A stretch of DNA of 64,000 nt from the NCBI GenBank assembly GCA_002708715.1, contig PAPB01000038.1, positions 1 to 64,000 of the forward strand, written 5' to 3'. Positions 1-64,000 of this stretch are shown here, one piece after another. Under the pieces are notes generated by a model that worked only from the letters and a program-made list of their open reading frames with translations, made no database searches and was not told the DNA's origin. A program made the translations under genes and the position numbers. This stretch comes from Fidelibacterota bacterium (GTDB taxonomy: Bacteria > Fidelibacterota > Marinisomatia > Marinisomatales > UBA1611). Position 1 is the stretch's first letter; each line of letters begins with the position of its first letter.

Positions 1-3000
1 CACTCATCATGACCATCAAGCACTCTTCCATAAGACTGATCGATTGTTTGAGGTCCAAATGAAATTGAATCAATTACGGTTACCCCATCAGGTCTCAACA
101 ATGAAATTTCCTCACCATCTGTACTTAACTTAAAATTAGTGTGTAGTGATCCTTGGAATTCATCATCATCACACCATACAAGTAAAAATCCTCCTGGAGG
201 AATTATGCTCATCGTATCTGGAAATTGCCATTGATCTGCACCTTCGACCAAAAATAATCCTGATAAATTTACACTTTGATTTGTTGGGTTATACAACTCG
301 ATCCAGTCATCAAATTCGCCAGCCTCATCTGTGTTTATCGAACTATTGCCTGCTAATAATTCATTTATTTTTAATTGATCAACGAGTTGATACATAACCT
401 CAAAAGGATAATCATCAGGGCTATATATATAGTAAGCCCCAATATCAGAGGCAGACCCATCTTGGTCTAAAGGGAAATTTGGGTCACCTGCGTCAATACA
501 TATGGAACTATTATCAAGCTCTAGGTTATAAACAGTCTGGTCCACAAAAAGTGGATTAGAAAATATATTCCCTTCCCCATCAAGTAGTTCGGAGTCTGAG
601 AGAGAATAACTTACGGATGCACTTGAAAGATCATCTAAATAAATTGATGACGAGAGATTCGTAGATAATATGGTATTAATTATTTCTGCTGAGCCGCCTC
701 CAGATCCTTGATTTTTTTCAAAACAAGATACAGATGTATCATTATAAAAAAACGTGTTGTTTGCAATATAAGCATAAGAACTATCTTTTACAGCAATTCC
801 ATGATTGCTTCCAATAATTACATTTTTTTCTAGGGAAATCGATGAGTTTTGACCAACAGAAACACCTTTATCCCAAGCATGGTAGATTAAATTTGAGATA
901 ATTAATATATTTTCTGAATTTTCTCCAATATCTATACCATCAGAATTAGAGCCCGAAAAATTATAAATGCGATTATTTCTAACAATACCATTTGTAACAT
1001 TATCAAGATCAATTGCATCGGTGTCTTCTGCATCAGATCCAAAAAATGTACAGTCCTCAATCAGTGCTTCACCTCCTTTTACATTGATATAATCGCAGAT
1101 GTAATCGCAAGATAACACGCCTCCATTAATATATAGAGAGCCATCCTCAACATAAATTGGGAATAATACATTTTCTATTTCTAGATGACTGATAACAGTA
1201 TGAGAATTAATACTAGATATCGCGCCGTGATGGGATAATGGATCTATTCCTGCTGATGCACCAGAAATTTTAATATGGGATATAAAAGATGTATCAGAAG
1301 CATTAGTAAAACAAAGTGCACCCCATCGATTATCTCCAATAGTATTATGAGGAATAATGTGGACCGGATTATCCTCTGTTCCATTTATAATCAGCTGGCC
1401 TTCTACATTGATATTGCTTCCATCAAACATTCTTACCTCCACACCTTCATGAATTGTGAGCGAGATATCTGAAGGTATCAATAGGTTTTGATTTACTATG
1501 TATGGCTGCTCGTTAGTAAGTGTTGTATTCTCAGTTATTATTTCAGGAAGAATAATTTCATCCGAAAATTCAAAAAGAGCAATAAATGTAGTGTCCATGT
1601 TACAATTATAAATAATTGTCGAGGAATCAGATACCGCACTCCAGCCAATAAATTGATACCCTGGCATTGGAAATGCACTTAAATACAATGGTGTATTTTT
1701 GAAAAAATCCCCTTTACCCTCTGGATGAATAAGAGGTACATTGTTGACCATTATTTTTCCTGCCCCTTCTGGCTGGACATTGACTATTACCTCAATAATG
1801 CCTTCTAAATTCAATTCATCAATCAATTGATTTTGAACAATATTGGCCCTATTATCAGCAAATTGCTTGATTTCATCCAATTCATTTCCCCACATGTTCA
1901 TGGATGGAATACCACCTTCATTCCCCCATCTATTTATGTGTCGGGGCATTTCCTGATTAATGGTGTTTGCGAGGCTGTCTACTATTGCATTAATTCTTCC
2001 GGAAAAGAATGTATTACTAAAATGGGCCGCAGCACGTTGGACAAATCGATCTACAAAAAATGAACTGTTTAATAAATATTGAAATAATTCATAGTCATTT
2101 TTGAGATTATCTACAAGGTTGGTGTTGCTATTGTTTGCATTGAACCCTCTATCCAAATCCACAATAAGCCATTGCCATTTACCATCCTCCTCACGAGGTC
2201 TCCACCATTCTCGATTATGCCCCCAACTAGTGTTAGCACAATAAATTGTCATAGTAATATGATCAATGAAACTATCTACATCCATCCGTTGCCGAATTTC
2301 ATCATAAACATTGATATCATTTAAATCATTACTTATTATATAGTCAGTCATTGCATTGTAGTGATCTAATGTTCCTTCAATAACAAGCATCTCTATTCCA
2401 CCTTGAGTGTTGGTATATTCAAGATGATCAAGATGATCTGGATTCACATTAAAATTTTCCGAAAAATATTGGGTGTCAAATTTTTCCCGAATATTATGTA
2501 TGCCCCAGTACTCCCCATTTAAAAAAAGTGCGGAGGGAGAATAAGCCATATAGCCACATTCCATCATCCCATTAACTAAACTTTCTGTCATAGGATCTCT
2601 TATCAATGTTTCTTCCCAATCATCACCTCCATTGCGAAATACTATTCTAGAAAAATTGGCAATTGGTTTATTTTTGAATAATGGGTAGGTAATAAAATCT
2701 TGACCAAAACGATTTCTGGTATAAATTGTAAAAGGCTTCTGAGGCTTGGTCCAAATATTTTCTCCTCCAAGCCTTGCACCAGTACTGGCCGTAAACTGGT
2801 AATTACTTTCAGGGGTAAAATACTCGATTGTTACAGGTATCTCTCTTTGCTTGTACTCATTCTCATAAATACCTATCTCCTCATCCCAAAGTGTTTCAGG
2901 CATTGCTGTTAGAGAAATAGTTGGTAAATAACTCTGCTCAGAAATAAAATAAGTTGACACTGCCACCTCACTTGGAAGTTTATTTACTCCCATAGAACGT

Positions 3001-4262
3001 GTTTTTAATACCGTTGTATTCGTAATAGAAATAGGATTCATATAAAGAATATCGTCTGCTCCTGGTCTTGTTCCATCGATAGTGTAATAGATTGGGTCAT
3101 CAGAAAATAACTCAACAGTCTGTGGTGAATCATAAAATCCAGGAGTAATAGAAAACTCTACATCACTGGAAACATCCGTAATAGAACTTGTAGCGGTATT
3201 ATTTGGTAGTCCTGGAGTTGGTTCACCAAAATAAGACCATCCTAATTCATTGTTCATTCTTCCATAAGACACATCTGATATCTGGTTTGTAAAAGAAATA
3301 GAATCCATTAAAACAATGTTCGAATATGAGGTTCCAATTAATTCTAAATCAAAACTTATATCAGAACTTGATTCGCTGACCTGGTGAATCTCAACAGCGA
3401 TAGAGTTCTCACCATCTTGAAGCAAATCATTGGATAGGAACCAACTAAAAAAGACATCTTCTTCATCTGAGCTAACAGCATCAGTGGCAAAAGTATCATA
3501 GTAGATTGAGCCTGTTGGCATATTGTCCCTGATAATTTCATTACCATTTAGGTATACCACTGCACCATCATCTCTTTTTAGTCTTACAGTTAGACTCTGA
3601 AAATTTTCCGTTTCAGCCACCATAAACATATGTCTAAAATATGTTGTAGTATGTTTATTGTCTTCATCATTGCCATACCCTACAACTGTTGTTTCATCGC
3701 CATCACCATACCCCAGCTCTGCATAACCAGAATTCCAATCCTCATCATTATAACTTATTTCAAACCACTCAGATCCCTGATTTGAGCCATTATCAAGGTA
3801 CTTCCATAAAGCACCTTCTTCAACTAATAGAATCGTTCCAGATTCCTCAGCATTAAACAGTCCTAATTCTTCTCCACTCTTATTTAGTTTAAAATTGGTA
3901 TGAAAATTTTGTGTTATAAATGAATCCCATGGCCAATATGGTCTAGTATATACCTGGCCAGGACCTTCATTGTAATCATCTGCCCATATAATTAAATATC
4001 CTTCGGATTCAATTACCGTACCATTTGGAATTTTCCATTTTAAGGGATTATTAAAATCGTCTGTGATGAAAACTTCATCCAGTACAACTTCTTCAATTGA
4101 TGAATTATATATCTCGATCCAGTCCGTGTAGTCATCAAAGTCTTGCATTTCAGGTGTATCTCTGACATTAGATGCTAAAAACTCATTTATGATTAGAGGT
4201 TGTGTGTGTATCACATTATTTTTTACAAAAATAATTAATAAAATTATTTTAATAATCTTCAT
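1..4262 (-). CDS. Secreted CotH-kinase / lamin-tail-domain protein with beta-helix region (C-terminus off window)
   Basis: Not in ORF track because no stop lies inside the window. ATG at 4262; frame checked at both ends (4262 and 77 are in frame). Start reads MKIIKIILLIIFVKNNVIHTQPLIINEFLASNVRDTPEMQDFDDYTDWIEIYNSS (signal peptide + lamin-tail). Middle reads RNGGDDWEETLIRDPMTESL...ALFLNGEYWGIHNIREKFD...WQWLIVDLDRGFN (CotH). A polymorphic beta-helix-like stretch and a second lamin-tail (INELLAGNSSINTDEAGEFDDWIELYNPTNQSVNLSGLFL...VIDSISFGPQTIDQSYGR) follow. Confidence 0.88.
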   Translation of the reverse strand, partial: MKIIKIILLIIFVKNNVIHTQPLIINEFLASNVRDTPEMQDFDDYTDWIEIYNSSIEEVVLDEVFITDDFNNPLKWKIPNGTVIESEGYLIIWADDYNEGPGQVYTRPYWPWDSFITQNFHTNFKLNKSGEELGLFNAEESGTILLVEEGALWKYLDNGSNQGSEWFEISYNDEDWNSGYAELGYGDGDETTVVGYGNDEDNKHTTTYFRHMFMVAETENFQSLTVRLKRDDGAVVYLNGNEIIRDNMPTGSIYYDTFATDAVSSDEEDVFFSWFLSNDLLQDGENSIAVEIHQVSESSSDISFDLELIGTSYSNIVLMDSISFTNQISDVSYGRMNNELGWSYFGEPTPGLPNNTATSSITDVSSDVEFSITPGFYDSPQTVELFSDDPIYYTIDGTRPGADDILYMNPISITNTTVLKTRSMGVNKLPSEVAVSTYFISEQSYLPTISLTAMPETLWDEEIGIYENEYKQREIPVTIEYFTPESNYQFTASTGARLGGENIWTKPQKPFTIYTRNRFGQDFITYPLFKNKPIANFSRIVFRNGGDDWEETLIRDPMTESLVNGMMECGYMAYSPSALFLNGEYWGIHNIREKFDTQYFSENFNVNPDHLDHLEYTNTQGGIEMLVIEGTLDHYNAMTDYIISNDLNDINVYDEIRQRMDVDSFIDHITMTIYCANTSWGHNREWWRPREEDGKWQWLIVDLDRGFNANNSNTNLVDNLKNDYELFQYLLNSSFFVDRFVQRAAAHFSNTFFSGRINAIVDSLANTINQEMPRHINRWGNEGGIPSMNMWGNELDEIKQFADNRANIVQNQLIDELNLEGIIEVIVNVQPEGAGKIMVNNVPLIHPEGKGDFFKNTPLYLSAFPMPGYQFIGWSAVSDSSTIIYNCNMDTTFIALFEFSDEIILPEIITENTTLTNEQPYIVNQNLLIPSDISLTIHEGVEVRMFDGSNINVEGQLIINGTEDNPVHIIPHNTIGDNRWGALCFTNASDTSFISHIKISGASAGIDPLSHHGAISSINSHTVISHLEIENVLFPIYVEDGSLYINGGVLSCDYICDYINVKGGEALIEDCTFFGSDAEDTDAIDLDNVTNGIVRNNRIYNFSGSNSDGIDIGENSENILIISNLIYHAWDKGVSVGQNSSISLEKNVIIGSNHGIAVKDSSYAYIANNTFFYNDTSVSCFEKNQGSGGGSAEIINTILSTNLSSSIYLDDLSSASVSYSLSDSELLDGEGNIFSNPLFVDQTVYNLELDNSSICIDAGDPNFPLDQDGSASDIGAYYIYSPDDYPFEVMYQLVDQLKINELLAGNSSINTDEAGEFDDWIELYNPTNQSVNLSGLFLVEGADQWQFPDTMSIIPPGGFLLVWCDDDEFQGSLHTNFKLSTDGEEISLLRPDGVTVIDSISFGPQTIDQSYGRVLDGHDE

Positions 4263-4330
4263 CTTTGAATCAAAATTTTCATTATAATTAGAATAACATG
4301 TAAGCCTATAAACTTTTAATTTTTAGTATT

Positions 4331-7300
4331 ATGAGATATATAATCTTACAAATTATCTTTCACATTTCATTTGGTCTTGGACAGACAATCCAATTAAATG
4401 AAATAGTATCTAGCAATGGTGATAATTTATATGATGAAGATGGTGACACACCAGATTGGATTGAAATATACAATTATGGTTCACAGCCTCTTAATCTATT
4501 AGATTATGGACTAAGTGATAATGCTGCAGACTTTCACAAGTGGATGTTTCCAAATATTACCATTGACCCAAATGAATTTCTTGTCGTTTTTGCATCGGAA
4601 AAGAATCGTACTGATATTATACATAGTTGGGATGCTATAATAGATTGGGGAGACGATTGGTCTTTTTTCCCAGGTAACAGCGCCCCAATTTCCAATTGGC
4701 AAAATCCTAATACAGATATAAGTTCGTGGTCAACGGGTAGTAGTGGGTTTGGATATGGAGACAATGATGATAATACTAATACTTCGCAGGTTATCTCTGT
4801 ATATGTTAGAAAAGATTTTTTAATTGATGATGCCTCACTAATCTCTAAAGCTCTATTTCATCTTGATTATGATGACGGGTATGTTGCATACTTGAATGGT
4901 GTTGAATTTTCACGAAGAAACTTAGGCGCCCCAGGATCTCCTGTCTACTATAACACAACAACAACCGCTCTTCATGAAGCAGAAATTTATTCAGGTGGAT
5001 TTCCAGAACAGATTACTATAGACTTAGATCAATACCCTCTTTTAAACGGGTCAAACACTCTTGCTGTTGAAGTCCATAACTACAATTCAACATCTTCAGA
5101 TCTAAGTTGTATTCCTTTTCTAACTGTAGGATATAGTACCAGTAGCAACGGAAACAACGAGCCGAATGAATTAATGCCGCTACCAAACTCTTTTTTACAT
5201 ACAAATTTTAGAATCAGTAGCAATGGTGAAACAATAATACTAAGCGATGAAAGTGAAAATATTTTGGACTCTATTTTTATTGATGTCCTGGAAACAAATA
5301 TGTCTTTTGGAAGAGAATTAGAAGGGATTAACTGGAGAACTTTTTCTGATCCTACCCCTTGGGATTCAAATAATAACCCCTCATTTATTGGAGCTCTAAG
5401 CACTCCTCAGTTTTCTCTTGAGTCTGGTTTTTTTAACTCCACACCTCTTGTTTTAGAAATAACCAGCTCAAATGAAGATGCTACCATATATTTTACAACA
5501 GATGGTACAAAACCAACTGAGCTATCATCAATTTATGAAGAACCTCTTATGTTATTTTCTACATCTGTGATTAGAGGTCGTTCTTATCTCGAGGGCTGGG
5601 TTCCTTCTGAAATCGAATCAAAAACTTTTATCTATGGGCAAGATTATTCAGGAGACTTACCCAAAATTTTTATTACAACAGATCCAAATAGTTTTTTTGA
5701 TAACGATACGGGAATGTATGTACATGGACCAAACTACGAACAAAACTTTCCCTATTTTGGATCTAATTTCTGGGAAGACTGGGAGCGGCCCATACATTTT
5801 GAAATACGAGAAGCTGATGGTTCTGGATACGCTGCTAATGCAGGGGTAAAAATTTTTGGAGGTTGGAGCAGAGCCTTTCCACAAAAATCATTATCAATAT
5901 TTGCAAGAAGTCATCTGGGGCCTAGTAGTTTTGAATACCCGCTGTTCCCTGGTTCTGGTATAAATGAATATGAGGCTTTTGTTTTACGTAATTCTGGAAA
6001 TGATTGGGAATCATCAATGCTTAGAGATGGATTTATAACAAGTATTACTGATAATCTAAATATTGACCATCAACGTTATAGGCCCGCATTGTTATTCTTG
6101 AATGGTGAATTTTGGGGAATCCAAAATATCCGAGAAAAAGTTAATGAACACTTTATCTCTTCAAATCACTCTATAGCACCTGAGCATATCGATTTATTGG
6201 ATATTCAAGGTATTAATGAGGAAAATATTGTACATGGTACTAATACTGATTACCAAATTCTAATAAACTACCTCGAGACTCAAGATATGAATGACCCTCT
6301 AGTTAAAAATGCACTTGAGAATTGGATCGATATTGAATCATACATGAGCTACCAAGCATTTCAAATTTTTGTAGATAATCGAGATTGGCCTGGAAATAAT
6401 ATCAAGTTCTGGAGAGATCATCGTGTAGGTGGAAAATGGAGATGGATTCTCTATGATACCGATTTTGGTTTCAGCATTTGGGATTCTTACGCCTACACTT
6501 TTAATACATTAAGCTTTGCATTGGATCCATATGGACCTGGATGGCCAAACCCTCCTTGGAGTACATTGGTCTTTAGAAAATTAATGGAAAATAATACTTT
6601 TGAAAATACTTTCATTAATACATACTGTGATATGCTGAACACCGTTTTCCAGCCAGAGTTTCTATCAAACCACCTAGATTCTATTTCAGGAAATATTGAA
6701 AGTGTTATTCCCATTCACCGATCAAGATGGTACAATAATGGAACCTGGCCAAATTCAACAGTTAATTGGGGAGAAAGGTTGGATATTATGGAAAACTTTG
6801 GTAATAATAGAAGATCATATGCAATCAATCATCTAAGGAATGAGTTTGACCTCCCTAACCTTGCACAATTAACGGTCAATATCACACCATCCGGATCAGG
6901 GTCAGTAGATTTAAACACGCTCAGAATTATTGAGGATTCCTGGTCAGGATATTATTTTCCAAGCGTACCTATTAGGGCAAGCGCCAAACAGAATGATGGA
7001 TTTATTTTCAGCCATTGGCTTGAGTTCCCAGATTCGAATAGAACAATACATGTTGATATAACAAATCCTTTTACTCTTACTGCAGTATTTACTCCCACTG
7101 AATTAACACCAGGCACTGTGGTTATAAATGAGATAAATTACAACTCATCAGATGATTTTGATCCTGGTGATTGGGTAGAGTTGTTTAACGCAGGAGAGCT
7201 AGACCTTGATATGTCAGGCTGGTTTTTTAAAGATGATAATGACGATCATGTATTCAACATTCCTCAATCAACTATACTTGAGAGCAATAACTATTTAATA

Positions 7301-7900
7301 ATTGCTAGAGAGCCTGAACTTTTTAATTCAAAGTTTCCAAACACGGAGCAAGTATTAGGGCCATATGATTTTGGACTAGGTGGTGGCGGAGATGAAGTTC
7401 GCATATTTGATCATAATGGATCCCTTATAGATTCGGTCTCTTATGATGATAATGATCCCTGGCCTATAGAGCCCGATGGTAATGGGCCCACCCTTGAATT
7501 GATTAATCCAGACTTAGACAATGCTCTTGCTTCATCATGGGTTCCCTCTCAAAACTACGGCACGCCTGGGGAAGAAAATATAGGAGATCTTACATTTGAA
7601 GATCACCTACAAATTGTTCCTGAAAAAACTTCCCTTTTAACTACATATCCAAATCCTTTTAATGGTAGAGTAAATATTCCCTTTCAACTTGCAACGACAA
7701 TCAATACTTCCATAATAATCTATGATATCATTGGAAAAGAGATAAAAACGTTTCCAATCAAAAACTTTAACCCTGGTAAATATAATATCACATGGAATGC
7801 AAAAAATCAATTAGGCCAAGAAGTCAGTACAGGAGTATATCTTATTAAATTACAATCAGCATATTCTAATAACGTAGAGAAAGTAATTTATTTAAAATAA
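4331..7900 (+). CDS. Secreted CotH-kinase / lamin-tail protein with C-terminal FlgD/T9SS-like sorting domain
   Basis: ORF 1189 aa. N-terminal lamin-tail (LNEIVSSNGDNLYDEDGDTPDWIEIYNYG), CotH motifs (LRNSGNDWESSMLRDGF, LLFLNGEFWGIQNIREKVNEHF, WRWILYDTDFGFS), second lamin-tail, C-terminal YPNPFNGRVNIPF...GVYLIKLQS. Confidence 0.92.
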   Translation: MRYIILQIIFHISFGLGQTIQLNEIVSSNGDNLYDEDGDTPDWIEIYNYGSQPLNLLDYGLSDNAADFHKWMFPNITIDPNEFLVVFASEKNRTDIIHSWDAIIDWGDDWSFFPGNSAPISNWQNPNTDISSWSTGSSGFGYGDNDDNTNTSQVISVYVRKDFLIDDASLISKALFHLDYDDGYVAYLNGVEFSRRNLGAPGSPVYYNTTTTALHEAEIYSGGFPEQITIDLDQYPLLNGSNTLAVEVHNYNSTSSDLSCIPFLTVGYSTSSNGNNEPNELMPLPNSFLHTNFRISSNGETIILSDESENILDSIFIDVLETNMSFGRELEGINWRTFSDPTPWDSNNNPSFIGALSTPQFSLESGFFNSTPLVLEITSSNEDATIYFTTDGTKPTELSSIYEEPLMLFSTSVIRGRSYLEGWVPSEIESKTFIYGQDYSGDLPKIFITTDPNSFFDNDTGMYVHGPNYEQNFPYFGSNFWEDWERPIHFEIREADGSGYAANAGVKIFGGWSRAFPQKSLSIFARSHLGPSSFEYPLFPGSGINEYEAFVLRNSGNDWESSMLRDGFITSITDNLNIDHQRYRPALLFLNGEFWGIQNIREKVNEHFISSNHSIAPEHIDLLDIQGINEENIVHGTNTDYQILINYLETQDMNDPLVKNALENWIDIESYMSYQAFQIFVDNRDWPGNNIKFWRDHRVGGKWRWILYDTDFGFSIWDSYAYTFNTLSFALDPYGPGWPNPPWSTLVFRKLMENNTFENTFINTYCDMLNTVFQPEFLSNHLDSISGNIESVIPIHRSRWYNNGTWPNSTVNWGERLDIMENFGNNRRSYAINHLRNEFDLPNLAQLTVNITPSGSGSVDLNTLRIIEDSWSGYYFPSVPIRASAKQNDGFIFSHWLEFPDSNRTIHVDITNPFTLTAVFTPTELTPGTVVINEINYNSSDDFDPGDWVELFNAGELDLDMSGWFFKDDNDDHVFNIPQSTILESNNYLIIAREPELFNSKFPNTEQVLGPYDFGLGGGGDEVRIFDHNGSLIDSVSYDDNDPWPIEPDGNGPTLELINPDLDNALASSWVPSQNYGTPGEENIGDLTFEDHLQIVPEKTSLLTTYPNPFNGRVNIPFQLATTINTSIIIYDIIGKEIKTFPIKNFNPGKYNITWNAKNQLGQEVSTGVYLIKLQSAYSNNVEKVIYLK

Positions 7901-7926
7901 AATTTTTTAATTTATAAGCAGGCAAG

Positions 7927-10900
7927 ATGAAACATATATTTCTGGCTTTAATCTTTCTTAGTTCAAGTTATTCAGAAATAATTTATGAACAAGGATCTCT
8001 ATCAGATTTTATAGCAGGACATTCTCCAGAAACATCTTATGATAATTGGTTAAGTCATGTTACAGAAGGAATTGTAAGTGAAGGGTACAATCATTATGGG
8101 CCCGACTGGTTAGATATTCAAACAAATGGCTTTGGGAATCACAGAGTATTACCTGCTAATTCACCAACACTGAATTATTGGAAAACTATATTTGATTATT
8201 TTGTTTTAGGAGACACTGTATTTGTTGACTCTCTTTTACAAGATTCAATCCAATCATTTTATTATGAACTTGTCATTTTTCAAGATACAAGTCATAATAA
8301 AACTTTTCATATATTGAGAGAAAAATTAGATAGTAGCTTTGTTGATTATAATCTTCCAGAAATAAACGATGATGACGTCATTGGTGGATTTCAAAATGGA
8401 TGGGGTATTTATATAATAAGCCCCAATGCTATAAGAGAACAAATTTTAATACAAGTACCTCATCCTTGCGATGATTTTATTGCACCCTATATTGCACTTA
8501 ATATGTTTTTACAAACTGATGCATTTGGTTTTATGATTGCAGGTGCAGGAAGAGAAGTTGCTTGGAATGAAGTTGGAAGCTATTCAAATAGTAAATCAAT
8601 TTCAGACCCCTCACGCTATCCATATACTGTTTTCCAAAAATTCCAAGATGCAGTTACAGAACCACTTATTGGAATGCACCCACACTGGCCATTGGTTTTT
8701 GCAGTACACAGTTTTGATAATCTAACCCATGCAAATCGTAAATCAATAATATTAGCAGCAGGTGGACAAAATGCTTTTACAACAAAACCAATAAGAGACA
8801 TCACTGATGATCACCTAGACCTCGTAAACTTTACTGAAGAGCATCCCATCGCTATAGATCAGTTTGGTAATTCTTTCCCTCTACACGTAACAGATTATTA
8901 TGAAGTATTTTATGATGATTTTTGTGTTTACGATAATGGAATAAATGAATTTCCAATCACACTTGCTTCGGAATTGAAAGGGCCTTCTAATGGCGTTCAA
9001 ATGCTTTCCTTACAATCACAGTTTAGTGCATTTTCTGTATATGAGCCATGGGTTCATATTGAATTAGATGAAAAACCAATGCTTTTTGATGAGTTAGAAC
9101 TTTCTGATTCTCAAGTATATAACAATGGAATATACCCAGTTGGTATCCAGAATTTTCTTATGCTAACTGAATACTATGATCCATTTATTACTGCACTCAC
9201 ACTTTATTTAGATAACTGGGAGACTGTTCCAGATAATATACCTCCTAACCGCATCGAATCAATTACTGCTTATAATGTTGATAACTCTGATCAAATATTT
9301 CTTAATTGGTTTCCTGTCTATGATACAAATTTTAAAAGTTTTCAAATACAAGCTGATACTGATACTTCTTTTAACAACCCAATCATCTTTGACTTAGATA
9401 ATTATAGTACTCTAGGGTATATGAGAAATGATCAACAATTTCTAGACGGATTAAATAATACCCAAGAATGGTGGCTGAAAATTAGAGCAATAGATTACTT
9501 TGAAAATACTGGTGATTGGTCTGAAGCAACTACAAATCAATTGCCAGGCCACACATCTCCAGATACTCTACTATCATTTAATGATAGTATTTCTTTTCAA
9601 AGTATTCTTGGTGAAGATCAAGATATAAATAATTTCTTCATTGATACAAACCATACTATTCCAGGCAATAGCCCCACTCTTTCCATTTTTGGAAATACCT
9701 GGAAATCAATATTAATTGAACCGTTTGCCATAGACTCTGGAACAGTCCTACAGGTTTTTGCAAAGATTGATAGTAGTTCGGAAATTCAAGCTATTGGATT
9801 TTCAAATGGCATTAATAACATACGCTATGCACTATATGGATCTGAGACTTTAAATATTGAACAATGGATACCAGTATACCAAGGTGTTAATCCAATAGGT
9901 GAATGGTCTTCTTATAGACTACCATTAGGAAATGATTGGCTGGCATGGTATGACAGCCTTTCTATTTTAAGTGAAATACATTTTATAAATGATCATGATG
10001 ACCTAAATACCGCGCCTGGAAACATTAATTTTAGTATGGTGCGGGATATTACTCCAGACCTACCTATAGCACCTGAAGTATCTATAAATTATGAACAAAT
10101 TAATACAAGAAACGAACAAGATATTCAACTAGTAACAATATCATTCTCATGTACAATACAAGATACTGATTCATATTCCTTTTCTTATCTTTGGGAATTT
10201 GGAGATGGGCATTCTTCGCACTTATCAAACCCAACACATGATTACATTATTGAAGATGACCATAATTACACTGTACTGCTTGTTGTAGAAGATGAATCTG
10301 GACAAAGAGGTTGGTCTTCAGTGTCTATAGAAATAGATCAAGGTAATACAACTTTCCCTATCACATTAAACTTTGTTGGCGATATTATGATGGGAAGACG
10401 TTTCGAAAATGAAGATGGGATTATTACTAATCAAGGTGTAGAAACACTTTTTGAGCCAACAATTGACATATTAGGAAACGCTGCAGATTTAACTATTGCT
10501 AATTTAGAGATTCCATTAACTAATCAAGGTAACCCTCATCCAACCAAAGGCGTTGTATTTAGATGTGCCCCAGAGAACATAAACGGATTATTGTATGGTG
10601 GGATTGATGTAGTCTCATTAGCTAATAATCATATTCTGGATTATATGGAACCTGGTATGATTCAAACCATTAATATTCTTAATGAAGCAGGGATTGTTCA
10701 TTCTGGAGCAGGGTTAAATAGTTATGAAGCTTATCTTCCCGCCTTTAAATCTTTAAAAGGCCAAACTATTGCATTTTTATCTTCAAGTGATAGAACAGGT
10801 CAATACAATAACTATCAACCATATTTACACGCCAGCGAAAACAAGTCAGGATTTGCCTACATGACACCCTATTATATTAAACAACAAATTGAGTCTGTTA

Positions 10901-12684
10901 AAAATATTGCAGATTTAATTATAGTTGAAATGCACGCAGGAAGCGAGTACTCTTCCGCTCCAGGATCAGATTACGATTTTTTTGAAATTCCAGAAAGATT
11001 TGAAAATCTTAAAATTAATCCCGCTAGTCAATTTGGAATTTTGCCTAATCCAAAATTTGGAACAGAAGTAGATGATTATTCGTGGCGACTTGATCGACCA
11101 CAAATGTGGGATCGCGCAATACGACAATTTGCAATCGATGAAGGCGCTGATCTAGTAATTGTGCATCATCCTCATGTTATTCAAGGTGTTGAGGTTTATA
11201 ATAATAAATTGATCGCACACTCACTGGGGAATTTCATATTTGATCTTAATTATCCAGAAACATATCCATCAATGATTTTAAATGCGAATGCAAATCAAAG
11301 TGGTTTAGTTAACTTTACAATTACGCCTCTATATATAGATGATTATCTAACAAAGCCTGCAAAAGGCGAATTAGGGAATTACATTCTTGATTATATTGCT
11401 ATGAAATCGAAAGAATTAGATACCTATGTACATGTTAACACAGACAATCAATTTGCAACAGTTATTATGGATACGAACCTCCTTCAAATACAGTACATTA
11501 ATTACTCCCTTTCTACTTTAGACTTTAAAGCAATAGAATATAACGATGGCACATATTTCAAATCAGAACCATTAAAAATAAATAAAGCTGGTAGCATATC
11601 TAAATTAATTTCAGGAGATCCTTTAGTCTCGCACTTTCGACTTGGAAAAGAAAAAATATGGATGAACAATTTTGAAAATGAAGGCAGCTCTTTATGGAAT
11701 ATCAATAGTGCTTCAGAAATTTTACAGGATACTATATTCCGTAGAGGAGGAACAGGATTATTGCATATTCGACTTCCTAACTCACCTGAGAATATTGTTA
11801 CAAACTTAGAAAATCGCATACCCTATCGGAATGAAAAATCACATTCTTTACATGGATACATAAAAACATATAATAGTAAAAATGTTACGCTTGAAACCCG
11901 TTATTTTGATGGGCGATCGGGTGAAAGTTTATTTACTTCATCTATAAATGATTCAATTAATGGGACTTATCATTGGAAAAAATATTGGGATGAAATTCCA
12001 AAAATAGATAATGCAGAATTTATAGATATAAGATTAAATAGTGATATCCCTGATTCAGGTATATCATATTCATATTTTGATGATGTAGGATTAATAGAAT
12101 GGGATAGCTTGCAATCTATATCAAGCTATCCCGTGTCCATCATAAATCCAAATAATTATCAATATATCCAGTTTTATACTTCACAAATAGATTCTGAAAG
12201 ATTAGAAATAGAATTACAAAATGCAATTATAGGTGATTTAGAACCACTGGCTTCAAACCCTTTAGTTGTTAAAAATGCTATTACCGTACCAGGGTATTTT
12301 TTCTTTTATGATGAATCAACGGGACCAGTAGGTCAACGAGAATGGTCTTTCCAATCAAATATTTTTTCAAAGTCAAAATTTCCTTCTTTATTTATTGAAA
12401 ACACAGGAGTCTATGAAGTGTCTCTCACAGTAATGGGCTTAAGTGGACAAGAAGACAGTCATACAATTACTATAATCGGTCTTCAAGAAGGAGTTCAACA
12501 ATATGGCTCAGGAGATATAAATGGCGATGGTATAATAACCACAGTAGATGCTCTTTTATGCGCTAATTTTTTACTTCAATTTATAGATTTTCAACCTGTA
12601 GAATTTCTTGCTGCAGATGTAGATGGTAATAGTTTAATCAATATTTTTGATGTTTTTCTCATTTCTGATCTTTCAAGTCAATAG
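7927..12684 (+). CDS. Giant secreted protein: uncharacterised N-terminal region, PKD domain, CapA (PGA_cap) metallophosphoesterase-like domain, C-terminal dockerin-like repeats
   Basis: ORF 1585 aa; LNFVGDIMMGRRFE...ADLTIANLEIPLT...DVVSLANNHILDY...VHHPHVIQGVEVYNNKLIAHSLGNFIFD (CapA); YLWEFGDGHSSHLSNPTHDY (PKD); GDINGDGIITTVDALLCANFLLQF...AADVDGNSLINIFDVFLIS (dockerin). Confidence 0.9.
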   Translation: MKHIFLALIFLSSSYSEIIYEQGSLSDFIAGHSPETSYDNWLSHVTEGIVSEGYNHYGPDWLDIQTNGFGNHRVLPANSPTLNYWKTIFDYFVLGDTVFVDSLLQDSIQSFYYELVIFQDTSHNKTFHILREKLDSSFVDYNLPEINDDDVIGGFQNGWGIYIISPNAIREQILIQVPHPCDDFIAPYIALNMFLQTDAFGFMIAGAGREVAWNEVGSYSNSKSISDPSRYPYTVFQKFQDAVTEPLIGMHPHWPLVFAVHSFDNLTHANRKSIILAAGGQNAFTTKPIRDITDDHLDLVNFTEEHPIAIDQFGNSFPLHVTDYYEVFYDDFCVYDNGINEFPITLASELKGPSNGVQMLSLQSQFSAFSVYEPWVHIELDEKPMLFDELELSDSQVYNNGIYPVGIQNFLMLTEYYDPFITALTLYLDNWETVPDNIPPNRIESITAYNVDNSDQIFLNWFPVYDTNFKSFQIQADTDTSFNNPIIFDLDNYSTLGYMRNDQQFLDGLNNTQEWWLKIRAIDYFENTGDWSEATTNQLPGHTSPDTLLSFNDSISFQSILGEDQDINNFFIDTNHTIPGNSPTLSIFGNTWKSILIEPFAIDSGTVLQVFAKIDSSSEIQAIGFSNGINNIRYALYGSETLNIEQWIPVYQGVNPIGEWSSYRLPLGNDWLAWYDSLSILSEIHFINDHDDLNTAPGNINFSMVRDITPDLPIAPEVSINYEQINTRNEQDIQLVTISFSCTIQDTDSYSFSYLWEFGDGHSSHLSNPTHDYIIEDDHNYTVLLVVEDESGQRGWSSVSIEIDQGNTTFPITLNFVGDIMMGRRFENEDGIITNQGVETLFEPTIDILGNAADLTIANLEIPLTNQGNPHPTKGVVFRCAPENINGLLYGGIDVVSLANNHILDYMEPGMIQTINILNEAGIVHSGAGLNSYEAYLPAFKSLKGQTIAFLSSSDRTGQYNNYQPYLHASENKSGFAYMTPYYIKQQIESVKNIADLIIVEMHAGSEYSSAPGSDYDFFEIPERFENLKINPASQFGILPNPKFGTEVDDYSWRLDRPQMWDRAIRQFAIDEGADLVIVHHPHVIQGVEVYNNKLIAHSLGNFIFDLNYPETYPSMILNANANQSGLVNFTITPLYIDDYLTKPAKGELGNYILDYIAMKSKELDTYVHVNTDNQFATVIMDTNLLQIQYINYSLSTLDFKAIEYNDGTYFKSEPLKINKAGSISKLISGDPLVSHFRLGKEKIWMNNFENEGSSLWNINSASEILQDTIFRRGGTGLLHIRLPNSPENIVTNLENRIPYRNEKSHSLHGYIKTYNSKNVTLETRYFDGRSGESLFTSSINDSINGTYHWKKYWDEIPKIDNAEFIDIRLNSDIPDSGISYSYFDDVGLIEWDSLQSISSYPVSIINPNNYQYIQFYTSQIDSERLEIELQNAIIGDLEPLASNPLVVKNAITVPGYFFFYDESTGPVGQREWSFQSNIFSKSKFPSLFIENTGVYEVSLTVMGLSGQEDSHTITIIGLQEGVQQYGSGDINGDGIITTVDALLCANFLLQFIDFQPVEFLAADVDGNSLINIFDVFLISDLSSQ

Positions 12685-12685
12685 T

Positions 12686-13324
12686 TTAAATAATATGAAA
12701 AATTATATCTTTTAAATTTGAAAATACTTTACGGCCCGTACTTTTTAGCCTTTCATTACTTACATGACCATGATCAATTAAAAAACAATTAATTTTCATT
12801 CTCTCTGCTACTTCACTATCATGTATAGTATCTCCTACTAAAACGACATCTTCTTTATCATATGGGAGATCCTTTATCAATGATAAACCTTGTTGTGTTT
12901 TTCCTTTAGCATATTGATTATTAATCCCAATAATTTTCAAAAAATATTTTTTGAGATTATGATTGGTAACCCATTGTAATAAAAAATCGTGCTTCCCTGC
13001 TGATAATACAGATTGAGTAATATTAAGATAATAAAATTTATTCAATACATATCTTACATCTTTATGTAAAATTGCTTTACTAAAATATTTTCCATAATAG
13101 GCTACAAATTCATCACCTGCAATTTCAAATGGTTCTTTTTCAAAATTAAACCCTAATTTTTTATAGTAGTTTTCAACAGGAAAGGTAAAAACCTTTCTAT
13201 AAGTCTTCTCCGATATTATAGGTAACCCTCTCTTTAATAATCCTTGGTTAATTCCTTCAACACAAAGCCATCGATCATCTAACAGAGTACCATTCCAATC
13301 CCATATAACATGTTTATATTTCAT
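12686..13324 (-). CDS. HAD-family hydrolase (phosphoglycolate phosphatase-like)
   Basis: ORF; HVIWDWNGTLLDD motif I, VVLVGDTIHDSEVAERM motif IV. Confidence 0.85.
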   Translation of the reverse strand: MKYKHVIWDWNGTLLDDRWLCVEGINQGLLKRGLPIISEKTYRKVFTFPVENYYKKLGFNFEKEPFEIAGDEFVAYYGKYFSKAILHKDVRYVLNKFYYLNITQSVLSAGKHDFLLQWVTNHNLKKYFLKIIGINNQYAKGKTQQGLSLIKDLPYDKEDVVLVGDTIHDSEVAERMKINCFLIDHGHVSNERLKSTGRKVFSNLKDIIFHII

Positions 13325-13370
13325 GATTAAAGTTGCGGAGAATTTGTATAAAATGGGATAATTTTAATTT

Positions 13371-13985
13371 ATGAAGCCTACACTTATTTATAATCTAGAT
13401 AAAGCACTAAAACAAGAGCTTCCTGGAAAATCTGCACATTTAAAGATGATGGTAAGACCTCAATATATTTTAAATCAAAACAACACACCAATTCCTGCGG
13501 CGGTATTAATATTACTATATCCAATAAAAAAAGAATGGTATTTCTTTTTAACAAAAAGAACCGAAACAGTTGAGTATCATAAAGGACAAATTTCTTTGCC
13601 AGGAGGAATGGTTGAAAAAAACGAATCCTTTGAAAACACTGCGATTAGAGAGACATATGAAGAAATAGGTATCCAACCTAAAACTATAAAGATTTTAGGT
13701 GCTTTAACTCCTTTCTATATTCCTGTATCAGGATTTGAAATTTTTCCATATGTTGGTTGGATTAAAAACAAACCAAAACTAACCATACAGAATAAAGAGG
13801 TTGCTAAAGTTTTTTCTCTTTCAATAAAAGATCTAATGCAAAAGAAAATAAAGAAAGAAAAAGAATCAGTTATATCAGGTCATCAAGTCAAAATACCATT
13901 TTTTCAATTAAAGGGTGAAATGATTTGGGGTGCAACATCAATGATTATTTCAGAATTTAAATATATTTTAAAAGGTATTATATGA
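13371..13985 (+). CDS. NUDIX hydrolase (CoA pyrophosphatase-like)
   Basis: ORF; Nudix box GGMVEKNESFENTAIRETYEEIG preceded by KGQISLPGG. Confidence 0.88.
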   Translation: MKPTLIYNLDKALKQELPGKSAHLKMMVRPQYILNQNNTPIPAAVLILLYPIKKEWYFFLTKRTETVEYHKGQISLPGGMVEKNESFENTAIRETYEEIGIQPKTIKILGALTPFYIPVSGFEIFPYVGWIKNKPKLTIQNKEVAKVFSLSIKDLMQKKIKKEKESVISGHQVKIPFFQLKGEMIWGATSMIISEFKYILKGII

Positions 13986-14233
13986 ATTTAGGACAGTGGT
14001 TAAAGTCACTATCAACAACAGATCATATTGTATTATTATTGCTATATGGAAGCTGTATTTATTTAAGTAAGATCACACTTCAGAGCTTTATAGAACTTTA
14101 TAATAATAAAAAAAAATATAGTGAATTCAGAATTAAACTACGGATCACGCCCATAGCATTATTAAGTCTTGGTCTTTTTTATAGTATACTAGTTTATCAA
14201 ATACTAGATGCAATGTTTGGGTTTATGCCCTAA
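13982..14233 (+). CDS. Small membrane protein, unknown function
   Basis: 83-aa ORF with two hydrophobic segments, overlapping the end of the NUDIX gene by 4 nt (ATGA). Confidence 0.6.
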   Translation: MNLGQWLKSLSTTDHIVLLLLYGSCIYLSKITLQSFIELYNNKKKYSEFRIKLRITPIALLSLGLFYSILVYQILDAMFGFMP

Positions 14234-14305
14234 GGTTATTACATATTAATTTAATATACTGTATCAGTCAAAATATTTTCATTTTATTAAAAACTATCTA
14301 TAAAT

Positions 14306-15622
14306 ATGTCCAAAAAGAAAAATAAAATTTTCGTACTTGATACAAATGTGATTCTACATGATTCAACATGTATAAAAAACTTTGAAGATAATGATATTGT
14401 TATACCTATTTCTGTTTTAGAAGAGTTAGACCAATTTAAAAGAGGGAACGAGCAAATACATTTTAATGCTAGGGAATTTTTAAGACAATTAGATGAATTA
14501 TCAATTAATGCAAATAATAACATAAATGATAATAATGGAAAAATTAAAGTTGTAATAAATCATAACTGGGATCCTGATGTAAAAGCAGTTTTTAACGAAG
14601 ATTCATCAGATAACCGGATTATTAATTGTGCATATAAAATTCAAAATGAAAACCCTAAGCGTATTGTAATCCTTGTTTCAAAAGATACAAATATGAGATT
14701 AAAATCAAGGTCGTTATCTATAAAAGCTGAAGATTACACAACTGATGCAGTTGAAAATTTCGATAGTGTATATAACAAAAATCAATTTATTGAAAATGTA
14801 GATAGTTTAGAAATTGATTTAATTCAATCATCTGATGGAATTAACCCTGATCAATTAAAATCAATTTCTGATCCTTTGCCTAATGAAAATTTTATTTTAA
14901 GAAATGGAAAAAATTCAATTTTAGCGACTTTTGACCCTTTTCAAAAAAAAATTGTTCAAATTAAAGATCTAACTGCCTATGGAATTAATCCTCGCAATGC
15001 AGAACAATCTTTTGCAATGAATATCCTTATGAACCCTAAAATCCAGCTCATAACATTATCTGGGAAAGCTGGAACGGGAAAAACTTTACTAGCTCTTGCT
15101 ACAGCGCTAGAACAGAGAAAAGATTTTCGTCAAATTTTTCTAGCTCGTCCCATTATTCCTCTTAGCAATAAAGATTTAGGTTTTTTACCAGGAGACATTG
15201 ATTCAAAACTAACACCTTATATGCAACCTCTATTTGATAACCTATCTGTTATAAAACATCGATTCAAAAAAAATGATAAAAGAAATACAAAAATAAAAGA
15301 ACTATTGGATGATGAAATATTATTAATTACACCCCTTGCGTATATAAGAGGTAGAAGCCTACAAAAATCTTTCTTCATTGTTGATGAAGCTCAAAACCTA
15401 ACACCTCATGAAGTTAAAACAATAATTACAAGAGCAGGAGAAGGTACTAAAATTGTTTTTACTGGAGATATTAACCAAATAGATCACCCTTACCTTGATA
15501 AAAGATCTAATGGAGTAACGTATCTAATTAATCGCATGAAAAATCAAACTATATTTTCACATATTAACTTAAAAAAAGGAGAACGTAGTGAACTTGCAGA
15601 ATTAGCAAGCGATTTACTCTGA
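14306..15622 (+). CDS. PIN-PhoH family ATPase
   Basis: ORF; N-terminal PIN (FVLDTNVILHDS) and PhoH Walker motifs (LSGKAGTGKTLLAL, FIVDEAQNLTPHEVKTIITRAGEGTKIVFTGD). Confidence 0.92.
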   Translation: MSKKKNKIFVLDTNVILHDSTCIKNFEDNDIVIPISVLEELDQFKRGNEQIHFNAREFLRQLDELSINANNNINDNNGKIKVVINHNWDPDVKAVFNEDSSDNRIINCAYKIQNENPKRIVILVSKDTNMRLKSRSLSIKAEDYTTDAVENFDSVYNKNQFIENVDSLEIDLIQSSDGINPDQLKSISDPLPNENFILRNGKNSILATFDPFQKKIVQIKDLTAYGINPRNAEQSFAMNILMNPKIQLITLSGKAGTGKTLLALATALEQRKDFRQIFLARPIIPLSNKDLGFLPGDIDSKLTPYMQPLFDNLSVIKHRFKKNDKRNTKIKELLDDEILLITPLAYIRGRSLQKSFFIVDEAQNLTPHEVKTIITRAGEGTKIVFTGDINQIDHPYLDKRSNGVTYLINRMKNQTIFSHINLKKGERSELAELASDLL

Positions 15623-15626
15623 TTTT

Positions 15627-15974
15627 TTAATCTTCCAATATTTTATCTAATTGTTCTTTAGCTTTTTCTTCTACAATCTTTTTTGTAGACTTTTTTGCGT
15701 TTCCAATAGTTTCTGATGCGGCCTTTTTAGCTTTAGACACATTGCCAGAGACTGAATCTTTAAATTCATCTATAGTCTTTGGAACTTCCTGACCTGTATA
15801 ATTCAAATACAAAATATAAGCTATAAGTATAAACCCAACACTAATAATTAGTTTAATAATTTTCTTTATTATTGCATATACTAAAAGAATCCCCAAAATT
15901 GCAAGGATAGCAATATATACAGGGTTAGATAAAACAGTATCAAAAAGTACTTCCATAAGGTCAAATATAATCAA
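15627..15974 (-). CDS. Small membrane protein with Lys/Ala-rich amphipathic tail
   Basis: 115-aa ORF; two hydrophobic segments, then KAKKAASETIGNAKKSTKKIVEEKAKEQL. Confidence 0.6.
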   Translation of the reverse strand: MIIFDLMEVLFDTVLSNPVYIAILAILGILLVYAIIKKIIKLIISVGFILIAYILYLNYTGQEVPKTIDEFKDSVSGNVSKAKKAASETIGNAKKSTKKIVEEKAKEQLDKILED

Positions 15975-16016
15975 GTAACAGGTTTAGGGTTAAGATATTT
16001 CTAACTAATTTTAATT

Positions 16017-16646
16017 ATGAAATATATTTTACAATTTATCTTCATTTCATTTTTAATGGGACAATCAAAATATCCAGCTGATACTTTAATTACATCTAGC
16101 AAAATTACAATTATAAAAAAAATTGGATTACTACCAATTTCCATATGGCAAAGAATATCATATAATTCTAATTATTTTAATTGTCAATTTTATCCTAGTT
16201 GTTCTAATTATGGTGCTAGTGCAATAAACCAATTTGGTATAATTCATGGATCTATTATAGCTACAGAAAGGATTACACGGTGTAACCCTTTTGCAATTTA
16301 TTATCACACAGAATTAAATTTTCCTTTTAAAGAAGATGACGGAAGACTAATTGACCCAATCATTTATGATAGAAATTTAGAATCAAAAAAATCACCTATA
16401 TTAGCAACAACATTATCTTTTATCCCAGGAGCTGGACGATTCTATGCAGGTAGAAAACTAGATGGATTGATGGGACTCTGGACGGTATATCTAACAACTA
16501 GCTCTGCTTATTATGCTAATAAAAATAAAAATCCAATTTTAGGACCATTCTTTTTAGGAATTGCAGGAGTTACATATTTTGGAGAAGTGTATGGTGGTTG
16601 GAGAGCAAATAAATATTATAAAAAAGTAAAAAAAAATAAAATTTGA
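16017..16646 (+). CDS. YidD domain (membrane protein insertion efficiency factor) fused to a C-terminal membrane region
   Basis: ORF; NCQFYPSCSNYGASAINQFGIIHGSIIATERITRCNPF is YidD-like; extended signal peptide and C-terminal GAGRFYAGRKLDGLMGL hydrophobic part. Confidence 0.82.
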   Translation: MKYILQFIFISFLMGQSKYPADTLITSSKITIIKKIGLLPISIWQRISYNSNYFNCQFYPSCSNYGASAINQFGIIHGSIIATERITRCNPFAIYYHTELNFPFKEDDGRLIDPIIYDRNLESKKSPILATTLSFIPGAGRFYAGRKLDGLMGLWTVYLTTSSAYYANKNKNPILGPFFLGIAGVTYFGEVYGGWRANKYYKKVKKNKI

Positions 16647-16965
16647 GCCACCGAGGAGATTCGAACTCCTGACCCACGCATTCTTATTTTCCAAAACTTT
16701 CGTTATGGTAAGGACTATATCACCATCTTCAACTTTACCTGTTAAGATGTTGGGCGCTCAAGATGAGATTATTGATCGTTCTTCTCACTCATTAGTCTCT
16801 ACACCTTACTGATTACTTTTAAGAACTTCACCAGTCTTGGCTCGGTATTGTCATCAACCTTACTTGCTAAGATTCTACCGAATTCACCCAATTTTTCATT
16901 AAACATTTCTGTATAAAGTCGCCAATTTGACGAATGCGTTGCTCTACCAACTGAGCTACGGTGGC
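16646..16965 (-). tRNA. tRNA-Thr(CGU), interrupted by a group I intron; exons 16965-16930 and 16682-16646
   Basis: 5' exon GCCACCG TA GCTC AGTTGGTA GAGC A ACGCA TTCGT; 3' exon AA TGCGT GGGTC AGGAG TTCGAAT CTCCT CGGTGGC T. All four cloverleaf stems pair perfectly once 247 nt are removed. Anticodon loop of the spliced product is UUCGUAA (CGU). G1:C72 and C2:G71 agree with Thr identity. Confidence 0.93.
16683..16929 (-). other. Group I intron (IC3-like, 247 nt, no ORF) inserted after U36 of tRNA-Thr
   Basis: Core elements: P AAUUCGGUAGAAUCUUAGC, Q ACAAUACCGAGCCAAG, R GGUGUAGAGACUA, S GAUAUAGUCC. Manual pairings: P1 exon UCGU/intron GCGA with U.G at the splice site; P3 UUGGGUG/CGCCCAA; P4 UCGGUA/UACCGA; P6 ACUGGU/AUCAGU; P7 GACUA/UAGUC; P8 CAUCUU/AAGAUG; P9 hairpin with GAAA loop. 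Intron ends in G (omega-G). Confidence 0.92.
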
Positions 16966-16976
16966 TTTAAATTTTA

Positions 16977-17315
16977 CTAATATGCTTCGACTTTTAATAA
17001 TTCCACTTCAAAAATAAGTGTTGCTGCAGGGGGAATTACATTTCCAGCACCCTTTTCTCCGTAACCAAGTTCAGGTGGAATAGTAAGTTTTCTTTTACCT
17101 CCAACTTTCATCCCTTTCACACCAATATCCCATCCTTTAATTACAGACCCTACACCAAGAGTAAAAGTAAAAGGCTCTCTTCCATCATTTAATGATGAAT
17201 CAAAAATGGAACCATCTTCCAATTTCCCAGTATAATTCACAACAACTTTATTATAATCCTTAGCTTCATGACCATCTCCAGAAACTAAATTTTCGATAAT
17301 TAATCCATTATCCAT
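16977..17315 (-). CDS. FKBP-type peptidyl-prolyl cis-trans isomerase
   Basis: ORF 112 aa; [16 protein letters not shown]...[32 protein letters not shown]...[14 protein letters not shown]. Confidence 0.95.
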
Positions 17316-17444
17316 AGTTATTATATTCCTATTGTTATTACAGCATAATCTTAAAAAATAAAAAAATTTTCAAAGTGAAATAATGAAATTTCATTACATG
17401 TCATCCCCGTAACTATTAAAAAAGCTCTGTAAATTTACCCTGCC

Positions 17445-20400
17445 ATGCTACTGAGACAAACCATATTGGATAAAATGATTAACCAGAAGATTTATATCTT
17501 AAATATAATTTATATAGTAATCACTAGTGGACCTTTACTACTAGCAGATAACCGTCTAAGACTCCAAAGTGCGGACATACTAGAAAGTAAAAATATAAAT
17601 GGTGAATCTGTAAAATTAATCACTGGAAACGTAATATTTACAAAAAATGACATAACTCTAAAATGCAACCAAGGTCAACACTTTGAAAAAAATGATCTTG
17701 CAATTTTATATGAAGATGTTTCAGCTACTCAAGAAGACTTAACTATGATTTGCGATACTATAAAATTTTTTTCAAAAGAAGATAAAATTCTTAACATTGG
17801 GAATTCTCATGTATGGAACCAAGAATATGATTTAAAAGCCGACTCTATTATTATTTTTACTAAAATAGATAGCGGTATTGCAATTGGGAATGTAATCCTA
17901 ATCCAAAAAGGACAAACAATAAAAGCTAATAAAATAGAATATCAAAAAATAAATGAAAAAGACGGTGTATCCTATTCTGCTTCTGGTAATGTTGTTATCC
18001 AAGATTCACTACAAATTGCCACATGCGGGAAAGCGTATTATAATAGGAATAAAGAAACAACAGAGCTTACTCTAAAACCTAAAATAAAAGATAATACCAA
18101 TCGAATTTTATCTGGTGAAAAAATTGTACTTACCTACAATAATGAAGAATTAAAAAATCTATATATACCAAAAAAAGCATTTGCTACAACTCCAATTACA
18201 GGATACAGAGAATCTTTAAACGATTCAATTAAGCTTAATGATACACTGCATTTTAAAGACTACATGGAAGGGACAGAATTAATTAGTTTTTTTAGAGATG
18301 GAATCATTGATTCACTAAGAATACATGGTATGGCTCAAACCCTTTATCATATCTTTGATGACTCAGTATATCAAGGTAAAAACAAAGCCTCTGGTGACAC
18401 AATTATTATGAACTTTTCACATAATGAATTAAACAGATTACATATCTTAAGTGGCGCAGAAGGAAAATATATACCTGACTCCATTGCTAATGATATGGAT
18501 TCCCCTATTATTTATTCAGCAGATCAAATAAAATATCGATTAAAAGATGAAGAATCTGACTTTAATGGAAATGCCCATATCGAGCAAGACGAAACAAAAT
18601 TAAATGCTGGATTTATCAAAATAGATTGGGAAAAGAATATGCTTCACGCAATTCCTATTTTAGATACAGATTCTATAAATACACCAATTCCACCAGTCAT
18701 AAAAGAAGAAAGTCGTGACCCTATGATAGGCGATGAAATGACATACAACTTAAAAACAAAAAAAGGCAAGATTAAACAAGGAAAAACAAAAGCAGATGAT
18801 GGATACTATACAGGAGACCAAATTCGAAATCAATCTAAAAAATCTTTTTTTATTAAAAACTCCACTTATACAACATGTGATCTAGATACTGCACATTTTC
18901 ATTTTGAATCAAGTAAAATGAAAATTATTCAAAATGATATTGTTGTTGCAAAACCTATTATACTTCATATTAGCCAAATTCCTATCTTAGGAATACCCTT
19001 AGGTATTTTCCCTCATAAAGGAGGTCAACGCCATTCTGGTTGGATTATGCCATCCTATGGAGATAATAAAAACCGTGGCCAATATATTCAAGGGCTTGGA
19101 TTTTATTGGGCTCCTAGTGAATTTTGGGATTCAAAATTCACTTTAGGCTTTGGAGACAAACAAGGTGCTACATTTAAAATTAACACCTTATATCATGTCC
19201 GATACAAGTTTAGAGGTAGTATTAATTTTTTCAATAGACAATATTTATCAGGAGGAGAAAAAGATATTCTCGAACTTGGAAAACAACAAAGTACTAACAC
19301 AACGATAAGATGGACACATAAACAAGAAATGCGAAACCATCAATCTTTTAACGCCAATGCTACTTATGCTACAAGTGGTGACTACAATAAAAAATATGGG
19401 TTATCTGCAGTAGAACGAATGAATCAAAAAGCAATCTCTAACATGTCATATTCTAAACGATGGCCAAAATCAAAGAATTCATTTAGTGCTAATTTTTATT
19501 CGAATTTAGATTTACTAATTGATGAAAAAATAAATTCTAATAGTAAATTTTATGTACAACCAAATCGTTCAGGGACACAAATAAATATTGGAAATAAAAG
19601 ATTCCCAAAATTTACGTTTAGACATGGGCAAAGTAATTTAATTCCTACAACAGCAGACAAAAAAAAATGGTATAACACAATTACATGGAATTATGGTGTG
19701 AGTTATACAAATACAAATAGAGATTATTATGAATCTGTGGAAATTGATAGTGCATTTTATTGGGAAAGAAATTCTGATAGCATACCTAAAATAAAAAATG
19801 AAAAAAATGATGGATGGATTCATACTTCAAGCATCAATGCACCTCAAAAAATATTTAAATATATATCTTTTAATCCTAGCATTAATCTTAAATCTGCGTG
19901 GGTCAATAAAACACAAAATGGAATTTGGAACGGATCTTCTTTCGATACACAACAAAAAACAGGATTTGTAACAAGGACCACTGGATCGTTTTCAATGAAC
20001 ACCAATACACAGATTTATGGTCTTATTGGTATACCATTCGGAGCTATTAAAGCTATAAGGCATGTTGTTTCACCATCAATAGGATACTCATGGACACCAG
20101 ATTTTTCTAAACCTTTTTTTGGAAAAAATTTGGGATATATACAATCAGAAAAAGATCCAATCACTGATAATATAGTATTTCATGATAGATTTGCAGGGAC
20201 CATGGCTGGAAGTACCCCTAGATCTGAAAGAAAGTCTATGACATTCAGTGTTAACAATATCTTTCAAGCAAAAATAAAAAGGGGAGATAAAGAAAAGAAA
20301 ATTGATTTATTAAATTGGCGAATGAATTCAAGCTATAATTTTGCAGCTGATTCCATGCACCTAGCGAATCTTCGTTCTAACCTGCGATCTAAAATAGCTG

Positions 20401-21017
20401 GAAAACTAAATTTAGATGTTGGCCTTACACATGATTTTTATAAGTATAACCAGAAATCAAGTAAACGAATTAAAGAATTAAATAAAAATAGTAAAGGGAT
20501 GTTAGCTCCTAGGCTAACAAGTGCACGATTATCAACAGGTTTTAGATTGAAAAGTAAAAAATGGATACAATCTTCAAATAAAGAAAATACAGAATTAGAC
20601 TCTACTGATATTAATAGTGATTTAGCTGGTCCAGGTTTAAATAATGATAAAGATAAAAAGAGGAATACAATAAATAATAAACAATTATGGAATACAAACA
20701 TAAGTTTAAGTTATACATACTCAGCACTCAATCCTTTAAACACATCTAAAAATTTTTGGGCTAATACAAACTCTTCTTTCAGCATAACAAGTAAGTGGAA
20801 AGTTTCATATCGTGCGAGATTTGATCTCTTAAAACGTGATCTTGTGAATCATTCTTTTTCAGTTTATCGTGATTTACATTGCTGGGAATTATCTCTTAAT
20901 TGGACTCCAAATGGAATTGGTCAAGGAATAAACTTTAAGATAAATGTAAAATCACCAACTTTAAGAGATCTAAAGATTGAAAAAAGAGGAGGAATATATT
21001 CTGGTGCTGGATTGTAA
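17445..21017 (+). CDS. lptD: LPS-assembly protein LptD (OstA N-terminal domain + beta-barrel)
   Basis: ORF 1190 aa; repeated OstA-like N-terminal segments, then IPILGIPLGIFPHKGGQRHSGWIMPSYGDNKNRGQYIQGLGFYWAPSEFWD typical of LptD. Confidence 0.85.
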   Translation: MLLRQTILDKMINQKIYILNIIYIVITSGPLLLADNRLRLQSADILESKNINGESVKLITGNVIFTKNDITLKCNQGQHFEKNDLAILYEDVSATQEDLTMICDTIKFFSKEDKILNIGNSHVWNQEYDLKADSIIIFTKIDSGIAIGNVILIQKGQTIKANKIEYQKINEKDGVSYSASGNVVIQDSLQIATCGKAYYNRNKETTELTLKPKIKDNTNRILSGEKIVLTYNNEELKNLYIPKKAFATTPITGYRESLNDSIKLNDTLHFKDYMEGTELISFFRDGIIDSLRIHGMAQTLYHIFDDSVYQGKNKASGDTIIMNFSHNELNRLHILSGAEGKYIPDSIANDMDSPIIYSADQIKYRLKDEESDFNGNAHIEQDETKLNAGFIKIDWEKNMLHAIPILDTDSINTPIPPVIKEESRDPMIGDEMTYNLKTKKGKIKQGKTKADDGYYTGDQIRNQSKKSFFIKNSTYTTCDLDTAHFHFESSKMKIIQNDIVVAKPIILHISQIPILGIPLGIFPHKGGQRHSGWIMPSYGDNKNRGQYIQGLGFYWAPSEFWDSKFTLGFGDKQGATFKINTLYHVRYKFRGSINFFNRQYLSGGEKDILELGKQQSTNTTIRWTHKQEMRNHQSFNANATYATSGDYNKKYGLSAVERMNQKAISNMSYSKRWPKSKNSFSANFYSNLDLLIDEKINSNSKFYVQPNRSGTQINIGNKRFPKFTFRHGQSNLIPTTADKKKWYNTITWNYGVSYTNTNRDYYESVEIDSAFYWERNSDSIPKIKNEKNDGWIHTSSINAPQKIFKYISFNPSINLKSAWVNKTQNGIWNGSSFDTQQKTGFVTRTTGSFSMNTNTQIYGLIGIPFGAIKAIRHVVSPSIGYSWTPDFSKPFFGKNLGYIQSEKDPITDNIVFHDRFAGTMAGSTPRSERKSMTFSVNNIFQAKIKRGDKEKKIDLLNWRMNSSYNFAADSMHLANLRSNLRSKIAGKLNLDVGLTHDFYKYNQKSSKRIKELNKNSKGMLAPRLTSARLSTGFRLKSKKWIQSSNKENTELDSTDINSDLAGPGLNNDKDKKRNTINNKQLWNTNISLSYTYSALNPLNTSKNFWANTNSSFSITSKWKVSYRARFDLLKRDLVNHSFSVYRDLHCWELSLNWTPNGIGQGINFKINVKSPTLRDLKIEKRGGIYSGAGL

Positions 21018-21077
21018 AACTTCGATTGTACTAAATATCAAGTTAGAGCAAATTCTAATGATAAAAACAATGCCTAC

Positions 21078-21416
21078 ATGATCTGTCCAAAATGTAATGC
21101 TGAATATTTAGACTATATAAAAGATTGCAGTGACTGCAAAATATCACTAATTGATTCAAGTAAAATTGATCTTCAAATTTCTGATTTAAAGTGGACTGCT
21201 TTACCTGATATTCAAGGTAAAATATATGCCGATATGATTACAGATATTTTAAATCAAAAATCAATACCAAATTATGCCAGAATGGACTGGGCATTCTCTG
21301 CATATTTAGTTGATGGTGCAAATTTACCAGGTCAAAAAATTAAAATTTTTGTTCCAAAAAAAAATTTAAAACAAGCATTATCTATTACTACGTCAATATT
21401 AGGAATTCATAAATGA
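21078..21416 (+). CDS. Zinc-ribbon / DUF2007-like small protein
   Basis: ORF; CPKCNAEYLDYIKDCSDC and a signal-transducing-like domain. Confidence 0.65.
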   Translation: MICPKCNAEYLDYIKDCSDCKISLIDSSKIDLQISDLKWTALPDIQGKIYADMITDILNQKSIPNYARMDWAFSAYLVDGANLPGQKIKIFVPKKNLKQALSITTSILGIHK

Positions 21417-22678
21417 AACAAATTAGAAGTGTTAAAGGGACTCATGATATACTACCTAAAGATTCCCACAACTGGTATCAACTTGAATCTATTATACATA
21501 ATGTGTGTGCAAAATTTGGATATAAAGAAATACGAACACCAATATTCGAAGAAACCAATCTTTTCTTTCGAAGTGTTGGAGAAGATACAGATATTGTTTC
21601 TAAAGAAATGTATACCTGGAAAGATAAGAATGGTACATCTTTAACACTAAGACCAGAACTAACAGCATCAGTCGTACGTTCATATATTCAACATAATTTA
21701 GGTAGCCAATCTCCTATACAACGGCTGTATTATATTGGATCTCTTTTTAGAAGAGAGAGACCACAAAAAGGTCGCCAACGCCAATTTCATCAGTTTGGTG
21801 TCGAAGCCTTTGGATCAGAATATCCAGAGCAAGAAGCTGAGGTTGTTGCTATAGCATGGCACATTATTTTACAGGTTGGACTATTAAAAAAAGCGAAACT
21901 ACAAATAAATAGTATTGGTTCTGCAAAATGTAGATCAACATACCAACAAGCATTAAAAGATTTTTTCTCTCCACATCTAGCAAAATTATCTGAAGTGAGT
22001 CAAAAGCGGCTTATTAAAAATCCTCTCCGTATTTTAGATACAAAAAACAAGGAAGAACTTTCTATATTAAAAAATGCTCCAAGAATATCTGAATATTATT
22101 CTAAGGAAGATAAAGATCACTTTGAAGAGGTTAAAAGGTTCCTAAAAAACATGGATATTCCTTTTATTATTAACCCAACATTAGTTAGAGGATTAGATTA
22201 TTATACTAAAACTGTTTTTGAATTTATATCTGAAGATCTAGGATCTCAAAATGCACTATTAGGTGGTGGACGGTACGATGGACTTGTTGAAAACTTAGGA
22301 GGCAAACCTATTCCTGGCATAGGTTTTGCAGCTGGGATGGAACGTTTTCTTCTGGCTATAAAAGAAAACAAGCTGGAATTCAAACCACAGCCACCAGATA
22401 TATATTTTATTTGTTTAGATAGATCTGGGATTGCCACTTTACTAAATATTGCAAATAAACTTCGAACAAAAGGATATATAATTATTTCTGATATGCTTCG
22501 AAAAAGCATGAAAGCACAATTTAAAGATGCAAATAAATTAGGTGCTCGATATGTACTTATTTTAGGCGAAGATGAATTAAAGAATCATACTATTGGATTT
22601 AAAAATCTAATAAATGGAAACCAAAAAAATATCAAACAAGAAAATATTATTGAATTTTTTAATAATTTGAAAAATTAA
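21413..22678 (+). CDS. hisS: Histidyl-tRNA synthetase
   Basis: ORF; RSVKGTHDILP, TLRPELTASVVRSYI, RRERPQKGRQRQFHQFGVEAFG, LVRGLDYYTKTVFEF. Confidence 0.96.
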   Translation: MKQIRSVKGTHDILPKDSHNWYQLESIIHNVCAKFGYKEIRTPIFEETNLFFRSVGEDTDIVSKEMYTWKDKNGTSLTLRPELTASVVRSYIQHNLGSQSPIQRLYYIGSLFRRERPQKGRQRQFHQFGVEAFGSEYPEQEAEVVAIAWHIILQVGLLKKAKLQINSIGSAKCRSTYQQALKDFFSPHLAKLSEVSQKRLIKNPLRILDTKNKEELSILKNAPRISEYYSKEDKDHFEEVKRFLKNMDIPFIINPTLVRGLDYYTKTVFEFISEDLGSQNALLGGGRYDGLVENLGGKPIPGIGFAAGMERFLLAIKENKLEFKPQPPDIYFICLDRSGIATLLNIANKLRTKGYIIISDMLRKSMKAQFKDANKLGARYVLILGEDELKNHTIGFKNLINGNQKNIKQENIIEFFNNLKN

Positions 22679-22750
22679 ATTTCAAATTATCATATTATAA
22701 ATGTATGTTTGCGAGACCAACTTTTTATCTAAAACGTTATATTAAGATTA

Positions 22751-25270
22751 ATGAGCAAAAAACCATTATTAATTGTTGAATCACCAACAAAAGTAAAAAC
22801 TATCCAACAATACCTTGGCAATGATTATGATGTTATTTCCTGTGTTGGACATGTAAAGGATCTTCCCAGGAATGATTTAGGTATTGATATAGATAATGAC
22901 TTTAAGATTAAACTTACTGTTTTACCAGAAAAAAAGAAGTTTATTACAGAATTAAGAAAAAAATCAAAAACCGCTGAAAGGGTGATGATTGCAACAGACC
23001 CCGATAGAGAAGGTGAGGCTATTGCAGCACATCTTGCTAGCGAAGTTCCTGAAGAAAAATTAGAACGAGTACAATTCACTGAAATTACAAAAGCAGGAAT
23101 TGCAGAAGGAATAAAAAATATTCGTAGTATTGATCAAAATCTTGTGTCAGCTCAAACAGCAAGAAGAGTCATAGATCGTTTAGTTGGATATAAAGTATCA
23201 CCTGTTTTATGGGCAACCCTGCAGAGTAACATGAAATTTGTTTCTACTAATTTATCTGCTGGAAGAGTGCAGTCAGCTGCAGTGAAGCTTATCGTGGATC
23301 GTGATAGATTACGAGCTGATTTCATTCGTACTAATTTCTTTGATTTAAAAGCACAGTTAGAAAAAAAACAGGGAGGCAATCCCTTTTACGCAAATTTATT
23401 TCAATTGGATGGGAAAAAAATAGCAAGTAGCAATGATTTTAATTCTGAAACAGGAGTATTAAAAAACAAAGATGTACTCCTTCTATCTGAATCTCAATCT
23501 GATGAACTTGTAAAAGAATTATCTACAGGAGATTGGGAGGTACTTGAGATAAAAGAAAAACCAAGAACATCAAATCCAAAACCACCATTTACTACTAGCA
23601 CGCTCCAACAAGAAGGAGCTAGAAAACTTAAGAGCTCTGCTCGACAAACAATGCGTACTGCTCAACAATTATATGAAAATGGTTTTATAACATATATGCG
23701 TACAGATTCTACTAACTTATCAGCTGAAGCTGTTGAAGGATCTAGAAAAATAATTAAAGAGCGTTATGGTAATGAATATTTACCAAGTGAAGCTAAACAA
23801 TACTCAACAAAAGTAAAAAATGCACAAGAAGCTCACGAAGGTATTCGACCAGCACATAGAGATTTTGTACCCATAGAAGAAGTACAAAACCTTTTAGGGA
23901 ATGAAGCTGCTAAGCTTTATGAATTAATATGGAAACGTACTGTCGCCTCTCAAATGAAACCAGCAAAGCTGAAACAAACCTCTGTTATAATACAAATTCA
24001 AAATGCGAAATTTAAAGCTACTGGTCAGGTAGTTCTTTTTCCTGGCTATATGAAGGTATATGTAGAAGGAAGAGATAATCCTGATGGTGGCCTAGCAAAT
24101 AAAGAACGCATACTACCAGATTTAAAAACAAACGAAAAATTATTATGTTCATCACTTAATTCGGAATCACATAATACAAAACCACCAGCCAGATATAGAG
24201 AAGCTTCTTTAGTAAAAGCATTGGAAGAAAATGGTATTGGTAGGCCTTCAACTTTTGCATCTATTTTAGCGACCATAGTGAAACGTGCATATATTGATAG
24301 AAATAACGGCAAGTTATCTCCAACATTTCTTGGACTTGCAGTAACTCAGTTACTCGAAAATCATTTTACAAATCTCGTAAGCAAAGAATTTACAGCAAAA
24401 ATGGAAGATGGTCTTGATGAGGTCTCTAGAGGAGAACAAAAAGCTGTTCCATTTATGAATAATTTTTATAGTGGAGGAGGTCGTTTTCTTGGACTAGAAA
24501 AAATGCTCGAAGAAAAAGTAGATATTCCTTTAGCTTGCACAATACCTATACCAAAAAACATTAAAGAAACAACAGAAGGTCGTATAGGAAGATTTGGCCC
24601 ATACCTTCGACGTGGAGATGATACAAGGTCAATTCCAGATGATATTTATCTTGGAGATTTAACACTAAATAAGATCGAAGAAATATTTAGTCAAGAAGCA
24701 AAAGAAGATGAACCTATTGGTAAAGACCCAGAATCTGGAGAATCAATTTGGTTAAAAAAAGGACCCTATGGATACTACGTACAAATTGGTGACACTAATA
24801 AACGTAAAGGAATACCAAAAAATTATTTGTTGTCTGAAGTGAATTTAGAATATGCAGTTAAACTACTTTCATTACCCAGAGAATTAGGAAAACATCCAGA
24901 AAATGGTGAAATCATCACTGCAGATTACGGTCGCTATGGACCTTATATAAAATGTGGTCGGCAAAACGCATCGCTAAAAGGACCAGAAACTCCATTAGAT
25001 ATTAAAATGGATAAAGCGATTGAACTTCTCCAAAATCGAAATAAAAAAAGTGCTGAACTTCGAACTCTTGGAGAACACACAGATACAGGAGAAATATTAG
25101 TTGTAAAAGATGGAAGATATGGGCCATATATTAGCGATGGAAAAGTCAATGTATCTCTAAAAGGTGATTTGACACCTGAAAATATCACTTTAGTACAAGC
25201 TATTGATTTAATTAATCAAAAAAGAGTTGCACCTCGAAAAAAGAGAAAAAAACGTAAAAAGAAAAAATAA
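22751..25270 (+). CDS. topA: DNA topoisomerase I, with Lys-rich C-terminus
   Basis: ORF; LLIVESPTKVKTIQQYLG, ATDPDREGEAIAAHL, FITYMRTDSTNLS, repeated GRYGPY C-terminal modules. Confidence 0.96.
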   Translation: MSKKPLLIVESPTKVKTIQQYLGNDYDVISCVGHVKDLPRNDLGIDIDNDFKIKLTVLPEKKKFITELRKKSKTAERVMIATDPDREGEAIAAHLASEVPEEKLERVQFTEITKAGIAEGIKNIRSIDQNLVSAQTARRVIDRLVGYKVSPVLWATLQSNMKFVSTNLSAGRVQSAAVKLIVDRDRLRADFIRTNFFDLKAQLEKKQGGNPFYANLFQLDGKKIASSNDFNSETGVLKNKDVLLLSESQSDELVKELSTGDWEVLEIKEKPRTSNPKPPFTTSTLQQEGARKLKSSARQTMRTAQQLYENGFITYMRTDSTNLSAEAVEGSRKIIKERYGNEYLPSEAKQYSTKVKNAQEAHEGIRPAHRDFVPIEEVQNLLGNEAAKLYELIWKRTVASQMKPAKLKQTSVIIQIQNAKFKATGQVVLFPGYMKVYVEGRDNPDGGLANKERILPDLKTNEKLLCSSLNSESHNTKPPARYREASLVKALEENGIGRPSTFASILATIVKRAYIDRNNGKLSPTFLGLAVTQLLENHFTNLVSKEFTAKMEDGLDEVSRGEQKAVPFMNNFYSGGGRFLGLEKMLEEKVDIPLACTIPIPKNIKETTEGRIGRFGPYLRRGDDTRSIPDDIYLGDLTLNKIEEIFSQEAKEDEPIGKDPESGESIWLKKGPYGYYVQIGDTNKRKGIPKNYLLSEVNLEYAVKLLSLPRELGKHPENGEIITADYGRYGPYIKCGRQNASLKGPETPLDIKMDKAIELLQNRNKKSAELRTLGEHTDTGEILVVKDGRYGPYISDGKVNVSLKGDLTPENITLVQAIDLINQKRVAPRKKRKKRKKKK

Positions 25271-25314
25271 AATCGTTTATTTGATTATAAAAAATCAATA
25301 TCAATAAATTAATC

Positions 25315-26646
25315 ATGGAAAAAATTATCGAAAAATTAGTATCACTTTGTAAGCGTAGAGGTTTTATTTTTCAAAGCTCCGATATATATGGTGGGTTCTC
25401 TGCTATTTATGATTATGGGCCACTTGGCATTGAATTAAAAAATAATATTTCTCAACTCTGGTGGAAAGAGATGACACAATCCCATGAAAATATTGTTGGT
25501 ATCGATAGTGGTATATTAATGCATCCAAAAATTTGGGAGGCTTCAGGGCATGTAGGTGCTTTCAATGACCCTTTAGTTGATTGCAAACAATGCAAAGCTA
25601 GATATCGTGCTGATGAATTTTCTGATGATTATACTTCAGTTAATTGGCAAAATGAGCAATGTCCAAAATGTGGTACAAGAGGTAGTCTTACAGAACCTAG
25701 ACAATTTAATTTAATGTTTAAAACTCATGTTGGACCTGTAGAAGAAACTGGTACCGAGACATATCTTAGGCCTGAAACAGCCCAAGGCATTTATGTAAAC
25801 TATCAATTAGTACAAGGGGCAATGAGATTAAAAATTCCATTTGGGATCGCCCAAATTGGAAAAGCATTTAGAAATGAAATAATTGCCCGCAATTTTATTT
25901 TCCGTACTAGAGAATTTGAACAAATGGAGATGCAATACTTTGTCAAACCTGGAACTGATGATGAATCTATGCAACAATGGAAAAAAAATCGTTTTCAATT
26001 TTATATAAACCACCTTGGTCTTTCCAAATCAAAACTTCGTTTTCATGAGCATGAGGATAGTGAACTAGCACATTATGCAAAAGAAGCATGGGATATTGAA
26101 TATAAATTTCCCTTTGGCTGGTCAGAGATTGAAGGAATCCATAATAGGACTAATTATGACTTGCTACGTCATGAAGAATTTTCAGGAAAAAAACTTTCAT
26201 ATTTTGATCAACAAAACAATGATCGATTTTTACCATATATCATCGAAACATCCGCTGGATTAAATCGAATGCTTCTAACAGTTCTAACTGACGCTTACTG
26301 GGAAGATAAAAAAAATAATCGAACGGTTATGAAATTCCATCCACGTCTGGCTCCAATAAAAGCTGTAATCTGTCCACTTGTAAAAAAAGATGGCTTACCA
26401 GAAAAAGCACGAAAAATCATGAATGAACTTAAAACTCATTTTAAAATTATTTATGATCAGCAAGGATCAATTGGGAAACGATATTACCGACAAGATGAAG
26501 CTGGGACACCTTTTGGCATCACAGTAGATCATCAATCTATTGATGATGATACAGTTACAATTAGATTTCGAGATACCCAAGAACAAAATAGAATAACAAT
26601 AAATGAGATTAAAACTATTATTACAAATAGTATGTTAAATCTTTAG
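25315..26646 (+). CDS. glyS: Glycyl-tRNA synthetase (dimeric class II type)
   Basis: ORF; FIFQSSDIYGGFSAIYDYGPLGIELKNNI, LRPETAQGIYVNY, RNEIIARNFIFRTREFEQMEMQYF. Confidence 0.95.
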   Translation: MEKIIEKLVSLCKRRGFIFQSSDIYGGFSAIYDYGPLGIELKNNISQLWWKEMTQSHENIVGIDSGILMHPKIWEASGHVGAFNDPLVDCKQCKARYRADEFSDDYTSVNWQNEQCPKCGTRGSLTEPRQFNLMFKTHVGPVEETGTETYLRPETAQGIYVNYQLVQGAMRLKIPFGIAQIGKAFRNEIIARNFIFRTREFEQMEMQYFVKPGTDDESMQQWKKNRFQFYINHLGLSKSKLRFHEHEDSELAHYAKEAWDIEYKFPFGWSEIEGIHNRTNYDLLRHEEFSGKKLSYFDQQNNDRFLPYIIETSAGLNRMLLTVLTDAYWEDKKNNRTVMKFHPRLAPIKAVICPLVKKDGLPEKARKIMNELKTHFKIIYDQQGSIGKRYYRQDEAGTPFGITVDHQSIDDDTVTIRFRDTQEQNRITINEIKTIITNSMLNL

Positions 26647-27536
26647 CTGTCCTTATAAAGTTTTCCACTAAAATATAATTCGCCAATAATCTTTTCTAAA
26701 TATCTACTATATCTAGACACTTTTTCCATATTAATTCCAGTATCATACCCCATGTTTTTTAACATGACAATAGTATCCTCTGTAGCGATATTACCCTTAG
26801 ACCCTTTAATAAAAGGTGTCCCTCCAATACCTCCCATAGATGTATCTATTTCTTTTATATCAAATTCTAAAGCATGCTTAAGACTACTGAGGCCAGATCC
26901 GTATGTATTATGTAAATGGAGACATAAGTCTATCTCGGGAAAATTATTATAAATTAATTCCAATAACCTAGAAATCGTTTCAGGAGTTGCCATCCCACCA
27001 GTATCACATAGAGAAATCCTTTTTACTCCCAAATCTAATAAAGATGAAATAGTGTTGATGATTAATTTATGAGTTGCATTATAATCATAATTATGACCCC
27101 AAACACATTGTAAACCAGCACGTGTTTTTAGTTTGTTCTCTATACTGGATCTAACAACATTTTTTAATTTTTTAAAAGATTGTAAATTATCTAAACCAAG
27201 GTTTTTTTGATTATATGATTCATTTACAGAAATAGAAGTCTCTATTTTATTTATCCCTGATTTTACCGCCCTTTCTACTCCCCGTTGATTAAATACTAAT
27301 GCACTATATTCAACATGTTTATTTTTTGTTAAACCTTTTATTAGGGTTTCAGATTCAGACATTTGAGGAACTTTTTTAGGATTAACAAAACTTGTAACCT
27401 GAATATTCTTAATTCCAGCATCAATTAAACCATTAATTATTATTAATCTATCTTTCACAGCTACATACCTATCTACTACCTGAAGACCATCTCTGAGTCC
27501 TGTTTCCATTATTGTAATTTTTGAAGAATGTGTCAA
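26643..27536 (-). CDS. Hydroxymethylglutaryl-CoA lyase family protein
   Basis: ORF; IMETGLRDGLQ, LHLHNTYGSGLSSL, TSMGGIGGTPFIKGSKGNIATED. Confidence 0.88.
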   Translation of the reverse strand: MTHSSKITIMETGLRDGLQVVDRYVAVKDRLIIINGLIDAGIKNIQVTSFVNPKKVPQMSESETLIKGLTKNKHVEYSALVFNQRGVERAVKSGINKIETSISVNESYNQKNLGLDNLQSFKKLKNVVRSSIENKLKTRAGLQCVWGHNYDYNATHKLIINTISSLLDLGVKRISLCDTGGMATPETISRLLELIYNNFPEIDLCLHLHNTYGSGLSSLKHALEFDIKEIDTSMGGIGGTPFIKGSKGNIATEDTIVMLKNMGYDTGINMEKVSRYSRYLEKIIGELYFSGKLYKDS

Positions 27537-27663
27537 TTTTATATAATTAATATGTTTTAAATTATTTTTAATCGGGAAATATTACTTACAACAATAAAAA
27601 TAAATAAAGTTAATAAATTCAACAATCTTAAATTTTAGCATAAAGTTTTTTATAAAAAAATAA

Positions 27664-29397
27664 ATGAAACATTTAAATACAATAAATATTAAAAACATGA
27701 TTATTAAAAACAATATTAGACTTTTTATCTTATTTATATATTTCCAAAAATTTATTTTAGCTGCTAATCCAAATCCTGTATTTGGTAAAAATGGTATGAT
27801 AGTATCTACTAGTAAACAAGCTTCTGAAGCTGGAATTGATATTCTTAAAAAAGGTGGAAATGCTATAGATGCTGCTGTAACAGTTGGCTTTGCTCTTGCA
27901 GTCACATCATCAAGCAATGGGAATATTGGTGGAGGTGGTTTTCTTGTAGCCTCTTTTGCCAATGGAGAATCATTTACTTTAGATCACAGAGAGAAAGCAC
28001 CTGAAGCAGCACATAGTAACATGTTCTTAGATGAAAATAAATCTATCATACCAGGTATGTCATTATATTCACAGGCTAGCAGTGGTGTCCCAGGAACAGT
28101 TGATGGATTAATTCGCGCTCTAGAAGATTATGGATCTGGAAATATTTCATTAAGAGAAGCAATTAATCCAGCAATTAATTTAGCAGAACGAGGTTTTTTA
28201 CTTTCTCATTATGAGGCAAGACAATTGAATGCATATAAAAATTTCTTTGCAGAAAATAAAGCAGCTTCAAAAATATTTATTAAACAAAATAATAAGCCTT
28301 GGAAACAAGGTGATAAACTTATTCAAAAAGATTTAGCAAAAACTCTTAAAAGAATCGCGAGATACGGTCGTGATGGATTTTACAAAGGTCCAGTAGCAGA
28401 ATTAATTGTAAAGGAAATGAAACGTGGCAATGGTCTTATAACACTTAAAGACCTCCAAAAATATTCTTCAAAATATAGGTCTCCCATATTAGGAACCTAT
28501 AAAGGTTATGAAATTATTTCAATGGGACCTCCTAGTTCAGGTGGTGCTCTTCTTATCAATATGTTAAATATGCTTGAAAATTATCCTATAGATACTATTA
28601 GTTGGAACTCTTCAGACTATATTCATATAATGACAGAGGTGGAAAGAAGAGCATACGCTGATAGAGCGGAACATATGGGAGATCCAGACTATTGGGATGT
28701 ACCAGTTATTATGCTTACTTCAAAAAAATATGCTAAAGAACGAATTAAAAATATTGACCTAAATAAGGCTACTCCTAGCAATCTTATATCTGCTTCAAAA
28801 AGAACTAACTATGAATCACCTGAGACCACTCACTATTCGGTGGTAGACAAGTGGGGTAATGCCGTTAGTATAACAACAACTATTAATTTAGGATATGGAA
28901 ATGGATGTGTAGTTGAAGGTGCTGGTTTTTTTCTAAATAACGAAATGGATGATTTTTCTTCTAAGCCTGGTACTCCAAATGCATTCGGTTTAATAGGGAA
29001 TGAAGCAAATGCAATCGAAGCTGAAAAAAGACCACTTTCTTCAATGACACCAACAATAGTACTCAAAGATAGTAGACCATATATTGTTATCGGTTCACCA
29101 GGAGGATCAACAATTATAACAACAACAATGCAAACAATTTTAAATATAATAGATCATAATATGGATATTAAAGAAGCTGTATGCGCAACTAGATTTCATT
29201 CCCAATGGCTACCTGATATTATTCAATATGAACCAAAAGGTTTAGTAAAAGATGTCAAAAAAAATCTTCAATTTAAAGGTCATAAATTAGTACAGAGAAA
29301 TGGTTATATCGGTGAAGCAAATGGTATAATCATTACGCAAGATGGTTATTTTGGAGGAGGTGATTGTAGAGGAGAGACAACTGCCTTAGGTTATTAA
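27664..29397 (+). CDS. ggt: Gamma-glutamyltransferase
   Basis: ORF; GGNAIDAAVTVGFALAVT, GNIGGGGFLV, ETTHYSVVDKWGNAVSITTTIN. Confidence 0.94.
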   Translation: MKHLNTINIKNMIIKNNIRLFILFIYFQKFILAANPNPVFGKNGMIVSTSKQASEAGIDILKKGGNAIDAAVTVGFALAVTSSSNGNIGGGGFLVASFANGESFTLDHREKAPEAAHSNMFLDENKSIIPGMSLYSQASSGVPGTVDGLIRALEDYGSGNISLREAINPAINLAERGFLLSHYEARQLNAYKNFFAENKAASKIFIKQNNKPWKQGDKLIQKDLAKTLKRIARYGRDGFYKGPVAELIVKEMKRGNGLITLKDLQKYSSKYRSPILGTYKGYEIISMGPPSSGGALLINMLNMLENYPIDTISWNSSDYIHIMTEVERRAYADRAEHMGDPDYWDVPVIMLTSKKYAKERIKNIDLNKATPSNLISASKRTNYESPETTHYSVVDKWGNAVSITTTINLGYGNGCVVEGAGFFLNNEMDDFSSKPGTPNAFGLIGNEANAIEAEKRPLSSMTPTIVLKDSRPYIVIGSPGGSTIITTTMQTILNIIDHNMDIKEAVCATRFHSQWLPDIIQYEPKGLVKDVKKNLQFKGHKLVQRNGYIGEANGIIITQDGYFGGGDCRGETTALGY

Positions 29398-30560
29398 TTA
29401 CCCATTATCTTATCAATTAAATTTAAATATACCGAAGGACCTACCAATAACGCTTGTTCATCCATGTTAAAATGTGAGCAATGATGCGGTGTTTCAAATA
29501 ATTTATTTTTATTTGGGGCAGAGCCAATAAAAAAGAAACACCCAGGTATTTTTTGTAAATAGTATGCAAAATCTTCACCACCCATTGATAAATATGGTGG
29601 GCCTGCTTTTTCACCTACTACTTTTTGTGCTGCCTCTAAAACCAATTGGCTAGGCTCTGGATAATTAATCGTAGGTGGATAACCATCTCTATAATCAAGA
29701 ATAATTTCAGCATTATAAGTCTCTGCGACACCTGAAATAATTTCTTTCATTCTAGATTTAATTAAATTCCGATTACTTTCGGTATAAGCACGTGTAGTTC
29801 CAGAAAGAGACACTTGATCTGCAATAATATTAAAATTATGCCCGCCGTTAATTTTACCAATTGTAATGACTGTACTTTCTAATGGATTCGTATTTCTACT
29901 GACAATTGTTTGCAATGCTTGTACTAAATAAGATGCAACAATAATTGTATCTACTGTGCCTTGAGGCGCTGCACCATGCCCCCCAATTCCTTTGATTTTT
30001 ATATCAAACATATCAGCAGATGCCATAATAGGCCCTGCTTTAACACCAACTTCACCTAGAGCCTGATAATTCCATACGTGGATACCATAAATTTGATCTA
30101 GATCATTCAAACACCCATCTTCTATCATGTATCTTGCCCCACCCTCTCCTTCTTCTGCTGGTTGGAATATGAATCTGATTGTTCCTTGATATGGATATTT
30201 ATTTTGTGTTAATACGTAAGCCGTGCCAAGAAGCATCGCTATATGCCCATCATGACCACATGCATGCATAACACCATTATTTTTAGAAGCAAATTCAAGA
30301 CCACTTGTTTCTTGTATAGGTAAGGCATCCATATCAGCTCTAAGTCCAATCATTGGACCATCTCCGAATTTTAGATCAGCTGTTACACCCGTTCTACCAA
30401 CATTAATTTTTGGTTCAAGCCCCATAGATTTTAATTCTTTAGTAATCTGATCAGCTGTGCGAATTTCCTGAAAACTCAATTCAGGATACTTATGAAAATC
30501 TCTTCTCCATTTAATTATTTTATCTTCAATTTTTTTTATTTCAGAACGTATGTTCATCAT
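29394..30560 (-). CDS. M20-family amidohydrolase/aminoacylase
   Basis: ORF; WRRDFHKYPELSFQE, GLRADMDALPIQE, VMHACGHDGHIAMLLG, GGEDFAYYLQ. Confidence 0.93.
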   Translation of the reverse strand: MMNIRSEIKKIEDKIIKWRRDFHKYPELSFQEIRTADQITKELKSMGLEPKINVGRTGVTADLKFGDGPMIGLRADMDALPIQETSGLEFASKNNGVMHACGHDGHIAMLLGTAYVLTQNKYPYQGTIRFIFQPAEEGEGGARYMIEDGCLNDLDQIYGIHVWNYQALGEVGVKAGPIMASADMFDIKIKGIGGHGAAPQGTVDTIIVASYLVQALQTIVSRNTNPLESTVITIGKINGGHNFNIIADQVSLSGTTRAYTESNRNLIKSRMKEIISGVAETYNAEIILDYRDGYPPTINYPEPSQLVLEAAQKVVGEKAGPPYLSMGGEDFAYYLQKIPGCFFFIGSAPNKNKLFETPHHCSHFNMDEQALLVGPSVYLNLIDKIMGN

Positions 30561-31357
30561 TAAATCCTTTCAATAATACCTGATAATAACTTAATAATAT
30601 TAAATTTCGATTGCTCTGCTATTTTTAGAACATCGTTATGAGTAAGTATCTCATCCGTAATACCAGCCGCATAATTTGTTAATAAAGCCAAACTTAAAAC
30701 TCTAATTCCTAAATTCCCTGCTTCCTTAATTTCTGGTAATGTACTCATTCCAATTGCTGTACCATTAAGCAATTTAAAATATTTAATTTCTTCTGGGGTT
30801 TCATATGCTGGACCTAAAACCCAACAATAATTTCCAGATATAATTTTTATTTTATTTTCTGATGCTATTTCATTTGATAGTTTAATAAAGTCTATTGCAT
30901 GATATTTTTCATCATTATTTAATAAAGGCTCCTGAAAATTATCTTGAAAAGTACAATCTATATGACCTACAATATTCATTATTGTTCCTGGTGGATTTTT
31001 CTTATCCAAACTACCCGATGAATTTGTAATTATTAGATTTTTTATTCCACACTCTTTTAAAACCTTTATGGGGAATGCAACCCTTTCTCTTGAATAGCCT
31101 TCATAACAATGCACCCTACCTCTAGCAATTAGAAGTTCCTTATCAAATAAATTTCCTACAACAAATTGACCTTGATGACCTTCTACATTTGAATTAGGAA
31201 AATATGGAATCTTTTTATATGAAAGTATTTTACTTTCTGTTAATATTTCTGGAAACTCACCTAAACCAGATCCCAAAATAATTGCTGTATTACCTCCAAA
31301 GGAAGTTTTCTTTAATAAAAATTCTGATGCTAATTTTTCTTTTTTTATATTTTTCAT
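30560..31357 (-). CDS. Purine nucleoside phosphorylase
   Basis: ORF (longer form begins at 31414). The MKNIKKEKL start at 31357 overlaps the rlmN stop (ATGA). AIILGSGLGEFPE, GRVHCYEGYS, NSSGSLDKKNPPGTIM. Confidence 0.88.
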   Translation of the reverse strand: MKNIKKEKLASEFLLKKTSFGGNTAIILGSGLGEFPEILTESKILSYKKIPYFPNSNVEGHQGQFVVGNLFDKELLIARGRVHCYEGYSRERVAFPIKVLKECGIKNLIITNSSGSLDKKNPPGTIMNIVGHIDCTFQDNFQEPLLNNDEKYHAIDFIKLSNEIASENKIKIISGNYCWVLGPAYETPEEIKYFKLLNGTAIGMSTLPEIKEAGNLGIRVLSLALLTNYAAGITDEILTHNDVLKIAEQSKFNIIKLLSGIIERI

Positions 31358-32394
31358 ACGGCTTCTGTTGCTAACTGCCCACAACCTGCATCTATATCTT
31401 GTCCTTTGCTCCAACGTACTGTAACAGGGAAAGAGGCATTGTTAAAATATTTTACAAAAGAATTAATATTATTTGTAATCGGTCGTTTATATGAACCATT
31501 TATTTCATTATAAGGAATTAAGTTTAATTTACATTTAATTGGACTCAATATTTCTTTTAGCTTTTTAGCATCAATGGGATGATCATTTATTCCTGCTAAA
31601 AGAACATATTCTATAGTAACTCTTTTACGTGTTTGTTCTGTATAGTATCTTATTACATTTAGCAAATCTGAAAATGTTTGCTTTTTTGTTATTGGCATAA
31701 TCTTCAACCTTTGTTGATGATTTGTTCCATTTAAACTAACTGCTAGTTTAAATGGTTGCTTTTCATTGGTAAACTGTTTGATTTTTGTAATTATTCCAAC
31801 AGTTGAAATAGTAATACGCCATGCTCCAAAATTAATACCTTTAGAATGATTAAGAAGTTTAGCTGCAGTAATTGAATTTTTATAATTTAAAAAAGGTTCT
31901 CCCATACCCATAAAAACCACATTCGTAATTTTTGTCTCGGAAATTTTTTCTAATTGAATAAATTGATCAATAATTTCACCCACAGACAAATTTTGTATAA
32001 AACCCATTTTAGCTGTAGCGCAAAAATCACAATCTACCGCACAACCTACCTGAGTTGATAAACATATGGTAGTGCGATTTTTCTCTACCATTAAAACGGA
32101 TTCAACCATTTTTCCACTTTGTGTTATAAAAAGATATTTTTTAGTACTTTTTGAAGAAGACTTTTTACTATTCAATATTTTTAATGGATGTATAGGGACG
32201 TTTTTTATTACATCTATAAAAGATTTTGGCAAATCTGTCATTAAACCAAAATCATAAACTCGTTTTCGATATACCCAATCAAATAATTGCCTTCCTCGAA
32301 AAGAAGGCTCTCCTAATGAAATAGAAAAAATTTCTAAATCTTTTATTGATTGACCTATTAATGGCTTATAAAGTGTGGTTTCTAGGTTTTTCAT
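31354..32394 (-). CDS. rlmN: 23S rRNA (adenine2503-C2)-methyltransferase
   Basis: ORF; radical SAM CATAKMGF with CLSTQVGCAVDCDFC, VVFMGMGEPFLNY, GQDIDAGCGQL. Confidence 0.95.
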   Translation of the reverse strand: MKNLETTLYKPLIGQSIKDLEIFSISLGEPSFRGRQLFDWVYRKRVYDFGLMTDLPKSFIDVIKNVPIHPLKILNSKKSSSKSTKKYLFITQSGKMVESVLMVEKNRTTICLSTQVGCAVDCDFCATAKMGFIQNLSVGEIIDQFIQLEKISETKITNVVFMGMGEPFLNYKNSITAAKLLNHSKGINFGAWRITISTVGIITKIKQFTNEKQPFKLAVSLNGTNHQQRLKIMPITKKQTFSDLLNVIRYYTEQTRKRVTIEYVLLAGINDHPIDAKKLKEILSPIKCKLNLIPYNEINGSYKRPITNNINSFVKYFNNASFPVTVRWSKGQDIDAGCGQLATEAV

Positions 32395-32514
32395 AATAAA
32401 GAATATAATATGAAGATTGAAATTTGAATTAAAAACTATTTAATTTATTCTTTCTTTTAAGGTTCTCATATTGGGTAATTTCATTACCATTTTAATATAA
32501 AAAAAACATATATA

Positions 32515-33507
32515 ATGACAGAAACACAAAAAGATTTAGAAGCATTAGAAAAACTAGCCCAATCAAGAGAATCTTTCTTTAATGAGATCAATAAAGTTGT
32601 TGTAGGACAAAAACAAATATTGGATCAACTTCTTATTGCTTTGCTATCTAGCGGACATTCTCTTTTAGTAGGCGTGCCAGGGCTAGCAAAAACCCTAATT
32701 ATTAAAACTTTGGCTGACGTTTTAGATCTTTCCTTCAAACGAATCCAATTTACTCCAGATCTTATGCCAAGTGATATAACTGGCACAGAATTAATCGATA
32801 TAGATCAAGAAACTGGACAAAGATCATTTAGGTTTTTCAAAGGACCAATCTTTGGGAATATTGTACTAGCTGATGAGATTAATAGAACTCCACCAAAAAC
32901 TCAAGCAGCACTCTTAGAAGCAATGCAAGAACATAAAGTTACAGCAGGAGGAACAACCTATAACTTAGATGAACCATTTTTTGTACTAGCTACTCAAAAT
33001 CCGATAGAACAAGAAGGGACATATCCACTCCCAGAAGCACAGTTAGATCGTTTTATGTTTAATCTAAATATTGAATACCCTTCCAATGAAGAAGAGATTA
33101 CCATTGTTCGCAATACAACTGCTATTAAAACTAAATCGCTTGTACCTATAATGACAAAGTCTGAAATAATTATATACCAGGATTTAGTACGTAGGGTTCC
33201 AGTTGCTGATAATGTAATTGAATATGCAGTAAAGCTTACAACCTCAACTCGACCAACATCTAAAAATGCTCCTGATTTTATTAAGCAATCTGTTTCATGG
33301 GGAGCAGGTCCTCGAGCTTCGCAATATTTAATACTTGGTGCGAAAGCAAAAGCAATTTTAGAAGGACGTCCAACGCCTAATATCGAAGATATTAAAAATT
33401 TAGCATTACCTATCTTAAAACATCGTATACTACCGAGCTTTAATGCAGAAGCAGAAGGATTAAAAGTAGAAAATATCATTTTACAACTTTTAGATATAAT
33501 AAACTAA
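32515..33507 (+). CDS. MoxR-type AAA+ ATPase
   Basis: ORF; LLVGVPGLAKTLIIKTLA, RIQFTPDLMPSDITGTEL, VLADEINRTPPKTQAALLEAMQE. Confidence 0.95.
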   Translation: MTETQKDLEALEKLAQSRESFFNEINKVVVGQKQILDQLLIALLSSGHSLLVGVPGLAKTLIIKTLADVLDLSFKRIQFTPDLMPSDITGTELIDIDQETGQRSFRFFKGPIFGNIVLADEINRTPPKTQAALLEAMQEHKVTAGGTTYNLDEPFFVLATQNPIEQEGTYPLPEAQLDRFMFNLNIEYPSNEEEITIVRNTTAIKTKSLVPIMTKSEIIIYQDLVRRVPVADNVIEYAVKLTTSTRPTSKNAPDFIKQSVSWGAGPRASQYLILGAKAKAILEGRPTPNIEDIKNLALPILKHRILPSFNAEAEGLKVENIILQLLDIIN

Positions 33508-33516
33508 AATTATCAA

Positions 33517-34416
33517 TTGATTGATTCTAATAAAAAAAGATACCTTAATCCCGAAACAGTAGCAGTTTTAGATTCTATGTTACTGCGAGCAAGACTAATT
33601 GTTGAAGGATATATCATAGGACAACATAAAAGCCCATTCCATGGTTTTTCTATAGAGTTTGCTGAACACCGTAGCTATGAGCCAGGAGATGAAGTTCGTC
33701 ATATTGATTGGAAACTTTTTGCTAAAACAGATCGTCTATATATAAAAAGATTTGAAGAAGAGACTAATCTTCGTACTCATATAATTTTAGATATTAGCAA
33801 ATCTATGATGTATAAAAGCAGCAGCATCAGTAAACTAAATTTTGCAAACTCTCTAGTTGCTGCTCTCACATATCTTATGATTAAACAACAAGATGCTGTA
33901 GGTCTTATAAAATTTTCAGATATAATTAATACTTTCGTATTGCCAAATTCTAAACCAAGTCATCTAAACATCATTCTTGAAAACTTAGATGATTATAAAT
34001 TTGGTGAAGATACTCAAATTGAATCTATACTTCATAAAATGGCAGAGCGGATCTCTAAACGTGGATTAATAATATTAATATCAGACCTTTTAGATAATCC
34101 CAATACAATCATTAATGGACTTAAACATTTTCGTCATAACAAACAAGAAATTATTTTATTTCATTTACTTGATAGAAACGAATTAGAATTTGATTATAAC
34201 AGCCCAACAAAATTTATCGATATGGAGACCTCAGAAAAAATTACGACAGAGCCTTGGCACATTCGATCAAACTATAAAAAAATGATAAATAATCACCAAG
34301 AATTTTTTAGACAAAAATGCCGAGAAAACTTAATTGATTATTCACCTATTATTACTGATCAGAATCTTGATTTATGTCTAACAGAATATTTAAAAAAACG
34401 TAAAAAATTATATTAA
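33517..34416 (+). CDS. DUF58 domain protein
   Basis: ORF downstream of MoxR; HRSYEPGDEVRHIDWKLFAKTDRLYIKRFEEETNLRTHIILDISKSM. Confidence 0.93.
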   Translation: MIDSNKKRYLNPETVAVLDSMLLRARLIVEGYIIGQHKSPFHGFSIEFAEHRSYEPGDEVRHIDWKLFAKTDRLYIKRFEEETNLRTHIILDISKSMMYKSSSISKLNFANSLVAALTYLMIKQQDAVGLIKFSDIINTFVLPNSKPSHLNIILENLDDYKFGEDTQIESILHKMAERISKRGLIILISDLLDNPNTIINGLKHFRHNKQEIILFHLLDRNELEFDYNSPTKFIDMETSEKITTEPWHIRSNYKKMINNHQEFFRQKCRENLIDYSPIITDQNLDLCLTEYLKKRKKLY

Positions 34417-34417
34417 T

Positions 34418-35512
34418 TTATTTTATTTGACCTTCTGCGTAATCTCTTTTTTGTCTTAAAACTTTCAATTGCTGATCATAAATATTTTCATTTTCAAAAT
34501 CTAAATCCCTTAAACTTTTCAACTTTTTTTCTGCTTTTCTATACCATTTATATGCATCATTAAATCTCTCATTTTGCACAAATTCAGCAGCAATATTTTC
34601 ATATGAATTAACCATACCTAACATTGCCTCATAGTCTTTATCATTATAAAAAACTGCCTCATCAAATGCAATCTCTGATTCTTCATAATTTTTCATTTGA
34701 TTATGAATCACGCCTAAGTTATAATACAAATCAGCTTTAATAATTTTATCATCTTCATTTTTTATTGCATTTGTAAAAATTTTAATGGATTCTTCTTTTT
34801 CGCCAATATCATAATAAACACCAGCTAATTCTCTTAATGCTTTACTATTTGATGGCTCAATTTCAACTGCTTTTTGAAAATATGGTAAAATATCTTTAGT
34901 GCCTTCTCCTATTTTCCCGAGAATTTGCCCAGCGCTAAAATTAGAATCAAAACTATCAGGATCTTTTAAAACCGCATCTTTAACTGCGTCTCTAGCTTTT
35001 TTATTATCTCCTATATCCATATAACATTTTGCTAAAGTAGTATATGTGTTGGCATCAGATGGTTTTACAATAACAGCATTTTTAAAATGAGCAATAGCAA
35101 CCTCTAAATATTGGGTTTTGTTATCTGAGTCATTCTGTATTTTTTTAAATTGTTCGACGCCTTTATTAAACTCCTTTGCCCAATAAAATTCAGTATAATT
35201 ATTTACGGCATCTTTAACTGGAATAAAAGAACCTCGAATTTCAATTACTTTTTCTGGATTTAATTCCATGGCTTTATTAAACAAAGCTACCATTTCAATC
35301 CATTCTTCTTTCTCAGCATGAATCTCAACTGCCATTACGATAGGAATCTCAGGATTGTCTGGTTCTACAGCCATAGCTTTAGGAAGCCATTCGGAAGCTT
35401 TTTCAAAATCTGATTGCTGTATAGCGAGTTTTGCTGTAGTGTATTCTTGGCTACTACAAGCATAAAAAACTATCATTACTATAATACTTAATAAACTTTG
35501 TGATACTTTCAT
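34418..35512 (-). CDS. TPR-repeat lipoprotein
   Basis: ORF; signal peptide with lipobox-like FYACSS, multiple tetratricopeptide repeats. Confidence 0.85.
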   Translation of the reverse strand: MKVSQSLLSIIVMIVFYACSSQEYTTAKLAIQQSDFEKASEWLPKAMAVEPDNPEIPIVMAVEIHAEKEEWIEMVALFNKAMELNPEKVIEIRGSFIPVKDAVNNYTEFYWAKEFNKGVEQFKKIQNDSDNKTQYLEVAIAHFKNAVIVKPSDANTYTTLAKCYMDIGDNKKARDAVKDAVLKDPDSFDSNFSAGQILGKIGEGTKDILPYFQKAVEIEPSNSKALRELAGVYYDIGEKEESIKIFTNAIKNEDDKIIKADLYYNLGVIHNQMKNYEESEIAFDEAVFYNDKDYEAMLGMVNSYENIAAEFVQNERFNDAYKWYRKAEKKLKSLRDLDFENENIYDQQLKVLRQKRDYAEGQIK

Positions 35513-35616
35513 TACTGAACCTTTTTTAATTAATAAATATAATGATAAGAACGTATTTTAATATAATTTTTGCGATCAAATTTTATATTTTTATAAAATT
35601 AGGTGATTATTGAAAT

Positions 35617-36603
35617 TTAAAAAAAATTAGACCTAAGACTATCAATCTTTTTTTTACTAAATTGCGCTCCATCAATTTTTATGATCTCTTCCGCAATAGA
35701 ATTCCCTTTTTTGCCTGCAATTTTATAACCCTCTTTTTTTGAGATTGAAGAAAGAAACCCTGCAGCATACATATCACCAGCTCCCGTTGTATCTTTAGGT
35801 TGAACAATCTTTGGTTCTACAATAAATTTTTCTGAATTATTAAATACTACTGAACCTTTTTTACCTAATTTTACAGCACCACAGTCTACCATACTAATTA
35901 GCTTGTCTATCGAAGAATCAATATCATCAGAATCAAATAAAATTGATAATTCTGGTTCATTTGTAAAAACAATATCAACATTATCATAAATGAGTTTTAA
36001 AAATTCTTCTCTATTCCTTTCTACTACAAATGGATCAGCAACATCAAAACAGATTTTTATATTTTTTTCATGAGCTATATCTATAGCATTTAATATTGCC
36101 TTTTTTTGGGATTCTGTATCCCACATGTAACCTGTAAAATATAAAAAAGAAGATTTAGCTAAAATTTCAGCATTTACATCTTTAGAGCTATATTCTCTAC
36201 AAATTCCTAGATGGGTATTCATAGTCCTTTCCGCATCTGGAGTTATTAAAATAATACTGGTTCCTGTGACTCCTTCACCTTTAACAAGACCAGATATACC
36301 ACCATATTCTCCAATTTGCTTTAAATATATTTCTCCAAATTTATCATCTCCTATTTTACCTGAAATAATAGATGCGACCCCCAAACCATTACATGCCAAA
36401 ATAGTATTAGGAGCAGAACCTCCAGGCATATATTGTGGATCATTTAATTTAAAATATTCAATAATTTCAGATTGGCGCTCTTCTGATACTAATTGCATAG
36501 ATCCTTTTTGCAATTTTAAATTTTCTATATCTTTATAATTAACGTGATATATAATATCAACGAGAGGATTCCCTATTCCAAAAATCACTGGTCTTTTATC
36601 CAT
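35617..36603 (-). CDS. PfkB-family carbohydrate/adenosine kinase
   Basis: ORF; MPGGSAPNTILACNGLG, DTTGAGDMYAAGFL. Confidence 0.92.
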   Translation of the reverse strand: MDKRPVIFGIGNPLVDIIYHVNYKDIENLKLQKGSMQLVSEERQSEIIEYFKLNDPQYMPGGSAPNTILACNGLGVASIISGKIGDDKFGEIYLKQIGEYGGISGLVKGEGVTGTSIILITPDAERTMNTHLGICREYSSKDVNAEILAKSSFLYFTGYMWDTESQKKAILNAIDIAHEKNIKICFDVADPFVVERNREEFLKLIYDNVDIVFTNEPELSILFDSDDIDSSIDKLISMVDCGAVKLGKKGSVVFNNSEKFIVEPKIVQPKDTTGAGDMYAAGFLSSISKKEGYKIAGKKGNSIAEEIIKIDGAQFSKKKIDSLRSNFF

Positions 36604-36764
36604 ATTATTAATTAAATCTTTAAATGTTATTGTACAATCTTTGAAAGAAAAGATATTAGGTTATTAGAATATTAAAATATATTATTTGGTAAGACAAAAC
36701 AAAAAAATGTTATATTATTTAATACACTTGATAGAGATAAACTAAAAAAGTATATTTAATTATT

Positions 36765-37541
36765 ATGGAATCTAAAACCTTTGCAATTATCACAGATATT
36801 CATTCAAACTTTGCATCTCTAAGCAAGGCTTTGTCTATCATAAACAAAAGAAAAGATATAGATCAAATTATTTGTTTAGGAGATTGCTTTGCTTTAGGAC
36901 CTCAGCCCCAAGAGACATTGGAAAAGCTCCAATCTATTTCAGATTGTATTTTTATTAGAGGTAATCATGATAGATATTTAATCGAAAGGATATGGGAAGA
37001 CGAAGCACCATCCCTTGAAGGCATGGATCCAAATGATCCTATATGCCAAGCCATAGTAAAAAATGAAAAATGGACCGCCAATATCCTTGGATCAGAAGGT
37101 GAAAAATTTTGTTCTGCAATGAAAATTGCACATAGAGAAATCATTGATGAAACTTTAATAGAGTTTACACATGCCTGGTACAAAAGAGATGATCATCCAC
37201 CATCATTAGAAGAAGGTTTAAAATGGAAGAATTGTCTTGCAGATTTGAATCCTAATGTTAAAAATTTTATTTTTATTCATGGTCATGTTCATGTACCAAG
37301 ACATCAAGTAATTGAAAATTTAACTATCCTATGCCAAGGAGCAACAGGACTTCCCTTTGACCGAGATCAAAGAGGATCAGTCGCTTTTTTGAAAATTGAA
37401 AACAACAAAATCAATTGGGATGTTATACGTTATAATTACAATACTAAAGAGACGACTAAGCAATTAGAAAAAACAAAACCACCTTTCTATACAAATCTTA
37501 AAAATACTATAAAATTTGCATCAATCCGCAATGATCTTTAA
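36765..37541 (+). CDS. Metallophosphoesterase
   Basis: ORF; ITDIHSNFASL, LGDCFALGP, RGNHDRY, HGHVHVPR. Confidence 0.9.
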   Translation: MESKTFAIITDIHSNFASLSKALSIINKRKDIDQIICLGDCFALGPQPQETLEKLQSISDCIFIRGNHDRYLIERIWEDEAPSLEGMDPNDPICQAIVKNEKWTANILGSEGEKFCSAMKIAHREIIDETLIEFTHAWYKRDDHPPSLEEGLKWKNCLADLNPNVKNFIFIHGHVHVPRHQVIENLTILCQGATGLPFDRDQRGSVAFLKIENNKINWDVIRYNYNTKETTKQLEKTKPPFYTNLKNTIKFASIRNDL

Positions 37542-37574
37542 AGCCTAAATTTTTCAATCTTTATTAAATTATAA

Positions 37575-38687
37575 ATGTATTTCGATCATAGTGCAACGAC
37601 ACCAGTTCATCCTGATGTCCAAAATTTAATCAACTCTATAAACCATGAAATATATGGAAATCCTTCGTCTATTTATCATCTAGGCCAAAAAGCACGCTCA
37701 ATAATAGAAAATGCTAGAAACCAAATTGCAAAATCTATAAATACAACATCGAAAAAAATTATTTTTACCAGTGGAGGGACTGAAGCTAATAATCATGTGT
37801 TATGGTCAATGTTAAAAAGAAAAAAAAATCATGTTATTTCTAATGTTATTGAACATCCAGCAATAATTAAAGTACTTCAATTTTTAACAGATTTAAATGT
37901 CAATCATTCACTAATCCAAGTTAATAATCAAGGAATAATTGATATTGATGATCTAATCAATAAAATAAATAATAATACAGGACTAATATCTATAATGATG
38001 GCCAATAATGAAATAGGTACTATTCAGCCCTTGGATAATGTAATAAAATTAGCTCATGATAAAGGAATCTTAGTCCATACTGATGCTGTACAATGTTTAG
38101 GGAAAATTGATATTGATGTCGAAAAATTAGGCGTGGATTTTTTAAGCTTATCTGCACATAAATTTTATGGGCCAAAAGGTGTAGGAATTCTCTATGTAAA
38201 AAACCCTGAAAAAATGCATCCTTTAATTATTGGAGGGAATCAAGAAAATTCCCTTAGAGGAGGAACAGAGAATGTAGCATCTATTGCAGGTATGGGGCTA
38301 GCAGCTGAAATAGCTATTAATTGCATAGAAAACACCATAAAGCATCTAAAAACTTTGGAAAAACAATTTAAAGATGCTTTAAATAATAATTTTAAAAATA
38401 TCATGTACAATGGTAATCAAATTAAAAAAATTCCTGGTTTAGTAAGTGCTTCTTTTCCTAACAATGATTCAAAAATTATGCTAATAAGACTTGATAGAGA
38501 AAAAATTTATGTTTCGAATGGTTCTGCATGTGGAGCAGGTGATGTTAAACCATCACCTGTTTTATCAGCTATTGGATTAGATGACGCTAGTAATCTTTCA
38601 ACATTACGATTCAGCTTTGGTAGAACCAACAATGTGGAAGAAATAAAATTCCTTATAGATAGATTAAATAAAATAGTTTCTTATTAA
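37575..38687 (+). CDS. Cysteine desulfurase (NifS/IscS-like)
   Basis: ORF; YFDHSATTPVHPDV, FTSGGTEANNHVL, LSLSAHKFYGPKGVGILYV, SNGSACGAG. Confidence 0.95.
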   Translation: MYFDHSATTPVHPDVQNLINSINHEIYGNPSSIYHLGQKARSIIENARNQIAKSINTTSKKIIFTSGGTEANNHVLWSMLKRKKNHVISNVIEHPAIIKVLQFLTDLNVNHSLIQVNNQGIIDIDDLINKINNNTGLISIMMANNEIGTIQPLDNVIKLAHDKGILVHTDAVQCLGKIDIDVEKLGVDFLSLSAHKFYGPKGVGILYVKNPEKMHPLIIGGNQENSLRGGTENVASIAGMGLAAEIAINCIENTIKHLKTLEKQFKDALNNNFKNIMYNGNQIKKIPGLVSASFPNNDSKIMLIRLDREKIYVSNGSACGAGDVKPSPVLSAIGLDDASNLSTLRFSFGRTNNVEEIKFLIDRLNKIVSY

Positions 38688-39760
38688 TGGAAAAAGTTAT
38701 TGTTGGGATGAGCGGTGGAGTGGATAGTGCTGTTGCAGCATCTATTTTAATAGAAAAAGGATTTAATGTTGAAGGTTTATTTATGAAAAACTGGGAGGAT
38801 AATTCAGAATTTTGTACTGCAGAACAAGATTATAAAGATGCATTACAAGTTTGTGATAAACTAAATATCCCTCTTCGTTCGGTTAATTTTTCAAAACAAT
38901 ATTGGGATCGCGTTTTTAAAGATTTCTTAAATGAGCATAAAAAAGGCCGTACTCCTAATCCTGATATTTTATGTAATACAGAAATAAAATTTAAAGAGTT
39001 TTATAAGTATGCCTTAAATCTAGGAGCGGATCGCATTGCAACAGGCCATTACGCACAAAATCAATTTATAGATAACCATACAAAACTATTAAAAGGTAAA
39101 GATAGCACAAAAGATCAAAGTTATTTTCTTTACGGACTTAATCAAAAACAAATTACTAACTCAATCTTCCCCATAGGAAATCTTAATAAAAAAGACGTCC
39201 GATATCATGCAAAAAAACTTGGCTTTACAAATGCAAACAAAAAAGATAGTGTAGGAATTTGTTTTATTGGTGAACGCAATATGAAAAAATTTTTATCGAA
39301 ATATCTTCCTAGAAATCCAGGGAATATAATTACTACAAATGGAACTAATATGGGATCACATGAAGGTTTAATGTACTATACGATAGGACAACGCAGAGGA
39401 TTAGGAATTGGAGGAAGAAATAATAAACAAAAAGGTGCATGGTATGTCGCTGGAAAAGACATGGAAAATAATGAATTGATAGTTGTGCAAGGTCATGAAC
39501 ATCCTGCTTTATACCATAGAAAAATTATAGGCTCTAATTTGAATTGGATATCAGGATTAAAACCAATTCAACAAGACCTTAATGCAAAAATTCGTTATAG
39601 GAGTAAAGATAAACCTTGCAAAATTAAAATTTTAGAAAATAATAAAATCTCAGTCAAGTTTCATGAACCTCGTTTTGCAATAACTCCTGGACAATCAATA
39701 GTCTTCTACGAAAAAAATGTTTGTCTAGGTGGCGCTGTTATTGATTCATACAAAAATTGA
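38687..39760 (+). CDS. mnmA: tRNA-specific 2-thiouridylase
   Basis: ORF; VGMSGGVDSAVAASIL, GRTPNPDILCNTEIKFKEF, GHYAQ, KDQSYFLYGL, GICFIGERN. Confidence 0.95.
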   Translation: MEKVIVGMSGGVDSAVAASILIEKGFNVEGLFMKNWEDNSEFCTAEQDYKDALQVCDKLNIPLRSVNFSKQYWDRVFKDFLNEHKKGRTPNPDILCNTEIKFKEFYKYALNLGADRIATGHYAQNQFIDNHTKLLKGKDSTKDQSYFLYGLNQKQITNSIFPIGNLNKKDVRYHAKKLGFTNANKKDSVGICFIGERNMKKFLSKYLPRNPGNIITTNGTNMGSHEGLMYYTIGQRRGLGIGGRNNKQKGAWYVAGKDMENNELIVVQGHEHPALYHRKIIGSNLNWISGLKPIQQDLNAKIRYRSKDKPCKIKILENNKISVKFHEPRFAITPGQSIVFYEKNVCLGGAVIDSYKN

Positions 39761-39819
39761 AACATTTAGAAATGTCTTCTATTTTGGAACTATATTAACT
39801 TTATTAAATTCAATCAATT

Positions 39820-40287
39820 ATGAGAACCATATTAAAAGCACTTACTATTTTAGGTTTTATTATAAATTGTTTAATCGGACAATTTTATAGTGATTTGCCT
39901 AAAAACACTTCGTCTTCAAGTCTTAATAGAGGGAAAGATGATAATCTTAATTTCTACAGCCATTCAAACAAATTTAACATCAATCATGGTTTCAGCATGT
40001 CAATGATGTCTAATGGTCAAAGTCTATATTCAGTTTCTCAATTTAACAACCACATATCATATCAATTATTAGATGGACTAATATTAGATGCAAATATTGG
40101 ATTATTTATGATGCAATCCCCTATACAAAATAAAAGTCAGATAGCAGAACAATTTTCTATAGCTTATGACGCATCAATTTTTTATAAACCTACAGAAAAC
40201 TCTATCTTACAAATTCGTTTACAACACTTACCATATCACCAAAAGCAACAATACTATTCACCTTTTAATTTAGGGCTCAATCAATAA
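39820..40287 (+). CDS. Hypothetical exported protein
   Basis: 155-aa ORF with signal peptide. Confidence 0.6.
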   Translation: MRTILKALTILGFIINCLIGQFYSDLPKNTSSSSLNRGKDDNLNFYSHSNKFNINHGFSMSMMSNGQSLYSVSQFNNHISYQLLDGLILDANIGLFMMQSPIQNKSQIAEQFSIAYDASIFYKPTENSILQIRLQHLPYHQKQQYYSPFNLGLNQ

Positions 40288-40833
40288 TTGGCAAAAAAAT
40301 CTATCCGACAAAAGAAAAAACTGTCTACCTATAAGAATCTTCCTCTTGATATAGCAATTTTTGTAGTAGGAATTCTTTTACTAAGTTTTATATATTCTTT
40401 CTCAAGAAATACTATTCAATCTGGAATACCTATTGAAGTTACTTTCCCCGAAATTAATGAACCCAGAAAACTAGCTCGTGATGTATATCAAACTAATCCA
40501 ATAAAAAATATAAAAGTTGAAGTTTTAAATGGTTGTGGTATAAAAGGGATTGCTGCAAAAACTTCTGAATTTTTAAGAATAGAACATAGAATTGATGTAA
40601 TTAAATCTGATAATGCAGATAGATATGATTATCCGAAAACAATGATCATTGGAAGAAATGAAGATCTTGATAAAATTCTATCTGTATCTAAAGCATTTGA
40701 CATTTCAATACATAATGAACAATTAATAAAACATGATCCTGATGAAACTCTAGGAGTTGATGTTACCATAATTTTAGGTAAAGACATCATTTCTTATGAA
40801 CAAATATCATCATATATTGAAAATGATAAATGA
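40288..40833 (+). CDS. LytR_C domain membrane protein (TTG start)
   Basis: ORF; one N-terminal TM helix, then IKVEVLNGCGIKGIAAKTSEFL typical of LytR_C. Confidence 0.8.
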   Translation: MAKKSIRQKKKLSTYKNLPLDIAIFVVGILLLSFIYSFSRNTIQSGIPIEVTFPEINEPRKLARDVYQTNPIKNIKVEVLNGCGIKGIAAKTSEFLRIEHRIDVIKSDNADRYDYPKTMIIGRNEDLDKILSVSKAFDISIHNEQLIKHDPDETLGVDVTIILGKDIISYEQISSYIENDK

Positions 40834-41198
40834 ACAATACCCAACTGGATAATATTTCCAGTCAATCATTATTAGATAAAATTATAAAACTCGCTTTTGA
40901 AAAAAAGGCAGAAGGGATTATCACACTTGATTTAAGAGGATTATCTGCAATAAGTGATTATTATATAATCTGTCATGGTAATTCTGAACCACAAGTAAAA
41001 GCTATTGCAGATAATATAAGAAAAGGGACTATCAATAAACCTCAACATATTGAAGGATATGAAAATAAAAAATGGATACTATTAGATTATTTTGAAATCA
41101 TAGTTCATGTTTTTGATAAAAAAGACAGAGAATATTACGAAATTGAACGAATATGGGCAGATGCACCTAAAAAAGAATTAACTCATGAAAAATCTTAA
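40830..41198 (+). CDS. rsfS: Ribosome silencing factor RsfS
   Basis: ORF; ITLDLRGLSAISDYYIICHGNSEPQVKAIADNI, WILLDYFEIIVHVFDKKDREYYEIERIWADA. Confidence 0.95.
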   Translation: MNNTQLDNISSQSLLDKIIKLAFEKKAEGIITLDLRGLSAISDYYIICHGNSEPQVKAIADNIRKGTINKPQHIEGYENKKWILLDYFEIIVHVFDKKDREYYEIERIWADAPKKELTHEKS

Positions 41199-42819
41199 AA
41201 TCAATTTAATTGATAATATTTCTTTAGCGATAAAATCACTCTCATTTCCTCAGATTGACTATAACCTGACACAACCCAAGAATCCCCAATTTGGTGATTT
41301 ATCAACAAATGCTCCATTATTAATCGCCAGCCAATTAAAACAAAATCCAATTGAAATTGGAGAATTAATAGTGAAAAAATTGCAAGATAGAGGTATAGAC
41401 AATATATCAAATATTAATATTACAGCTCCAGGATTTATCAATTTTAAAATTTCAGATACATTCTTTCAAAAACAAATCAAAATCATTATAGAGAGTAGCC
41501 ATAGCTTTGGGAAAGGCTCCTTAGGCATCGGGAAAACAGCTAATGTAGAGTTTGTTAGTGCGAACCCTACTGGTCCATTAACTGTTGGGCATGGACGTAA
41601 TGCAGTAATTGGCGATGTAATTTCAAAAATATTAGCATGGCAAGGATTCAAAGTCACAAAAGAATATTACTTTAATGATGCTGGAAGACAAATGCGAATA
41701 TTAAAGGAATCAGTTAAGGCTAGATATTATGAATTAATAAAAAAAAATTATGATTTTCCTAAAGATGGATACCAAGGAGATTATATATATGATATAGCAA
41801 AAAACATTTTACAGTTAAAAGGTGATAAGCTTAATCCTGAAAATAAATTTTTTAAAAAATATGCTGAGGATACTATTTTTAAAAATATTAAAGAATCATT
41901 AATGAACCTTGGAATTCAATTTGATCAATTCACAAATGAAAAAACTTTTTATGAGAATGGAGATATAGATAATCTTTTAAAAAAGCTCTCAAATAAAAAC
42001 CTTATTTATAAAAAAGATAATGCTACTTGGTTTAAATCTAGTGCTTTAGGAAAAGAGCACGATAAAGTATATATAAAAAGTTCAGGTGAACCTACTTATA
42101 GGGTCCCAGATACAGCCTATCACATAAATAAAATCAAAAGAAAATATGATTTAATTATTGATATTTTTGGATCTGATCATGCTGATGCATATCCAGATGT
42201 ACTTATAGCTTTAGAGGCATTAGATCTAAAAACAGATCATATTAAAATATTATTATATCAATTTGTTACATTAATTCGAAACGGGAAAAAAGTTAAAATG
42301 TCTACCAGACAAGCAAACTTTATCACTTTAGATGAATTAATAGAAGAATTAGGTCCTGATGTTGTACGTTACTTTTTTATTATGAGAAGTATAAATAGCC
42401 ATCTAGATTTTGATATAGATATCGCTGCTGATCAATCAGATAAAAACCCAGTGTTTTATCTTCAATATGCATATGCTAGGATATGTAATATTATTAAAAG
42501 AGCAGATGAATTAAGATTAATAAATAATAACACTTTTAATTATAAAATAATTTCCCATCAAGAAGAAATTCAAATGCTAAAACATATGGTAAGATTTCCT
42601 GAATTTATTGAAATATCTTATAAAAACCTTGAGCCTCAATATATTACAATCTATTTACAACAATTAGCTTCATTTTTCCACAAATTTTATAGCAAGTGTA
42701 AAGTTATAACAGATAATAAAGAACTTACTACCTCTAGAATTAATTTAATAAAATCTGTGAAAATTATTTTACAAAATGGTTTCAATATCCTTGGAATAAA
42801 AGCACCCGAAAAAATGTAA
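41185..42819 (+). CDS. argS: Arginyl-tRNA synthetase
   Basis: ORF; EFVSANPTGPLTVGHGRNAVIGD, YYFNDAGRQM, KKVKMSTRQANFITLDEL. Confidence 0.96.
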   Translation: MKNLKINLIDNISLAIKSLSFPQIDYNLTQPKNPQFGDLSTNAPLLIASQLKQNPIEIGELIVKKLQDRGIDNISNINITAPGFINFKISDTFFQKQIKIIIESSHSFGKGSLGIGKTANVEFVSANPTGPLTVGHGRNAVIGDVISKILAWQGFKVTKEYYFNDAGRQMRILKESVKARYYELIKKNYDFPKDGYQGDYIYDIAKNILQLKGDKLNPENKFFKKYAEDTIFKNIKESLMNLGIQFDQFTNEKTFYENGDIDNLLKKLSNKNLIYKKDNATWFKSSALGKEHDKVYIKSSGEPTYRVPDTAYHINKIKRKYDLIIDIFGSDHADAYPDVLIALEALDLKTDHIKILLYQFVTLIRNGKKVKMSTRQANFITLDELIEELGPDVVRYFFIMRSINSHLDFDIDIAADQSDKNPVFYLQYAYARICNIIKRADELRLINNNTFNYKIISHQEEIQMLKHMVRFPEFIEISYKNLEPQYITIYLQQLASFFHKFYSKCKVITDNKELTTSRINLIKSVKIILQNGFNILGIKAPEKM

Positions 42820-42820
42820 C

Positions 42821-43471
42821 ATGATTGAATTTATTCAACATGAAATCCACTTTTTTGTTTTTTGCCTAACGACTCTCTTTACATTAATTAATCCAATTGG
42901 CATCGCTCCCATTCTAATTATAATGACTGAGAGGTTTGAAAAAAAAGAAAAATATAATATCGCAAAAAAAGGTTCTGTTACAGCATTTATTACTCTTATT
43001 CTTTTCTCATTTCTTGGCTCTATTATATTTAATTTTTTTGGAATCACCATAGAAGCCTTTCAAATTATGGGTGGAATTCTTTTTTTTAGAAATGGTTTAA
43101 AAATGTTGGATGCTAAAATAGGAAGGTCACGTACTACCCCAGCAGAACAAGAGGAATCTCAAGATAGTAATGATATAGCTATAAGTCCTATAGGAATACC
43201 CATAATAGCAGGACCAGGTGCGATTACGGCAACAATGTTATTATCAAGCCAAACACCTCAAGTATATAGTTATGTAACTTTGATGTTTGCAATTTTTACA
43301 GTCCTTTTTTTTGTGTATATAATATTAAGAAATGGCAACATACTTTTAAAATTACTAGGCACAACAGGGATACGAATAATTCAACGTTTAATGGGTTTAA
43401 TATTAATGGTAATTGCAGTACAGTTTGTTATTAATGGAATAATATCTGCACTTAAACCGTATATTCTATAA
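42821..43471 (+). CDS. MarC-family membrane protein
   Basis: ORF; TLINPIGIAPILIIMTE, GIPIIAGPGAITATMLL, multiple TM helices. Confidence 0.9.
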   Translation: MIEFIQHEIHFFVFCLTTLFTLINPIGIAPILIIMTERFEKKEKYNIAKKGSVTAFITLILFSFLGSIIFNFFGITIEAFQIMGGILFFRNGLKMLDAKIGRSRTTPAEQEESQDSNDIAISPIGIPIIAGPGAITATMLLSSQTPQVYSYVTLMFAIFTVLFFVYIILRNGNILLKLLGTTGIRIIQRLMGLILMVIAVQFVINGIISALKPYIL

Positions 43472-43488
43472 TTACAAAAAGTAAAGTA

Positions 43489-43980
43489 TTAAATATCATT
43501 TTTTGTCAATGGTTCCTTAAGGATATAATTAAATGTCTCTGGTTTATCAATCCTTATAGTTTGTTCATCAACTAAAGACCCTGTTTTAAAAACTCTTAAA
43601 AGATGATCCCCAGACTCCAAATCAAGACGAATAAGCCGAACATCCCAATAATGCTCTCCGTTTAATTCAAATATTAAACCTTTTTCCTTTGTTTTAAACT
43701 TACATTTATGCACGGGGTTAAGAAAAAAATCAATCTCTACCGCCTGGGATGGGTTAACAATTAACTCATATTTTAGAGGCGCAAAACCTTTCTTTTTGAT
43801 TTCAAAAATATGGAGCCCTGGAATTATACGCTCATTACGAATTGGTGATGTCCCTATATTAATATCATCTAAATAAATATCTACCTCAGTAGGAATGGTA
43901 TTAATATCTAATTTTATTTGTGCTATAGATACTGAAAGAAATAATAAAAAAATTAAATTATATTTAATATGATTCAACAT
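43489..43980 (-). CDS. PEGA-domain exported protein
   Basis: ORF; signal peptide, LDINTIPTEVDIYLDDINIGTSPI...PGLHIFEIKKKGFAP. Confidence 0.8.
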   Translation of the reverse strand: MLNHIKYNLIFLLFLSVSIAQIKLDINTIPTEVDIYLDDINIGTSPIRNERIIPGLHIFEIKKKGFAPLKYELIVNPSQAVEIDFFLNPVHKCKFKTKEKGLIFELNGEHYWDVRLIRLDLESGDHLLRVFKTGSLVDEQTIRIDKPETFNYILKEPLTKNDI

Positions 43981-43989
43981 AGAAACATG

Positions 43990-44946
43990 TTAATTGTTTT
44001 TTATAAAATTCATATTTAACTCTCTTAAATCAGATCTATCAACCCAACCATTCATAACAACAATCTTCTCTCCTTCAATTTCTACTTCTATATATCCATA
44101 ATAAGCACCTGGAGTAACTCTATCTACAGATATCACTTCACCTTGATTCAACAAAAATAAAATTTTCGACCCTATATCTGGACCTTCTCTAAATTGCACA
44201 TTATTTTTATTAGTAATATAAAGAGGTCCTTTCATCTGTTTAGTTGGACCAATGGGAATATCTATTTTTAATTTTCTATAATTATTAAAATTTAATTTCT
44301 TAGAATAAGGTTTAAGTATAAGGTTTTCACCCGCAACAATTCGTAGATGCTCAGCAAATTGATATTCTCCTGGTATTGCAATTTGAAAAAATCCAGAATC
44401 ATTAGAATATGTAGAATGAATAACATTATCGAAATTTTGCAAAGAAATTTTTACCCTAGATAATGTTTCCTTACTATCTTTCAAATAAGTTTTACCTGAT
44501 ACAATAAGTTGACCGATTCTAATTACTTTAGATGGCAATACAATACGTCCAAATCCTATTCCTTTAAAACGAACAGAAATAGGATCAAAATTTTCATTTT
44601 GCGGTATTATTTTTATAAAATTTGTACTATTGTTTATATCAAGAGCACCCTGCGGTATAGTAGTACGAAATTCATTAGGAGCTTCTTGTAATATAGAAAT
44701 TATTGGATTCATTGTATCTGCTTTAGCATAAACTTTAAACAAAATATTATCAGGAATAGCAGAATCATATTTTAAAGGCAAAATAATTTGTACTTCACCA
44801 TATTCATAAGTCACTGAAACTAAAGGTTGTTTATTATTGTAAATAATTTCTGGATACATTGGTCCTCTAAATTGTGCACAACTAAAAATCAAAAAAAAGC
44901 CTGTGCTTATTAAGACCATACGAAAATGTTGGAAAAAGCTTTGCAT
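43990..44946 (-). CDS. Lipoprotein with carboxypeptidase-regulatory-like and C-terminal SH3-type domain
   Basis: ORF; lipobox FLIFSCAQ, VQFREGPDIGSKILFLLNQGEVISVDRV...GWVDRSDL. Confidence 0.72.
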   Translation of the reverse strand: MQSFFQHFRMVLISTGFFLIFSCAQFRGPMYPEIIYNNKQPLVSVTYEYGEVQIILPLKYDSAIPDNILFKVYAKADTMNPIISILQEAPNEFRTTIPQGALDINNSTNFIKIIPQNENFDPISVRFKGIGFGRIVLPSKVIRIGQLIVSGKTYLKDSKETLSRVKISLQNFDNVIHSTYSNDSGFFQIAIPGEYQFAEHLRIVAGENLILKPYSKKLNFNNYRKLKIDIPIGPTKQMKGPLYITNKNNVQFREGPDIGSKILFLLNQGEVISVDRVTPGAYYGYIEVEIEGEKIVVMNGWVDRSDLRELNMNFIKNN

Positions 44947-45045
44947 AATATGCCGTAATTTATATCCTTATTTAAAAGATTACATTGAACCACACATTTT
45001 TTTTTAAAAAATTAGTTAATTAAATAAAATTTAAAAAATCTTATC

Positions 45046-45588
45046 ATGGATAAAGAATCTGCCTTATTAATAAAAATTAAAAATTCAGATAAAATTGCTT
45101 TTCAAAAACTTTTTTATGAATTCCATGATACACTCTTCCGTTTTGTTGCGTATAGAGTACAAGATGGAGAAATTGCTAAAGACATTACCCAAGAAACATT
45201 TTTAAGGGTATGGAAGAATAGAAAAGATCTTAAACCACAAAAATCATTTTTTTCATTAATAGCTCGTATATCAACAAATTTATGTTATGACCATTTTCGT
45301 TATACAGAAGTAAGGACAAGACACAAAGAGCAAATACCTAATTATGGAATATCGCATTATGATAACCCTGAAGAAATGACTCAATTAAAACATCTTGAAA
45401 AAATTATTCACAAACTTGTTAATGATAAAATACCTCAAAAATGTAGAGAAGTTTTTATTCTTAGTAGAGTTGAAGGACTTTCCAATCGCGCAATTGCAAA
45501 ACAACTTAAGTTAAGTTTAAGAACAGTGGAAAATCAAATTTATAGAGCCCTAAAAATCTTAAAAAAAGAGCTTGAAAAATATTTATGA
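45046..45588 (+). CDS. ECF-family RNA polymerase sigma factor
   Basis: ORF; DITQETFLRVWKNRKDL, VFILSRVEGLSNRAIAKQLKLSLRTVENQIYRALKILKKEL. Confidence 0.94.
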   Translation: MDKESALLIKIKNSDKIAFQKLFYEFHDTLFRFVAYRVQDGEIAKDITQETFLRVWKNRKDLKPQKSFFSLIARISTNLCYDHFRYTEVRTRHKEQIPNYGISHYDNPEEMTQLKHLEKIIHKLVNDKIPQKCREVFILSRVEGLSNRAIAKQLKLSLRTVENQIYRALKILKKELEKYL

Positions 45589-46519
45589 GTATATCGCTAA
45601 TAAATTTCGTTATTATCTTGTAAGTGAAGTAAAACATATGAAACAAAAAAAATTAAAAAAATTAATATGGGATATTAGTAAACAAACTAAAATGCCTCCC
45701 GTCCCGAATAAAAATAATATGTGGGAAAATATTTCCTATGTAATTGGGAATTCAAATACGGATATACAAACTAAAGAAAGTTCTTCTTATACATTCTTTG
45801 AAAAGTTAATTATGCAATTCAAAATTAACTTTAGATATACTATTGCTTTCTTATTAACAATTATTTTAATTAATCCTATATATGATAAATTCAACCAAAA
45901 TAAAATTATCAAAACAAATTCTGGTGAAAGATTATCTTTTATACTTCCAGACAATTCAAAAATAACCTTAAATGCTCAAAGTAGCATATCCTATAAAAAC
46001 ACATTTAATATTAAGGACCGCATACTAGAATTAGATGGCGAAGCATATTTTGAAATTGAAAAAAACCCCTTACCTTTTATAGTGCAGACTGATCATGGCA
46101 ATATAAAAGTTCTTGGAACAAAATTTAATGTAATGAACAGGAAAAATGAATTCGAAGTCGGCGTAAATGAAGGGCAAGTAGAAATTTCTAATCAAATTGC
46201 AATTATTCAATTAAAAGATAAACAATGTATAATGGATCTGGAAAATTTTAATGATAAAAATATTATAAATATTCCATATCCAAATTACCCTGGATGGATA
46301 AATCAAAAACTATATTGTAATCAAAAATCATTAAAAACAATATGCTTAGAAATTGAAAGGCTATTTAATATAAAAATAAAATTTTCAAACCCAAATCTCA
46401 AAAATATTACTGTCACTGGAGTTATTGATATTTCAAATTTAAAAACTATGTTGAACACCGTTTCTTTATTAACACAACATAAGTTTAAATTTGAGGGTGG
46501 TAGCTACTTTATCATCTAA
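45572..46519 (+). CDS. FecR-family anti-sigma factor (likely start near 45638)
   Basis: ORF; GERLSFILPDNSKITLNAQSSISY, LDGEAYFEIEKNPLPFIVQTDHGNIKVLGTKFNV; C-terminal DUF4974-like region. Confidence 0.92.
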   Translation: MKNIYEYIANKFRYYLVSEVKHMKQKKLKKLIWDISKQTKMPPVPNKNNMWENISYVIGNSNTDIQTKESSSYTFFEKLIMQFKINFRYTIAFLLTIILINPIYDKFNQNKIIKTNSGERLSFILPDNSKITLNAQSSISYKNTFNIKDRILELDGEAYFEIEKNPLPFIVQTDHGNIKVLGTKFNVMNRKNEFEVGVNEGQVEISNQIAIIQLKDKQCIMDLENFNDKNIINIPYPNYPGWINQKLYCNQKSLKTICLEIERLFNIKIKFSNPNLKNITVTGVIDISNLKTMLNTVSLLTQHKFKFEGGSYFII

Positions 46520-49136
46520 CAAAAAAAAATACAGTAATTTAAAACTACTGTTTTTATTTTGGATATTCGTTTCCAAAGTTTTAGCCAATAATAATATTTC
46601 ATTTGATCTAGAAAAAGCAAATATTAAATCTGCATTTAATCTTCTAATAAATGATTATAATCTTATAATTATTTATCCAGATCAAATATCTGAATTAATA
46701 TTCTCTGGCAAATGTAATGAATGTACTGAAGAAGAAGCAATTACCACCATTCTAAAAAACACCAATCTATCTTGGAAAAAAATAAATAAACAATTCGTAA
46801 TATTTTTTCCAAAATTAAAAAATAAGTTTTCTATATATGGTCGTGTATTTGATAAAAATTCTGGGCAACCAATTCCATATGCAAATATTTATATCCAAAA
46901 ATATGATAAAGGGGACATATCAAATCATGATGGCCTATTTTCTATATCAAAAATAGGATCTTCGCCTTGTTCATTAAAGGTATCTTATATTGGTTATGAA
47001 ACAATAAACATACCATTAAGTATCTCCCACAAAAAAAATACATTCCATAATATTTCACTAACTCCAAAAATTATTCATTCTAAAGAAATTTCAATTATTG
47101 GAAATATTAAGGATTTCATGGATCAATCCAATAACCCAGGACAAATCTCTTTTTCCCCACGCCATGTATCATCACTACCAAATCTAGGAGAAGTAGATAT
47201 TTTTCGTTCTATTCAATTCTTGCCAGGTATCCAACTATCATTAGGAAGCACATCTAATCTCTATGTGAGAGGGGGGAAATCTGATCATAACCTCATAACC
47301 CTAGATGGGATGACTTTATATCAAACAAGTCATATGTTTGGTTTTATTAGTGGTATATCTCATGAGATTATTAAAGATGTTCAAATTTTTAAAGGACACA
47401 TACCCGCTAAATACGGTGGTCGGGTCTCTAGCATAATTGAATTGTCTAGCCGTTCAGGTAATAATAATTCACTACATGGATCAGTTTACGGAAATTTAAT
47501 GAGCAATGGTATCTTAGCTGAAATCCCTATTTTTAATAAAGGCAATTTGGTATTTAATTATAGAGAATCTAAACCTGCCAATCAATTTTCTAAAGTATAT
47601 GAATCAATTCAAAAATTTATGACTGGAGATAATAAATTTAATCTTATAAATGCAACAGCCAAGCAAGACACCAATCAAAGCATATCCTATGATCTAAGTT
47701 CATCATATCAAGACTTTTTCAGTCGACTATCATATTTATTTAATTCAAAAAACAGATTAACAATAACTACAGTTAATGGAGAAGACTCTGTTTTTGAAGG
47801 AAGAAACTTTTTTGGATTTAGCAATATTTTAGAAATTGACTCTACTAATATTAATGAAATGGGAAAAATCAAATATAAAGGAGTCGTTGTAAATCTTTTT
47901 TCAGATTGGAATATTAAATATAATTCTCATTTGAGCGTGTCACAATATTTATACTCAAATCAATATTCTTCTAAGCAATCTTCACTTTTTAATAATAATT
48001 CTATAATAATTGGGTCTGCTATAAAAGAACACTTATTTTACGATAATAGCATTCGCTTTAATCATCAATATAGGGGAATTGAAGACCACACAGTTACAAT
48101 GGGATTTGAAGAAACTTTTTATAAAATAAATTTTAAAGATGAAAATATTGATGGAAATTTTTCTAATACAAAATCAATAAAACAATATAAACACCTTTTT
48201 TCTTTCTTTTTACAAGACCTTTGGAAACCAAAAAGAGGATTAGAAATTCATACAGGTTTTAGAATTTCTCATATAAACAAAATAGGAAAATTTTATAACG
48301 AGCCCAGAATTGCTATAAAATATAAATATAATAAAACACTATCATTTGAGACTGCTTTTACACAAAATAGCCAATTCATCCACAAGTATGCAACCGAGAA
48401 TAATATCAGAATAAATAATAATAAATGGTTAATTTCATCCCCTAATATTCCAATAACTATTTCAAAAAATTACCACTCTGGAATTAATTGGGATATAAAA
48501 GATTATAACTTTACATATAGTATCTATTTAAAAAACTTAAATAACTATTTCCTTTTTAATCAATCATTAGCCCCTCAAGATTATTTATCCTCTTCTATTA
48601 ATTTTATTGATCCTGGCTCTGGAAAGTCTAGGGGTATAGAGTTACTGCTAAGAAAAAAAACTGGTAAAATAAATGGATGGGTAACTTACCACCATAATCA
48701 AACGAAATATTTCACTCCTAATTATAATAATAATAAAGAATATTTAGCAGATCATGACAAAACACATGAATTTAAATCAGTAATAATCGCCAATTTTTTA
48801 AAATTGAATTTTTCAGCTTCTTGGGTTTTCTCTTCAGGAAGGCCTTTTACTCAAATCAATAATTTATATATAGAGTCTGGATCAGGATATGAAATATTTA
48901 CTAAAGAAAATTATAATTCAAAACGAATAAAAAACTCACATCACTTAGATATAAGCATTACAAAATCTTTATATATATCTCAAGTAACTATGGATATTGG
49001 ATTTTCAATATATAACCTTTACAATAGAAAGAATATTACCCATAAGAGATATAATCCATATACAGGTACATTATCTATTTCCGATGTGGTAATGTTTGGG
49101 ATCACACCTAGTATTTATACAAAAATTAGCTTTTAA
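46491..49136 (+). CDS. TonB-dependent receptor with N-terminal STN and carboxypeptidase-like domains (non-ATG start)
   Basis: ORF; STN-like ISFDLEKANIKSAFNLLINDYNLIIIYPDQI; IYGRVFDKNSGQPIPYANIYI; plug region LYVRGGKSDHNLITLDGMTLYQTSHMFGF. Confidence 0.92.
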   Translation: MRVVATLSSNKKKYSNLKLLFLFWIFVSKVLANNNISFDLEKANIKSAFNLLINDYNLIIIYPDQISELIFSGKCNECTEEEAITTILKNTNLSWKKINKQFVIFFPKLKNKFSIYGRVFDKNSGQPIPYANIYIQKYDKGDISNHDGLFSISKIGSSPCSLKVSYIGYETINIPLSISHKKNTFHNISLTPKIIHSKEISIIGNIKDFMDQSNNPGQISFSPRHVSSLPNLGEVDIFRSIQFLPGIQLSLGSTSNLYVRGGKSDHNLITLDGMTLYQTSHMFGFISGISHEIIKDVQIFKGHIPAKYGGRVSSIIELSSRSGNNNSLHGSVYGNLMSNGILAEIPIFNKGNLVFNYRESKPANQFSKVYESIQKFMTGDNKFNLINATAKQDTNQSISYDLSSSYQDFFSRLSYLFNSKNRLTITTVNGEDSVFEGRNFFGFSNILEIDSTNINEMGKIKYKGVVVNLFSDWNIKYNSHLSVSQYLYSNQYSSKQSSLFNNNSIIIGSAIKEHLFYDNSIRFNHQYRGIEDHTVTMGFEETFYKINFKDENIDGNFSNTKSIKQYKHLFSFFLQDLWKPKRGLEIHTGFRISHINKIGKFYNEPRIAIKYKYNKTLSFETAFTQNSQFIHKYATENNIRINNNKWLISSPNIPITISKNYHSGINWDIKDYNFTYSIYLKNLNNYFLFNQSLAPQDYLSSSINFIDPGSGKSRGIELLLRKKTGKINGWVTYHHNQTKYFTPNYNNNKEYLADHDKTHEFKSVIIANFLKLNFSASWVFSSGRPFTQINNLYIESGSGYEIFTKENYNSKRIKNSHHLDISITKSLYISQVTMDIGFSIYNLYNRKNITHKRYNPYTGTLSISDVVMFGITPSIYTKISF

Positions 49137-49142
49137 TAAATG

Positions 49143-49494
49143 TGGAGGCGGGGAGAATCGAACTCCCGTCCGACATAGAATGATGAAAAACATCTACAAG
49201 CTTAGTTTCTTGGTTATTTTTTAATTTGATTATGTACCAAGAACAAAAACAAAATCAAACTAGCTTCCTTGTATTTCACCTCAAACTCGAAAGCATATTC
49301 AAGGCTAGTCTATGTTAGTGACGCTCCTAGCTCAGATCATAGACGAATCTGCACTGGAACGAGCTGCTAGACTTAAGCTGCAGCCATATAGCCGTAATCG
49401 GCATTTATAGTTGTAACAGATGATTAAGGAGGGTACTGTTATCCTCCGCTTGCAGTTAGACATAGTTCATATATCGTCGATACCGATCGCCCCC
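49143..49494 (-). ncRNA. ssrA: Transfer-messenger RNA (tmRNA)
   Basis: tRNA-like ends GGGGGCG (49494-49488) and CGCCTCC A; T-arm GGGAGTTCGATTCTCCC. PK1: GGAGG/CCUCC and UAACAG/CUGUUA. An 11-nt spacer precedes GCC; tag ORF GCC GAT TAC GGC TAT ATG GCT GCA GCT TAA (49402-49373). Confidence 0.93.
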
Positions 49495-49535
49495 AATTTT
49501 CAATAAACTTATAAAAATTACGTATAAAATGCAGA

Positions 49536-49565
49536 AAAGGCTTCTAGCGCCAACCTGAAGCCTTT
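49536..49565 (-). terminator. Possible Rho-independent terminator between the Popeye-like gene and ssrA
   Basis: Perfect 9-bp inverted repeat AAAGGCTTC / GAAGCCTTT with 12-nt loop; on the minus strand followed by TTTTCTGCATTTT. Confidence 0.5.
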
Positions 49566-49822
49566 CCATAAAGTCGAATTATTTTATCAACTCTAATACA
49601 TTTATCATTCTCTTTCCATAAAACTTCTTTTCAAAATATTTCATCAAAAAGAGACTGACAAGTATAGAGCTTGTATAAAACTATAGGCAATAGATAATAT
49701 GATTTTTTTTATTTTTTTTAATAATTCTAATAAAATTACATTTGTATTTTAATTTTGAATTACACTAAATAAATATATTTGAAAAAATATAAATTTGAAA
49801 ATTAAATCACCTGTAACAAATT

Positions 49823-50482
49823 TTATTCGATTTGTGATTCTCTTTTCGCCTGGGGTTTAACTTTTTTAATAAGGTCTTCTGAAAGAGCATGTTGTAATTT
49901 CATCCAAAATCCTGGATTATCGTGCTGCATATTTTTTAGTCTTTCACTCCTCCATGAAATAAATATAACTTCATCTTTAGCATACACATCGGCTGATGCT
50001 TGTTCGCCTGTTAAAAAACTAATTTCAGCAATAAAAGACCCTCTATCTAATTTAGCAATAGGTTTTTTATTTACTTCCACGTTAGCAACACCAGAGAGTA
50101 CTAATAAAAGATTACTTTGTTTTTCACCAGAATGTATAAAATAATCATTTTTTACAGATTTGATTACACCCATATTCCAAAAATATAAAAATTCACTTGT
50201 AGTAAGGTTCTTAAAAATATCTTCATATAAATCTCTTATTTCATCAGGAATTAATTTAGGTCGTCTTTCTAAAACTATTTTCACAATATTATATGTATTA
50301 ACAATAACAAATACAGCTGTCCAAAAAGCTGCAAAATTGTTTTCAGCATAAAAATAATGATAAGTGAAAAGTGATATTTGAGCCGCAGTAAGAGTAGTCC
50401 TAAGCCATAAAACTTCCCTAATTGCTAACGCAACAAACGTAAGCGCGTAACCTATATTTAATATAATTAATGATTCATTCAT
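49823..50482 (-). CDS. Popeye-domain (POPDC)-like membrane protein with cyclic-nucleotide-binding fold
   Basis: ORF; NIGYALTFVALAIREVLWLRTTL...N-terminal TM helices followed by IKSVKNDYFIHSGEKQSNLLLVLSGVANVEVNKKPIAKLDRGSFIAEISFLTGEQASADVYAKDEVIFISW (cNMP-binding-like). Confidence 0.78.
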   Translation of the reverse strand: MNESLIILNIGYALTFVALAIREVLWLRTTLTAAQISLFTYHYFYAENNFAAFWTAVFVIVNTYNIVKIVLERRPKLIPDEIRDLYEDIFKNLTTSEFLYFWNMGVIKSVKNDYFIHSGEKQSNLLLVLSGVANVEVNKKPIAKLDRGSFIAEISFLTGEQASADVYAKDEVIFISWRSERLKNMQHDNPGFWMKLQHALSEDLIKKVKPQAKRESQIE

Positions 50483-50609
50483 AACATTATTAAATTTCTT
50501 TCCATTACAATATGAATTTTTATTCAGTAATAAAAGGCGAGGAATATATAAATATTATATTTCATACTCAAAGGTCATATTTGAATATCAAACAATAAAA
50601 AAATAAATT

Positions 50610-51584
50610 ATGAAAAAAAATTTTAAATGGGGCATTATTGGTACTGGTGGAATCGCAAATGCTTTTGCCCAAGATTTAATACATCTTAAAAATCACAAAG
50701 TAACATCAGTTTTATCCCGGAATATAGATACAGCAAAAAAATTCACATCTAAAATCCTCGATTGCAAACCTTATGATAATGAAAAATTATTTTTTGAAGA
50801 TAAAAATATTGACGCTATCTATATAGCTACACCAAACACCCTACATGCACAACAATCCATAAAAGCACTGCAACATAAAAAACCCGTTCTATGTGAAAAG
50901 CCATTTGCAATCAATTTGAAAGAAACAAAAGATATGATCAAAGCATCCAAAAAAAATAATACTGCTCTCTTAGAGGCAATGTGGACACGTTATTTGCCTC
51001 ATATAAAATTTATAAAAAATATATTATCAGAAAATAAAATAGGTAAAATACATTCTCTATCTGCGTGTCACGGCCAGAATTTAACTTCAATAGACAATCC
51101 GAGACTTTGGAAAAAAAACCTTGGGGGTGGTGCTCTTTTAGATTTAGGAATATATGTAGTCTCATTTACGCAAATGGTTTTAGGTACACCAAAATCTTTA
51201 GTAGCAAAAGCTCTGTTTACTAATGAAGGTGTAGATGCAAAAACATCAATGATTTTTAAATATGAAAATGGGGCGATAGCTAACCTCAGTTGCACAATGT
51301 ATGATTCACAACCTAATCGTGCTATTATATCAGGGGAAAAAGGTTGGATAGAAATCGATCCGACATTTTATGCTCCTACTTCAGTAAAAGTTATCACTAA
51401 AAATAAAAGAGAGATTATCTTTGCAAACTCTTATAAGGGACATGGCCTTAGGGAACAAGCAAAAGAAATGGAAAACTGTATAATGAAAAATAATATTGAA
51501 TCAAAAAAAATGTCCCATTCTGAAAGTATCGAAGTAATGAAAATAATGGATAGAGTTAGAAATGAAATTGGCCTGGAGTATTAA
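50610..51584 (+). CDS. Gfo/Idh/MocA-family oxidoreductase
   Basis: ORF; WGIIGTGGIANAFAQDL, IDAIYIATPNTLHAQQSIKALQHKKPVLCEKPFAIN. Confidence 0.94.
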   Translation: MKKNFKWGIIGTGGIANAFAQDLIHLKNHKVTSVLSRNIDTAKKFTSKILDCKPYDNEKLFFEDKNIDAIYIATPNTLHAQQSIKALQHKKPVLCEKPFAINLKETKDMIKASKKNNTALLEAMWTRYLPHIKFIKNILSENKIGKIHSLSACHGQNLTSIDNPRLWKKNLGGGALLDLGIYVVSFTQMVLGTPKSLVAKALFTNEGVDAKTSMIFKYENGAIANLSCTMYDSQPNRAIISGEKGWIEIDPTFYAPTSVKVITKNKREIIFANSYKGHGLREQAKEMENCIMKNNIESKKMSHSESIEVMKIMDRVRNEIGLEY

Positions 51585-51593
51585 TCTAAAAAA

Positions 51594-51743
51594 ATGACAA
51601 AAAAAACTGTTAATATATTTTTTATCATTCTTGGGTTTATAATCATAACTATTTCAACACAAAAACTTTTATTACTCCCCCTTATCATTGGTTTAATTGC
51701 AACCATACAAGGCATCTTGGGGTTTTTAAAAAATGATAAATAG
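51594..51743 (+). CDS. Small two-helix membrane protein (49 aa), not in ORF track
   Basis: Translated by hand: MTKKTVNIFFIILGFIIITISTQKLLLLPLIIGLIATIQGILGFLKNDK*; overlaps the next gene start at 51733. Confidence 0.55.
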   Translation: MTKKTVNIFFIILGFIIITISTQKLLLLPLIIGLIATIQGILGFLKNDK

Positions 51744-52278
51744 ATTATCAATTTTTAGTGTATTATTTCTAAGTCTTACAGGGCTCTACTCCCAAAAAGA
51801 GTATAACATAATATCTCTAGAAAAAATTGAAGGTATTTATAAAATACATGGAAAAGAAAAATTACCAAAACATGTAAAAGTATATAAGATAGAAAAAAAC
51901 AAAAAAAGATATCTAGGTAAATTACTGGATGGGAAAAAAAGTGGGCCTTGGATAGAGGTTTACCATGACTTGCGTATTCTTGTTGAAAACTACACAGATG
52001 GGAAATTAGATGGGCCAATAAGTTTATTTTATAAAAATGGACAAAAAGAATGGAGATATAACTATGCTAAAGGTATATTAAATGGCACTTATAATCGATG
52101 GTATGAAAATGGGCAGAAAGCCATTGATGGATATTTCGAAGGTGGTCAACCAATTGGTATTTGGGCCTGGTGGGATGAAACTGGTAAGTTTTTAAAAAAA
52201 CAAAAATATCCACAAAAAAAATATGGAATCACAAAAAACCATAATCAATACACTGATAAAATAGATATATACAATTAA
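51733..52278 (+). CDS. MORN/YwqK-like repeat protein, exported
   Basis: ORF; repeats of LDGKKSGPWIEVYHDL, DGKLDGPISLFYKNGQKEW, GILNGTYNRWYENGQK, GQPIGIWAWWDETG. Confidence 0.8.
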   Translation: MINRLSIFSVLFLSLTGLYSQKEYNIISLEKIEGIYKIHGKEKLPKHVKVYKIEKNKKRYLGKLLDGKKSGPWIEVYHDLRILVENYTDGKLDGPISLFYKNGQKEWRYNYAKGILNGTYNRWYENGQKAIDGYFEGGQPIGIWAWWDETGKFLKKQKYPQKKYGITKNHNQYTDKIDIYN

Positions 52279-52344
52279 TATTCTTTGAAAAGTATATGCT
52301 ATAAAAAATTTGGATTTATTATTTAGATTTATACAGAAAAAATT

Positions 52345-52566
52345 TTGAAAATTGATAGAGGATATGCTAAAATGAAAAAATATCGCAAACTGAAAAACGG
52401 TGAATCGGTAGATGAACTTGAAAAAGCTATTGAACTAATTATAAAAACAAAATGTCCAACAAAATGGGTAATACTAGACCTCGAGACAGGTCAAAAATAC
52501 CGAGCAAATGGTAACACAGAAATAGGAAAAATGTTTACACCAATAGAGACTTCTTATGAAAAATAA
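52345..52566 (+). CDS. Small hypothetical protein (non-ATG start in track; ATG at 52372 more likely)
   Basis: 73-aa ORF immediately upstream of and overlapping the aminotransferase. Confidence 0.5.
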   Translation: MKIDRGYAKMKKYRKLKNGESVDELEKAIELIIKTKCPTKWVILDLETGQKYRANGNTEIGKMFTPIETSYEK

Positions 52567-53749
52567 CAATGACTTTCTTACCCATGTACCTCCAATGGGT
52601 ATTTACGAAACCTTATACGCATTTCAGAATTCTTATGGATCATATATGGGAGAAAAAGGAACTCACCCTTGGAGTCAAGGTTTTCCCCTAACTACTCAAA
52701 TCCCTGGCGGACCTGAGATGCCAATATCTATACCAATTAACTCAGATGATCTTAAATATCCAAAAGCATGGGGACAACCAGATCTTCGTCAAACAATAGC
52801 TGAATATTATAATTATTACTATGGATCATCTATAGATTATGAAAATGTTATGATATTTGCTGGTGGAAGACCTGGGTTAACTGCTTTACTAATGTTCCTC
52901 CAATCAGATATTGAGATACAAATAGCATCTACTGAATATACACCATACTACGATATGCTTAATTTATTGAATCGAGATTATCGTTTAGTTGATAGTACAA
53001 TCGAAAACAAATTCTATCCTACTTCAGATCAATATCTTGGAAATAATAATAAACGCAAACTTATATTATTAAGCAACCCTTGTAATCCTACTGGAAAAAC
53101 TAGAAAAGGAGAAGAATTAAAAGAACTAATTAGAAAATCTGAAGAATCTGATAATGGAGTTCTATTTGATGAAGCATATGAATTTTTTCATACTCCACCA
53201 ATCAGTTCCTTACAATATGTAAAGGATATCAATAATTCTAATATATTTATTTCTGGAGCCGCAACCAAAGGGTTACAAGCACCTGGTATACGAATTGGCT
53301 GGGTTGTTGCAGCAAAAAAATACATCGAAATTCTTGGTAATTTTTCTTCTTTTGGTATGGGTGGTGTATCACGACCATCGCAACTATATGCAATGAAATT
53401 ATTTGATAAAAGCAGAATTGAATTATCAAGAAATAGCGTACCTCGATTCTATGATGAACAACGTCAAAAATATGGAAAACGTTTTTTGGAAATAGGCTTA
53501 GAAATATTTTCTGGTGATGGTGGATTTTATCATTGGTGTAAACTTCCAAATGACCTTACAGCAGAACAATTAAATGAACGATTATTCAAAAAAGGAGCTG
53601 CAATACTAAAGGGAACGGATTGTGATATGCACAGGCTTGGAAAGCATTCTCATCTTAAACACTTTTTTAGATTCTCTTTTGGCCCTCTTCTACCTGAATC
53701 ATTTAATACTGATATTAAAATATTAACTGAAGTTCTCAATTTTAATTAG
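52556..53749 (+). CDS. PLP-dependent class I/II aminotransferase
   Basis: ORF; PDLRQTIAEYYNYYYG, SNPCNPTGKTRKGEELKELI, SGAATKGLQAPGIRIGWVVA. Confidence 0.9.
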   Translation: MKNNNDFLTHVPPMGIYETLYAFQNSYGSYMGEKGTHPWSQGFPLTTQIPGGPEMPISIPINSDDLKYPKAWGQPDLRQTIAEYYNYYYGSSIDYENVMIFAGGRPGLTALLMFLQSDIEIQIASTEYTPYYDMLNLLNRDYRLVDSTIENKFYPTSDQYLGNNNKRKLILLSNPCNPTGKTRKGEELKELIRKSEESDNGVLFDEAYEFFHTPPISSLQYVKDINNSNIFISGAATKGLQAPGIRIGWVVAAKKYIEILGNFSSFGMGGVSRPSQLYAMKLFDKSRIELSRNSVPRFYDEQRQKYGKRFLEIGLEIFSGDGGFYHWCKLPNDLTAEQLNERLFKKGAAILKGTDCDMHRLGKHSHLKHFFRFSFGPLLPESFNTDIKILTEVLNFN

Positions 53750-53835
53750 CTTCGTATTGGGTTTATTATAATTTATTTTTATTCCTTCTAACTTAATTCT
53801 TACCTTATCTTTCATGATAATGTATTTAGCTTATT

Positions 53836-54642
53836 ATGGGTAAAATTAAAGATCAATTAAGAAAAATAATCTTTGGTACAGAAACCTTAAGTGGACGACT
53901 ATTTGATATTTTACTGATTATCGCAATCATTTCAAGTGTATTAATAGTAATGCTTGATAGTGTTTTAGAATATCATAATGCCTATGGTAATATTTTTTTA
54001 AAAGCTGAATGGATCTTCACTATTTTATTCACGATTGAATATTTAACTAGAATATATTGTATCAGATTGCCATCAAGTTACATATTTAGTTTTTTTGGAA
54101 TCATTGATTTCTTAGCAATTTTACCAACATACATAAGTCTTATAATTCCTGGAGCAGCAGTTTTTTCTGTAATACGGATATTGCGTGTTCTCCGTGTGTT
54201 TAGAGTATTAAAATTAGTTCAATTTATGGGAGAAGCAGAACTCCTTAAAAAAGCGATGATTGCAAGTAAAAGAAAAATATTTGTTTATTTATTTTTCTTA
54301 TTGAATTTGGTGATTGTATTGGGATCAATCATGTACTTAATTGAAGGTGAAAAATCAGGATTTGATAGTATTCCAAGAAGTATTTATTGGGCAATTGTTA
54401 CACTTACAACTGTTGGCTATGGTGATATTTCACCTACAACAAATCTCGGTCAATTCATTGCTGCCATTATTATGATTATGGGATATTCCATCATAGCTGT
54501 TCCAACAGGTATTGTTACATCTTCTATGAACTTTACCAAGGATGGATACAGGAAAACATGTATAATATGTAATGATGATAGACAAACGAGACTTGCAAAA
54601 TTTTGTAATAAATGTGGTGCTAAAATGCCCGAGGAAAGCTAA
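53836..54642 (+). CDS. Voltage-gated-type ion channel with C-terminal zinc ribbon
   Basis: ORF; S4-like VIRILRVLRVFRVLKLV, selectivity filter TLTTVGYGDISP, C-terminal CIICNDDRQTRLAKFCNKCGAKM. Confidence 0.92.
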   Translation: MGKIKDQLRKIIFGTETLSGRLFDILLIIAIISSVLIVMLDSVLEYHNAYGNIFLKAEWIFTILFTIEYLTRIYCIRLPSSYIFSFFGIIDFLAILPTYISLIIPGAAVFSVIRILRVLRVFRVLKLVQFMGEAELLKKAMIASKRKIFVYLFFLLNLVIVLGSIMYLIEGEKSGFDSIPRSIYWAIVTLTTVGYGDISPTTNLGQFIAAIIMIMGYSIIAVPTGIVTSSMNFTKDGYRKTCIICNDDRQTRLAKFCNKCGAKMPEES

Positions 54643-54647
54643 TATTT

Positions 54648-55229
54648 TTGTCTTACAATCCAAATAGAAAACCAATAAATCAATCTAGAGTTCCAAACTT
54701 AGAGATGAATGATAAATGGATCATCCAATTTTTAAAACAGATCCAAGTTGGACATTTTGTAACCTTAGATAAAAATCAACCGTTTATTAACCCTACATCT
54801 TTTTGGTATAGCTCTGAACATCATGAAATATATTTTCATTCTAATGCATATGGAAGAATGCGTTATAATGCTGAAAAAGAATCAAAAGCAAGTTTTGAAT
54901 GTTTTAAATCTGGAAAGCTGTTACCATCTAACCTAGCACTGGAGATGAGTTTCCAATACGAATGTGTTATCGCATTTGGAACGATCAGAATTGTTACTAA
55001 AATGAATGAAAAAAAAGAAATCTTAAATGGACTACTTAAAAAATATTTTGGTGATATGAAACCAAATAAAGATTATAGAGCAATTACAAATGAAGAATTA
55101 AAACAAACTTCAGTATATCGATTTAAAGTTAAAAATTGGAGTGGAAAAAGAAATTGGGAAGAAAAAGCAGAACAGGCAGAAAATAATGAATGGCCTGATC
55201 TTAATCCTAAATGGTTTGACTTTTATTAA
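54648..55229 (+). CDS. Pyridoxamine 5'-phosphate oxidase-family (flavin split-barrel) protein
   Basis: ORF with non-ATG start; LKQIQVGHFVTLDKNQPFINPTSFWYSSEHHEIYFHSNAYGRMRYNAEKESKASFECF. Confidence 0.8.
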   Translation: MSYNPNRKPINQSRVPNLEMNDKWIIQFLKQIQVGHFVTLDKNQPFINPTSFWYSSEHHEIYFHSNAYGRMRYNAEKESKASFECFKSGKLLPSNLALEMSFQYECVIAFGTIRIVTKMNEKKEILNGLLKKYFGDMKPNKDYRAITNEELKQTSVYRFKVKNWSGKRNWEEKAEQAENNEWPDLNPKWFDFY

Positions 55230-56713
55230 AAATATTTTTTCCATGGTTCACTAGATTCTGGCCAACGTGCAGTCACTTTTTTCAAATTAGTCCAAAATCT
55301 TACACCACTCTCTCCAGTTATATCACCATGACCATACTTTGATTCGTTCCAACCACCAAAACTATATGGTTCCCGAGGAACTGGGACACCTATGTTAATC
55401 CCAACCATTCCCGCAGATGATAAATCAGATATGGATTTTGCAACCTCACCAGAAGTAGTAAATACCGCTGCTGCATTTCCATAAGGATTTTTATTCTCAA
55501 TTTTCATAGCATTGTCTAATGTATCTGTTCGAATAATAGATAATACAGGTCCAAATATCTCTTCCTTTGCACATGGCCAATCCGGATCTACATTATCTAA
55601 TATTGTAGTACCCAACCAATACCCATCTTCATAACCATTTGGTGGTTTTACATTTCGACCATCAATTAGTATTTTTGCACCCATTTTTTCTGCTTCATCA
55701 ATATATCCTATGATTCGGTCAAGTGCCACCTTACTAATTATAGTTCCCATATCTTTACCTAAAACAAAAGTTTTAGCTTCATCAATTAATTGATCAATAA
55801 TCGGATCAATATCTGCCACACCTACGGCAACACTTGCCGCCATACACCTCTGTCCAGCACTGCCCATTGAGCTTGCTAAAAGACCTTTGGCTGTTGAATT
55901 TAAATCAGCATCTGGAACTACAATCATATGATTTTTTGCTCCTCCTAAACAAAGAGCACGTTTTCCCAATGATGTTGATCTAGTATAAACAATTTTTGCA
56001 ATTTTTGAAGAGCCCACAAATGCAACTGCTTTTATTTCAGGATGATCACAAATTCCTTCTACAATTTCACGAGAACCATTCACAATCTGAAATACGCCAT
56101 CTGGCAACCCTGCGCTTTTAAGATATTCTGCCATCTTTAAAGCTGCAAGAGGAGTCTGCTCTGATGGTTTTAAAATAAAACAATTTCCACTTGTAATCGC
56201 CAAAGGAATCATCCATAAAGGAACCATAGCAGGAAAATTAAATGGAGTAATCCCAGCAACAATCCCAAGTGGCTCATGTGTCATAGTACATGTAATTCCA
56301 TCTGCCACATGAGATGAATCACCTCCCAAAATAGCAGGAAGGGATGTTGCAAATTCTACTACCTCTTTACCACGCATGATACTTCCTTTAGCATCTGCGA
56401 TAGTTTTTCCATTATCCAAGGCTATTAACTGAGCAAGCTCATCTATATTTTTTTCTAAAATAAATTTAAACTGAAACATTACCTCAGAACGATCACGGAT
56501 ATTCATTTTTGACCATTTTGGAAATATTTTTTTTGCCTGATCAACTGCTAGATTTAAATCATCAATGTTTGAATCAGGAACTGTACAAATCTCTTTCCCA
56601 AAGTATGGGGATATAACTGATAGGTATTTAGTAGAACTAGACTCCTGATACCTATTAGCAATCCAATTTTTTTGTACTCCAAAATTCTGATATTTTATCA
56701 TATCTTTATTCAT
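55226..56713 (-). CDS. mmsA: CoA-acylating methylmalonate/malonate-semialdehyde dehydrogenase
   Basis: ORF; GIVAGITPFNFPAMVPLWMIPLAI, GSAGQRCMAASVAVGV, YSFGGWNESKYGHGDITGESGVRFWTNLKKVTARW. Confidence 0.9.
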   Translation of the reverse strand: MNKDMIKYQNFGVQKNWIANRYQESSSTKYLSVISPYFGKEICTVPDSNIDDLNLAVDQAKKIFPKWSKMNIRDRSEVMFQFKFILEKNIDELAQLIALDNGKTIADAKGSIMRGKEVVEFATSLPAILGGDSSHVADGITCTMTHEPLGIVAGITPFNFPAMVPLWMIPLAITSGNCFILKPSEQTPLAALKMAEYLKSAGLPDGVFQIVNGSREIVEGICDHPEIKAVAFVGSSKIAKIVYTRSTSLGKRALCLGGAKNHMIVVPDADLNSTAKGLLASSMGSAGQRCMAASVAVGVADIDPIIDQLIDEAKTFVLGKDMGTIISKVALDRIIGYIDEAEKMGAKILIDGRNVKPPNGYEDGYWLGTTILDNVDPDWPCAKEEIFGPVLSIIRTDTLDNAMKIENKNPYGNAAAVFTTSGEVAKSISDLSSAGMVGINIGVPVPREPYSFGGWNESKYGHGDITGESGVRFWTNLKKVTARWPESSEPWKKYF

Positions 56714-56719
56714 TCCTTT

Positions 56720-57985
56720 TTAAGCATTTATCAAAGCATCAGAAAGAATTTTGACACTCTGATTTAATTCATCTTTTCCAATATTTAGAGGCATTAAAGT
56801 ACGGATAATATTCCCATAGGTTCCGGCAGTGATCATAATAAGCCCTTTCTCTAATGCATATCGATGGATACGTGAGGTACGTTCTTTATCAGCCTCTCCA
56901 TTATTTGGATTAATAATAACTATCCCCTGCATCGCACCCAAACCACGAACACCACCAATCCATGGGCATTGATCTTTAATACTATTAATATTTTTACATA
57001 TAATACTTCCAATAAATAATGATCGCTCGGGTAAATTTTCCTCTTCCATCACATCAAGTACTGCCAGTGCAGCTGCACAGGCAACAGGATTACCACCATA
57101 AGTACCTCCGATTCCTCCAACATGAGCAGCGTCCATTATAACACTCTTGCCAATAACAGCACTCAGAGGCAATCCACCTGCAATAGACTTCGCCAAAGTA
57201 AAAATATCTGCTTCAACCCCAAACTGCTCCATAGCAAATAAAGTGCCCGTCCTTCCAAAACCTGTCTGCACTTCATCAGCCACCATTAAAATCGAATATT
57301 TATCACAAAATTTTCTTATAGAAACCATAGCCTCTTTAGAAACAGGTATAAATCCGCCTTCACCTGCTACTGGTTCAATCACTAAACAAGCTATAGTGTT
57401 AGGATCAAATTTTAAATTTGATAAATCTAATTTTTTTTCAGGAAAATCTAATCGATAAATATTTTTTACAAAAGGACCAAACCCTTTTTTATAAGGATCT
57501 TCCTTGTATGTCATTGACATAGTCATCTGCGTTCTTCCATGAAAACCATGTGAAAAAACGAGAACACCATTCCTTCTTGTATAAGATTTAGATATTTTAA
57601 CGGCATTTTCTACAGCTTCTGCACCAGAATTAAAAAAAGCAGCTTTACAAGAATCAGTAATGGGGACTAAGTCCGATAATCGTTTTGCAAGTTTAATATA
57701 TAGCTCATACGGAGCAACTGTAAAACAAGGATGAATAAATTGTGTGATTTGTTTTTTTATAGCTCCAAGAATTTGAGGATGAGAGTGACCTACATTCATT
57801 GTACCTATTCCACCTGCAAAGTCAATAAACACATTCCCATCTACATCTATTAAATTTGAACCCTCTGCTTTATCTATATAGACACCGCACACTGATCCAT
57901 GTCCATTTGCAACACTTTTGGAGCGACGACTTGTAAGTTCTAAGGACTTTGGTCCTGGGATATCAGTTTTTATCTGGGCTTTCAC
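56720..57985 (-). CDS. 4-aminobutyrate aminotransferase-like class III aminotransferase
   Basis: ORF; DFAGGIGTMNVGHSHPQI, FFNSGAEAVENAVKISKSYT, VADEVQTGFGRTGTLFAMEQFGVEADIFTLAKSIAGGLPLSAVIG. Confidence 0.9.
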   Translation of the reverse strand: MKAQIKTDIPGPKSLELTSRRSKSVANGHGSVCGVYIDKAEGSNLIDVDGNVFIDFAGGIGTMNVGHSHPQILGAIKKQITQFIHPCFTVAPYELYIKLAKRLSDLVPITDSCKAAFFNSGAEAVENAVKISKSYTRRNGVLVFSHGFHGRTQMTMSMTYKEDPYKKGFGPFVKNIYRLDFPEKKLDLSNLKFDPNTIACLVIEPVAGEGGFIPVSKEAMVSIRKFCDKYSILMVADEVQTGFGRTGTLFAMEQFGVEADIFTLAKSIAGGLPLSAVIGKSVIMDAAHVGGIGGTYGGNPVACAAALAVLDVMEEENLPERSLFIGSIICKNINSIKDQCPWIGGVRGLGAMQGIVIINPNNGEADKERTSRIHRYALEKGLIMITAGTYGNIIRTLMPLNIGKDELNQSVKILSDALINA

Positions 57986-57987
57986 CT

Positions 57988-59469
57988 TTACGTTTTTCTA
58001 CCTTCATCTAAGTCATAGGGGAACCAGTAGTCTTTTTTTCTAATTTGATAATCAATTAAAATATGCTTTGGCTCTCTAAACTCATCTAAACCTTCTATAC
58101 CTAGTTCTCTCCCACCTCCCGACATTTTCATCCCTCCAAAAGGTGCGGCCTCATTATCAGTTAATGGATCATTTATCCAAAATGATCCAGCCTTAATATC
58201 ATCAGCAGCTGTTAGCGCTTTTTCCATATCATTTGTATAAATATTACATCCAAGTCCATAAACAGAATTATTTGCCAGTTCAATAGCTTCTTCTAATGTT
58301 TTGATTTTTTGGATTGGTATTATTGGTCCAAATGTCTCAACGTTCATCATTTCCATTTGACTATCAATATTATCAAATACGGTTGGCTGAAAAAAATATC
58401 CTTTATCAAATTGATCTGGACGATCTCCGCCACATAATAGTCTTGCACCTTCTATCTTAGCATTTTTCACTTTAGCAATAGATTTTTGCAACTGCAATTG
58501 GGATACCATCGGTCCCATATCTGTTTTCCCATTCATCGGATCTCCAAGACGTACTTTTTTAGCTTCTTCCACAACAGCATCAATAAAATCATCTGCAATT
58601 GTTTCCATAACATAAACTCTCTCTAAAGAAGTACATACTTGACCAGCATTAAGAAGTCCTCCCCAAGTTGTTCCTTTGGCTGCAATTTGGATATCTACAT
58701 CATCACATATAATAATAGGATCATTACCACCCAATTCTAAGCTTGTCTTCTTCAATTGAGTTGCTGCCATTGAAGCTATTTTTTTTCCTGTCTCCACAGA
58801 ACCAGTAAAAGCAATAACTCTTGTATCTGGATGTTCTACGAGTGCAGCACCAACTTCACCTGATCCTGCAATCATATTTATAATTCCGTTTGGTAAGTGG
58901 TCACAACATTTTTCCAGCCAAATCATAATCGATAAAGGAGTAATCTCAGAAGGTTTCACTACAACTGTATTCCCAGCAGCCAGAGCTGGTGCTACTTTCC
59001 ACGCCATTAATAGTAGAGGGTAATTCCAAGGGACGATACATCCTACCACACCATAAGATTCCTTCACTACCATACTCATAGACCTAGGTGTAACAGGAGC
59101 AACAACGCGACCACGTTGGTCCCTGCCAATCTCTGAATAATACTCAAAAATAGAAGCAATCCATTCAATCTCATCTAAGCATTCAATAAGAGGTTTTCCA
59201 CTCTCAGCAGTAATAGTTTCTGCAATTTCACGGTCATGATTTCGACTCTTTACTGCTACCTCTCTCAAAAGATCTCGCATTTCTAATGAACCCAATATCT
59301 TCCAATTTTTCCAAGCATTTTTTGCCGCTTTTACCGCTCTATCAACATCACGGATCGAACTCTTTGGTACTTGGGCAATAGTTTCTTCTGTAAATGGGTT
59401 TTCCACTGAAAATATTTCACCATTTCGAGCATCTACCCATTCATTATTAATATAGTTTTTAGTTATCAT
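57988..59469 (-). CDS. NAD(P)-dependent aldehyde dehydrogenase (paralogue 2)
   Basis: ORF; IVPWNYPLLLMAWKVAPALAAGNTVVVKPSE, LELGGNDPIIICDD, LNAGQVCTSLERVYV. Confidence 0.93.
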   Translation of the reverse strand: MITKNYINNEWVDARNGEIFSVENPFTEETIAQVPKSSIRDVDRAVKAAKNAWKNWKILGSLEMRDLLREVAVKSRNHDREIAETITAESGKPLIECLDEIEWIASIFEYYSEIGRDQRGRVVAPVTPRSMSMVVKESYGVVGCIVPWNYPLLLMAWKVAPALAAGNTVVVKPSEITPLSIMIWLEKCCDHLPNGIINMIAGSGEVGAALVEHPDTRVIAFTGSVETGKKIASMAATQLKKTSLELGGNDPIIICDDVDIQIAAKGTTWGGLLNAGQVCTSLERVYVMETIADDFIDAVVEEAKKVRLGDPMNGKTDMGPMVSQLQLQKSIAKVKNAKIEGARLLCGGDRPDQFDKGYFFQPTVFDNIDSQMEMMNVETFGPIIPIQKIKTLEEAIELANNSVYGLGCNIYTNDMEKALTAADDIKAGSFWINDPLTDNEAAPFGGMKMSGGGRELGIEGLDEFREPKHILIDYQIRKKDYWFPYDLDEGRKT

Positions 59470-59499
59470 TTTATTTTTCTATTTTTAAAAAATTTAATG

Positions 59500-60813
59500 T
59501 TAATTCTTTGGAATAATCTTTTTTAAACAATCAACAATCTGATCAATATGTTCCTTTTGTGCAATAAGTGGTGGTGACAAAGCAATTATATCTCCAGTAA
59601 AACGTAACAATATATTTTCATCATGAAATCCAGTTTCAAACACATCATAACCTCTTGCACCAATTTGATTGTCCCTTGATGACATTTCAACACCGCCAAC
59701 AAATCCAAGATTTCTAATATCAATCACATGTTCCGTCCCTTTTAGTGAATGCAGTGCACTTTCCCAGTAAGGAGCTAAGTCCTGCGCTCTTTGGAATAAA
59801 TTTTCCTCTGAATATACATCAAGAGTTGCAATCAAAGCTGAAGCCGCTAGAGGATGTGCCGAATATGTATAGCCGTGAAATAAGTCAATTATTTTTGGAT
59901 CACCATTCTGATACATATCATAAATGTCTTTTTTAACAATAACCGCACCCATGGGTACTGTTCCACTAGTCAAGCCTTTAGCACAAGTAATGATATCTGG
60001 TATAACATTAAAATACTGCGATGCAAAAGGAGTCCCCAATCTACCAAAACCAGTAATGACTTCATCAAATATAAGTAAAATATCATACTCCGTACATATT
60101 TCTCGAATCCGTTCCAAATAACCTGTTGGGGGTATTAAAACACCAGTTGATCCAGCCAAAGGCTCTGTAATAAATGCAGCGATTCTATCAGCTCCATATT
60201 TTTCAATAATTCGTAATAAATCATCCGCTAATTCACCACCCCATTCAGGTTTACCTCTGCTAAATGCATTTTTTTCAAGATTATGTGTTGTCACTATATG
60301 ATCCACATCATTTAGTAAAGAAAAATGTTTTTTATTCAAAGGAAGTCCTCCAACAGATATTCCACCAAATCCAACACCGTGATATGCTCTCTCACGTCCA
60401 ACTAAAAATGTTTTATCTTTTTTATCTCTAAGTTGCTGATATCCTAAAGCAATTTTTAATGCAGTGTCAACAGACTCAGAACCCGAGTTAGTAAAGAATA
60501 CATACTGAAAATCATTTGAAGGAGAAAATTCTAACAACTTTTCTGCAGCTTTAAATCCTAAAGGATGTCCCATTTGAAAAGATGGTGCATAATCTAATTT
60601 CCCAGCCTGCTTTTGAATAGCTTGAACAATTTTTGGATGATTGTGGCCAGCATTGCAACACCATAAACCTGATGTCGCATCTAATACCGATGTACCATCC
60701 ATCTTTTTATAGTATATACCTTTCGCTTCATTCATTAATCTAGGTTTTGCCTTAAAAGCTCGATTAGCTGAAAATGGCATCCATAGATTTTCTAAATTTT
60801 GATAATCTTTCAT
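59500..60813 (-). CDS. Class III aminotransferase, omega-amino acid:pyruvate (beta-alanine) type
   Basis: ORF in track begins at 60861; MKDYQNLENLWMPFSANRAF start at 60813 clears the upstream gene. ATSGLWCCNAGHNHPKIVQAI, FDEVITGFGRLGTPFASQYF, CAKGLTSGTVPMGAVIV. Confidence 0.87.
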   Translation of the reverse strand: MKDYQNLENLWMPFSANRAFKAKPRLMNEAKGIYYKKMDGTSVLDATSGLWCCNAGHNHPKIVQAIQKQAGKLDYAPSFQMGHPLGFKAAEKLLEFSPSNDFQYVFFTNSGSESVDTALKIALGYQQLRDKKDKTFLVGRERAYHGVGFGGISVGGLPLNKKHFSLLNDVDHIVTTHNLEKNAFSRGKPEWGGELADDLLRIIEKYGADRIAAFITEPLAGSTGVLIPPTGYLERIREICTEYDILLIFDEVITGFGRLGTPFASQYFNVIPDIITCAKGLTSGTVPMGAVIVKKDIYDMYQNGDPKIIDLFHGYTYSAHPLAASALIATLDVYSEENLFQRAQDLAPYWESALHSLKGTEHVIDIRNLGFVGGVEMSSRDNQIGARGYDVFETGFHDENILLRFTGDIIALSPPLIAQKEHIDQIVDCLKKIIPKN

Positions 60814-60823
60814 ATCGCCTACG

Positions 60824-62278
60824 TTAAAACCACCAACTTTTTTTAGAATGATCATAATCAATATAAATATGTTTTGCTTCTCTGAATTCTTCTAAAGCCT
60901 CAATCCCATGTTCACGACCAATACCAGACTGTTTCATTCCTCCAAATGGAGCCGCAATATTTTCCATGAGCGGATTATTAATACAAACTGTACCTGATTT
61001 TATTTTATCTGCAGCAGTTAAAGCACGTTCAATATCTTTAGTAAATATCGTACACCCTAAACCATATTTTGTAGAATTTGCCATATCAATTGCTTCATTT
61101 AATGAGCCTACTTTTTGAACTGGTATTACAGGGCTAAATGATTCCTCAGTAACAATCTCCATATCAGATGTGATTTTGTCAAAGACTGTAGGCGAAAAAA
61201 AATAACCTCTTTCAAATTCCTCAGGACGATTTCCACCTGTTAAAAGACGTGCACCTTGTTCTTTTGCAAGATTCACTTTTTTTATAGTATTATTTAACTG
61301 TACCTCTGATGCCATTGGTCCAACATCTGTATTCTTATCCATTGGATCACCTAGTTTCACCTTTTTGGCTTCTTCAACTAGAGCTTCTGTAAAATTATCT
61401 GCGATACTATCATATACATAAACACGTTCTATAGATGTACAAACTTGCCCTGAATTCACAAAGCCACCCCAAGAGGCACCTTTTGCCGCTACACTTATAT
61501 CAGCATCATCACAAATAATTACAGGATCTTTTCCACCTAGCTCAAGAGAGACTTTTTTTAAATTATCTGCCGCTAGCCTTGCTATTCGCTTCCCAGTTTT
61601 AACAGATCCAGTAAAAGTAATAATAGGAACTGAAGGGTGTTTTACTATTTCCTCGCCCGCTTCAGAACCATACCCTGTAACAACGTTTAATACCCCAGGA
61701 GGCATTATGTCACTTACGACATCTGCCCAATGCAATAAAGATAAAGAAGTGACCTCGCTAGGTTTCATAATAATTGTATTGCCTGCAGCCAGAGCTGGAG
61801 CCAACTTCCAACCCATTAGGGACAATGGGTAATTCCATGGAATAATACATCCTACTACTCCATAAGGTTCATACCGAACCAAAGACATAGATTTTTTTTC
61901 AACAGGAGAAACAATTCTACCAACTTGGTCTCTTGCAAGTTCACTATAATACTGTAGATACTCAGAAAGATCTTCAATTTCTGTCATCGCATCTTTAATG
62001 GGTTTACCCATTTCTGATGAAATTGTTTTGGCTAATGAATCAGCATGATCTAAAGATCTTTGAGCGAGGTCTTGAAGAAAATCACGACGGTCCCCTGCAG
62101 TCATTGAGCCCCAATCTTTAAAAGCTTTTTGCGCTACTTCCACTGCTTTATTAACATCACTTTTACCAGATGCTGGGACTTTTGCTATAACTTTTTCTGT
62201 ATACGGATTAAAGACTTCAAAAGTTTTACCAGAATCAGCATCCGACCATTCATTATTAATAAAATTTTTATAATTCAT
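60824..62278 (-). CDS. NAD(P)-dependent aldehyde dehydrogenase (paralogue 1)
   Basis: ORF; IIPWNYPLSLMGWKLAPALAAGNTIIMKPSE, LELGGKDPVIICDDAD, VNSGQVCTSIERVYV. Confidence 0.93.
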   Translation of the reverse strand: MNYKNFINNEWSDADSGKTFEVFNPYTEKVIAKVPASGKSDVNKAVEVAQKAFKDWGSMTAGDRRDFLQDLAQRSLDHADSLAKTISSEMGKPIKDAMTEIEDLSEYLQYYSELARDQVGRIVSPVEKKSMSLVRYEPYGVVGCIIPWNYPLSLMGWKLAPALAAGNTIIMKPSEVTSLSLLHWADVVSDIMPPGVLNVVTGYGSEAGEEIVKHPSVPIITFTGSVKTGKRIARLAADNLKKVSLELGGKDPVIICDDADISVAAKGASWGGFVNSGQVCTSIERVYVYDSIADNFTEALVEEAKKVKLGDPMDKNTDVGPMASEVQLNNTIKKVNLAKEQGARLLTGGNRPEEFERGYFFSPTVFDKITSDMEIVTEESFSPVIPVQKVGSLNEAIDMANSTKYGLGCTIFTKDIERALTAADKIKSGTVCINNPLMENIAAPFGGMKQSGIGREHGIEALEEFREAKHIYIDYDHSKKSWWF

Positions 62279-62280
62279 TT

Positions 62281-62403
62281 TTAATCCTCTCTAAATTTTT
62301 TAAGTATAATCTTTATATCTCTCACAAATAATAAAAATACCATTATAGACCCTAACCCAAGAATAATTACTGTTAACCAAGTAAATATTTCCCAATAACT
62401 CAT
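62281..62403 (-). CDS. 40-aa single-TM miniprotein, probable symporter accessory subunit, not in ORF track
   Basis: Translated by hand: MSYWEIFTWLTVIILGLGSIMVFLLFVRDIKIILKKFRED*. Its ATG overlaps the symporter stop (ATGA at 62403-62400). Confidence 0.68.
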   Translation of the reverse strand: MSYWEIFTWLTVIILGLGSIMVFLLFVRDIKIILKKFRED

Positions 62404-63860
62404 TTTTCTATCCTTCTCTCAATTAAAAGACCTATAATAAAACCTATTAAAGATATTGGAACGGTAATATACATTACAAACTCTTGTAAAAAATCAATTC
62501 CAAACCACTGAACAATATATGTTTCTTCTAAAGGATCAAATGTACCCTTTGCCATGATATATATATTGAGTATAATAGTAGAAAACAAACCAGATCCAGA
62601 ACTAATAAACCCTGCAAGTGGTTTTCTAAACTTTTTTATATATAAACCTAATAAAATTGGTACCAATGTACTTGATATCAAAATTGATGAAAGAAAAACC
62701 CAAAGACCCAGCATTTGCTTAAAAGCAGTAGCCATCCCGAAACCTAATATCCAGGATAGAAGTACACCATATCGTGTAATTTTTATTAATTCCTTGTCAG
62801 ACACGTCTGGCTTAAATGCTGGCTTATATATATCATAAGAGACATTGCCACCAGCAACTAAACAATAAGAATCTAATGTAGACATTTCGGTTGATAAAAC
62901 ACCTGCAATAAATAAACCAACAATTCCAGCAGGTAACGCTGCAATAACAACGGTTAAAAGCGCAGCATCAGGCGCAACATCTGTAGGTAACAAACCCTGT
63001 AAGACAGCTGTCTTTGCAGACATCGCTAAAATAGTAATAATCCAATCATATGATCCCCAAATAAAAATTCCGATGATTAACGCATTACGAACATTTTTAT
63101 ATGATTTAGCTGCAAATATCCTCTGGTAAAATGTAGGTTCAACTAAAATAGATAAACCAGTAGATGCATAAATAATAATTAAAAATATATTTAAATCTCC
63201 AAGAGTATCAAAATAACTCTCTGGCAACAATTCTATCATAGAATCAAAACCACCTATAAAATTCATGGCAAAAGGAAATGCTATAGCAATAACTAAACAC
63301 ATCATGACAAACTGTATAGAATCAGTAAGTGCAACTGCCCAAAATCCGCCAGTAAGTGTATATACCAACGCAATACCCCCAAGGATAAGCATTCCAAAGA
63401 TTGGTTCCCAACCTAATGCTACCTCTGCGAGCATTCCAAAACCATATAAAGATAAAGCAGGAAGAGAATAAATAAAGGAAGTTAATGCACCAACATATCT
63501 GGCTTTATTACCATAATATAAATAAAGAATATCAGGGAGACTTTTAAAGTCTTTTTCACGTAAACGCTTAGCAAGTAGTAGAGCTGCTATTAAGAAAAAC
63601 GCATAAGTTGGACGCGCATAACCAAACCAGGCTACTACACCATCAGTAAAAGCAAGTTGTGTATCACCAAATAAAACATCTATACCATAGTAAGTAGAAA
63701 TAAGAGTTGTAATAAGGATAGGAGTTGTTAAAGATCTTCCAGCTAAAAAAAAATCCTCAAAATCAGTATGCTTTTTTGCGAACCATACTCCAACGCCAAT
63801 CATTCCTGATAAGTATCCTATAACTATAATATAATCTATTATTGCAAGGGAATACATCAC
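62400..63860 (-). CDS. Sodium:solute symporter (SSS family); ATG start likely at 63857
   Basis: ORF; ~12-13 TM helices, FEDFFLAGRSLTTPILITTLISTYYG, LYTLTGGFWAVALTDSIQF-like motif, LFIAGVLSTEMSTLDSYCLVAGGNVSYDIY. Confidence 0.93.
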   Translation of the reverse strand: MMYSLAIIDYIIVIGYLSGMIGVGVWFAKKHTDFEDFFLAGRSLTTPILITTLISTYYGIDVLFGDTQLAFTDGVVAWFGYARPTYAFFLIAALLLAKRLREKDFKSLPDILYLYYGNKARYVGALTSFIYSLPALSLYGFGMLAEVALGWEPIFGMLILGGIALVYTLTGGFWAVALTDSIQFVMMCLVIAIAFPFAMNFIGGFDSMIELLPESYFDTLGDLNIFLIIIYASTGLSILVEPTFYQRIFAAKSYKNVRNALIIGIFIWGSYDWIITILAMSAKTAVLQGLLPTDVAPDAALLTVVIAALPAGIVGLFIAGVLSTEMSTLDSYCLVAGGNVSYDIYKPAFKPDVSDKELIKITRYGVLLSWILGFGMATAFKQMLGLWVFLSSILISSTLVPILLGLYIKKFRKPLAGFISSGSGLFSTIILNIYIMAKGTFDPLEETYIVQWFGIDFLQEFVMYITVPISLIGFIIGLLIERRIEK

Positions 63861-64000
63861 CTAAGATATCCAGTCCAAAAAGCGATAATATTTTGCTGCA
63901 AAAGGTAAGAACCAAGGATCTTTTCTGTAAAAGAACATCGTCTGGTGAGAAATTTCCTCAAAAGGACTACGTACTTTTTGCCCCGATAATAGTAATCCTA
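63861..64000 (-). CDS. C-terminal end of an upstream gene (N-terminus off window), possibly a flavin oxidoreductase
   Basis: Open frame to window edge ending ...GLLLSGQKVRSPFEEISHQTMFFYRKDPWFLPFAAKYYRFLDWIS*; just upstream of the symporter start. Family assignment is uncertain. Confidence 0.5.
   Translation of the reverse strand, partial: GLLLSGQKVRSPFEEISHQTMFFYRKDPWFLPFAAKYYRFLDWIS

Follow-up and report, generated by a model that had tools for sequence, protein, structure and literature searches.

Which kind of self-splicing intron occupies the anticodon loop of a chromosomal tRNA-Thr gene, and from where might it have come? This question is raised by the tRNA-Thr(CGU) gene on the minus strand (16965..16646) of a 64,000-nucleotide stretch of DNA from a Fidelibacterota bacterium, in the following called the window, where a group I intron of 247 nt (the window intron) interrupts the gene after U36. 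Among bacterial tRNAs, those for Leu, fMet, Arg and Ile are well known to carry group I introns in the anticodon loop (PMC8450103), and in Beggiatoaceae such introns occur in tRNA Arg(UCU) and Leu(UAA) (PMC4853749). Equally, self-splicing introns have been described in the T-loop of tmRNA (883 sequences; PMC11915505), again a tRNA-like loop, but not an anticodon loop. The phage introns known to Hausner et al. in 2014 all resided in protein genes (PMC3984707), while over half of the viral group I introns are IA2, a subgroup otherwise mainly bacterial, from which others infer transfer between phage and host (PMC11835236). In the open-licence literature, neither a bacterial group I intron in tRNA-Thr nor a group IA intron in any bacterial tRNA is on record. 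While the kind of element is known, the host tRNA-Thr appears to be new and the phage-type subgroup in a bacterial tRNA appears, as far as searchable, unrecorded. The features described below make it very probable that the anticodon loop of this chromosomal tRNA-Thr(CGU) gene houses a phage-type, group IA-like self-splicing intron; splicing is predicted to restore the tRNA, and homing or recombination is the presumed route of arrival.

The interrupted gene and the anatomy of its intron

The 5' exon reads GCCACCG TA GCTC AGTTGGTA GAGC A ACGCA TTCGT on the minus strand and is separated by 247 nt from the 3' exon, AA TGCGT GGGTC AGGAG TTCGAAT CTCCT CGGTGGC T (Table 1). Joined without the intron, the exons give a perfect tRNA-Thr(CGU) fold in ARAGORN, and the host tRNA is complete. 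The initial annotation had proposed just this host, strand and exact insert length, with which coordinates and sequence agree, and had placed the insertion after U36, as exon reconstruction now confirms. Its assignment to the group I introns with P, Q, R and S elements, for which a covariance search had been proposed as a check, is borne out by a match to Rfam RF00028 at 16939-16691 that spans all 253 model positions (76.2 bits against a gathering score of 50, E 1.4e-17).

The catalytic core P3-P4-P5-P6-P7-P8 with its P, Q, R and S elements is complete. P1 is formed by U33 C34 G35 U36 and intron position C1 with the guide GGCGA, and the proposed pairing of GCGA with exon UCGU, the U36.G at the 5' splice site and the final G of the insert are all found. 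In the window copy no mismatch interrupts P1, P3, P4, P6, P7 or P8; its flaws are one mismatch each in P2 and P9 and a P7.2 of two pairs only. An endonuclease gene is absent from the window intron, which is ORF-less, as 247 nt leave no room. With the group I core complete, the archaeal bulge-helix-bulge type and a transposon were set aside as readings of the insert.

Table 1. Positions of the interrupted gene, its intron elements and neighbours in the window, and of related introns in phage and viral tRNA genes
Feature	Position	Strand	Description	Basis
5' exon of tRNA-Thr(CGU)	16930..16965	-	nt 1-36, ends with anticodon C34 G35 U36	exon reconstruction; uninterrupted orthologues in relatives
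Group I intron	16683..16929	-	247 nt, starts CAAAU, ends AUAAG (terminal G)	RF00028; boundaries by exon reconstruction, U.G and terminal G
Internal guide	16919..16923	-	GGCGA; GCGA pairs exon UCGU (P1), first G pairs intron C1	P1 covaries over five anticodons
P2	16900..16915	-	hairpin, GAAA tetraloop, one U-U mismatch in window copy	6/6 P2 pairs change on both sides across relatives
P3	16885..16891 (5' strand); 16750-16756 (3' strand)	-	UUGGGUG; CGCCCAA	alignment and covariation
P4-P5 region	16842..16881	-	P and Q elements	RF00028, covariation
P6	16808..16835	-	hairpin, outer helix ACUGGU/AUCAGU	alignment and covariation
P7	16793..16797 (5' strand); 16713-16717 (3' strand)	-	GACUA (R element); UAGUC (S element)	invariant in 11/11 sequences
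P7.1 and P7.2	16763..16792	-	P7.1 (AUGAG/CUCAU) around weak P7.2 (GA/UC), between P7 and P3 3' strand	alignment and covariation
P8	16724..16749	-	hairpin, outer pairs CAUCUU/AAGAUG	alignment and covariation
P9	16691..16708	-	hairpin CCAUAAC-GAAA-GUUUUGG	alignment and covariation
3' exon of tRNA-Thr(CGU)	16646..16682	-	A37 to discriminator U73, CCA not encoded	exon reconstruction
FKBP-type peptidyl-prolyl isomerase gene	16977..17315	-	just upstream, conserved neighbour	PF00254; synteny
YidD-like gene	16017..16646	+	convergent, stop overlaps tRNA 3' end by one base, conserved neighbour	PF01809; synteny
Introns in tRNA(CAU), isolated jumbo phages	L377:1988-2218; L415:332-559; L418:274-503		unannotated group I introns in phiKp_21, OU509535 (Klebsiella) and E. 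coli TH47	
Introns in tRNA-Thr(UGU), viral contigs	L407:5691-5930; L412:6446-6685; L409:1223-1462		group I introns after U36	
Intron in tRNA(CAU), viral contig	L413:8818-9058		group I intron	

It had further been expected that standard tRNA callers miss such a gene. This holds for ARAGORN in default mode, which calls no tRNA at 16965..16646, but not for its intron mode, which calls a gene at the locus, although as tRNA-Leu(AAG) with shifted boundaries. That the interrupted gene is in fact a tRNA-Leu(AAG), as this output would have it, is hardly credible: this reading breaks the U.G/terminal-G rule, and at the syntenic position relatives have uninterrupted tRNA-Thr(CGU) genes whose exon ends agree with those of the window gene.

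The genome (2.47 Mb in 45 contigs, 89% complete) contains one RF00028 match. An intact second tRNA-Thr(CGU), which together with a lack of splicing was to have counted against the initial reading, was not found among its 25 tRNA matches, which do include a tRNA-Thr(UGU). The host gene is a cheap place for an intron: its codon, ACG, is used least among the Thr codons (3.3 per 1000, counted over window ORFs of at least 200 aa) and should be read by tRNA-Thr(UGU) as well.

Covariation and fold

Among 11 aligned tRNA introns, standard pairs occupy 95.8% of the pair cells, against 78% in shuffled alignments and 31-43% with slid partners; two-sided changes occur in 34 of 57 pairs, and the covariation score is 0.55, compared with 0.20 for shuffles and 0.05-0.10 for slid partners, figures that flatter the model since the structure was derived largely from the same 11-sequence alignment (RNAalifold), with relatives picked partly for their resemblance to the window intron. 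None of 500 shuffles reaches either the observed share of standard pairs or the observed number of two-sided changes. P7 was placed by hand in the tested structure and never varies, and MAFFT shifts P7.1 by one column in some rows, while P7.1 is paired in 38 of 38 cells when the sequences are aligned by hand.

By comparison of the sequences, the most telling of the covariation evidence is P1, where the guide tracks the anticodon: with hosts that comprise Thr(CGU), Thr(UGU), CAU, Asn(GUU) and Phe(GAA), it pairs with the exon in all 52 cells, and the U.G is kept in 13 of 13, a result partly built in, as exon boundaries were set by the P1/U.G rule together with an intact tRNA. On the other hand, the stand-alone fold of the window intron is not more stable than that of shuffled sequences (MFE z -0.71), so that the evidence consists of covariation and homology, not of stability.

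Distribution at the orthologous locus

The locus order FKBP, tRNA-Thr(CGU) and YidD-like gene is conserved. In a congener (G004) an uninterrupted tRNA-Thr(CGU) lies directly behind the FKBP gene, likewise in G011, G019, G020 and G021. A pattern for tRNA-Thr(CGU) is matched by 92 gene starts across the 172 genomes of the class. Intact tRNA-Thr(CGU) genes, which often read AATGCGA, account for 78 of these; a further 6 run into contig ends, 6 are truncated halves and 2 have an intron. These two are the window gene and a gene in G122, a member of another family, the intron of which sits at the same site and is 76% identical to the window intron; this gene is located around 2 kb from FKBP with LptD beyond, and in G121 and G123, of the same family as G122, tRNA-Thr(CGU) is uninterrupted. 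Intron-bearing and intron-free alleles, for which a search among relatives had been suggested, are thus both seen; presence is sporadic at the orthologous locus and, because a congener has an uninterrupted orthologue at the same place, the intron comes and goes. Gain in two lineages and many losses are both possible.

Three tRNA-Thr(CGU) 5' halves (L309, L322, L337) stop close to TTCGTAA, where the intron is inserted, and lie beside serine recombinases, identified by PF00239 in L309 and L322, additionally by PF07508 in L322, and by resemblance in L337. The point of the anticodon loop that carries the intron seems to serve an integrating element as well.

Relatives in tRNA genes and phages

The nearest relatives of the window intron are the tRNA-Thr(CGU) intron of G122, introns in tRNA-Asn(GUU) and phage introns, some of these in phage tRNA genes. 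Within the same order, G093 and G094 possess a related intron in tRNA-Asn(GUU) that differs in its site, after U35, and shares 58% identity with the window intron and 64% with that of G122. The G094 copy differs additionally in that its P1 loop contains an HNH ORF, interrupted by one in-frame stop, for which the Pfam HNH match is weak (E 0.001, just below cut-off).

Similarity at the DNA level leads from the window intron to an intron of Flavobacterium phage FpV21 (E 4e-5) and, with a non-significant E of 0.8, to one of Vibrio phage VCO139 that lies between the DNA polymerase gene and an HNH gene; from the tRNA-Asn intron it leads to jumbo phages of Klebsiella and E. coli (E 7e-15). The closest phage group IA introns, those of FpV21, the VCO139 polymerase gene and Vibrio terminase genes, have core sequence and P7.1/P7.2 layout in common with the window intron, with roughly 70-80% identity over partial core alignments; phage group IA introns differ in that they reside mostly in protein-coding genes and often beside or with an HNH gene.

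Phage tRNA genes, however, also contain such introns. In Klebsiella phage phiKp_21 the stretch matched by the tRNA-Asn intron lies within a cluster of tRNA genes, where it interrupts a tRNA(CAU) gene as an intron that the record does not annotate. This intron, those of OU509535 and TH47 in tRNA(CAU) and those of viral contigs in tRNA-Thr(UGU) (L407, L409, L412) are of the same subgroup as the window intron, with the tRNA-Thr(UGU) introns at exactly the same site. They differ in being 58-64% identical to the window intron, in guides that fit other anticodons and in being unannotated in their records. A stricter CGU pattern found no tRNA-Thr(CGU) intron in the viral contigs.

Subgroup, splicing and origin

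By these sequence features the window intron is to be read as phage-type and group IA-like, not as the IC3 usual in bacterial tRNAs, an assignment made from P7.1/P7.2 and the database neighbours, as RF00028 is one general group I model. Placement in group IA follows from P7.1 and P7.2, which are inserted between P7 and the 3' strand of P3, P7.2 being just two pairs long in the window copy. These elements, as Michel and Westhof reportedly set out in 1990, mark group IA, and the insertion at 16763-16792 is one that IC3 introns do not have. Elements of this kind are among the features by which group I subgroups are separated (PMC3984707).

The initial annotation had set the intron beside the small IC3 introns of bacterial tRNAs, which is right for anticodon-loop site and size, but not for the subgroup. 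Membership in that classical lineage nevertheless has its attractions: host type, insertion site and small size are as in the IC3 introns of tRNA-Leu, Arg, Ile and fMet (PMC3984707), and the introns of tRNA-Leu(UAA), tRNA-Arg(CCU), tRNA-Ile(CAU) and tRNA-fMet are likewise ORF-less, inserted after U and equipped with a guide that pairs the anticodon. The host tRNA is another one, however, P7.1 and P7.2 are present and covarying, and the best database neighbours are phage introns. As the tRNA-Asn introns of Omnitrophota (L362, L364) are without the P7.1 insertion, the IA/IC3 contrast is visible even among tRNA introns, and an IC3 identity of the window intron is considered improbable. Even less probable is that splicing has been lost and that the gene is a decaying pseudogene, tolerated as tRNA-Thr(UGU) can read ACG by wobble. 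The presence of this tRNA and the rarity of the codon in the window ORFs would fit, as would the several family relatives that show no tRNA-Thr(CGU) beside FKBP; yet both exons are intact with every tRNA stem formed, the helices P1, P3, P4, P6, P7 and P8 of the window copy are fully paired, and the G122 homologue has kept the same core at 76% identity, therefore pointing to selection over long divergence.

A functional phage-type intron would most likely be removed by ordinary two-step guanosine-initiated self-splicing, with catalysis and guanosine dependence predicted from the sequence. After transcription, the guide GGCGA would pair with the 5' exon end (P1, U36.G) and guanosine bound in P7 would attack after U36. 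The freed U36 could then attack after the terminal G, whereby the exons would be joined to an ordinary tRNA-Thr(CGU) reading ACG. The source of the intron may have been a phage or a related tRNA intron, with transfer at the DNA level through homing or recombination; homing is inferred, since the window intron is without an endonuclease. An endonuclease gene has likely been lost after homing, because the intron is now ORF-less and the related tRNA-Asn intron of G094 has an HNH ORF with an in-frame stop.

Threonine tRNA joins the hosts of bacterial group I introns, with a phage-type intron in a place that is usually IC3. Beyond this locus, a phage-borne IA lineage might have adapted to tRNA anticodon loops, with its guide retargeted to Thr(CGU), Thr(UGU), CAU and Asn(GUU) and with movement between phage tRNA genes and bacterial chromosomes, a possibility put forward tentatively, at slightly less than even chances. 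If true, bacterial tRNA introns would comprise an old IC3 inheritance plus a continuing phage-to-host traffic unseen by tRNA callers. The related introns in jumbo-phage tRNA genes offer a testable route for the movement of tRNA introns between phage and host. The interrupted gene is also a warning that tRNA censuses lose or misname such intron-bearing genes.

Additional observations

Among the named control genomes, group I introns occur in tRNA-Asn(GUU) not only of the two Omnitrophota but also of a Levybacteria genome (L363), and a Moranbacteria genome (L368) carries one in tRNA-Phe(GAA) after U33. The RF00028 matches L028, L032 and L033 look like chance. Seven group I introns over the Rfam cut-off were detected in G217 (L422, L424-L429; contigs C257, C201, C25 and C237), four of them on one 31.6-kb contig; they were rejected as tRNA introns, as they sit in protein-coding genes, which are phage-like in appearance. 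A weak group I-like intron (32 bits) is found in an apparent phage major capsid gene of G008 (L027:1380-1597), and L405 and L414 contain introns in genes resembling it. In viral contigs L403, L404 and L408, group I introns interrupt the T-loop of apparent tmRNA genes. A tRNA-like 3' part with CAT anticodon and interrupted 5' side (L026:1501-1557; G000:C28:121885-121941) could mark an integration site at which a tRNA was truncated or split. The window itself encodes at 49140-49494 a tmRNA without intron, with the tag peptide ADYGYMAAA.
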